Assembly (NCBI GenBank): GCA_947451105.1 | Contig: CANFXY010000010.1 | Span: forward strand, 1-36,096 | DNA: 36,096 bases | Direction of reading: 5' to 3' | Source of the DNA: Bacteroidota bacterium | Lineage (GTDB): Bacteria > Bacteroidota > Bacteroidia > NS11-12g > UBA955 | Shown here: piece by piece, positions 1 to 36,096 of the stretch | Position numbering within the stretch: position 1 is the stretch's first letter | How the letters are laid out: each line of letters starts with the position of its first letter | Notes under the pieces: model-generated | The model's database searches: none | The model's input: the letters and a program-made list of their open reading frames with translations, nothing else | What the model was told of the DNA's origin: nothing | Translations under genes and position numbers: made by a program

Positions 1-23
1 CGGGCAATCTTTCAAAAGGACTG

Positions 24-54
24 CAAAAGTAAAATTAGATTTTCTTTTTACCAA
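24..54 (-). promoter_or_regulatory. Promoter of an off-window minus-strand gene
   Basis: Read on the minus strand, TACTTTTG (31 down to 24) fits the Bacteroidota -7 box TAnnTTTG. A TTG -33 element lies at 54-52, exactly 20 nt upstream. The arrangement is the same as in the metK promoter of this window. Transcription would leave the left edge, so a gene divergent from metG probably begins just outside the window; its identity cannot be seen. Confidence 0.55.
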
Positions 55-87
55 AAAAATATCAAAGAAGCTTCAAAAAAATGTTTA

Positions 88-114
88 TTGAGTCTATTTA
101 CCCCGTTATCTTTG
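88..114 (+). promoter_or_regulatory. metG promoter
   Basis: TATCTTTG at 107-114 fits the -7 box TAnnTTTG. A TTG at 88-90 lies 16 nt upstream, slightly shorter than usual. The predicted transcript would begin near 119-121, giving a leader of about 16-18 nt before the metG ATG at 137. Confidence 0.55.
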
Positions 115-136
115 CATCGTTTTCCAAACAAAGTTC

Positions 137-2260
137 ATGAAAAAATTTAACAGAACCCTCGTAACAGCAGCACTTCCCTACGCAAATGGTCCAAAGCACA
201 TAGGTCACTTGGCAGGTGCTTATTTGCCAGCAGATATTTATACAAGATTCTTAAGAAATAGGGGTGAAGAGGTGCTTTTTGTCTGTGGAAGCGATGAACA
301 TGGAACAGCAATACCCATTGAAGCGCAGAAAGAAAATACAAATCCTCAAGCTATTATTGACCGCTACCATGCGCTTTTAAAGTCAAATTTTGAGAAGTTT
401 GGAATCGCTTTTGACGTTTACCACCGAACCAGCGACAGAACCCACCATGAAACTGCTTCTGATTTCTTCTTAACCATGTATGAGAAGGGATTGTTCACAG
501 AAGAAACCACAGAGCAATTTTTTGATGAAGAAAAACAAACATTTTTGGCTGACAGATACATAAAAGGCACTTGTCCCAATTGTAGTTCACCCAATGCTTA
601 TGGCGACCAATGCGAGAAATGCGGAAAATCATTAAGTCCTAATGAATTGATTAATCCTGTTTCTACTTTAAGTGATAAGGCACCTATACTTAGAACCACC
701 AAACATTGGTATTTGCCTTTGCAAAATTATGAGCCTTGGTTAAAACAATGGCTGTTAGAAGAACACAAAGCAGATTGGAAAATTAACGTTTATGGACAAA
801 GTAAGAGCTGGATTGATGGTGGGTTATCACCAAGAGCCATGACCCGCGATTTAGAATGGGGCGTAAAAGTGCCTTTAGAAAACGCTGAAGGGAAAGTTCT
901 ATATGTATGGTTTGATGCACCAATTGGTTATATTTCAGCAACTAAGAAATTTTTTGAAGAATTAGAATCACAAAAAATAGAGTTTTCGTATCCTGATAAT
1001 TCTGTAATAAAATCAGGGAATAAAGATGATTGGAAAAAATGGTGGCAAGACAAAAGCACCCGTTTATTGCATTTCATAGGAAAGGATAATATTGTTTTTC
1101 ATTGCATCATATTTCCAGTTATGCTGCACGCAGAGGGCGAATATATTGTTCCAGATAATGTGCCGGCCAACGAATTCTTAAATTTAGAGGGCGATAAGAT
1201 GAGTACCAGTAGGAAGTGGAGTGTTGAAATGGTCGACTATTTCGAATCCTTTCCCGGAAAAGAGGATGTCCTTAGGTATATGCTGACTTCTATCGCTCCT
1301 GAAACTAAGGATGCTGATTTTAGTTGGAAAGATTTTCAAACGCGTAACAACAGTGAATTGGTTGCAATTTTGGGAAATTTTGTAAATAGGGTTATGGTGC
1401 TTTCTCATAAATTCTACAATGGAGAAGTGCCTGAAAATATTAAACCAAATCAAAAAGAGAAGGATTTAATAGCGGAAATAGAAAGATGTCAAATTGCTAT
1501 TGAAGCCAATATCAGAGATTTTAAATTCAGAGAAGCCTTATTTGAATTAATGAATATGGCTAGAGCGGGCAATAAATACCTAGCAGATAATGAACCTTGG
1601 AAGACGATTAAAATTGATGCTGACCATACTGCCACAATTATGTTCCACGCAATACAAGTATGTGCTCATTTGTCTTGGTGGATGAATCCATTTATACCAT
1701 TTAGTGCAAGCAAATTATGCGAAATATTAAATTTCAATAAGGATAATTATACATTCAGCAATTTTGAGCAGGTTCCAGTTAAACACCAATTAGGTGAAGC
1801 GATACATTTGTTTAGCAACATTGAAGATGATGTAATTCAAGTGCAATTGGATAAATTGATGGCCACTAAAAATGCCATTGCGAATGCCGAGGCTTTAAAT
1901 ACTCCTGAAAAGAAGGATATTGAACCCGCTAAAGCAAGTATTCAATTTGATGACTTTATTAAAATGGACCTAAGAGTAGGAACTGTTTTGAGCGCAGAGA
2001 AAGTTAAAAAGGCAGATAAATTATTGATGTTGCAAGTTGATTTGGGATTCGAAACCCGCACTATCGTTTCAGGAATAGCGTTGCATTTTGAACCAGAAAC
2101 TTTAGTAGGTAAACAAGTTTGTGTTTTAGCCAATTTAGAACCAAGAACAATTAAAGGTATTGAATCTAAAGGTATGATATTAATGGCTGAGAATGCTGAT
2201 GGAAAATTGCATTTGATGTCTCCAGATTCAATAATCAACCCAGGATCTTCAATTGCTTAA
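137..2260 (+). CDS. metG: Methionine--tRNA ligase
   Basis: Charges tRNA-Met with methionine in the cytoplasm, for both initiation and elongation. The 707-residue product has the class I synthetase signature HIGH at residues 21-24 and KMSTS at 354-358. A zinc knuckle is formed by Cys146, Cys149, Cys159 and Cys162. An EMAPII/Trbp111-like tRNA-binding domain covers about 602-707. This is the long, dimerising MetRS type with the C-terminal appendage, and its length is normal for it. The ATG at 137 lies just downstream of a good -7 box and the product starts directly on the Rossmann strand (TLVTAALPYANG). The gene is monocistronic and meets the M28 peptidase gene tail to tail with 12 bp between the stops. 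Identification is secure. Confidence 0.97.
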   Translation: MKKFNRTLVTAALPYANGPKHIGHLAGAYLPADIYTRFLRNRGEEVLFVCGSDEHGTAIPIEAQKENTNPQAIIDRYHALLKSNFEKFGIAFDVYHRTSDRTHHETASDFFLTMYEKGLFTEETTEQFFDEEKQTFLADRYIKGTCPNCSSPNAYGDQCEKCGKSLSPNELINPVSTLSDKAPILRTTKHWYLPLQNYEPWLKQWLLEEHKADWKINVYGQSKSWIDGGLSPRAMTRDLEWGVKVPLENAEGKVLYVWFDAPIGYISATKKFFEELESQKIEFSYPDNSVIKSGNKDDWKKWWQDKSTRLLHFIGKDNIVFHCIIFPVMLHAEGEYIVPDNVPANEFLNLEGDKMSTSRKWSVEMVDYFESFPGKEDVLRYMLTSIAPETKDADFSWKDFQTRNNSELVAILGNFVNRVMVLSHKFYNGEVPENIKPNQKEKDLIAEIERCQIAIEANIRDFKFREALFELMNMARAGNKYLADNEPWKTIKIDADHTATIMFHAIQVCAHLSWWMNPFIPFSASKLCEILNFNKDNYTFSNFEQVPVKHQLGEAIHLFSNIEDDVIQVQLDKLMATKNAIANAEALNTPEKKDIEPAKASIQFDDFIKMDLRVGTVLSAEKVKKADKLLMLQVDLGFETRTIVSGIALHFEPETLVGKQVCVLANLEPRTIKGIESKGMILMAENADGKLHLMSPDSIINPGSSIA

Positions 2261-2272
2261 TTCAAGAGGTCT

Positions 2273-3790
2273 TTAATTAAGGCTTTGATCAATAATATAT
2301 ATCATAACTGCAACAGCAGCAGCTCCTAATTCGAGCTCTCTTTTATTGACGTTTTCAAAGACATCTGTCTCCGCATGGTGTACATCAAAATATCTTTGCG
2401 AATCTGGATGCAAACCAGCAAACTCAATGTTAGAGAAAACTTTTTTCAATGGAGAAATATCAACGCCTCCTCCTCCGTGTTCCAAAGCTGCTATTTGGTA
2501 TTGTTCCAAAAGAGGCAAGTAGTTCAGAGCTGCTTGGAATAAAGTAGAATCAAGTCCAAATCCTCTTGGGCTAAATCCACCGCGGTCGCTTTCCAAAGCT
2601 GCAATGTGCAACTCTTTTTTTGCATCAGCTACGCGAGCGTATTCGTTGCCACCTCTGACGCCGTTTTCTTCATTCATCCAAAAAACACAGCGCAAGGTAT
2701 GTTTTGGTGTATAGCCAATGGCTTTCAATAATCTTAATGCCTCAAATGCGTGCATGCATCCTGCGCCATCGTCATGTGCACCTTCTCCCTGATCCCAACT
2801 GTCAAAATGACCACCAAAAACAATTATTTTATTTGGATACAATTGTCCATTGGTTTGCGCAATAACATTTGCACTTTGCCTATCAGGAAGCATTTGACAA
2901 TTAAAATCTATTGATATGGTTGCATTAGGATCATTCAAACTTATGTAATGGAGTAAATCTGCTGCAGCAGTTGCAACAGCTATCATTGGTATTGGATTAA
3001 TGTTTTTACTGTATCCAGTTACGCCTGTATGTGGATGTAGGTCACATCGATTTGAAACACTTCGAACAAGAACTGCTAAAGCACCATAAGGGGAACACCA
3101 ATCTGCTCCTTGAACCCGTTGGTTGACACATGACCCGTAGGCACTGAAAGTGCTTATTTGGGTTTCATCCATAGGCCTATTAAGCAGTACAAATTTATTT
3201 TTAAGTAAGCCAAGTTGACCTAAACTATCCAAAGTTTTTTTATTGTCAATAGAGACAACTTGAGCCGTATGTTTTCCACCTACCGAACCACCTAAAGCGA
3301 CTGCAGGCAAAGAAATCCACTCTGTATTTTTAAAATCTGATTCTAAAAAAGATTCACATTCAAATTCGCTAGCCGGGGATTTAGGGTAAGCTAATTTTGT
3401 GATCTGATATGCCAGCTCCTTTTTGCCATTTTGGGTTGATAATATTTTTTGGAGCAATTCACTTTTCAAAAGCAATTCTCCTTTATTGCCTCTTTCCCAC
3501 CTTGGGACCATTACACCTTGGGTATCTACACGGTCAAATTGATAAGATTTTAACATCTGATAGGCCCAATTGACGCCTTTCTCAGCCGCATCACTGCCAC
3601 TTAGTCGGGCACCGATTGTTTTACATAATTCACCCAATCGAGGATAAGCATGACCTTGGGTAAGTGCAAGATTATATATTTCTTTAAAAATTAAACTGTC
3701 ATTTTTTGAATAAGTCGTTTTAGTGGCTTGTCCATAAAAAGGAATAATTCCAAAGAAAGTAATTACAAATAGTAAAATCAGTCGCAGCAT
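2273..3790 (-). CDS. Exported M28 family metallopeptidase
   Basis: Zinc aminopeptidase/carboxypeptidase-Q-like enzyme, probably periplasmic or surface-exposed. The 505-residue product begins with a signal peptide (MLRLILLFVITFFG...FYGQ). The two-metal site of M28 is complete: His328 in GGHFDSWD, the bridging Asp340 in HDDGAG, the catalytic and metal Glu pair in MNEENG, Asp in ESDRGG and a final His in HHAETD. A PA-like inserted region lies before the catalytic domain. A longer frame starts at a TTG at 3799, but the ATG at 3790 gives a better signal peptide and is preferred. The substrate cannot be deduced; family members degrade peptides for nutrition. The 3' end faces metG with no visible terminator. 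Confidence 0.9.
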   Translation of the reverse strand: MLRLILLFVITFFGIIPFYGQATKTTYSKNDSLIFKEIYNLALTQGHAYPRLGELCKTIGARLSGSDAAEKGVNWAYQMLKSYQFDRVDTQGVMVPRWERGNKGELLLKSELLQKILSTQNGKKELAYQITKLAYPKSPASEFECESFLESDFKNTEWISLPAVALGGSVGGKHTAQVVSIDNKKTLDSLGQLGLLKNKFVLLNRPMDETQISTFSAYGSCVNQRVQGADWCSPYGALAVLVRSVSNRCDLHPHTGVTGYSKNINPIPMIAVATAAADLLHYISLNDPNATISIDFNCQMLPDRQSANVIAQTNGQLYPNKIIVFGGHFDSWDQGEGAHDDGAGCMHAFEALRLLKAIGYTPKHTLRCVFWMNEENGVRGGNEYARVADAKKELHIAALESDRGGFSPRGFGLDSTLFQAALNYLPLLEQYQIAALEHGGGGVDISPLKKVFSNIEFAGLHPDSQRYFDVHHAETDVFENVNKRELELGAAAVAVMIYIIDQSLN

Positions 3791-3924
3791 AGCCCGCAAT
3801 TTATTTTAAATTAATAGGAACTCAAAATTGAATTTATCCATTAAAAGCTTTCATTTTTTTTCATTTATTTAATTAAAGGATCAATCGAATAATAGGTTTT
3901 CTTAGAAATTTTAAATTAATAGAT

Positions 3925-3932
3925 TAGTTTTG
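3925..3932 (+). promoter_or_regulatory. -7 box of the tRNA-Arg promoter
   Basis: TAGTTTTG matches TAnnTTTG and lies 12 nt before the first base of the tRNA. No clear TTG is seen at the usual -33 distance. The 130 bp upstream, back to the peptidase start, is very AT-rich and contains nothing else recognisable. Confidence 0.5.
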
Positions 3933-3944
3933 CAACCCTAAATT

Positions 3945-4016
3945 GGCCCTTTAGTTCAATGGATAGAATAGATGTTTCCTAAACATTTGATTCAGGTTCG
4001 ACTCCTGGAGGGGCTA
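3945..4016 (+). tRNA. tRNA-Arg (anticodon CCT)
   Basis: A 72-nt cloverleaf can be folded by eye. The acceptor is GGCCCTT with AGGGGCT plus discriminator A, including G-U pairs. The D stem is GTTC/GAAT, the anticodon stem GATGT/ACATT with loop TTCCTAA, and the T arm TCAGG-TTCGACT-CCTGG. The anticodon CCT reads AGG. The terminal CCA is not encoded (ccg follows). A strong terminator follows 10 nt downstream, so this is a single-gene transcript. Confidence 0.95.
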
Positions 4017-4026
4017 CCGTGTAGCA

Positions 4027-4059
4027 GAAAAACCCTGAAACGAAATTTCGGGGTTTTTC
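4027..4059 (+). terminator. Rho-independent terminator after tRNA-Arg
   Basis: A 14-bp stem (4027-4040 with 4046-4059, one G-U pair) has the loop CGAAA. The core is ACCCTGAAA/TTTCGGGGT flanked by A5 and T5 runs, so it could act in both directions. It ends the tRNA transcript. Confidence 0.85.
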
Positions 4060-4080
4060 ATTTTATTTGGTCAGGGTTTT

Positions 4081-4440
4081 ACGCATACACGGTTGCCACG
4101 TACCGTGAATGGAGCGCAGCGGAATTCTCTGGTACTGTGGCTACTTATCAATATAAATACAGTTCATAAAGTTCGATATTTCTCCTATTCGGTCTACAAA
4201 AACGAGAGTGAGAATGGGAGCGAAAGCGGACATTACTACTCTCTTTTTTTCTTCACCCAGTCCCGTAACGTGCGACAAAGGAGCTCTGTTACTGGGAACT
4301 CATTTTCACACTTTCACCCCATATCGTGACAGAACGACCTGCCCTGTGTTGTATTCGCGGCTTTGAGCGAATTCTGACATGGGGAGTGGAGTCTCTGATA
4401 TGGGGCACATTCACTCTAAAAGGTTCCGTCTCAAAGCGAA
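4081..4440. repeat. Gene-free island of nested inverted repeats
   Basis: About 360 bp with no credible gene and visibly higher GC than its surroundings (several 60-base lines at 45-50% by hand count). Inverted repeats are: CACGGT/ACCGTG (4088-4093/4102-4107); GCCACGTACC with GGTACTGTGGC (4095-4104/4131-4141, one extra T); GAGAGT/ACTCTC (4204-4209/4238-4243) followed by T7; TCCCGTAAC with GTTACTGGGA (4261-4269/4288-4297, again one extra T); CCCCATATC/GATATGGGG (4317-4325/4397-4405); ATTCGC/GCGAAT inside the last. Two loops share GGAGCGCAGCGG (4111-4122) and GGAGCGAAAGCGG (4217-4229). It could be a REP/BIME-type repeat cluster, a MITE remnant or a structured RNA. No promoter is evident. Confidence 0.6.
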
Positions 4441-4442
4441 TG

Positions 4443-4470
4443 TAAAAGAATGATTCCTAATCATTCTTAC
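4443..4470 (-). terminator. Terminator downstream of the cyclase gene
   Basis: A perfect 10-bp stem AAGAATGATT/AATCATTCTT (4446-4455/4459-4468) has a 3-nt loop and begins 15 bp beyond the cyclase stop. On the minus strand the stem is followed by TTAC, so the U-tract is short. The hairpin itself is clear; terminator function is inferred from position. Confidence 0.6.
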
Positions 4471-4484
4471 ATTCAAAAGATTAT

Positions 4485-5270
4485 TTACTTAGCTATCTCA
4501 GCAATAATCCTCAAAGGCGCTCCAGATCCTCCACCTATTTTCATAGGCAACGCTGTAACATAAATTCCTTTTAGAGGAAGTTTGTCTAGTTGTGCTAAAT
4601 TTTCAAAAGCTGGAATGTTCTTCCCCAAAAATATTTGATGGGTTTTAAATTCAGTAGATTGTCCATAATCTATGCTTGCGACATCTATTCCTACCGCTTT
4701 GACGCTTCTATTGTCAACCAACCATTGGGCTGTTTTAGGGTCTATTGCTGGAAAATGTAGAAAAGGTATTGCAGTGTCGCCCTTGAGCTCGGTGCCAAAA
4801 TATTCTTTTCTATTGGGATAAAATTTACCATAACCCGTTCTAAAAAGGATTATAATGTCTTTAGGCAATTCTCCATTTGTTTTTTCCCAAGCATTAATGT
4901 CCTCTATTGAGATTAAATAATCTCTATTAGCCAGTGCATTTTTTGAGACATCTATTACAATCGCTTCTCCGCAAAGATTATTTAAGGGAATTTGTTCAAC
5001 ACTTTGCTTGCCTTCGGCGAAATGAATTGGGGCATCTAAATGGGTTCCACCGTGTTCAGGTGTGCATATTTTATATGAAGAATAGAAGTAACCCTTTTTA
5101 GTCTTTCCTTTGAAGTCAAGAATGTGTTCAAATCCTGAACTATTATTTGGCCAAAAAAGTGTTGTAGAGTCCAAAGTATAGGTTAGGTCAACCAATGTTG
5201 AATTTTTCTTACCCTGATTATTAGAACAAGATGCAAAAAGAAAAATTGATATAATAGATAGTAATCTCAT
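4485..5270 (-). CDS. Cyclase-family (kynurenine-formamidase-like) lipoprotein
   Basis: Member of the cyclase/KynB-like metal-dependent amidohydrolase family. The metal-binding motif HxGTHxDxPxHF is complete: His73, His77, Asp79 and His83 in HGGTHLDAPIHF. Unlike cytoplasmic KynB, this 261-residue protein has a lipoprotein signal (MRLLSIISIFLFASC, lipid-anchored Cys15), so it acts in the periplasm or at a membrane face. The frame could begin 11 codons earlier at 5303, but a consensus -7 box (TATATTTG, 5294-5287) lies between the two ATGs, so the second one at 5270 is the real start. The substrate is unknown and no tryptophan-degradation genes are nearby, so kynurenine should not be assumed. The gene ends at a hairpin. 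Confidence 0.85.
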   Translation of the reverse strand: MRLLSIISIFLFASCSNNQGKKNSTLVDLTYTLDSTTLFWPNNSSGFEHILDFKGKTKKGYFYSSYKICTPEHGGTHLDAPIHFAEGKQSVEQIPLNNLCGEAIVIDVSKNALANRDYLISIEDINAWEKTNGELPKDIIILFRTGYGKFYPNRKEYFGTELKGDTAIPFLHFPAIDPKTAQWLVDNRSVKAVGIDVASIDYGQSTEFKTHQIFLGKNIPAFENLAQLDKLPLKGIYVTALPMKIGGGSGAPLRIIAEIAK

Positions 5271-5286
5271 TTTTATAAATATGGTG

Positions 5287-5294
5287 CAAATATA
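5287..5294 (-). promoter_or_regulatory. -7 box of the cyclase gene
   Basis: On the minus strand this reads TATATTTG, a full match to TAnnTTTG, 16 nt upstream of the ATG at 5270. It overlaps the longer open frame and therefore decides the start codon. The nearest TTG upstream is 25 nt away, longer than usual. Confidence 0.5.
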
Positions 5295-5353
5295 AAATTT
5301 CAATTTTAAAATTAATTATCAATGATCCATTTGTTTGTCTTTAATTTGTATTG

Positions 5354-6349
5354 GTGAAATCGAATCTACTTTTAATTTTAATGTCATCAACTCTGAGTTT
5401 GTTTGCAGATTCAAATCCAATTAGATTGGCCGGATTTGCACAAGGAACTACCTATCATATTACTTATTATGATTCATTAAATAGAAATTTTAATAAAGAA
5501 ATTGATAGTTTGTTATTAGAATTTGATTTTTCAGTTTCCACGTATAATTCTAAGTCATTAATTACACAATTCAATACGTCAAAAAGGGGATGTAAGATGG
5601 ACAAATATTTCAAGGCTTGCATGTTCAAAGCAATTGAAATTTGGAAGCTGACCGATGCTGCATTTGATCCAACCGTATACCCATTGGTAAATGCTTGGGG
5701 TTTTGGACCTGAGAAAAAATCAAAATTGGATTCTAGTCAGATTTTACAAATATTAACTTATGTAGGATTAGATAAGATAATAATTAAAGGCGATTCACTT
5801 ATAAAAAAGGATTCAAGAGTTGGATTGGATTTCAATGCATTTGCTCAAGGTTATTCGGTTGATGTGGTATCTGAATATTTATTAAAAAAAGGGATACAAA
5901 ATTCATTGGTTGAAATTGGTGGTGAAGTATATGCTAGAAATTGTAAATTAAATGGACAAAAATGGACAGTAGGTATTGAAATGCCGTATGAGAATAAAGA
6001 TTCAATAAATCCTTTGAAAGCGATTGCTAGTTTATCTAATCTGGCATTATCTACTTCTGGAAATTACAGACGTTTTTATTACAGCAATGGTGTTAAGTAT
6101 GTTCACCACATCAATCCCAAGACAGGGTATCCAACTACGAATAACTTATTAAGTGCTTCCGTATTTGCGCAAGATTGCATCACAACAGACGCAAGTGCTA
6201 CAGGTCTATTGGTACTTGGATTAGAAAAATCTATTGAGTACTTAAAAAAGCATCAGGAAATAGATGCTTATTTGATTTATAGCGATAATGAAGGTGTACT
6301 GAAAATATTTAAAACGAATGGTTTGTCAACTATTGTTAGTGAACTTTAA
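5354..6349 (+). CDS. apbE: FAD:protein FMN transferase (ApbE family)
   Basis: ApbE enzymes attach FMN from FAD covalently to a Thr/Ser of exported redox proteins. The 331-residue product has the family landmarks: AQGTTYHITYYD near the N terminus, NAFAQGYSVDVV (the usual AKGYAVD block with Gln for Lys), GGEVYAR, STSGNYRRFY, HHINPKTGYP and the metal/FAD-binding TTDASATGLLVLG. Candidate starts are TTG 5351, GTG 5354 and ATG 5381. Only the first two give a signal peptide (KSNLLLILMSSTLSLFA), so GTG 5354 is chosen. Periplasmic location is inferred. No obvious flavinylation target (NqrC, RnfG or FMN-bind domain) is in the window, but the convergent neighbour is a DUF2271 protein, a family seen beside ApbE elsewhere. 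The stop abuts that of the neighbour. Confidence 0.88.
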   Translation: MKSNLLLILMSSTLSLFADSNPIRLAGFAQGTTYHITYYDSLNRNFNKEIDSLLLEFDFSVSTYNSKSLITQFNTSKRGCKMDKYFKACMFKAIEIWKLTDAAFDPTVYPLVNAWGFGPEKKSKLDSSQILQILTYVGLDKIIIKGDSLIKKDSRVGLDFNAFAQGYSVDVVSEYLLKKGIQNSLVEIGGEVYARNCKLNGQKWTVGIEMPYENKDSINPLKAIASLSNLALSTSGNYRRFYYSNGVKYVHHINPKTGYPTTNNLLSASVFAQDCITTDASATGLLVLGLEKSIEYLKKHQEIDAYLIYSDNEGVLKIFKTNGLSTIVSEL

Positions 6350-7159
6350 TTACTTTGATAAAAGCAGTTTGTAGTTTGAGCTTGCAGCTCCGTTGTAAAC
6401 CATTACTATATACATGCCATTCGGCAACTTGCTCATATCAATATTTTCTGTTCCCTCCATTTCTTGGTTAATGTCTATTTCATAAACATCTTGCCCCAGG
6501 AGGTTAACAACTTTTATTTTAGTCGCTTGGCTGTAATCAACAGTAAAAATACCATTTGTTGGATTAGGATATACATCTATTAAAGGTTTTTCAGCTATGC
6601 TGTTAACACTTGATGAGCCTGGAGCCCAATCTATTGTCATACTTTTAAAATCTGCATCATCCGCAGGAGTTAAATGCACAGCATTAGGTCCCTTTGTGAA
6701 TGTGTAAGATCTTGTTGTAGTCCCTGTGGTCCCATGGTTCCAAGTTTCTTGAATGGTAATTTTATATACGCCATCGGCTACAATTGATCCATTCAATGTG
6801 CCATTTACACCTCTGCCATCCCAAACAATAGTGTGTGTTGTGAAGTTGCCCAAAGTTGCTCCTGTTGTTGCATCTGTAACATTACAAGTAGATAGCAAGC
6901 AATTGGTTGCAGATCCGCCTGAATTTACAGCCCATGTTGGAAGATGATCTTTGGTCTTAGAACCTGCATTTCTCATTTTAGTTTTCACAAATAGCCCAGC
7001 ATCCGTCTGTATCCATACGGCAATTGCGTTTTGAGTGCCCGAATAACCAGGACTTTTGGTGACAGCGGTAAATGTAAATGTTAATGTTCCTGCTGTTTGA
7101 GCAATTGAGGGTGAAATGAAACCTAACAGTATAAAAAGTAAAGTAATTGTCTTACGCAT
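6350..7159 (-). CDS. DUF2271 protein with T9SS type A sorting domain
   Basis: Secreted protein of 269 residues. A signal peptide (MRKTITLLFILLGFISPSIAQ) is followed by a DUF2271-like beta domain at about 22-175 (TLTFTFTAV, AVWIQTDAGLFVKT, WDGRGVNG, DGVYKITIQETWNHG). From residue 194 there is a C-terminal signal for type IX secretion (DVYPNPTNG, LLGQDVYE, LPNGMYIVMV, ending KLLLSK), predicting export across the outer membrane and surface anchoring. The DUF2271 function is unknown; the family recurs beside PepSY membrane proteins and ApbE, suggesting a redox or flavin context. It lies 82 bp downstream of the GT39 gene on the same strand, and its stop directly abuts that of apbE. The domain call is from recognition, not a profile search. 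Confidence 0.8.
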   Translation of the reverse strand: MRKTITLLFILLGFISPSIAQTAGTLTFTFTAVTKSPGYSGTQNAIAVWIQTDAGLFVKTKMRNAGSKTKDHLPTWAVNSGGSATNCLLSTCNVTDATTGATLGNFTTHTIVWDGRGVNGTLNGSIVADGVYKITIQETWNHGTTGTTTRSYTFTKGPNAVHLTPADDADFKSMTIDWAPGSSSVNSIAEKPLIDVYPNPTNGIFTVDYSQATKIKVVNLLGQDVYEIDINQEMEGTENIDMSKLPNGMYIVMVYNGAASSNYKLLLSK

Positions 7160-7241
7160 TTATTAATCTTATAATTGTCGCGCAAATACGTAAAATAATA
7201 AGATTTAACCAAATTCAAGGGTTTAATCTCTCAAGATTTTT

Positions 7242-8726
7242 CTAAAAGAGCTGAATAAAGGTGTAAAAAGGATCATTCAATATTATTTTATATTCCAAAT
7301 TGCATTTTTCAAACTTGCTCAATTGTTCATTAAGAATAAGTAAATAACCCTTAAAATCGGCTAATGCTGCATGGTCAATATTTTCAATATTATACCCTTT
7401 TGTTTGATTATAAATATTTTTATAAAATACCAAGGGATAATTATAACCTAATGGTTCATAAATACTAAATTTTTTTAATTGAGGATTTGAGTTTTCTATT
7501 CTTTTAAATGCATATCCATACATTACTTGAGCAGATGTCTCATCATTGTCCAGCGTTTTTTTGATGATGCTTTGATAAGGTTCGTAAAATAAATACGAAA
7601 ATAGCAAAAGGAATATAAAAGCAATTTTGATTCTACTCATGCTTAATGACAGAAAAATTAATTCAAATAGCTTATAGAAAGCCATTGCTATTATAATTGC
7701 ACACAAAGGTATTAACAGAAGATCATACCAAACATTGCTTGACCCATTTGATATTATGGTGTAAAATAAAATTATTTGAATGGATATGAAAATTGCCAAG
7801 TGTCTCAGCGTTTTTTGGTAACAAGTGACAACGATAACGAATGAGGGGAAAATGAAGGGGAACCAATATTTAAATTGCCAATCTTTGAGCTCTCGGCAAT
7901 AAAACCAAAAATCGGTTTGACTGTATTGGTAACGGTCTGATTTGTTTAAATATCTTGGAAAAAGCTCATTATGCCAAACAGCTTTCAAATACCCTGGTTC
8001 GGCTATTTCCCTGCTAATATAAAATCCCAAAATTACAACGAAGGAAATACCCATTCCATACCAAAAACGAGGGTTTTTGAGCGTTCTTATAGTTAAATTA
8101 TTATAAATAGAATAAATAAAAATGCCAGGTAGAATTAATAAAACAACAATACTCTTTGTGAACACAGCAAGTGTAAAAAATAGAAAGAAATTATTTAAAA
8201 AGCTATCTTTTGATGTTTCAAAGTATTGGAAAATATTAAATAATGCCAAAATCGTAAAAAAAATGATTAGGGCATCATGGTCGCCAGTTCTAGCTGCATG
8301 TTCATGCATATAGCCCCAACTGGTAATGACTATAAATGCTGCGATAATCCCTATGATTGATAATTTGAAATGCTTGTTAAACCAAAAAATCAAAAATAAA
8401 CACATTCCAAATGTTGCTAATGCAGAAGGCAATCTCACGGCCAGTTCATTGTACCCAAATACTTTAAATCCTATTGCTTGACACCACACCAATAGAGGTG
8501 GTTTGGTTTCCCATAAATCAGCTTGATATTTATACGTTTTTATTAAGAGGTTACCAGTTTGAGACATTTCAAATGCATTGATTGCATTTCTAGCTTCATC
8601 CCATTCTCTAAGTGGCTTGCTGTCGAGGTGCAAGAAAATAGGCGCAGCAATACAGGCACCAATAAGTAAAATCCAAATGTACTTATATGGTTTTGAACTT
8701 AAAATTAGGTCTTTACTCGCTGACAT
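7242..8726 (-). CDS. GT39-family (ArnT/PMT-like) membrane glycosyltransferase
   Basis: Multi-pass GT-C enzyme of 494 residues that would transfer a sugar from a polyprenyl-phosphate donor on the periplasmic side. The first loop after TM1 holds the acidic motif REWDEARNA typical of GT39 enzymes. WETKPPLLVW and HAARTGDHDAL are further family blocks. About a dozen hydrophobic helices are followed by a short soluble tail. The ATG at 8726 lies inside the end of murF-alr (14-bp overlap), which implies translational coupling. Acceptor and sugar cannot be read from sequence. The link to cell-wall precursor synthesis comes only from the operon. Confidence 0.85.
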   Translation of the reverse strand: MSASKDLILSSKPYKYIWILLIGACIAAPIFLHLDSKPLREWDEARNAINAFEMSQTGNLLIKTYKYQADLWETKPPLLVWCQAIGFKVFGYNELAVRLPSALATFGMCLFLIFWFNKHFKLSIIGIIAAFIVITSWGYMHEHAARTGDHDALIIFFTILALFNIFQYFETSKDSFLNNFFLFFTLAVFTKSIVVLLILPGIFIYSIYNNLTIRTLKNPRFWYGMGISFVVILGFYISREIAEPGYLKAVWHNELFPRYLNKSDRYQYSQTDFWFYCRELKDWQFKYWFPFIFPSFVIVVTCYQKTLRHLAIFISIQIILFYTIISNGSSNVWYDLLLIPLCAIIIAMAFYKLFELIFLSLSMSRIKIAFIFLLLFSYLFYEPYQSIIKKTLDNDETSAQVMYGYAFKRIENSNPQLKKFSIYEPLGYNYPLVFYKNIYNQTKGYNIENIDHAALADFKGYLLILNEQLSKFEKCNLEYKIILNDPFYTFIQLF

Positions 8727-11142
8727 AAATTCTTTTAACCCTTTGAGAAATTGATGTTAGTATTTCATATGGAATGGTGTTTAATTGATCTGCTACCTTG
8801 TCAATTGGGAAATCTTTTCCAAAAATTATAGCCTCATCGCCTGATTTACATTCAATATTACTGACATCAACCATGCACATATCCATACAAATATTGCCTG
8901 CAATAGGGGCGAATTGATTATTGATATAAAGACCGCCAACACCATTGCTTAATGAGCGATTTAATCCATCAGCGTACCCAAGTGCTAATACAGCTATTTT
9001 TCGCTCAGTTTCTGAAATCGATTTTCTTGAATAACCAATACTATCATTGGCATGAACGGTTTTGATTTGAGAAATATGGGTCTTAAGTGTGAATACTGGT
9101 TCTAGTAAGTTGCCAAATAATTTACTTGGGTCAATTCCATAAAGACCAATTCCCAATCGCACCATATCAAGATCCTTTTGTTCAAATCTAAGTGCTGCTG
9201 CTGTATTGCTAATGTGTTTTATGGTTTTATACCCAATTGACGACTCAATCTTTTTTGCTATGTTGTTAAATGTGCTTATTTGAAATCTTGTGAATTCATC
9301 AAATATAGCGTCATCACTGCCGGATAAGTGTGAAAATATTGAAGCAATTTTCAAGTTTTTACCCAGTGAAATAACTTCAATTAACGCATCAATTTCATTT
9401 TCTAGATAGCCCAATCTGTGCATGCCTGTGTCAATTTCAATATGAATTTTTAAGACAGAATTACTATCTTGTTTGCTGTATTTATCTAAAAATTCATTGC
9501 TAAATACAACAGGCTCTAAATTGTATTCTATGAGTTGTTCAAGGGCATCAATATCAGAGTTCATAACCATGATAGGCGTATTTATTCCTGATTGCCTCAA
9601 TGCTACACCTTCATCAATATATGCAACAGCTAAGTAGTCAACTTTATTTTGTAATAGTTTAGCAATCTCATATGAACCACTACCATATGCAAATGCCTTT
9701 ACCATAGCCATGACCTTAATGTCTTTAGGCATTTTGTTTTTAATTGCATCAAGGTTTTTTAATGCAGCACTGAGATTGATTTCTAAAACGGTACCATGAT
9801 TCTCCTGCTCTAATTTTTTAACTAATTTTTCAAATTCAAACTTTCTTGCTCCTTTAATTAAGATGCTTTCCTCATGGAATTTTAAATGGTAGAAATTATC
9901 AAGAAAGGCTTGCGTATTTGAATAAAAATCAGTCTCAAAATATGGTTCAAAGATTTCTTTGTTTGCCAAGTATTCTGGCCCAATTCCAATTATTCTTTTT
10001 ATGTTTTTATCAAGTAATAAGCTTTTTACTTGTTTGTACAATATTGATGAAGGAAGTCCACTGCCCTCTATATCTGATAGTATTACAGTAGTTTTAGGGT
10101 GTATTGATTGTTGTTTTAAGAATGATAATGCGTTGCTTAAAGCATTTACATCATTGCTATAACTATCATTCACCAAAATACATGAATGAATTCCTTTTTT
10201 CAATTCCATCCGCATGCTGATGGGTTTTAAAATTTGGAATTTTTCGACTTCAAATTTTCCTAAAGACAAGCAAATTAGACAACAAAGACAGGCATTTTCT
10301 ATAGAAGCCTCATCGGAAAAAGGAATTGAAAAATTAATACTAGCTCCATTATATATGCAAGTAATATTGGTGCTAGATTGGCTAATCTTTCTTTCAATGA
10401 TATTTAAATTCGCTTTAGGTTCATTATATCCAAATGTGATTGCTTTTTCCTTTAATAAATTAACTACGGAGTTGTTAAATTCTGTGTAGACATGGTCACA
10501 GTTTTTAAACAACTTTATTTTCTCCTTTAGTTTTTGTTCAGGAGAATCAAATCCTTCATTGTGTGCAGTACCTAAATGTGTTAATACACCAATGTTGGCT
10601 TGAATTATATTGGATAAATTATCCATTTCATCTACTGTAGAAATACCAGCTTCAAAAATCCCTAATGTATGGTCATTTTTTAACTGCCAAATACTTAAAG
10701 GTACCCCAATTTGACTGTTGTAACTTTTAGGATTTGCGCATATATTAAAATCATCTTTTAACAATTGGGATAACCATTCTTTAACAATTGTTTTTCCGTT
10801 GCTGCCTGTAATACCTATAACAGGTATTTCGAAATGGTTTCTATGGAAAATTGCAACTTTTTGTAGAGCATTTAAAGTGTTTTCAACTTTTAAAAAACAA
10901 ATACCATGGAAGGGTTCAACATCGAAATCTTTTTCAACTATAAAAACTTTTACTCCTTTGTCAATCAGTTCTGGAATAAACCTATGGCCATTGTTGTATT
11001 TTGTTTTTAAAGAAATAAAAATGCACTCATCTGCATTAGTTAAACTTCTACTATCAGTGAGTAGTTGAAAATTAGCACTTTGTTCAAGATTGCCAATTTT
11101 TTGGGCATTTATTGCAGAAGCTATTTCAGATATAGTGTACAC
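8713..11142 (-). CDS. murF-alr: Bifunctional MurF ligase / alanine racemase
   Basis: Fusion of UDP-MurNAc-tripeptide:D-Ala-D-Ala ligase with PLP-dependent alanine racemase, supplying and using D-alanine for peptidoglycan in the cytoplasm. The N-terminal Mur ligase (about 1-445) shows DSR at 30-32 and the ATP P-loop GITGSNGKT at 110-118. The C-terminal racemase (about 450-809) has the PLP lysine Lys482 (MVKAFAYGSG), the opposite catalytic Tyr704 (IGYSRKS) and the ICMDMCMVDVS block. Length and order match the fusion known in Bacteroidota. Translation must start at GTG 11142: an in-frame TAG lies two codons upstream and there is no nearby Met, and MYTISEIA fits the family N terminus. The 3' end overlaps the GT39 gene by 14 bp. 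Confidence 0.95.
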   Translation of the reverse strand: MYTISEIASAINAQKIGNLEQSANFQLLTDSRSLTNADECIFISLKTKYNNGHRFIPELIDKGVKVFIVEKDFDVEPFHGICFLKVENTLNALQKVAIFHRNHFEIPVIGITGSNGKTIVKEWLSQLLKDDFNICANPKSYNSQIGVPLSIWQLKNDHTLGIFEAGISTVDEMDNLSNIIQANIGVLTHLGTAHNEGFDSPEQKLKEKIKLFKNCDHVYTEFNNSVVNLLKEKAITFGYNEPKANLNIIERKISQSSTNITCIYNGASINFSIPFSDEASIENACLCCLICLSLGKFEVEKFQILKPISMRMELKKGIHSCILVNDSYSNDVNALSNALSFLKQQSIHPKTTVILSDIEGSGLPSSILYKQVKSLLLDKNIKRIIGIGPEYLANKEIFEPYFETDFYSNTQAFLDNFYHLKFHEESILIKGARKFEFEKLVKKLEQENHGTVLEINLSAALKNLDAIKNKMPKDIKVMAMVKAFAYGSGSYEIAKLLQNKVDYLAVAYIDEGVALRQSGINTPIMVMNSDIDALEQLIEYNLEPVVFSNEFLDKYSKQDSNSVLKIHIEIDTGMHRLGYLENEIDALIEVISLGKNLKIASIFSHLSGSDDAIFDEFTRFQISTFNNIAKKIESSIGYKTIKHISNTAAALRFEQKDLDMVRLGIGLYGIDPSKLFGNLLEPVFTLKTHISQIKTVHANDSIGYSRKSISETERKIAVLALGYADGLNRSLSNGVGGLYINNQFAPIAGNICMDMCMVDVSNIECKSGDEAIIFGKDFPIDKVADQLNTIPYEILTSISQRVKRIYVSE

Positions 11143-11152
11143 TTTCTAATTG

Positions 11153-11160
11153 CAAACCTA
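11153..11160 (-). promoter_or_regulatory. -7 box of murF-alr
   Basis: The minus strand reads TAGGTTTG, a full TAnnTTTG match, 10 nt before the GTG start. The predicted leader would be only a few nucleotides long. No TTG is seen at the usual -33 spacing. Confidence 0.5.
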
Positions 11161-11203
11161 TGAAGATTTTTACTAATATAGCTGCATTCTCATGTTTTTT
11201 ATT

Positions 11204-11211
11204 TAGGTTCG
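11204..11211 (+). promoter_or_regulatory. -7 box of the amino acid permease gene
   Basis: TAGGTTCG differs from TAnnTTTG at one position and lies 16 nt before the ATG at 11228. It is divergent from the murF-alr promoter within an 85-bp intergenic region. Confidence 0.35.
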
Positions 11212-11227
11212 ATGCAAATTTTACAAA

Positions 11228-12616
11228 ATGTCTAGTCAACTAAAAGAGAAATTGGGGCTTTTTTCCGCCGTTATGGTCGTTGTGAGTGCTATGATTGGGA
11301 GTGGTGTGTTTAAGAAAGTAAGTTTGATGTCCAATGAATTGCACCATAGTGCCTGGGTATTAGGCGCCTGGTTATGCGCTGGACTAATAACTTTAATGGG
11401 CTCATTGAGTAATGCCGAAGTGGCAGGGTTAATTGCGAAACCGGGAGGACAATATGTTTACTTTCAAAAAATGTATGGAAAGTTATTTGCCTTTTTATAC
11501 GGATGGTCATCATTTTCTGTTATCCAAACCGCTACAGCTGCTTCAGTGGCTTATGTTTTTGCAGAATCTTTTAACCGTTTGTTTCCTTTACCTGTGCTTG
11601 GGGAGTATTGGTCAAATTATACATTAATATCAATAGCTGATTTTCAATTACAACCATTTCATAATTTTGGAGTAAAAATGATGGCTTGCACGCTCATTGT
11701 TTTTCTTTCAATAATTAATTATCGAGGAATTTCTTATGGCGAAAGAATAGGTAATATCCTCGGCGGATTAGTAGTTATCGGCCTGCTAATGATTATCGTT
11801 TTTTCATTTACCCACAGTGTAAATCCAAATCCTTTTAGTTTAAAAAGTGCAAATTTTCAACCAGTCAAAGTATCTGTTTTCTTTTCTGCAATGATGGCGG
11901 CTTTTTGGGCCTTTGAGGGTTGGAACAATGTTGGGTTTTTAGGGGGAGAGATTAAAAACCCTAAGAAAAATATTCCTATTGCATTATTTGTAGGAACATT
12001 AATCGTAATGACATTGTATTTCTTAGTAAACATGTCTTATTTTAAAATGTCAGACATATCGTTCTTTGAAGGAATTTTAAAGAAAGAAAACGCAATAGCA
12101 GCTGTTGAATCTATTAGTACAATATGGATTACTGGTGGTGTTTTAATTTCAACTTTGATCTTAATTAGCACTTTCAACAGCACCAATAACAGTATAATGA
12201 CTTCTCCGAGAATCTATTATGCAATGGCTAATGATGGCCTATTTTTGAAAAGTGCCGGGAAAACCCATCCTAGATATTTAACTCCTCATAGGTCAATTAT
12301 TTACCAAATGTTTTGGTGCATGCTTTTGGTGATGAGTGGCAGTTTTGACATGCTCACAGAAATGTTGGTTTTTGTGGCATTTATTTTCTATGGTTGTGGC
12401 GCGTTTGGTGTAATTGTATTGCGTTACAAGATGCCAAATGAAGAAAGGCCTTTTAAAGTACCTTTTTATCCAATATTGCCTTTATTTTTCACTTTATTTA
12501 GTGCGTTTTTGGTGGCGTACTCACTAATTGAATCGCCTGGTAATGCTATCGTTGGTTTGATACTTCTTAGCTTAGGATTGCCAATGTATTTTTATATGAA
12601 ATATAGGTACAAATAA
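11228..12616 (+). CDS. APC-superfamily amino acid permease
   Basis: Inner-membrane amino acid transporter with the LeuT-like fold of the APC superfamily. The 462-residue protein has about 12 hydrophobic helices. The unwound TM1 motif appears as SAMIGSGVFKK and the TM6 region as FWAFEGWNNVGFLGGEIKNPKKNIP, both typical of L-type/cationic amino acid permeases. The substrate is not predictable from sequence alone. It is a single gene in the plus direction, divergent from murF-alr. Its TAA and the stop of the following minus-strand transglycosylase gene form the palindrome TAATTA. Confidence 0.9.
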   Translation: MSSQLKEKLGLFSAVMVVVSAMIGSGVFKKVSLMSNELHHSAWVLGAWLCAGLITLMGSLSNAEVAGLIAKPGGQYVYFQKMYGKLFAFLYGWSSFSVIQTATAASVAYVFAESFNRLFPLPVLGEYWSNYTLISIADFQLQPFHNFGVKMMACTLIVFLSIINYRGISYGERIGNILGGLVVIGLLMIIVFSFTHSVNPNPFSLKSANFQPVKVSVFFSAMMAAFWAFEGWNNVGFLGGEIKNPKKNIPIALFVGTLIVMTLYFLVNMSYFKMSDISFFEGILKKENAIAAVESISTIWITGGVLISTLILISTFNSTNNSIMTSPRIYYAMANDGLFLKSAGKTHPRYLTPHRSIIYQMFWCMLLVMSGSFDMLTEMLVFVAFIFYGCGAFGVIVLRYKMPNEERPFKVPFYPILPLFFTLFSAFLVAYSLIESPGNAIVGLILLSLGLPMYFYMKYRYK

Positions 12617-13513
12617 TTATTGACGTTTGTCAATACGGTCTTCATACTCAAGAAATGCGGCTAAAATTAGTTGAGAATAATTTTGTGATGCACTTTTAAA
12701 TCTTCCGGCCGATGTATTCCAAAGTTGTTTGATTAAATCAATCCCTATTCCTGGTTGCGGAATTGCATCTAATGCCAATTGAACATTGCCCGCTCCAGCA
12801 TTGTAGATATGCATGACAAATAGCTTAAACCAAAGTTCGTCTTCGTTATAAGCAATTGATTTTCCTGCTAGCATTTGGCGGGCGTACGGAATGCAAATTG
12901 TTTTTATTAATTCACTTGCAGCAAATGCAGAACGATTAAAATCGGCTCTTTCATCTACATATTTATTGACTTTTAGTCCATAATTCCTTGCAACTCCTGG
13001 CATTAATTGAAAAGGACCATATGCTCCAGCATTAGACTTTTGCAATTGATTTGGACTTTCAATAAGCAAAATTGCTTTGGCATACCACCCATCAATCCCA
13101 TTGCTCTCAAATTCAGCTATACCTTGAGGTACTTTATCAGATATTTTTTCAAATGTGTAAAAAAAACTTTTTCCCATAGTGCCAACAATTCTTGGGCTAT
13201 CTACGATACCATTTAAACGCTTCAGGCTATCTAAAATACTTTGCCTAGCCAGTTCATTGCTTCCATACCAAGATGATGCATGCATTGTTGCAATAATTGT
13301 TCTATCGCTATGAATATTTAAAAGACAACTGTCCTTATGCAAATTCATAATTCTACGCCAGAAAATTACATTTGGTAACTTATCCAACTCCAAAGCATGT
13401 ATTTCATTTGCAGAGGTGGAATTCGTATTTAGTAATTCTGGTTCTATATCATCAAACGCACTTAAGCCAATAAAGATAACAATTAGAGAGGATATGTATA
13501 AAAAGTATTTCAA
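12617..13513 (-). CDS. Exported SLT-family lytic transglycosylase
   Basis: Cleaves the MurNAc-GlcNAc bond of peptidoglycan with formation of a 1,6-anhydro end. The 298-residue protein has an N-terminal signal segment (KYFLYISSLIVIFIGLSAF), a non-catalytic region, then an SLT domain at about 140-270. The catalytic Glu152 is in LLIESPNQ, followed by GAYGPFQLMPGVARNYGL and IYNAGAGN. The only usable start is TTG 13513: a stop codon lies three codons upstream, and the next Met would remove the signal. The TTG sits one base after the porU2 stop, so the two genes are probably translationally coupled. A role in opening the wall for envelope machinery is inferred from this pairing. Confidence 0.88.
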   Translation of the reverse strand: MKYFLYISSLIVIFIGLSAFDDIEPELLNTNSTSANEIHALELDKLPNVIFWRRIMNLHKDSCLLNIHSDRTIIATMHASSWYGSNELARQSILDSLKRLNGIVDSPRIVGTMGKSFFYTFEKISDKVPQGIAEFESNGIDGWYAKAILLIESPNQLQKSNAGAYGPFQLMPGVARNYGLKVNKYVDERADFNRSAFAASELIKTICIPYARQMLAGKSIAYNEDELWFKLFVMHIYNAGAGNVQLALDAIPQPGIGIDLIKQLWNTSAGRFKSASQNYSQLILAAFLEYEDRIDKRQ

Positions 13514-13514
13514 T

Positions 13515-16500
13515 TTATCTTAGAAGGACTATTTTACCCGTTGAATGCTTAAAGAGATTGTTATTGGCCTTGTCAGCATTTAAATCATTGCTTACATTGT
13601 CATTTTCTAATTGGGTAACTTCCTCACCATTTAGTTTAATCGTTACAACATATAAATAAACGCCGTTTGAAAGTCTATCTCCGTACTCATCTTTGCCATC
13701 CCAAACAACTTCACTTATATTATTTCCTATGTGAATATCTCCTAGATCATCTTTGTTGAGTTCTTTAACGACCTTGCCTTGAATGGTCATTATCTTAACA
13801 TTGATATAATCCGGAACCTGATTACCAGTTAGCGTGTAAACAAAACGCATTGACGTGGTAAAAGGATTTGGATATGGATAAAAGTTTGTTGCAGACGCCT
13901 TATTAATAACGGTAAAGTTTATTAAATATTCTGAGCTTCCAGATTTTGTTCCATTTGCATCATTAGATTGAACCTTTAATGTGTAAATTCCGTCGCTTAA
14001 ATTTTTAGGGTTAAACTCAGCTTTAGCTAAGTTGTATGCTGAACTTGCTGGGTAGAACTTAACATCAAATGTATCAAAATTGATTGGCTCAAAGTTTACT
14101 GAGTTTGGACGTTTAAGCCAAATTTGTATTCCATTTGTATCTGTTTGCCAATTGAGTTGGTTCTCATCTTTACTGCTTATGCTAATTAATGGACTTCCAG
14201 AAACAATCTCGCCGTTTCCTATATGTTTGCCATCAAAGGTAACGTCTAGAAGGGGGTTAATTTTATCTTCATTGACGTAAAAATACCTCAGTGCAGAATT
14301 GTTTATCAATGACATTTCTGCTTGGCCAGCGCGGTTGTTTTGGTCATAATTTACCAATACAGCGAATACGTACCGGCCTCTCATATTTTTAGTGTTTTTA
14401 ATTGTGTTTATTAAAAAATATGCATTTGGTTTTAGACTGTCTGTGCTGTATTTGATTGAATTATATACGGTGTCTTTTGTATCCGCATTGTATATAAGCA
14501 CTTGATATTTTAGATTTTTATCAAAACTTAAATCTGAGATGTTTTGAAAACCTATTTCAAATTTAAATTCTTCACCTTGTCTAAGTGTATCTCTCCATAA
14601 GTTGTTAGATAAGTTTGGATTTAACGAGCCCTCTGGAACAGGCGTTAAACCAACCCTCCAATGTTTAAGTTGTGGTGGTGTATAATTTTTTAAATCTTCA
14701 AATTGACCTTCAAGATAGATATTCGGAAACCGCCTAGAATCGATATTTGACAAATCAAAATTGTTGGTTTTCACAAGAGGATATATAATTGTGTCTTCTC
14801 CAGAATTTGATACACCGTGTACATTGATTAAAAACTGATCGGCAGAATTGTTCTCTTCAGATTTTGTATGAAAATAAAGATTTCCCCATTGGGTAGTTGG
14901 GCCTATCAACTCAGTCCTTAAAACGCCAAAACCTCTTTTGCCAATGAGATCTTTTTCTATTTCAACATAGCCGCCATTACCATCCTTATAATGACCAGAA
15001 TCTTCAACAGCCCATCCAGGCGCAGCGCCTTTTTTCCCAATCATTGCATATGAAGTTAAATCTGTTTTTAATTCATTTACCAAACTAGCCCCTAATTTTG
15101 AAAATGCAGTTAAAACTTGAGGGGAGAAAAGCGTTCTGTTCATTGAACCCATGTTGCAAAGTGCCACGTAAGTGCTGTCAGGTATAGAATCAACCCACCT
15201 AATGAATTGTAACTCGCCTCCATTGTATAATGCAAAATTGTATGCTTTGACATTGTCTTCATAGTAGCCGGTTCCATAGTATTTGTTTGGATTAAATATT
15301 CCTGGCAATTTGAACTGTTCAAGACTGTTTTTATCAAATAAAATTGCAACAACACTTCCATTTGAAGTTCCAGGAGTAAGAGACATGGCTCCTTGACCAC
15401 CCTTTTTTATACCAGTATTTGGTGTTTTGTCCAGATAACAGTTTACAAAGATTTTTTCAGAGGTGTTGGAAAAGATAAACTTTTGAGCATTTTTGTCTAA
15501 TACTATTTTGTCTAAGGTGCTACTTGGGTAAAATTGAGGAAAATCAGATTGTGACCATCCCGGCGTATGGCTTAATATATGAACGAAACTTCTCTCAGTA
15601 AAATAACCACCTTGTATACTGCCTGTTTTTATCATTGCTCGCCAGTAATAAACGGTGCTGTCTTTCTGACCAAGTAATTTAACTTTCCAAGACTTCAATT
15701 GGCCAACAATTGAACCTGAATTTTCGGTTTTTTTCCAAGGGCTATTAAACAAATAACTTGTATCTATTTCAAATATAAATTGATAGTTTTTTTCAAAAAG
15801 ATTTAAAGCTTGTGCGATCAACTCAACTGTATCATTATTGAGATTGCTCACTATGTCAAATCGTTTAGGAGAAACTAAATTAATGCCATTTCCTGGGATA
15901 TAATCACTGTATGTAACGGTATTGTTTGAGTAGTTGTTTTCAAGAATTTTTTTGTCGTAATTGATGTTTACAATAAATTTATTTATTCCTGCCGAAGCTG
16001 CATCTTTTGATTTTATGTAAAGATAAATAGTGTCTTTATAACCTATGGGAGGTATTCTATAGTAGTGTTGAGTAACTAAAAAATTGTTTGGATAAAATCG
16101 ATCTATCTTGATATTTATGGAATCTTCGCTGAATTTTCCTCTGTTTTCAATAGGAACTGCTACCGCAAATGAATCGCTAACGGCTGTTAAATTTTTCGGA
16201 TAAAAGGAAATTGTTTTTTCATCTATGGCATAGTCAGGTAATTGTGGTTGGAACCATTGTATGGATGGATCACCTTGAAGAAATAACTCTCTTGATTGTA
16301 TTCTATTCAATTCATCATTGTAGTTACCTGTGGCCCGCAACATATCGTTGATAGCTTCTCCAACAGTATAATCGCCATTGTATTTTCTATTAAAAACAAA
16401 TGAGTATAGGCTTTGAATTTGTTCGTCAACTTGTCCCAATTCTGATAGACCAGTTTGAGCAATAAATGCTATTGCACCTTTTCCGCGTGTTTTGATAAAG

Positions 16501-18617
16501 TTTTCTCCAGATAATTTAATGTTTTTATCAGGTGGTCCTAAGCAAGGATTGCCAATGCTGCAACCATTAAAGTAGAAAATCGGGTACTTACGGTAGTTGT
16601 GGTATTCTAAGGTATCTCCAATATCAATGTCTGTGGTAGCGGCACTTCCATGTCCTAGAAATGTTACAAGCTGCATCCCATCATTTACATTGTCTATGGC
16701 TTTTTGTTTCAAAAAAGGCTCTGAAATACCTACTGAAGATTTGGTGAAGGTTACAGCTTTGCCGCCAAAAGGAGGAGATTGTACAACGCCTGCCGCATTA
16801 TCTAGCCTATTTTTGATATATTTTGCTTGATTTCCGTTGTCACCACCTGCTAAATGCAAGACACTTTTTTTCCAAAACTCATTAGAAGTTGCATCGTATT
16901 CCATCAATTTGTTGACATATGCTGCGAAATCATTTTCTCTGTCTACTGTTAATCTTCCGATTGCCACTTGTGGAACTAAGTTAGAATCTAACATTTGGGT
17001 GGCAAATAAATTATCAGATGCCGGTACACCAATTGAAGGAATAATATTTTTCGAATATGCACCACCTCTAATCATGTTGGTCTGATAACCTCTGCCGACT
17101 AGAAATAAAAATTTTAAAGTTGTATCCCCTTTTTCTTTGAGGTATCTGATATAGCGACTTATGGCGATAGGGTGTGGTACTCCGTAAGAGAAATGGTCAT
17201 ATAATTGTTGAATACCTACAACATCGCAAGGACTAGCATAAGTTGAAGAACTTTTAAATGTTAAATATCTGCTCAGTCCTTCGCCAATAAATTTTGGGTG
17301 GGTTATAAGTACTAATCTATTTGAATTAATCGTTCGTGTTGGATCATAAGTTATTAAAGGATTAAAAGCTGCCTCATAACTCATTGCTGGTAGTACATCA
17401 TTTGCAAGTAAAAAAATGATTTCAGAACTGTCACAAATAAAATAGTCAGTTTGATTTTTATTTGAGGACGGAACTATGCATCGGCTATAGGTTGAATTAA
17501 ATTTCTCAGCGCGCATTCTATATCCATTGCTCAGATCGTACATAATTGGATAGGTTCGGGTTGAAGCATAGTTGCTCCATTCTATGTGCCTAGGATTTCC
17601 GCTTGAATTTAATTTAAATTTAAAATTAGATTTCCCATCTAAATCAAAATAACGGGGGTATTTAATACTCACATAGTTAATCGCATGAGCTTGGTAGCTA
17701 ACGCCTGATATAAATTGGACATCAAATTTCAAGAAAGTATTGTTGCTTCCAATGTAAGAATAATCAATGTTTCTAGTATTTCGAATAATTTCAAAACCAT
17801 CAAAAGAGGTGTCTAAAACAGTTTTAAATGTAAAATTATCAGCACTAATTCCAAGTTTGAAACGGTGGTCCATATTGACATTTTTATTGTCATTAACACC
17901 AACAGAGGTAAATGAATAACTAGGCAGGGGGCCATTGCTATTGATAAATCTTGTTTCTAATGTCCCCGTTAAACTATTATATCCTGTGCCACTTCCAAAA
18001 AATGTACTGCAAAATCCTTCTGTTTTCGTGTATTCTGGATTTTCTGCATCCGAAGTACCTACAGAGAATTTCTTGCCTCTATTGTATTCATTATAAAAGT
18101 TAAGCGATGATTCATGTATGAAGTATGGCTCTGCAGGAAAGCTTGAAAATGCTGTGTTTTTGTAGTTCTGCATATGCCAACCATTTTGAGTGCTTGATGC
18201 AGGCAAAAAAGTTAGATAATAGAATGAACTGTCTGTAATCATGCTAACTTTATCATTTGCAACAAAATTGCTATCAGCATAAAGCTCTTTGTCTAGCGTT
18301 CCATCATTCAGGGAAGCATAGAATTCTATGAAGTCATAATTATTGAAAATATTGTCTCCTTCTCCTGAAACGTAAATAGGAATCTCTTTTCCCTTGTAAA
18401 ACATTTGCCACTTTTTGGGCTTTACCGTTGAAAGATCTAACTTCATATCGGTAGCAGCAGGAATTAATGAGGTGTAATCAAGTCTATACAGGCCTTCCTT
18501 CCCTATTGGGATTTTAAAATACTTTTGGTTGTTTCTAATCCACTCATTTCCATATTGCTGTGAAAATAAATGGAAAGATAAGGTGAAAAGAAAAAAACAA
18601 ATTAGCGATTTTTTCAT
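13515..18617 (-). CDS. porU2: PorU2-like C25 cysteine peptidase of the type IX secretion system
   Basis: Large (1700 residues) gingipain-family protein matching the putative T9SS sortase PorU2, longer than the usual PorU of about 1100-1200. A signal peptide (1-19, ending LFSQ) precedes an N-terminal beta region. The C25 caspase-like domain spans about 430-790, with catalytic His656 in FLGHGSAA and Cys686 in YFNGCSIG. CARDB/fibronectin-like repeats follow. A segment at about 1120-1215 resembles the FAM3/ILEI (GG) domain. The C-terminal FlgD/T9SS-sorting-like domain starts at YPNPF (1582-1586) and runs through VVWDGKDEYGDRLSNGVYLYVV to KIVLLR. A sortase role is inferred from the family; an ordinary surface protease is possible. 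It heads an operon with the lytic transglycosylase. Confidence 0.85.
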   Translation of the reverse strand: MKKSLICFFLFTLSFHLFSQQYGNEWIRNNQKYFKIPIGKEGLYRLDYTSLIPAATDMKLDLSTVKPKKWQMFYKGKEIPIYVSGEGDNIFNNYDFIEFYASLNDGTLDKELYADSNFVANDKVSMITDSSFYYLTFLPASSTQNGWHMQNYKNTAFSSFPAEPYFIHESSLNFYNEYNRGKKFSVGTSDAENPEYTKTEGFCSTFFGSGTGYNSLTGTLETRFINSNGPLPSYSFTSVGVNDNKNVNMDHRFKLGISADNFTFKTVLDTSFDGFEIIRNTRNIDYSYIGSNNTFLKFDVQFISGVSYQAHAINYVSIKYPRYFDLDGKSNFKFKLNSSGNPRHIEWSNYASTRTYPIMYDLSNGYRMRAEKFNSTYSRCIVPSSNKNQTDYFICDSSEIIFLLANDVLPAMSYEAAFNPLITYDPTRTINSNRLVLITHPKFIGEGLSRYLTFKSSSTYASPCDVVGIQQLYDHFSYGVPHPIAISRYIRYLKEKGDTTLKFLFLVGRGYQTNMIRGGAYSKNIIPSIGVPASDNLFATQMLDSNLVPQVAIGRLTVDRENDFAAYVNKLMEYDATSNEFWKKSVLHLAGGDNGNQAKYIKNRLDNAAGVVQSPPFGGKAVTFTKSSVGISEPFLKQKAIDNVNDGMQLVTFLGHGSAATTDIDIGDTLEYHNYRKYPIFYFNGCSIGNPCLGPPDKNIKLSGENFIKTRGKGAIAFIAQTGLSELGQVDEQIQSLYSFVFNRKYNGDYTVGEAINDMLRATGNYNDELNRIQSRELFLQGDPSIQWFQPQLPDYAIDEKTISFYPKNLTAVSDSFAVAVPIENRGKFSEDSINIKIDRFYPNNFLVTQHYYRIPPIGYKDTIYLYIKSKDAASAGINKFIVNINYDKKILENNYSNNTVTYSDYIPGNGINLVSPKRFDIVSNLNNDTVELIAQALNLFEKNYQFIFEIDTSYLFNSPWKKTENSGSIVGQLKSWKVKLLGQKDSTVYYWRAMIKTGSIQGGYFTERSFVHILSHTPGWSQSDFPQFYPSSTLDKIVLDKNAQKFIFSNTSEKIFVNCYLDKTPNTGIKKGGQGAMSLTPGTSNGSVVAILFDKNSLEQFKLPGIFNPNKYYGTGYYEDNVKAYNFALYNGGELQFIRWVDSIPDSTYVALCNMGSMNRTLFSPQVLTAFSKLGASLVNELKTDLTSYAMIGKKGAAPGWAVEDSGHYKDGNGGYVEIEKDLIGKRGFGVLRTELIGPTTQWGNLYFHTKSEENNSADQFLINVHGVSNSGEDTIIYPLVKTNNFDLSNIDSRRFPNIYLEGQFEDLKNYTPPQLKHWRVGLTPVPEGSLNPNLSNNLWRDTLRQGEEFKFEIGFQNISDLSFDKNLKYQVLIYNADTKDTVYNSIKYSTDSLKPNAYFLINTIKNTKNMRGRYVFAVLVNYDQNNRAGQAEMSLINNSALRYFYVNEDKINPLLDVTFDGKHIGNGEIVSGSPLISISSKDENQLNWQTDTNGIQIWLKRPNSVNFEPINFDTFDVKFYPASSAYNLAKAEFNPKNLSDGIYTLKVQSNDANGTKSGSSEYLINFTVINKASATNFYPYPNPFTTSMRFVYTLTGNQVPDYINVKIMTIQGKVVKELNKDDLGDIHIGNNISEVVWDGKDEYGDRLSNGVYLYVVTIKLNGEEVTQLENDNVSNDLNADKANNNLFKHSTGKIVLLR

Positions 18618-18636
18618 GATTTAGTGTGTGTATGTA

Positions 18637-18668
18637 CAAAAATACTGAATATTGCACAAGTTTTTCAA
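18637..18668 (-). promoter_or_regulatory. porU2 promoter
   Basis: On the minus strand, TTG (18668-18666) is followed after 21 nt by TATTTTTG (18644-18637), a full TAnnTTTG match. The start ATG at 18617 is 19 nt further on. Confidence 0.55.
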
Positions 18669-18676
18669 TAATTTTT

Positions 18677-19387
18677 ATGCATAACACAAGCAAAGATGTA
18701 CTGTTTCTAATACCCATGCCGATATCCGAAATCGATGTAAACTGGAGTATTCCTTTAAACGTTATAAATCAAATATCTAAAATACAATGTTTTATAGTGG
18801 AAAATTCAAAAGTTTCTAGACACTTTTTGAAAAAAATAAATCCAAATATACTTTGGGACAATATTGTCATTTTTGAAATGGATAAGCATCAAATTCAAAG
18901 TCAAAATAAGGAGATACTACATATACTTCAGCAGCATCATTGCGTTGGCTTAATGTCCGATGCTGGGCTCCCTTGCATTGCAGATCCTGGCAACCATGTG
19001 GTTCGCATTGCACATGAAAATGGAATTCAAGTAAGACCATTAACGGGCCCATCCTCAATAATCTTAGCATTGATTGCAAGTGGATTGAATGGTCAAAGTT
19101 TTAAGTTTCATGGTTATTTGCCAAGTAAACCGGAAGAGAGAAAGAAGTCTATAATAGCGTTGGAAAAAATTTGTAAAGAAACTACCCAATTATTTATCGA
19201 GGCACCATACCGCAACCATGCCATGATTTCTGATCTTATTCAAACTTTAAATTCAGAAACAAAATTGTTAATTGCTTCCGATATATGCGGAGACAATGAA
19301 TTTATATTGTGTAAATCAGTTAAATGGTGGCGAGAGAATCCAATAGAATTGGGCAAGATACCATGTATGTTCGCTATTGGGGTTTAA
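18677..19387 (+). CDS. RsmI-like SAM-dependent methyltransferase (tetrapyrrole methylase fold)
   Basis: Member of the tetrapyrrole methylase superfamily closest to RsmI, which 2'-O-methylates C1402 of 16S rRNA. Diagnostic blocks are LFLIPMPISE, GLMSDAGLPCIADPGNHVVRIA, VRPLTGPSSIILALIASGLNGQSFKFHGYLP and LFIEAPYRN. At 236 residues it lacks the C-terminal extension of classical RsmI; this short version is frequent in Bacteroidota, and its exact target may differ. The frame is open back to a GTG at 18626 and an ATG at 18632, but the family starts shortly before the first strand, so ATG 18677 is chosen. The last 14 bp overlap the end of the convergent membrane-protein gene. Confidence 0.85.
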   Translation: MHNTSKDVLFLIPMPISEIDVNWSIPLNVINQISKIQCFIVENSKVSRHFLKKINPNILWDNIVIFEMDKHQIQSQNKEILHILQQHHCVGLMSDAGLPCIADPGNHVVRIAHENGIQVRPLTGPSSIILALIASGLNGQSFKFHGYLPSKPEERKKSIIALEKICKETTQLFIEAPYRNHAMISDLIQTLNSETKLLIASDICGDNEFILCKSVKWWRENPIELGKIPCMFAIGV

Positions 19388-21038
19388 ATTCAAAAAAAGA
19401 TGTGAATCTTAGAAAAATCAGAAACAGTATTAACGACAATAAAGATAAGACTGCTCCTGTCTTTGTTCGGTCATTTTTATACACCAATTCGATTTTTCCT
19501 TTAGCATCTTTAATGCAAAGCAAGCCTTTCTGATTTATGATTTGACCCGTACCAATCAAATTCCAGTTCTTATTGAAACGCAGACAGGTTTTTAATATGG
19601 AATCTTTTGAATTGATACTGATTTTATTTGGAGTAAAATTCAATAAAACACCTCCTGAGATAAATGTATTTAAACTGTCTTCAACCTTTGATAAGTTAAG
19701 CGGCTCATATGCATTTTGAACGATGCATTGTTTTTTAATAAAATAAAATTGATTTTCAAGCTCATGTTTTTTGAGTTTTACAACATCAAGCTTTTTTAAT
19801 TCATCGTTTGCAGGTATTTCCTCAATTCTTTTTGTATAAACTAATTGGTTTGAAATGGAATTAAAACTTAAAGTTTGAGTTAATATACACGAAACTAAAG
19901 TCAAATAAATTAATTCTTTATAATTATATTGTTTGTAAGTTTTTAAGAAAAGAACACTGAGGGTCAAAAGACTCAGCACACCAATTCTATAAGGTGCTCT
20001 GAGGCTGCTAAATACCGCAACATAGTGGTTTAAAATGTACCAAGGATTTATATAATTTGGACTATTGCCAAGGCCAATCCAGAAAATAGGTATACTTAGT
20101 ATTAACCAGTATTTAATGTTTTTTATTTTAAATAATTTGTAACATGAAAACACAATTAATACCATTGGAAATCCTATTGCAAATTCGTGCCATTGGTGAG
20201 GTGTTTTTGTGTCGGTTTGAAAGTCACACAAACTTTGCAAATAAACCAAGAAGTTAATTCCACTTTCGTCTTTTGATAAACGTGGACTTTGAGCCCAATG
20301 TTCTATAGCAGGTAATATTTTCCAAGCATTTATGATCAAAGCAAAAACAATCGCTGTTATTAACCCGCTTATAAATTTTCCGCCTTTCTTTTCGATTAGA
20401 AAATACCCTAAACTAAGTAAGAATAAACCTGCTGAGGCTATAATCGTTACCAAAGGAGCGCCGCCAGAAATTGGCAACGACAACAATAAAGCTATGTAAA
20501 TTAGATATTTATGTTTCCCCCAATTTTTATAATTCTCTAAATGAAAGAAAATCCAAGGCATAAAATAGAAAAATAAGAAATTACTATGCCCTGCCTCAAA
20601 TATATGTCGACTAAAATAAGGTGCACCAACAAAAATTATAGACATAGAAAGGGGAACAAAATTATCTAAACAATATAATTTAAATAATTTGAATGCACCC
20701 CAAAGGCCAATAAGCATAGCTATGAGTATGCTCAATTTATATCCGTAAAACGTGCCAAATAATAAAACTGGAATTAAATAGATAGAACCGCTTACCGCTT
20801 GTGGATTTGCATTTAAATCACTTCCAAATGCCAAATAAGCTTGATAAGAAGGCCATTCGCCATATTCAATTATGTTTATTCTGGCAACTTCAAAGGTGGC
20901 ATAAGTTAAATCCCAATCAGCAGAGCCATAAAAACCCCAATTTCTAGGAAGCCAAAGGTTACTTGCAAATAAAATCCAAGCAATAAAAAGTATCCAAATA
21001 TTCCTACTTTTACTAAATATTCCTTCTAACTTTTCCAT
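19374..21038 (-). CDS. Multi-pass membrane protein, GT-C/YfhO-like
   Basis: I do not recognise a named family with certainty. The 554-residue product has about 12 hydrophobic helices up to residue 390 and then a soluble stretch of about 130 residues. The final helix (GAVLSLLSLILFLIFL) is followed by a short tail. The first periplasmic loop has acidic residues in GSADWDLTYATFEVARI, as in GT-C lipid-phosphate-dependent glycosyltransferases. The soluble part plus last helix (KGKIELVYKN...) resembles YfhO-type proteins. A role in decorating envelope polymers is plausible but unproven. A terminator directly upstream separates it from metK. Its stop lies inside the methylase gene on the other strand. 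Confidence 0.7.
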   Translation of the reverse strand: MEKLEGIFSKSRNIWILFIAWILFASNLWLPRNWGFYGSADWDLTYATFEVARINIIEYGEWPSYQAYLAFGSDLNANPQAVSGSIYLIPVLLFGTFYGYKLSILIAMLIGLWGAFKLFKLYCLDNFVPLSMSIIFVGAPYFSRHIFEAGHSNFLFFYFMPWIFFHLENYKNWGKHKYLIYIALLLSLPISGGAPLVTIIASAGLFLLSLGYFLIEKKGGKFISGLITAIVFALIINAWKILPAIEHWAQSPRLSKDESGINFLVYLQSLCDFQTDTKTPHQWHEFAIGFPMVLIVFSCYKLFKIKNIKYWLILSIPIFWIGLGNSPNYINPWYILNHYVAVFSSLRAPYRIGVLSLLTLSVLFLKTYKQYNYKELIYLTLVSCILTQTLSFNSISNQLVYTKRIEEIPANDELKKLDVVKLKKHELENQFYFIKKQCIVQNAYEPLNLSKVEDSLNTFISGGVLLNFTPNKISINSKDSILKTCLRFNKNWNLIGTGQIINQKGLLCIKDAKGKIELVYKNDRTKTGAVLSLLSLILFLIFLRFTSFFEFKPQ

Positions 21039-21050
21039 ATTACTGCCTAC

Positions 21051-21075
21051 AAAAAAGGGGCTGAAAGCCCCTTTT
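21051..21075 (-). terminator. metK terminator
   Basis: On the minus strand AAAAGGGGCT-TTC-AGCCCCTTTTTT begins 3 bp after the metK stop: a perfect 10-bp stem, 3-nt loop and a T6 run. This is a textbook intrinsic terminator, active mainly in the metK direction. Confidence 0.92.
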
Positions 21076-21077
21076 GA

Positions 21078-22331
21078 TTATTTTATTTTAAATGCTTTCT
21101 TGACTTTATCTACATAATCAAGTTTTTCCCAAGTGAATAATTCAACTTTAAGCGTCTTAGTTTTACCTTCCGGACTTTTAAATGTTTTGCTTACTAATTG
21201 GTTCTCTCTACCCATATGACCATAGGCAGCAGTTTCGCTGTATATCGGATTTCTTAATTTTAATCTTTGTTCGATGAAATATGGACGCATATCAAATATT
21301 TCAGCAACAAGTTTACCTATTTCACCATCGCTCATTTTTACATTTGCTGTGCCATAGGTGTTTACATTTATACTGGTTGGTTTGGCAACACCAATAGCGT
21401 AACTTACTTGAACCAATACTTCTTTACATAGACCAGCTGCAACTAAATTTTTTGCAATGTGACGTGTAGCATAAGCAGCACTTCTGTCAACCTTACTTGG
21501 ATCTTTTCCACTAAATGCACCACCACCGTGAGCGCCTTTACCACCATAGGTATCAACAATAATTTTTCTTCCAGTTAATCCAGTATCACCATGTGGTCCA
21601 CCTATAACGAATTTTCCTGTAGGATTGATGTGGTAAGTAATTTTATCGTTGAATAATTTTTTGTATTTAGGGTATTTTGCTTTTACTCTTGGAATCAAAA
21701 TGTCTACCATATCTTTTTTGATTTTGGCTAACATTTTAGCTTCAGTGTCAAAATCATCATGTTGAGTAGAAATAACAATTGCATCAATACGAACAGGTTC
21801 GTTTTTGTCATTGTATTCTAAGGTTACTTGACTCTTAGCATCAGGTCTTAAGTATTTGATTGCTTTATTTTCTCTTCTTAAAGCAGCAAGTTCAATTAAG
21901 ATTTTATGAGATAAGTCAAGAGCCAATGGCATGTAATTATCTGTTTCTACAGTAGCGTAGCCAAACATCATACCTTGGTCACCAGCACCTTGTTCTTCTT
22001 TTTTCTTTTTGTCTACACCTTGATTGATATCTGCGCTCTGTTCATGGATGGCAGATAAAACTCCACAAGAATCAGCCTCAAACATATATTCGCTTTTTGT
22101 GTAACCAATCTTTTTAATGACGTCTCTGGCTATAGTTTGCACATCCAAATAAGCAGATGATTTAACTTCACCAGCTAAAATAACTTGACCGGTCGTAACA
22201 AGTGTTTCGCAAGCAACTTTACTTTGAGGGTCAAAAGCTAAGAAGTTGTCTATTAAAGCGTCACTGATTTGATCGGCAACTTTGTCAGGATGGCCTTCTG
22301 ATACAGATTCTGAGGTAAATAAATAAGGCAT
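21078..22331 (-). CDS. metK: S-adenosylmethionine synthetase
   Basis: Makes SAM from methionine and ATP in the cytoplasm. The 417-residue product carries [15 protein letters not shown] at the N terminus, the signature [12 protein letters not shown], and [19 protein letters not shown], with the [21 protein letters not shown]-type region just before it. Length is normal for Bacteroidota. The ATG at 22331 follows a consensus promoter by 17 nt, so the leader is only about 10 nt. That excludes a SAM riboswitch upstream of this start. Single gene ended by an intrinsic terminator. Confidence 0.97.
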
Positions 22332-22348
22332 ATATTTTAAAATTCATG

Positions 22349-22379
22349 CAAAAGTAAGCGATTAATTCTTTGTTTGCAA
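22349..22379 (-). promoter_or_regulatory. metK promoter
   Basis: TTG (22379-22377), 20 nt, then TACTTTTG (22356-22349) on the minus strand is a full Bacteroidota consensus. Transcription is predicted to begin near 22342, about 11 nt before the ATG. Confidence 0.65.
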
Positions 22380-22409
22380 AATAGTAAATTTTAATTTTAA
22401 TCTAGACAA

Positions 22410-23642
22410 TTAATGGGTGATATCTTCACCTTCCATTTTGCTAACTGCTACTGTTGCCACAGCATTGCCTACTACATTGGTAGCCGTTCTTCCCATGTCT
22501 AAAAATTGATCAATTGGTAAAAGCAAAGCCAACCCAGCTTCAGGAATTCCAAAGCCAGCTACTGTTGCCGCAATCACAACCAATGATGCCCTAGGTACTC
22601 CTGCGATTCCTTTACTTGTAATCATTAAAATGAGGAGCATTGTAATTTGTTGTCCAAGGCTCAAATCAATGCCATAAGCCTGCGCAATTAGTAAAGATCC
22701 AAATGTCATGTACATCATGCTACCATCCAAATTAAAAGAATAACCAAGTGGAAGAACAAAGCTGCTTATTTTTTCTTTAATCCCAAATCGGTCAAGTTGG
22801 TTGAGTAATTTTGGGTAGGCAGATTCACTGCTTGCTGTTGCAAAGGCTAACATCAATGGTTCTTTAATATGACTTAATAATGTCCATGTTTTTCTTCTGA
22901 TCATTATATAACAAAGGCCAATTAATATGATCCAAAGTAGACCTAAACCCCCATAAAACATAGCAATTAGTTTGCTATAGTCTTTTAGTATTCCAACCCC
23001 TTTGTCAGCAATGACAACTGAGATTGAAGAGAAAACTGCAAGCGGTGCTAACCACATAATCATATTGGTTAGTTTGAGCATTGCATGCGCAAGAGAATCC
23101 ATTAGTTTTACCAAAGGTTCACCTTTTTCTTTAATGGCAGATAAAGCCAAACCAAAAAAGATTGAAAACACAACTATTTGCAAAACCGTTTTATGACTAG
23201 AGAGCGAGACAATTATGTTCTCGGGGAATAATTGATCAATGAAATGAATCAAAGTGAACTCTTCAACTTTTAAGCCACTGGCTGGAAGTCCTTGTACCTG
23301 ATTGATAAACGCATCACCTGGACGCAGGAAATTAACTAAGATTAGACCCAAGGTCAAAGATGTTAAGCTGGCAAAAATAAACCATCCAATAGTCTTAACG
23401 CCCATTCTGCCAACTGTTTTAGCATCCCCAATATTGGCAACGCCAACCACCAATGTGCTTAGGACTAAAGGCCCAATAATTAATTTTATTAATTTAAGAA
23501 ATATATAACTGCCTAATGATGTGTATTTCATATAGAGCTCTATACCTTCACGGTCTATTGAAAATACTTTATTTACTAAAGCTCCAGCAATAATTCCAAG
23601 AATTAATCCGCCTAAAATCCAATATGTTAATTTGTTTTTCAT
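22410..23642 (-). CDS. Dicarboxylate/amino acid:cation symporter (DAACS family)
   Basis: Glt/DctA-type secondary transporter that imports acidic amino acids or C4-dicarboxylates with Na+ or H+. The 410-residue product has the family's serine-rich hairpin (ATASSESAYPKLL), the TM7 block VLPLGYSFNLDGSMMYM, and the TM8 block DQFLDMGRTATNVVGNAVA. The Arg in MGRT is the position that contacts the substrate side-chain carboxylate in GltPh, consistent with an acidic substrate. NVVGN (Asn rather than Asp) is as in DctA-type members. A TTG 42 bp upstream extends the frame into radA, but ATG 23642 (MKNKLTYWILGG) is the natural start, 10 bp after the radA stop. Confidence 0.9.
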   Translation of the reverse strand: MKNKLTYWILGGLILGIIAGALVNKVFSIDREGIELYMKYTSLGSYIFLKLIKLIIGPLVLSTLVVGVANIGDAKTVGRMGVKTIGWFIFASLTSLTLGLILVNFLRPGDAFINQVQGLPASGLKVEEFTLIHFIDQLFPENIIVSLSSHKTVLQIVVFSIFFGLALSAIKEKGEPLVKLMDSLAHAMLKLTNMIMWLAPLAVFSSISVVIADKGVGILKDYSKLIAMFYGGLGLLWIILIGLCYIMIRRKTWTLLSHIKEPLMLAFATASSESAYPKLLNQLDRFGIKEKISSFVLPLGYSFNLDGSMMYMTFGSLLIAQAYGIDLSLGQQITMLLILMITSKGIAGVPRASLVVIAATVAGFGIPEAGLALLLPIDQFLDMGRTATNVVGNAVATVAVSKMEGEDITH

Positions 23643-23652
23643 TCTAATTATT

Positions 23653-25017
23653 TTATCCAAAAAGATATTCAAACGCCTCTTCAATTTTACCGATTTGAAT
23701 TAATTTTATATTTGTTCTATGTGAGTCTATTCCTTTGTTATATTTGGATATCATCATTTCTTTAAAGCCTAATTTCTCAGCTTCTGAAATCCTTTGCTCT
23801 ATTCTTGAAACAGCTCTCACTTCGCCACTTAAGCCAATTTCACCTGAGAACGCAATGCTACTATCGATAGCAATATTTTGATAGGATGATAATATAGAAG
23901 CTACAATTCCCAAATCTAGGCCTGGATCTTCTAATTTCATTCCGCCAGCAATATTGATAAATACATCTTTGACACCTAATTGAAATCCGCATCTTTTTTC
24001 GAGTACGGCCAAAAGCATGCTTAATCTTCGCAAATCAAATCCATTGCTTGTTCTTTGCGGCGTCCCGTATACAGCAGAACTTACCAAAGCTTGGGTTTCT
24101 AATAATATCGGTCTAATTCCTTCTACTGCACAACTAATGGTAATTCCGCTTAATAACTCCTCTCTTTCACTTATAAGAATTTCTGATGGGTTTTCAATTT
24201 CTCTTAAACCATTGCCTTTCATTTCATAAATCCCTATCTCACTTGCAGATCCAAATCTATTTTTTAAAGTTCTAAGAATTCTATAGTTGTAATGCCTATC
24301 TCCTTCAAACTGTAATACAGTATCTACCATATGCTCCAAAACTTTAGGACCAGCAATGTTCCCATCTTTATTGATGTGGCCAATTAGAAATACAGGTACG
24401 TTTGATTCTTTGGCAAAGCGGAGCAATTCCGCGGTACATTCTTTAATTTGACTAATGCTTCCTGGCGGTGATTCAATCAAATCGCTTGACATGGTCTGAA
24501 CGGAATCTATGATCAAAATCTCAGGGGTATCACTTTTTAAATAACTTAAAAGATTGCCTAAAGAGGTTTCACAAATCACATAACATTCATCATTGATGAT
24601 GCCTATTCTCTCGGCCCTCATTTTAAGTTGTGTTTCACTCTCTTCACCACTTACATATAAAACTTTACGTTTTAATTGGAGAGCTAATTGAAGCAGTAAG
24701 GTGGATTTTCCAATACCCGGTTCGCCACCTATTAGCGTGATGGATCCGCTAACCAATCCACCTCCCAAAACCCTGTTTAATTCATTGTCTGTAAGGATAA
24801 ATCTTTGCTCTTCACCTTCAACAATTTCTTGAATTTTTATGGCTTCACTCTTCTGTCCATTTGACTTTCCCCAAAGTTGTTTGGTGGATGTTGTAGATTT
24901 TTGGACAATTTCTTCAGTAAAACTGTTCCAAGCCTCGCATGACGGACATTTGCCGAGCCATTTTGGCGCAACATGGCCACAATTTTTACAAAAGAATTTT
25001 ACGACAGCTTTAGACAT
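23653..25017 (-). CDS. radA: DNA repair protein RadA
   Basis: RecA-related ATPase/helicase that promotes branch migration during recombination and repair. The 454-residue product has the N-terminal zinc finger (Cys10, Cys13, Cys24, Cys27), Walker A GGEPGIGKST at 97-106, Walker B LIIDSVQT, and the RadA-specific KNRFG at 252-256. A C-terminal Lon-protease-like domain lacks the catalytic role. Length is standard. The start ATG at 25017 gives the expected N terminus, MSKAVVKFFCKNCGH. It precedes the symporter gene by 10 bp, so the two are probably co-transcribed although functionally unrelated. Confidence 0.96.
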   Translation of the reverse strand: MSKAVVKFFCKNCGHVAPKWLGKCPSCEAWNSFTEEIVQKSTTSTKQLWGKSNGQKSEAIKIQEIVEGEEQRFILTDNELNRVLGGGLVSGSITLIGGEPGIGKSTLLLQLALQLKRKVLYVSGEESETQLKMRAERIGIINDECYVICETSLGNLLSYLKSDTPEILIIDSVQTMSSDLIESPPGSISQIKECTAELLRFAKESNVPVFLIGHINKDGNIAGPKVLEHMVDTVLQFEGDRHYNYRILRTLKNRFGSASEIGIYEMKGNGLREIENPSEILISEREELLSGITISCAVEGIRPILLETQALVSSAVYGTPQRTSNGFDLRRLSMLLAVLEKRCGFQLGVKDVFINIAGGMKLEDPGLDLGIVASILSSYQNIAIDSSIAFSGEIGLSGEVRAVSRIEQRISEAEKLGFKEMMISKYNKGIDSHRTNIKLIQIGKIEEAFEYLFG

Positions 25018-25110
25018 ATATTACCTGTACAAAAGTGCATTTTAATCATGAAATTTTAGCATCACTGTGCATAATTCTATGAAAATGCTCATATAAAATG
25101 CTAAAACAAT

Positions 25111-25149
25111 AAAAAAGACGCAACATCATATGCTGCGTCTTCTTTTTTA
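25111..25149 (-). terminator. Terminator after the M13 peptidase gene
   Basis: A 10-bp stem GACGCAGCAT/ATGTTGCGTC (minus strand, one G-U) with a 3-nt loop is flanked by A and T runs on both sides. It starts 15 bp beyond the peptidase stop. It is near-symmetric and could also work in the other direction. Confidence 0.9.
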
Positions 25150-25163
25150 TAAATATAGATTGA

Positions 25164-27236
25164 TTACCAAATAATCACTCTTTGATCAAGTGGGATCCAC
25201 ATTTTATCGCCTTCTTTTACGCCAAATGCTTCATAGAATTCGTTTAAGTGTTTAAGTGGGCCATTGATTCTGTATCTAGCCGGAGAATGAGGGTCGGTTT
25301 GTAATCTGTTTCTTAATTCTTCGTCTTTGATGTTGTTGTGCCATACTTGAGCCCAACTTAAAAAGAAACGTTGTTGCCAAGTAAATCCATCAATTTTAGC
25401 TGGTTCAGACTTGCCTTCAAAAGAACGTTTTAAAGCATAATAAGCAAGGGTTAAACCACCTAAGTCTGCAATATTTTCTCCTATTGTTAGTTCTCCATTT
25501 ATATTTACTCCTGTCATTGGTTCAAACGCACTGAAATAAGAGATATATCTTTTACCTAATGCATTGAAATTGTTAAAATCTTCTTTAGACCACCAATTTC
25601 TTAAATTACCAGTTTCATCGTATTGAGCACCTTGGTCATCAAAACCATGGGTAAACTCATGTCCAATAACAGCGATAATACCGCCATAATTAATAGCATC
25701 ATCTGCATCTGCATTAAAGAAAGGTGCTTGTAAAATACCTGCAGGGAATACAATTTCATTATTCAATGGATTGTAATATGCGTTTACTGTTTGTGGTGAC
25801 ATAAACCATCTTTTTTTATCTACTGGCTTACCAATGTCATTTAACATTTTATTGTGGCTCCATAGGGTATTGCTAATTACATTGGCAATTAATTCTTTTG
25901 GGTTAACTTGAATGTTGGCATAATCTTCCCATTGGTCAGGGTAGCCAATTTTATAGGTAAAGGTAGATAATTTCTTTTTCGCCATCGTCTTAGTAGCCTC
26001 AGTCATCCAAGTTAATTTATCAACTCTTTCACTGTAAACTGCTCTTACGTTGTCAATCATTTCAGCTACTTTTTTCTTTGAAGATTCAGGAAAGTACTGT
26101 TTTGTGTAAAGTCTTCCTAAAATGTTTCCTTCTCCTAAACTTTCTGTTATGTCAATAGCTTGTATCTCTCTCTTTTTCTGTTCGTTAATTCCACTTTTTA
26201 TTTTACCATAAAAATTGAATCTTTCATTTTTAATGTTTTTTGGTAAATAGGTAGCAAATGCACCAACTAATTTGTAATAAGTGTATAATTTTAAGACTTC
26301 TACATCTGTTTTGCTTAATAATGTGTTTAGGCTTGTAAAGTACTTTTTGTTTTGTACTATGATTGTGTCAGAAATTACCCCTTGTTTGGCAGCAAATACA
26401 TTCCAATCGATGTTCTTGGAAAGTGATTTTAAATCTGCACTTGAAATTTTGTTGTAGGTTTTGATTGGGTCTCTTAATTCAACATTGCTTAATTGTATTG
26501 CGGCTAAAGCTGTTTCAAATTTTAAGATCGTTTCGCCAGCTTTACCTTTAAATTCTTTTCCAGTAAATGCCATTGTTTTATCAATGTGTGAAACAAACTC
26601 AGTACGAATCATTTTCATTCTTTCATCAGTTCCGCTGTAGTAGCTTTTTTCTCCTAAACTTAATCCACTTTGACCCCATTTAACCGCATTCATTTTGCTG
26701 TTTCTGTCATCGGCGTCAACATAAATTCCTAAAACACTTCCTACGCCAATTTTTTGAAGTTCACCGCTTACAGCAACCCATTCCTCTACTGTTTTAATAG
26801 ATTCTATTTGGTTTATATATGGTTTTAAAGGACTTAGACCTAGTTTTTCAATTTGAACTGTATCCATGAAAGAGCGGAACATATCAGCAATTTTTTGTTC
26901 ATCGCTTCCAGCTTTATTTTCTTTACTCTTAATGGTAGATTCTATAATGCCTTTAAGTTTAACCTCGCTGTTTTCTTTGTCAATAATTCCAAATGCGCCC
27001 CAGTTTCCTTCTGTTGAAGGGATAGGATTTAATTTTTTCCATCCACCGTTTGCAAAACTATCGAAATCATCTTGCGCCCTATATCGGCGGTCAAGTGAAC
27101 TGGTATCAAAACCAGGGATTTTGGTTTTTTCCATTACCACATCTGCTTTTTTTTCGGCTTTGGGTGCATTAGAGCAAGCTGCTGCAAAAACCGTAGATGC
27201 AAACAGCATAATATTTTGAAAGTTTAATCTAATCAT
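25164..27236 (-). CDS. M13 family (neprilysin/PepO-like) lipoprotein metallopeptidase
   Basis: Zinc endopeptidase that degrades short peptides outside the cytoplasm. The 690-residue product has a lipoprotein signal ending FAAAC (Cys21). The catalytic site is complete: HEFTH at 526-530 within IAVIGHEFTHGFDDQGAQYD, and the third ligand Glu587 with Asp591 in GENIADLGG. The substrate-binding block NAYYNPLNNEIVFPAGIL and the C-terminal HSPARYRINGPL are present. Length is normal for bacterial M13. Single gene on the minus strand, starting 39 bp from the divergent DUF1573 gene and ended by an intrinsic terminator. Confidence 0.95.
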   Translation of the reverse strand: MIRLNFQNIMLFASTVFAAACSNAPKAEKKADVVMEKTKIPGFDTSSLDRRYRAQDDFDSFANGGWKKLNPIPSTEGNWGAFGIIDKENSEVKLKGIIESTIKSKENKAGSDEQKIADMFRSFMDTVQIEKLGLSPLKPYINQIESIKTVEEWVAVSGELQKIGVGSVLGIYVDADDRNSKMNAVKWGQSGLSLGEKSYYSGTDERMKMIRTEFVSHIDKTMAFTGKEFKGKAGETILKFETALAAIQLSNVELRDPIKTYNKISSADLKSLSKNIDWNVFAAKQGVISDTIIVQNKKYFTSLNTLLSKTDVEVLKLYTYYKLVGAFATYLPKNIKNERFNFYGKIKSGINEQKKREIQAIDITESLGEGNILGRLYTKQYFPESSKKKVAEMIDNVRAVYSERVDKLTWMTEATKTMAKKKLSTFTYKIGYPDQWEDYANIQVNPKELIANVISNTLWSHNKMLNDIGKPVDKKRWFMSPQTVNAYYNPLNNEIVFPAGILQAPFFNADADDAINYGGIIAVIGHEFTHGFDDQGAQYDETGNLRNWWSKEDFNNFNALGKRYISYFSAFEPMTGVNINGELTIGENIADLGGLTLAYYALKRSFEGKSEPAKIDGFTWQQRFFLSWAQVWHNNIKDEELRNRLQTDPHSPARYRINGPLKHLNEFYEAFGVKEGDKMWIPLDQRVIIW

Positions 27237-27261
27237 GGTAGCAAGAATAAGAATTTTTTAT

Positions 27262-27269
27262 TAATTTCG
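27262..27269 (+). promoter_or_regulatory. Possible -7 box of the DUF1573 operon
   Basis: TAATTTCG differs from TAnnTTTG at one position and ends 6 nt before the ATG at 27276, so the transcript might be leaderless. No -33 TTG is visible in the 39-bp divergent spacer. Confidence 0.3.
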
Positions 27270-27275
27270 TCTCTT

Positions 27276-27743
27276 ATGTTCGATAAACGTTTAGTTTTTC
27301 TTATTCTAGCCACATTTTTTATTTGGAGTTCTAATCTTATCTATGCGCAAGGTCCAAATATAAAATTTGATATCGATACAGCTGATTTTGGCACCATAGC
27401 AGAAGGCGACTCAGTTGTTTTTGACTTTTGGTTTACCAATATTGGCACAGATTCAGCAAAAATAAACCAAGCTTATCCAGCTTGCGGATGCACCTATCCT
27501 TCATTTACTCAAGGTAAAATAGCTCCAGGTGCTAGAGGTAAGATTCATGTAGTTTTTCATAGCAAAGGATTTGGTGGACAATCCTTAGTTAAGGAAGTGA
27601 TAATAATAAATACAGGACCAGAGCGTTATGCTAGATTTAAAGTTAAGGTTGTTAACAAGGCGTTTCAAGAAGAGCTAGAAAACTATAAGAAACAGATGGA
27701 AGATTCTTCCAAGAAACCTAAGAAGAATAAAAAGAAAAGATAA
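27276..27743 (+). CDS. Exported DUF1573 protein
   Basis: Small secreted protein of 155 residues with a signal peptide (MFDKRLVFLILATFFIWSSNLIYAQ) and one Ig-like DUF1573 domain. Typical landmarks are DFGTIAEGDSVVFDFWFTNIG, ACGCTYP and APGARGKIHVVFHSKG. The function of DUF1573 is unknown; such ASPM/SPD-2/Hydin-like beta domains are often structural or protein-binding. The tail is highly charged, ending in a lysine-rich run (KKPKKNKKKR). It is the first gene of a plus-strand run of five, 9 bp before the reductase gene. Confidence 0.88.
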   Translation: MFDKRLVFLILATFFIWSSNLIYAQGPNIKFDIDTADFGTIAEGDSVVFDFWFTNIGTDSAKINQAYPACGCTYPSFTQGKIAPGARGKIHVVFHSKGFGGQSLVKEVIIINTGPERYARFKVKVVNKAFQEELENYKKQMEDSSKKPKKNKKKR

Positions 27744-27752
27744 TACAGAAGA

Positions 27753-28661
27753 ATGAAGAAGACGATACTAATAACAGGTGCAAATGGATTGCTTGGGCAA
27801 AAGCTTATAGATCTGTATTTAACAAAAAGTGATAAAATAGTAATTGGTAGTGGGGTAGGGCCTTGCCGTCATCCACTTAAAGACAATTTTAAATACATAG
27901 AACTGGATATTGCAAATGAGGAGCAGGTTAATTTTAAAATAACAGAAATTAAACCTGATACAGTTATAAACACTGCAGCAATGACCAATGTTGACGCTTG
28001 TGAGACTGATCATGAAGGGTGCGATAATTTAAATATAGATGCCGTTAGATATTTAGTGAATGCATGCAATACAGTTCATGCCCATTTAATTCATATTTCA
28101 ACTGATTTTATTTTTGATGGCACTCATGGACCATTAACTGAAAATGAAGTACCCAAACCTTTGAGTTATTATGGTTGGTCTAAATACAAAGGTGAACAAG
28201 AGGTCATCGATAAATGCAATTGCTATACGATTTTAAGAACAGTCTTGGTTTATGGTGTGGTTTCAGATATGAGTAGAAGCAATATTGTTCTATGGGCAAA
28301 AGGTGCATTGGAAAAACAACAACCTATGAAAGTTGTAAATGATCAGTTTAGAACCCCAACCTTGGCTGAAGACTTAGCTATGGGCTGTTATCTTTCCGAA
28401 TCAAAATTTGTTCAAGGCATATTTAATATTTCAGGTAAGGATTTTATGCGGATAGATGAATTGGTTTTTAGAGTAGCTGATTTTTTTGGATTTGATAAAT
28501 CTTGTGTGGCAACTACTAGTTCAGATGTTCTAAATCAAGCAGCTAAGAGACCGCCCATTACAGGTTTTATAATTGAAAAAGCACAGAGAGAATTAGGATA
28601 TGAGCCACACAGTTTTGAAGAGGGTTTGGCGCTTCTTAAATCACAATTATCTAATATTTAA
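27753..28661 (+). CDS. RmlD-like SDR-family sugar-nucleotide reductase
   Basis: NAD(P)-dependent extended SDR of 302 residues, closest to dTDP-4-dehydrorhamnose reductase (RmlD). Visible are the nucleotide-binding GANGLLG (9-15), VINTAAMTNVDACE, HISTDFIFDG, the catalytic YYGWSKYKGE (Tyr and Lys) and VNDQFRTPTLAEDLA. No rmlA, rmlB or rmlC is nearby, so the true substrate is uncertain and rmlD is not assigned. It lies 9 bp after the DUF1573 gene and 3 bp before fluC. Confidence 0.85.
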   Translation: MKKTILITGANGLLGQKLIDLYLTKSDKIVIGSGVGPCRHPLKDNFKYIELDIANEEQVNFKITEIKPDTVINTAAMTNVDACETDHEGCDNLNIDAVRYLVNACNTVHAHLIHISTDFIFDGTHGPLTENEVPKPLSYYGWSKYKGEQEVIDKCNCYTILRTVLVYGVVSDMSRSNIVLWAKGALEKQQPMKVVNDQFRTPTLAEDLAMGCYLSESKFVQGIFNISGKDFMRIDELVFRVADFFGFDKSCVATTSSDVLNQAAKRPPITGFIIEKAQRELGYEPHSFEEGLALLKSQLSNI

Positions 28662-28664
28662 TAA

Positions 28665-29027
28665 ATGAATACACTTTATGTCTTTTTAGGTGGCGGAATT
28701 GGTGCAACTTTAAGATATTTGGTTCAATTTTTAATTGGAAAACACAATGGTACGGATTTTCCATTTAGTACATTTATCACGAATGTTTTAGGCTGTTTTT
28801 TAATTGGTGTATTAGCAGCTCTGGTAATTAAGTATAAATGGAATGAGCAAATGGTTTTATTTATAATTACAGGTGTTTTGGGCGGATACACAACCTTCTC
28901 TTCTTTTGCATTAGAATTTGTGAATTTGATTAAAAATAATCAATTACTTACTGCTTTCATTTACATGGGGCTGAGTAATATCTTGGGTTTGGTTCTATGT
29001 GGATTTGGATTTTATTTATCAAAATGA
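28665..29027 (+). CDS. crcB: Fluoride channel Fluc/CrcB
   Basis: Fluoride-specific ion channel that works as an antiparallel dimer in the inner membrane and protects against cytoplasmic fluoride. At 120 residues with four hydrophobic helices it has the normal size. Motifs are GGGIGATLRY (9-18), TNVLGCF with the conserved Asn40, and GGYTTFSSF with the pore phenylalanines at 78 and 81. The start is 3 bp after the reductase stop, leaving no room for a fluoride riboswitch at the gene. Its TGA overlaps the ATG of the next gene (ATGA). Being a single copy, it should form a homodimer. Confidence 0.95.
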   Translation: MNTLYVFLGGGIGATLRYLVQFLIGKHNGTDFPFSTFITNVLGCFLIGVLAALVIKYKWNEQMVLFIITGVLGGYTTFSSFALEFVNLIKNNQLLTAFIYMGLSNILGLVLCGFGFYLSK

Positions 29028-30289
29028 GAGTAAAACATTTCTTAATTTGTCTAATCTTCGTTTTTTCGTCGCAGACGATACTTGGGCTTCAGATTTTGAT
29101 ACCAATGAATCTAACCCAGAAGGATCATTTAAAATCCTATGGCATTGCCTATTGGATATTAAGTAAGGGTGGTGAGGTGGATTGGCTTCTGAATTATGAG
29201 GGAGGTAGTTTTCTCTTTAATTTTGATGTTGCCTATGAAAATGAATGTAAAATAAGGGGCGTTAGCTACGAAGTGATTACCGAGAGCAAAGCAAACTCAA
29301 TTCACGCAGAAATATCAAATCCAGAGGTGAATATGGAGACTGTAAAGCTTTTGAAGTCACCAAAGATAGCTGTGTATACCCCCAAGAATAAACAACCTTG
29401 GGACGATGCAGTTACCATGGTCTTGGAGTATGCAGAAATTCCCTATGACAAGGTATTTGATGATGAAGTATTAGAGGATAAATTAATTACCTATGATTGG
29501 CTTCATTTACACCACGAAGATTTTACTGGTCAATTTGGAAAGTTTTGGTATAGTCATAGAAATGCACCTTGGTATATAGAAGATGTTAGTGCAAATGAAG
29601 CTTGCGCAGCAAGACATGGATTTACAAAAGTGTCTCAACTAAAATTAGCTGTGGCCAAAAAAATTAGAGATTTTTGCCTAGGTGGTGGTTTCTTATTTGC
29701 AATGTGCAGCGCTTCAGATACCTATGATATTGCTTTGGCTGCTGATGGAATTGATATATGTGAAACCATGTTTGATGGCGACGAGATGGATCCTAATGCC
29801 CAAGAGAAAATTAATTACAACAACACCTTTGCCTTCAAGGATTTTTTATTGGAAACCAATCCAATAGCTTACGAACATGCTAGCATTGACAACACATTGG
29901 GTCATATGGCAATTACCGAGAGCAATGACATGTTTAATTTGTTTGATTTCAGTGCAAAATGGGATGTAGTTCCTTCTATGCTGTGTCAAAACCATTCTCA
30001 ATCAATCAAAGGATTTATGGGTCAAACAACAGCATTTAAAAAACAATACATTAAAAGTGAGGTGTTGATATTAGGGGAGAATAAAGCATTGGATGAAGCC
30101 AGGTATATTCATGGTAATATGGGCAAGGGTACTTGGACATTTTACAGTGGACATGATCCTGAAGACTATCAGCATTTGATAGAAGAGCCACCAACCAACT
30201 TAGCACTTTTTCCTAATAGTCCAGGTTATAGACTGATTCTCAATAATATACTATTTCCAAGTGCTAAAAAGAAAAAATTAAAAACTTAA
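29024..30289 (+). CDS. Exported protein of the family often labelled asparagine synthetase B (label doubtful)
   Basis: The 421-residue product has a signal peptide (MRVKHFLICLIFVFSSQTILG) and belongs to a conserved Bacteroidota family that databases often name asparagine synthetase B. The sequence does not support that. There is no N-terminal catalytic Cys2 of the glutaminase domain and no SGGxDS PP-loop, and an exported location is wrong for AsnB. What is visible is LLNYEGGSFLF, HLHHEDFTGQFGKFW, the nucleophile-elbow-like GGGFLFAMCSASD (Cys228), LCQNHSQSIKGFMGQTTAF and YSGHDPEDYQH (His377). These suggest a class-I-glutamine-amidotransferase/ThuA-like hydrolase fold. ATG 29024 is preferred over 28997 because it yields the signal peptide and the ATGA overlap with crcB. 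Confidence 0.75.
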   Translation: MRVKHFLICLIFVFSSQTILGLQILIPMNLTQKDHLKSYGIAYWILSKGGEVDWLLNYEGGSFLFNFDVAYENECKIRGVSYEVITESKANSIHAEISNPEVNMETVKLLKSPKIAVYTPKNKQPWDDAVTMVLEYAEIPYDKVFDDEVLEDKLITYDWLHLHHEDFTGQFGKFWYSHRNAPWYIEDVSANEACAARHGFTKVSQLKLAVAKKIRDFCLGGGFLFAMCSASDTYDIALAADGIDICETMFDGDEMDPNAQEKINYNNTFAFKDFLLETNPIAYEHASIDNTLGHMAITESNDMFNLFDFSAKWDVVPSMLCQNHSQSIKGFMGQTTAFKKQYIKSEVLILGENKALDEARYIHGNMGKGTWTFYSGHDPEDYQHLIEEPPTNLALFPNSPGYRLILNNILFPSAKKKKLKT

Positions 30290-30302
30290 ACTATTTTTTA
30301 AT

Positions 30303-30310
30303 TATATTTG
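30303..30310 (+). promoter_or_regulatory. -7 box directly before the PspC-like gene
   Basis: TATATTTG is a full TAnnTTTG match and ends only 4 nt before the ATG at 30315, so a transcript from it would be leaderless or nearly so. No -33 TTG is seen at the normal distance. Confidence 0.4.
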
Positions 30311-30314
30311 AATA

Positions 30315-30533
30315 ATGCTAATTTTTAAATCATTAATTGAACAAACCGCTTACGGCGTTTGCACCCAAATTGGTGAAAAAATTGGATTAAGTACGCGTAG
30401 AATAAGGATGTTTTTTATTTATGCGAGTTTTTTAACCTTGGGTTCACCTGTCATTATATATATGATTTTGGCTTTTTGGTTTAATATGAAAAACTATGTA
30501 AGAGAAAAAAGAACTGCAGTTTGGGATCTTTAA
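30315..30533 (+). CDS. Short PspC-domain membrane protein
   Basis: The 72-residue product is the short form of the PspC domain found in Bacteroidota. YGVCTQIGEKIGLSTRRIRMFFIYASFLTLGSP is followed by one membrane helix (VIIYMILAFWFNM) and a basic, cytoplasmic-type tail ending VWDL. PspC in enterobacteria senses envelope stress with PspB; these lone short versions have no known partner and none is present here. The gene follows the previous one by 25 bp but has its own near-perfect -7 box. Its TAA overlaps the stop of the convergent sprT-like gene inside TTAA. Confidence 0.85.
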   Translation: MLIFKSLIEQTAYGVCTQIGEKIGLSTRRIRMFFIYASFLTLGSPVIIYMILAFWFNMKNYVREKRTAVWDL

Positions 30534-31153
30534 ATTTCTTTTTCTATAACCTCTACTTTACTTATTCCACTTACTCTATATTCTTTGTTGTTCGGTTGTT
30601 CAAAACACTGATACCAGCTTCGGAGTTTTTTGCCCTTAATAAATACTCTGCCGGTTTCTAATTTGAAATATGACCCTTCACTTATTTGTTCCAAAAATAC
30701 TTTCTGATCTTTGTCATAAAGTGCAAGCACTTTCATAAGATTTTTGTCACTGCAACTGCTTGCAGATGGATCGTGCATATAGTTTTTTAATGCCCCTTGA
30801 ATATCGCTTGGCAATTGATGATGCATAACAATAGGATGCAATAAGACTTTAAATTCTTGTTTCCATTCTTTGCCATGCGGATCAATATTGTTCCTGAATT
30901 TTTCAAAAGCGACCAAATGTGCTACTTCATGAAGAAAAGTAGTTAAGAATGCATATGGATTTAAGTCTTTATTTACAGTAATTCTATGGTAATTATCACT
31001 GCGCATTGGAGAGCGGTAATCACCATATTTGCTTGATCTGGGTTTATTAAGCTTTAGCTGAACTTTATATTTTATTAATAAGTCAACAACATATGCCTCT
31101 GTTCCATCTGGAACAAACTTTTTAATTTTATTTTCTAATTCAGCTCTAGTCAA
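30530..31153 (-). CDS. SprT-like zinc metalloprotease-fold protein
   Basis: The 207-residue protein has the SprT-like HExxH site (HEVAH, His75, Glu76, His79) and a following HGKEWK that supplies the third ligand region, as in SprT/Spartan domains. The bacterial function is poorly known; eukaryotic Spartan cleaves DNA-protein crosslinks. The C-terminal 70 residues (YFKLETGRVFIKGKKLRSWYQC) resemble the small beta domain of the family. Translation must begin at TTG 31153: the codon two positions upstream is TAA, and the first internal Met would delete the beginning of the domain. It is the last gene of the purK-purE-DUF3109 run, 24 bp after DUF3109. Confidence 0.85.
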   Translation of the reverse strand: MTRAELENKIKKFVPDGTEAYVVDLLIKYKVQLKLNKPRSSKYGDYRSPMRSDNYHRITVNKDLNPYAFLTTFLHEVAHLVAFEKFRNNIDPHGKEWKQEFKVLLHPIVMHHQLPSDIQGALKNYMHDPSASSCSDKNLMKVLALYDKDQKVFLEQISEGSYFKLETGRVFIKGKKLRSWYQCFEQPNNKEYRVSGISKVEVIEKEI

Positions 31154-31177
31154 TGGTTAAATTAGGCTATAAATAAT

Positions 31178-31765
31178 TTAAATCTTGTCAGGAAATTGAT
31201 TTGAATATTCTTCGTATACCAATTCTAATTCTTTAAACCAATCGTCACCATAATTTCGAACCAAAGGTGTTTTCAAAAATTTAAACATTGGAATATTCAT
31301 TGTCTTGCCCAATTTACAAGCGTCTGAACAGATACTCCATTCATGGTAATTAATGGTTTCCTTGTTTCCTACCTTACCTAATCGAATTGGATATAAATGG
31401 CAGCTGATTGGTTTGTAAAAATCTATTTCACCAACTAAATGTGCTTTTTCGATTGCACAACCAAGTATATTATTTTCTTTGTATACGAATACACATTCTC
31501 CACTGTCTAAGCATGTAGTGGCTGGGTCATCAATTTCAGTGCCTTCATGAAAACCTTCATCATTCAAGAGTTTAAGACCTCTTTCAGTCATAAAGGGTTT
31601 AATCTTTTCGATGTTTGAATCTATTGTTTCAATTTCGGCTAAGGAAATTGGAGCACCTCTGTCTCCTTCAATACAGCATGCCCCTTTGCATTTATTTAAA
31701 TCACAGATAAATTTTTTTGTGAAAATTTCATCAGAAACCAAAGTTTCACCGATTTCTATAATCAT
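31178..31765 (-). CDS. DUF3109 cysteine-rich protein
   Basis: The 195-residue soluble protein has a dense set of cysteines: CDLNKCKGACC (21, 26, 30, 31), then CLDSGEC, GCAIE, ISCHLYP and CSDAC. This pattern suggests an iron-sulfur cluster or zinc site, as in the related YkgJ-type CxxxCxxCC proteins. The family is widespread in Bacteroidota and has no known activity. The ATG overlaps the purE TGA (ATGA), so the protein is translationally coupled to purine synthesis. Whether that is functional or only positional is open. Confidence 0.88.
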   Translation of the reverse strand: MIIEIGETLVSDEIFTKKFICDLNKCKGACCIEGDRGAPISLAEIETIDSNIEKIKPFMTERGLKLLNDEGFHEGTEIDDPATTCLDSGECVFVYKENNILGCAIEKAHLVGEIDFYKPISCHLYPIRLGKVGNKETINYHEWSICSDACKLGKTMNIPMFKFLKTPLVRNYGDDWFKELELVYEEYSNQFPDKI

Positions 31766-32274
31766 TTTTTATCCAAATATTTTTGAAAACCTTTGCTTTC
31801 GAGGTCCACAGCTTTTGAAAGAACTTGGTCCTCCAATGATTTCATGAAGTTTCTAATTTCATTCCATAATTCTGGTTTGCCTACAGCGATAATTTTTGCG
31901 GCATAAATTCCAGCATTTCTTGCTCCATCAATCGCCATTGTACCTACAGGAATACCAGGAGGCATTTGGACTATACTATGCAATGAGTCAACCCCAGATA
32001 AGGTTGATGTTTTAATTGGAACGCCAATTACGGGTAATTCAGTAATACTTGCTGTCATGCCTGGCAAGTGCGCCGCACCGCCTGCGCCTGCAACAATGCA
32101 TTTATAGCCATTCTCTCTTGCTTTTTCAGCAAATTCATACATTCTCTTAGGTGTTCTGTGCGCACTGACAATGGTTAAATCATAAGTAACGTTCAGAGCA
32201 TCTAAAACGATTGCCGCTTCTTTCATTACAGGCAAATCACTATCAGACCCCATTATAATTAATACATCTTTCAT
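31762..32274 (-). CDS. purE: N5-carboxyaminoimidazole ribonucleotide mutase
   Basis: Class I PurE converts N5-CAIR to CAIR in purine biosynthesis. The 170-residue product has MGSDSD (8-13), SAHRTP (37-42, catalytic His39), AGAGGAAHLPGM and GVPI. Dependence on N5-CAIR is consistent with purK directly upstream. A -7 box lies 21 nt before the ATG, so it may have its own promoter in addition to read-through from purK (67-bp gap). The 3' end overlaps DUF3109 by 4 bp. Confidence 0.97.
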   Translation of the reverse strand: MKDVLIIMGSDSDLPVMKEAAIVLDALNVTYDLTIVSAHRTPKRMYEFAEKARENGYKCIVAGAGGAAHLPGMTASITELPVIGVPIKTSTLSGVDSLHSIVQMPPGIPVGTMAIDGARNAGIYAAKIIAVGKPELWNEIRNFMKSLEDQVLSKAVDLESKGFQKYLDKK

Positions 32275-32295
32275 TTTACAAGAAATTATAGGTTA

Positions 32296-32303
32296 CAAAT
32301 ATA
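32296..32303 (-). promoter_or_regulatory. -7 box upstream of purE
   Basis: The minus strand reads TATATTTG, a full TAnnTTTG match, 21 nt before the purE ATG, in the only sizeable gap of the pur cluster. No -33 TTG is at normal spacing. Confidence 0.45.
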
Positions 32304-32341
32304 CAATATATCTCAGTCTTGATTTATTTCATCAATATAGA

Positions 32342-33496
32342 TTACAATTGTTTCATTCCTAAGTGTTTTCTGATTTCAGTAACTTTAAGGCGAATATCGT
32401 CCATGTTCTCTCCTAAAATGGTGATATGCCCCATCTTTCTTTTAAACTTAGTTTCAGTTTTATTATAAAGGTGTATATATACGCCTTTTATATTTAAAAT
32501 TTGTTCAAGTCCAGTAATTTCATAGGCCCCATTTATCCCTTCGAATCCTAATAAATTAATCATAGCCGATGGCTTAATAAGATCGGTATTTCCAAGTGGC
32601 ATTCCAAGTAAGATGCGGTTTAATTGCTCGTATTGACTTGTATAACAGGCTTCAATGGTATGATGGCCACTGTTGTGTGGTCTGGGCGCAATCTCATTAA
32701 CGAAAATATTGTTATCCTTGTCCAAGAACATCTCTACGGCAAATATTCCAATTCCTTGCATTTTGAAAATACACTCCATCGCTATTTGTCTGGCCTTCTC
32801 TTCTATTTTTGAATCAATTTCTGCAGGTGAGAATAAAAACTCAACAAGATTAGCCTTTGGGTCAAATTCCATTTCCACAGTTGGGAATGTGCAAATTTCA
32901 CCTTTTTCATTTCTTGCTACGATAACAGCTAATTCGACTGCATTTTCAACAAATTCTTCTAATACAACAGGCTCAGAAAAAGGAATTTGATTGTAAGCAT
33001 CAAGAACATTTTGTTTGGTGATTAATTCAACACCTTTGCCATCATAACCACCTTTTCTCAACTTGGCAGCTACTTTACTGCCCTTTAATTTAAGCAGTTT
33101 TTCAGCCCACTCCGTTGGATTTTCAGCCAATTCGAAATCGGTAGTTGGTATATTGTGGTGTTTGAAGAATAATTTTTGTAAACCTTTGTCTTGAATTATT
33201 TCAAGAATTTTCGGAGACGGTATAATTGTTTTACCTGCAGCTTCTAATTCATGCAAAGCTGAAATATTGATATGCTCAATTTCATAGGTTAGGACATCTG
33301 AAATTTTTGCCAACTCAAATATCTTGGTAGCATCATTTAACTCACCATGAATATGTATGTCAGAAATTGCTGATGCTGGCGCATTTTCATTTTCTAATAT
33401 GGCATATTTGATGTTCCATGGCTTTCCTGCTTCAATTAACATTTTTCCTAATTGACCGCCGCCAATGATTCCTATGGTTTTATTTGAGGGTAACAT
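32342..33496 (-). CDS. purK: N5-carboxyaminoimidazole ribonucleotide synthase
   Basis: ATP-grasp enzyme that carboxylates AIR with bicarbonate and ATP, feeding PurE. The 384-residue product has IGGGQLGKML at the N terminus, LTYEIEHI, PSPKILEIIQDKGLQK, the ATP-grasp block AAKLRKGGYDGKGV, and VNEIAPRPHNSGHHTIEA near the catalytic end. Length is normal. The ATG at 33496 is 13 nt after a -7 box. It is the first gene of a minus-strand run purK, purE, DUF3109, sprT-like. Confidence 0.97.
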   Translation of the reverse strand: MLPSNKTIGIIGGGQLGKMLIEAGKPWNIKYAILENENAPASAISDIHIHGELNDATKIFELAKISDVLTYEIEHINISALHELEAAGKTIIPSPKILEIIQDKGLQKLFFKHHNIPTTDFELAENPTEWAEKLLKLKGSKVAAKLRKGGYDGKGVELITKQNVLDAYNQIPFSEPVVLEEFVENAVELAVIVARNEKGEICTFPTVEMEFDPKANLVEFLFSPAEIDSKIEEKARQIAMECIFKMQGIGIFAVEMFLDKDNNIFVNEIAPRPHNSGHHTIEACYTSQYEQLNRILLGMPLGNTDLIKPSAMINLLGFEGINGAYEITGLEQILNIKGVYIHLYNKTETKFKRKMGHITILGENMDDIRLKVTEIRKHLGMKQL

Positions 33497-33509
33497 ATTA
33501 AATCAGCCG

Positions 33510-33517
33510 CAAAAATA
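33510..33517 (-). promoter_or_regulatory. -7 box upstream of purK
   Basis: The minus strand reads TATTTTTG, matching TAnnTTTG, 13 nt before the purK ATG and within the 26-bp gap after the preceding membrane-protein gene. No purine riboswitch could fit there. Confidence 0.45.
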
Positions 33518-33522
33518 GCAGT

Positions 33523-34971
33523 TTATTCTATAGCTTTAATTTGATAAATGTAATTTATCCCATATAAGTTTGTAAACGAATCCACTTTACTAAGATGAAA
33601 ACCGTTAAGAGTCTTTGTTTTTAAATCATTATTCAAGATAGCCTCTCTACTAAAATTGGTTTGTTCATTCTTTAGATCGGTGAATATCTTTATATCTCTT
33701 GCCAATAAAGCATCTATTGAATCAATCTTTGTAAAGTTATACGTTTCATAAAAACCATTTTGATAGGTCAAAATATTTTCAACTAAAGGTTTATTTGACC
33801 AAATGAAATAGTCTTTTTTATGTTTTTGAGTAAAATTAGTTTGTGTGTTTACTTGATTTGTGTTTTCAAATCTTGAAGGTATTAATCCGAAATTCAGGTT
33901 CCAAATAAAAATGACTAAGGGAATTAGAAATGCAGTTTTGTCAGCTTGGATTTTAAATGAAACACCTAAAAAGGCCACAATTAGTATGGGTAACATTGCC
34001 ATAAATTCAGCGTTTCCGCTTGAAAGAAAGGCAAAAGTTAAATGAAATATTATCGCAATTAGAAATATGTATTTCGAAGAATTATTTTCAGTTTGTCTAT
34101 TGACAATAAATAAATGCTTTCGTTTTGAAGCAATAATACCAATAATGACAATCTCTAAAATAATAATAATTAAAGACCCTATCAGATGTTTTAGTGCAAA
34201 ATGGTAAATCAGTCCATGAACTTGGAACACTGTGCGAAAGCTATTAATTAAAGTCAGAATTAAGGCTTTTAAACTGAAGTCAATCCCCGCATTACCTTTG
34301 TTGTATTCACCAAGTATAAAATTTAAAAAAGCAAAGTTTTTTGAACTGAAATAATAAATTAAAAAGTAAATAATGACTCCAGTAAATAAAATTAAGGAAT
34401 AAAATTTTTTATTGTTTTTGGTGTAATCTTTATTCAATAGCACACCGATATAAATTGCCAACGTCCACCATATGTGCAATTGATGGGTACATACTGCCAT
34501 TACAGAAAAGAAGGCAGATAATCCTATAAACAAATAACGTTTTGGTTGGAAATAGTAATAAGTAGAAAGTATTGAAAAAAGAATTGGCAAAATGTAAGTC
34601 TCTGCATCGGTAGCAAACCTCATAAAACCAAAACATACTCCAGCACTCAAACTAAGCAATAAAGCACCCTCTTTGTTTTGCCCCAAGATCTTTAATAGTT
34701 GATTTAGAACAAAAAGAGTTAAGGTTGCTGAAATAGCGTTTAAAAGGTTAAGCGATTCTAATGCCGTTACTTTAGGATAAAAGAAAGTGAGAAATTCATG
34801 AAATAGACTTCCCCAAATGTTGAAAAGCAAATGGTGGCTATTTATTAAATTAAATCCATGTTTTACGCAGGCAGCGTAATACCAAGAATCTATATTGGCG
34901 TTTTGGTTTGGTAAACAAATAAATACGGCGCCTAGAAGAATAAAGGCTATATATTCATAATTTTTTTTCAA
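33523..34971 (-). CDS. Multi-pass membrane protein, GT-C-like
   Basis: The 482-residue product has about 11-12 hydrophobic helices and a C-terminal soluble tail of about 110 residues. The first loop contains NQNANIDSWYYAACVKHG with an Asp in the place where GT-C polyprenyl-phosphate glycosyltransferases keep their catalytic acid. GFMRFATDAETYILPILF is another family-like block. I cannot name a specific family, and donor and acceptor are unknown. The start is a TTG at 34971, five bases after the stop of the GGGP synthase gene. No ATG or GTG is available before the first helix, and the upstream frame closes at a TGA four codons earlier. It is probably co-transcribed with the synthase. Confidence 0.72.
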   Translation of the reverse strand: MKKNYEYIAFILLGAVFICLPNQNANIDSWYYAACVKHGFNLINSHHLLFNIWGSLFHEFLTFFYPKVTALESLNLLNAISATLTLFVLNQLLKILGQNKEGALLLSLSAGVCFGFMRFATDAETYILPILFSILSTYYYFQPKRYLFIGLSAFFSVMAVCTHQLHIWWTLAIYIGVLLNKDYTKNNKKFYSLILFTGVIIYFLIYYFSSKNFAFLNFILGEYNKGNAGIDFSLKALILTLINSFRTVFQVHGLIYHFALKHLIGSLIIIILEIVIIGIIASKRKHLFIVNRQTENNSSKYIFLIAIIFHLTFAFLSSGNAEFMAMLPILIVAFLGVSFKIQADKTAFLIPLVIFIWNLNFGLIPSRFENTNQVNTQTNFTQKHKKDYFIWSNKPLVENILTYQNGFYETYNFTKIDSIDALLARDIKIFTDLKNEQTNFSREAILNNDLKTKTLNGFHLSKVDSFTNLYGINYIYQIKAIE

Positions 34972-34976
34972 AAAAA

Positions 34977-35732
34977 TTAATATTCAATTTTAACGCTAAA
35001 CGAATCTCTAACTGCGGCAATTTGTTCAATAATACTTCTATCGTCTTCAGCGCCGTTGCCAATAACGATTAAATCAGCGCCTGCACTATATGCATTTGTT
35101 GCAGATTCAATATTCCTTATTCCTCCACCAACAATTAAAGGTAAGTTTACAGATTTGACAACCGATGAAATCATTTTTGCTGGAATAGGATTTAACGCCC
35201 CACTACCTGCATCCAAATATATACAATGCATGCCAAGCATTTTACCAGCCAAAGCAGTTGCCATTGCAATGTCCGGTTTATCCGCTGGTATCGGTTTGGT
35301 GTTGCTAACGTATGAAACGCTTGTTTCTTTACCTCCATCTATTAATAGGTAAGCTGTTGGGATAACTTCTAAATTTGAAGCTGCTATGATAGGAGCGGCT
35401 ACTAATTGTTTACCGATTAGATATTCAGGATTTCTGCCACTTAGTAAAGATAAAAACAAAATTCCGTCAGCTTTGTTATCTATCATGAACTCATTACCTG
35501 GGAAGATGTAAATTTTGCCAAAGTAATTTTTCTTAATATTTTTTATTGCTTCGGACAAAACCCCTGCCGTAGTAAGGCTTCCGCCAACGAAAACAAAGTC
35601 AATTGAATTTGCCTGACAAAGGTGTGCAATATTTAGTACACTCTGTTCTGTCTGGTCAGGGTCAATGAGCACTGCTAGACTTTTTTTACCTTCATTTTTA
35701 AGTTGATATATTTTAGATAAGAAATTAGACAT
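34977..35732 (-). CDS. Geranylgeranylglyceryl/heptaprenylglyceryl phosphate synthase family
   Basis: Prenyltransferase that joins a polyprenyl diphosphate to sn-glycerol-1-phosphate through an ether bond (GGGPS/PcrB family, TIM barrel). Visible are AVLIDPDQ after the first helix, DFVFVGGSLTT, IYIFPGN, YLLIDGGKETSVSYVSNTKPIP, YLDAGSGALNPIPAKMI, LIVGGGIRN and ADLIVIGNGAE. At 251 residues it fits the family, and MSNFLSKIYQLKNEGKKSLAVLIDPD is the expected N terminus. The frame stays open for 70 more codons to an ATG at 35942, but that extension is basic, AT-driven and unlike the family, so ATG 35732 is chosen. Chain length is not predictable here. The following GT-C-like gene is coupled to it. 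Confidence 0.9.
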   Translation of the reverse strand: MSNFLSKIYQLKNEGKKSLAVLIDPDQTEQSVLNIAHLCQANSIDFVFVGGSLTTAGVLSEAIKNIKKNYFGKIYIFPGNEFMIDNKADGILFLSLLSGRNPEYLIGKQLVAAPIIAASNLEVIPTAYLLIDGGKETSVSYVSNTKPIPADKPDIAMATALAGKMLGMHCIYLDAGSGALNPIPAKMISSVVKSVNLPLIVGGGIRNIESATNAYSAGADLIVIGNGAEDDRSIIEQIAAVRDSFSVKIEY

Positions 35733-35982
35733 GAACCAATCGCAGATGTATTTATTTACGAGGGTAAAGGTAAAGTAATTTTTTAAAATGTCAAGTAAAT
35801 AATGGTCCTTTTTTGTTTTCAACATTGTCACAATTAAGCGCCGTAAGGGTTTTAGGATTTTTGTGGAAAAGTACTTTTTAATTTGTGCATATGATAGGAT
35901 TAGTTTTGAAGGACTTCTTTGCAAAAAATGCATTGAAGTCATTTTAGTTTAATAGCAAAAATCACACAACAAACGACCATAT
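35733..35982. other. Spacer between GGGP synthase and ribonucleotide reductase genes
   Basis: About 250 bp divergent spacer. The minus-strand frame of the synthase stays open through 35942, but the 70 codons look non-coding. I see no convincing small gene, hairpin terminator or consensus promoter. Near matches to the -7 box exist on the minus strand around 35773-35785 only. Confidence 0.4.
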
Positions 35983-36096
35983 ATGCAGCAAAATTTTGAC
36001 CAAATGAAGAAAGGCCTAAAGTTCAATAGGCTAAACACCAAAGACAATGTGTCACCATACGACCAATTTGAGTATGAGTACCGCACATCTGTTATC
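35983..36096 (+). CDS. nrdJ: B12-dependent (class II) ribonucleotide reductase, N-terminal fragment
   Basis: The window ends 38 codons into this gene. The visible sequence MQQNFDQMKKGLKFNRLNTK and onward NVSPYDQFEYEYRTSVI resembles the start of adenosylcobalamin-dependent ribonucleoside-diphosphate reductases, which begin with a short GLKFxRxxTxxGVxPYDxxxxxxRxxxI segment before the ten-stranded barrel. The enzyme would make deoxyribonucleotides with or without oxygen, using coenzyme B12. The active-site cysteines are beyond the edge, so the class rests on the N terminus only. Confidence 0.7.
   Translation, partial: MQQNFDQMKKGLKFNRLNTKDNVSPYDQFEYEYRTSVI

Follow-up and report, generated by a model that had tools for sequence, protein, structure and literature searches.

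A phylum-wide exported protein family of Bacteroidota, distinct from asparagine synthetase B, with a predicted class I amidotransferase-like core and an invariant cysteine

The locus considered here lies in a 36,096-nucleotide stretch of Bacteroidota DNA (positions 1 to 36,096 of contig CANFXY010000010.1, assembly GCA_947451105.1; hereafter the window) and raises the question of what its exported product is, given that, according to the initial annotation, the family usually goes by the name of asparagine synthetase B. The exported family protein is not an asparagine synthetase. Its second residue is Arg rather than Cys, the SGGxD motif of a PP-loop is absent, and no AsnB model of Pfam or NCBIfam appears among the matches of 96 family sequences. 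The fold is also different, with neither an Ntn-hydrolase nor a PP-loop domain present in the AlphaFold2 model or among its fold matches, and the protein is exported. The initial annotation had read the product as something other than asparagine synthetase B and had described the AsnB hallmarks as missing, and both statements hold; the likeness consists in the name alone, as that annotation gave it. A protein named 'asparagine synthetase B' also figures in a study of Bizionia, where it drops in an iron-regulator mutant (PMC9478572), and its possible link to the present family is the shared name.

The family likewise falls outside the profiles that might have named it. The search of Pfam and NCBIfam with the window protein gave no family match, and scans of the 96 sequences (the window protein and 95 relatives) against the same collections returned scattered weak matches, none of them convincing. 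The HMMs of the class I glutamine amidotransferases (PF00117) and of ThuA (PF06283) matched no family member at E values up to 10, and solved structures searched by sequence yielded no convincing match. Neither Pfam nor NCBIfam has a model for this exported family, despite its conservation. The features of the locus are collected in Table 1.

Table 1. Features of the family gene and its neighbours (window coordinates, except for the upstream TPR genes, which are given by locus)
Feature	Coordinates	Strand	Basis or remarks
crcB (fluoride channel), neighbour outside the family	28665..29027	+	CrcB match, E 6.7e-29
Gene of the exported family	29024..30289	+	421 aa, stop within coordinates; ORF translation
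Signal peptide, residues 1-21 (end approximate)	29024..29086	+	Model helix, conservation, cleavage-like site; next domain starts at 29087
N-terminal alpha/beta domain, residues 22-110	29087..29353	+	Invariant Q32, H35, Y39, G40, W54, N57, G61
Class I amidotransferase-like / ThuA-like core, residues 111-416 (predicted)	29354..30271	+	Model and structural matches
Loop H161-L-H163-H164-E165-D166-F-T-G169-Q170	29504..29533	+	After core strand 3; conserved
Cys228 codon, predicted nucleophile	29705..29707	+	Between strand 223-227 and helix 230-239
Invariant Q322 and H324	29987..29995	+	Alignment
His377-Asp378-Pro379-Glu380, predicted general base and carboxylate partner	30152..30163	+	All invariant
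C-terminal tail P-S-A-K-K-K-K-L-K-T, residues 412-421	30257..30286	+	Fixed length, basic
Upstream TPR genes	L322:5476-7341, L320:4871-6784, L178:1984-3864		Other-class loci

The reading frame and its signal peptide are as first described, with 421 residues and a hydrophobic N-terminus. Values of dN/dS between 0.008 and 0.033, in the pairs with measurable dS, indicate very strong purifying selection on the frame, which identifies it as a real gene. The signal peptide is modelled by AlphaFold2 as a hydrophobic helix (residues 2-16) and is the least conserved region of the whole protein in the 96-sequence alignment; the hydrophobic stretch ends immediately ahead of the first strand, ILIPM, and in relatives an A-x-A-like site directly precedes strand 1. 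One relative, L173 (protein start 1414), carries a twin-arginine (Tat-type) signal, SRRTFLKQAG, whereas the other relatives have ordinary signal peptides. Just 3' of the family gene, positions 30315-30533 encode a 72-residue PspC-like ORF slightly below the Pfam cut-off, and an Rfam scan of positions 26500-31000 gave no match.

The AlphaFold2 model of the family protein (pLDDT 94.8, pTM 0.91) comprises an N-terminal alpha/beta domain followed by a larger core. Structural matches of the core (residues 111-416) reach Z scores of 10-12.8 at about 3-5 Å rmsd over 176-234 residues. They include the middle domain of GH42 (Z 12.8 against the family model), ThuA-like chains (1t0b, Z 12.5, 196 aligned residues, 3.4 Å; 4jqs, Z 11.9; 4pxy, Z 11.8; 4e5v, Z 10.9) and the C-terminal domain of Bt1761 (8aa2_G, Z 12.2). 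Homoserine O-succinyltransferases (6mtg, 7cbe and 2ghr; Z 11.4-11.9, 215-234 residues aligned) score no better than the ThuA-like chains, and the Cys-dependent amidotransferase subunits 2iss_D, 2nv2_D and 1qdl_B lie at Z 10.5-11.2. The fold guessed from the sequence, class I amidotransferase or ThuA-like, is what Foldseek and VIA-align return, and this predicted core fold is well supported. The N-terminal domain, modelled alone (residues 21-114), reaches a pLDDT of 96. Its nearest fold is the C-terminal domain of UreE (Z up to 7.8, 66-75 residues), a likeness confined to this domain; with Z below 8, it may reflect just a common ferredoxin-like arrangement and is too weak to show a relation.

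Comparisons of the family profile with alignments of ThuA, DUF4159 and PF00117 built here were not significant. In these non-significant comparisons, the best local stretch for both ThuA and DUF4159 was the elbow, where the family sequence IRDFCLGGGFLFAMCSASDTY stands opposite ThuA LNRFIQAGGGWLGIHAAADTE; Cys228 thereby faces a His, and the sampled ThuA proteins carry His (GiHaA) at this place. Ahead of the last helix, the ThuA consensus end fYT.lGHt...y stands against TFYxGHDPEDY in the family. DUF4159 (PF13709), which has a similar elbow stretch, occurs in the window's genome (L271, G000:C1:76354-76929) and in 27 of the 30 genomes of the relatives set.

Residue conservation was counted in the alignment of the window protein and its 95 relatives. 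Fifty-six columns are invariant in the 96 sequences, and 26 of the invariant residues are polar; the set includes Q32, H35, W54, N57, D128, H161, H163, H164, E165, D166, Q170 and C228, and also D235, D244, Q322, H324, H377, D378, P379, E380, S399, R403, N407, N408 and T421. The initial annotation had singled out Cys228, within GGGFLFAMCSA, and His377, within YSGHDPEDYQH, as a possible dyad. Both motifs are found at these residues, and both residues are conserved in 96/96 sequences, Cys228 being the sole invariant cysteine column. His377 is accompanied by Asp378 and Glu380, and these two, like H161-x-HHED and Q322-x-H324, do not vary in any of the 96 sequences. The two findings that the initial annotation had named as refuting its reading, an Ntn-hydrolase or PP-loop domain in the model and an unconserved Cys228, are both absent.

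The positions of these residues in the AlphaFold2 model are consistent with an active site. At the fourth core strand, the succession of strand 223-227, Cys228 and helix 230-239 follows the pattern of a nucleophile elbow, and His377 falls after strand 369-374 and ahead of the last helix, 400-413. In the class I amidotransferase-like fold, the active site is located at the C-terminal edges of the strands, and in class I amidotransferases the oxyanion hole occupies the position matching the HHED loop, after core strand 3. Nineteen of the core invariants lie at such edges against 9.3 expected, a twofold excess reached in 5 of 302 circular shifts, with the strand-edge segments picked by hand from the model. 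Two departures from the usual pattern are seen: the elbow reads AMCSA rather than G-x-C-x-G, and in H-D-P-E the Glu follows the His by three residues (H377 to E380) rather than by two, as in the usual HPE.

We hypothesize that the family protein works in the periplasm or envelope as an exported Cys-His enzyme of the class I amidotransferase-like superfamily, either a hydrolase or an acyl transferase, with a substrate in the envelope, a reading whose chances we judge to be about even and whose chemistry and substrate we infer. In such an enzyme, His377, oriented by Asp378 or Glu380, would activate Cys228 in a presumed dyad; Cys228 would then attack a substrate carbonyl, whether of an amide, a thioester or an ester, and the resulting acyl-enzyme would be released by water, as in a hydrolase, or handed to an acceptor, as in a transferase. 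The HHED loop together with Q322 and H324 may line the pocket, which the N-terminal domain may help to form, and the basic K-T tail could dock to the membrane, to a partner or to the protein's own pocket.

The same residues could also be read as those of a ThuA-like, metal-assisted enzyme of sugars or glycans, in which H161, H163, H164, E165, D166, H324 and H377 would bind metal or sugar and Cys228 would be structural or a ligand. In favour of this possibility, the closest structural matches include ThuA-like chains, with 1t0b near the top of the range, and the GH...Y signature is common to both; five of the six residues of H-L-H-H-E-D are also invariant, an unusual degree of conservation in an oxyanion loop. 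The sampled ThuA proteins, however, place a His opposite Cys228, an invariant cysteine at the tip of an elbow best fits nucleophile chemistry, and the PF06283 profile is unmatched throughout the family; we consider the metal-assisted reading somewhat improbable.

The C-terminal tail is kept with unusual precision. Among 176 distinct sequences, 175 stop exactly ten residues past LNNxLF, and the terminus is K-T in 174 and R-T in one. The terminal Thr is encoded variously by ACC, ACT, ACG and ACA, so selection acts on the protein. In the AlphaFold2 model the three final residues are disordered (pLDDT below 50), and a disordered end kept to its last residue across the phylum suggests that the carboxyl end may be recognised. 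L166 alone departs from the standard tail; there the reading frame extends beyond it, possibly through a frameshift.

The gene neighbourhood varies with lineage. In the window, the gene is coupled to crcB as had been proposed, the crcB TGA lying in an ATGA shared with the family start, and among 195 family loci, some of which repeat a genome, 38 have crcB immediately upstream in the same orientation, most of these being from the window's own order. This linkage is weak as functional evidence because it is lineage-local. In Bacteroidia the upstream gene changes by lineage, and the neighbourhood there, with a DnaB-like helicase, an ABC-type permease, a peptidyl-prolyl isomerase and further genes identified by eye, was dropped as a clue to function since its arrangement follows lineages. 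Many loci of other classes instead have, immediately upstream, a gene for an exported TPR protein (about 610-670 residues), and an ATGA-type 4-base overlap joins the TPR and family genes in four of them (L178, L319, L320 and L322, the L319 protein being grouped by position and look only). The upstream TPR proteins that were scanned contain TPRs of a generic kind, similar to the repeats of YbgF and BamD.

The fixed disordered tail and the linkage to exported TPR proteins would suit partner binding, and a protein that retains the fold for binding or assembly rather than catalysis, with a glycan, peptidoglycan or an envelope protein as its partner and the tail as a contact, has a precedent in the ThuA-like C-terminal domain of Bt1761, which binds levan (PMC7618045). 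We regard this reading as unlikely: 26 invariant polar residues, including every expected catalytic residue, are more than binding usually requires.

The neighbourhoods compared contain no conserved synthase neighbour, which bears on whether the protein might be a true glutamine amidotransferase subunit with its synthase partner encoded elsewhere. Its fold is that of PdxT and TrpG-type subunits and its Cys and His are conserved, yet it is exported, away from ATP and glutamine, and matches PF00117 in no member. Neither free glutamine nor ATP is expected beyond the cytoplasm, which makes a glutaminase that supplies a synthase unlikely, and we give the subunit reading very little weight.

The description of a conserved exported family is borne out by relatives in most sampled Bacteroidota genomes. 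The gene is present in 38 of 39 close genomes; among good genomes, 226 of the 252 from the window's class have it, as do 206 of the 291 from the phylum. It is nearly always single-copy, although a few genomes have two, and no paralogue was found in the window's own genome. None of the sampled members shown for families f23 and f34 carries it, and it is missing in part of f16, f37 and f42. In one genome (G557:C53:3634-4894) the family member is in three pieces, probably a pseudogene or an assembly error.

Relatives outside the genus share 47-69% identity, more than a core purine enzyme of the same genomes, and those in other classes are about 48-59% identical to the window protein. In a direct comparison with twelve other-class genomes, the family protein showed 50-59% identity, against 33-39% for the window's PurK-like enzyme in the ten where it was found, and the window's exported M13 peptidase was found in none of the twelve. 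A tree of 99 rows separates Bacteroidia from the other classes by one branch with support 100, as predicted by inheritance from a common ancestor. Among the best 80 matches listed in the genome scan, all are Bacteroidota by title save L128, whose record has no phylum in its title, and L135, a MAG titled 'Alphaproteobacteria'. The L135 copy groups among Bacteroidales copies in the tree, and the record is likely mislabelled or contaminated. Searches of phages, plasmids and viral contigs found no relatives.

Phylum-wide occurrence, export and a copy number of mostly one are also traits of type IX secretion system (T9SS) parts, and the protein could in principle be one of them. Its distribution, however, does not follow that of PF17116, the T9SS Plug, which occurs without the gene in several families and is missing from six genomes tested that do have the gene. 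Membership was rejected on these grounds, and we find a T9SS role scarcely credible. Porphyromonas gingivalis PG2092, a 419-residue protein found in all then-sequenced Bacteroidetes except Bacteroides (PMC1887533), is alike in length and distribution; it was rejected as a relative, being the T9SS Plug (DUF5103), a different Pfam family. A link to aerobic respiration was considered as well. COX1 occurs in 27 of 27 family-positive genomes tested, and families f34 and f58 lack both COX1 and the gene; the link is not clean, since other COX1-positive families lack the gene and rumen Bacteroidales (L114, L131) carry it.

Exported proteins usually diverge fast. Such constraint on an exported protein points to a core step of Bacteroidota envelope biology. 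We tentatively extend the Cys-His enzyme proposal, at rather less than even chances, to a phylum-wide exported cysteine enzyme from the Bacteroidota ancestor that would carry out an undescribed envelope reaction, its K-T tail being a recognition element of a new kind, for docking or self-gating. Cys228 offers an immediately testable nucleophile, and the protein is a possible narrow-spectrum target.

Compared with known systems, the family shares with class I glutamine amidotransferases (PF00117; PdxT, TrpG, GuaA) the fold, a Cys elbow at the fourth strand and a late His followed by an acid; it differs in being exported, in lacking G-x-C-x-G, in having HDPE instead of HPE, and in the absence of an HMM match and of a synthase partner in the loci seen. 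The homoserine O-succinyl/acetyltransferase MetA (6mtg, 7cbe, 2ghr, 2vdj) gives the longest structural overlap, 215-234 residues, and performs acyl transfer with a Cys-His-Glu set on a class I amidotransferase-like fold; it is cytoplasmic, has no sequence match to the family and differs in its N-terminal part. ThuA and ThuA-like proteins (PF06283; 1t0b, 4jqs, 4pxy, 4e5v) have in common with the family the core fold, an Asp-Thr/Ser soon after the elbow and the GH...Y signature, but the ThuA proteins sampled carry His where the family has Cys228, and the family, unmatched by their HMM, has an extra N-terminal alpha/beta domain and the K-T tail. Bt1761 is likewise an exported Bacteroidota protein, and its C-terminal domain has a ThuA-like fold, although there it is the binding domain of a surface lipoprotein with another domain arrangement; levan is bound by this domain of a Bacteroides surface protein, a reminder that the fold need not mean an enzyme (PMC7618045).
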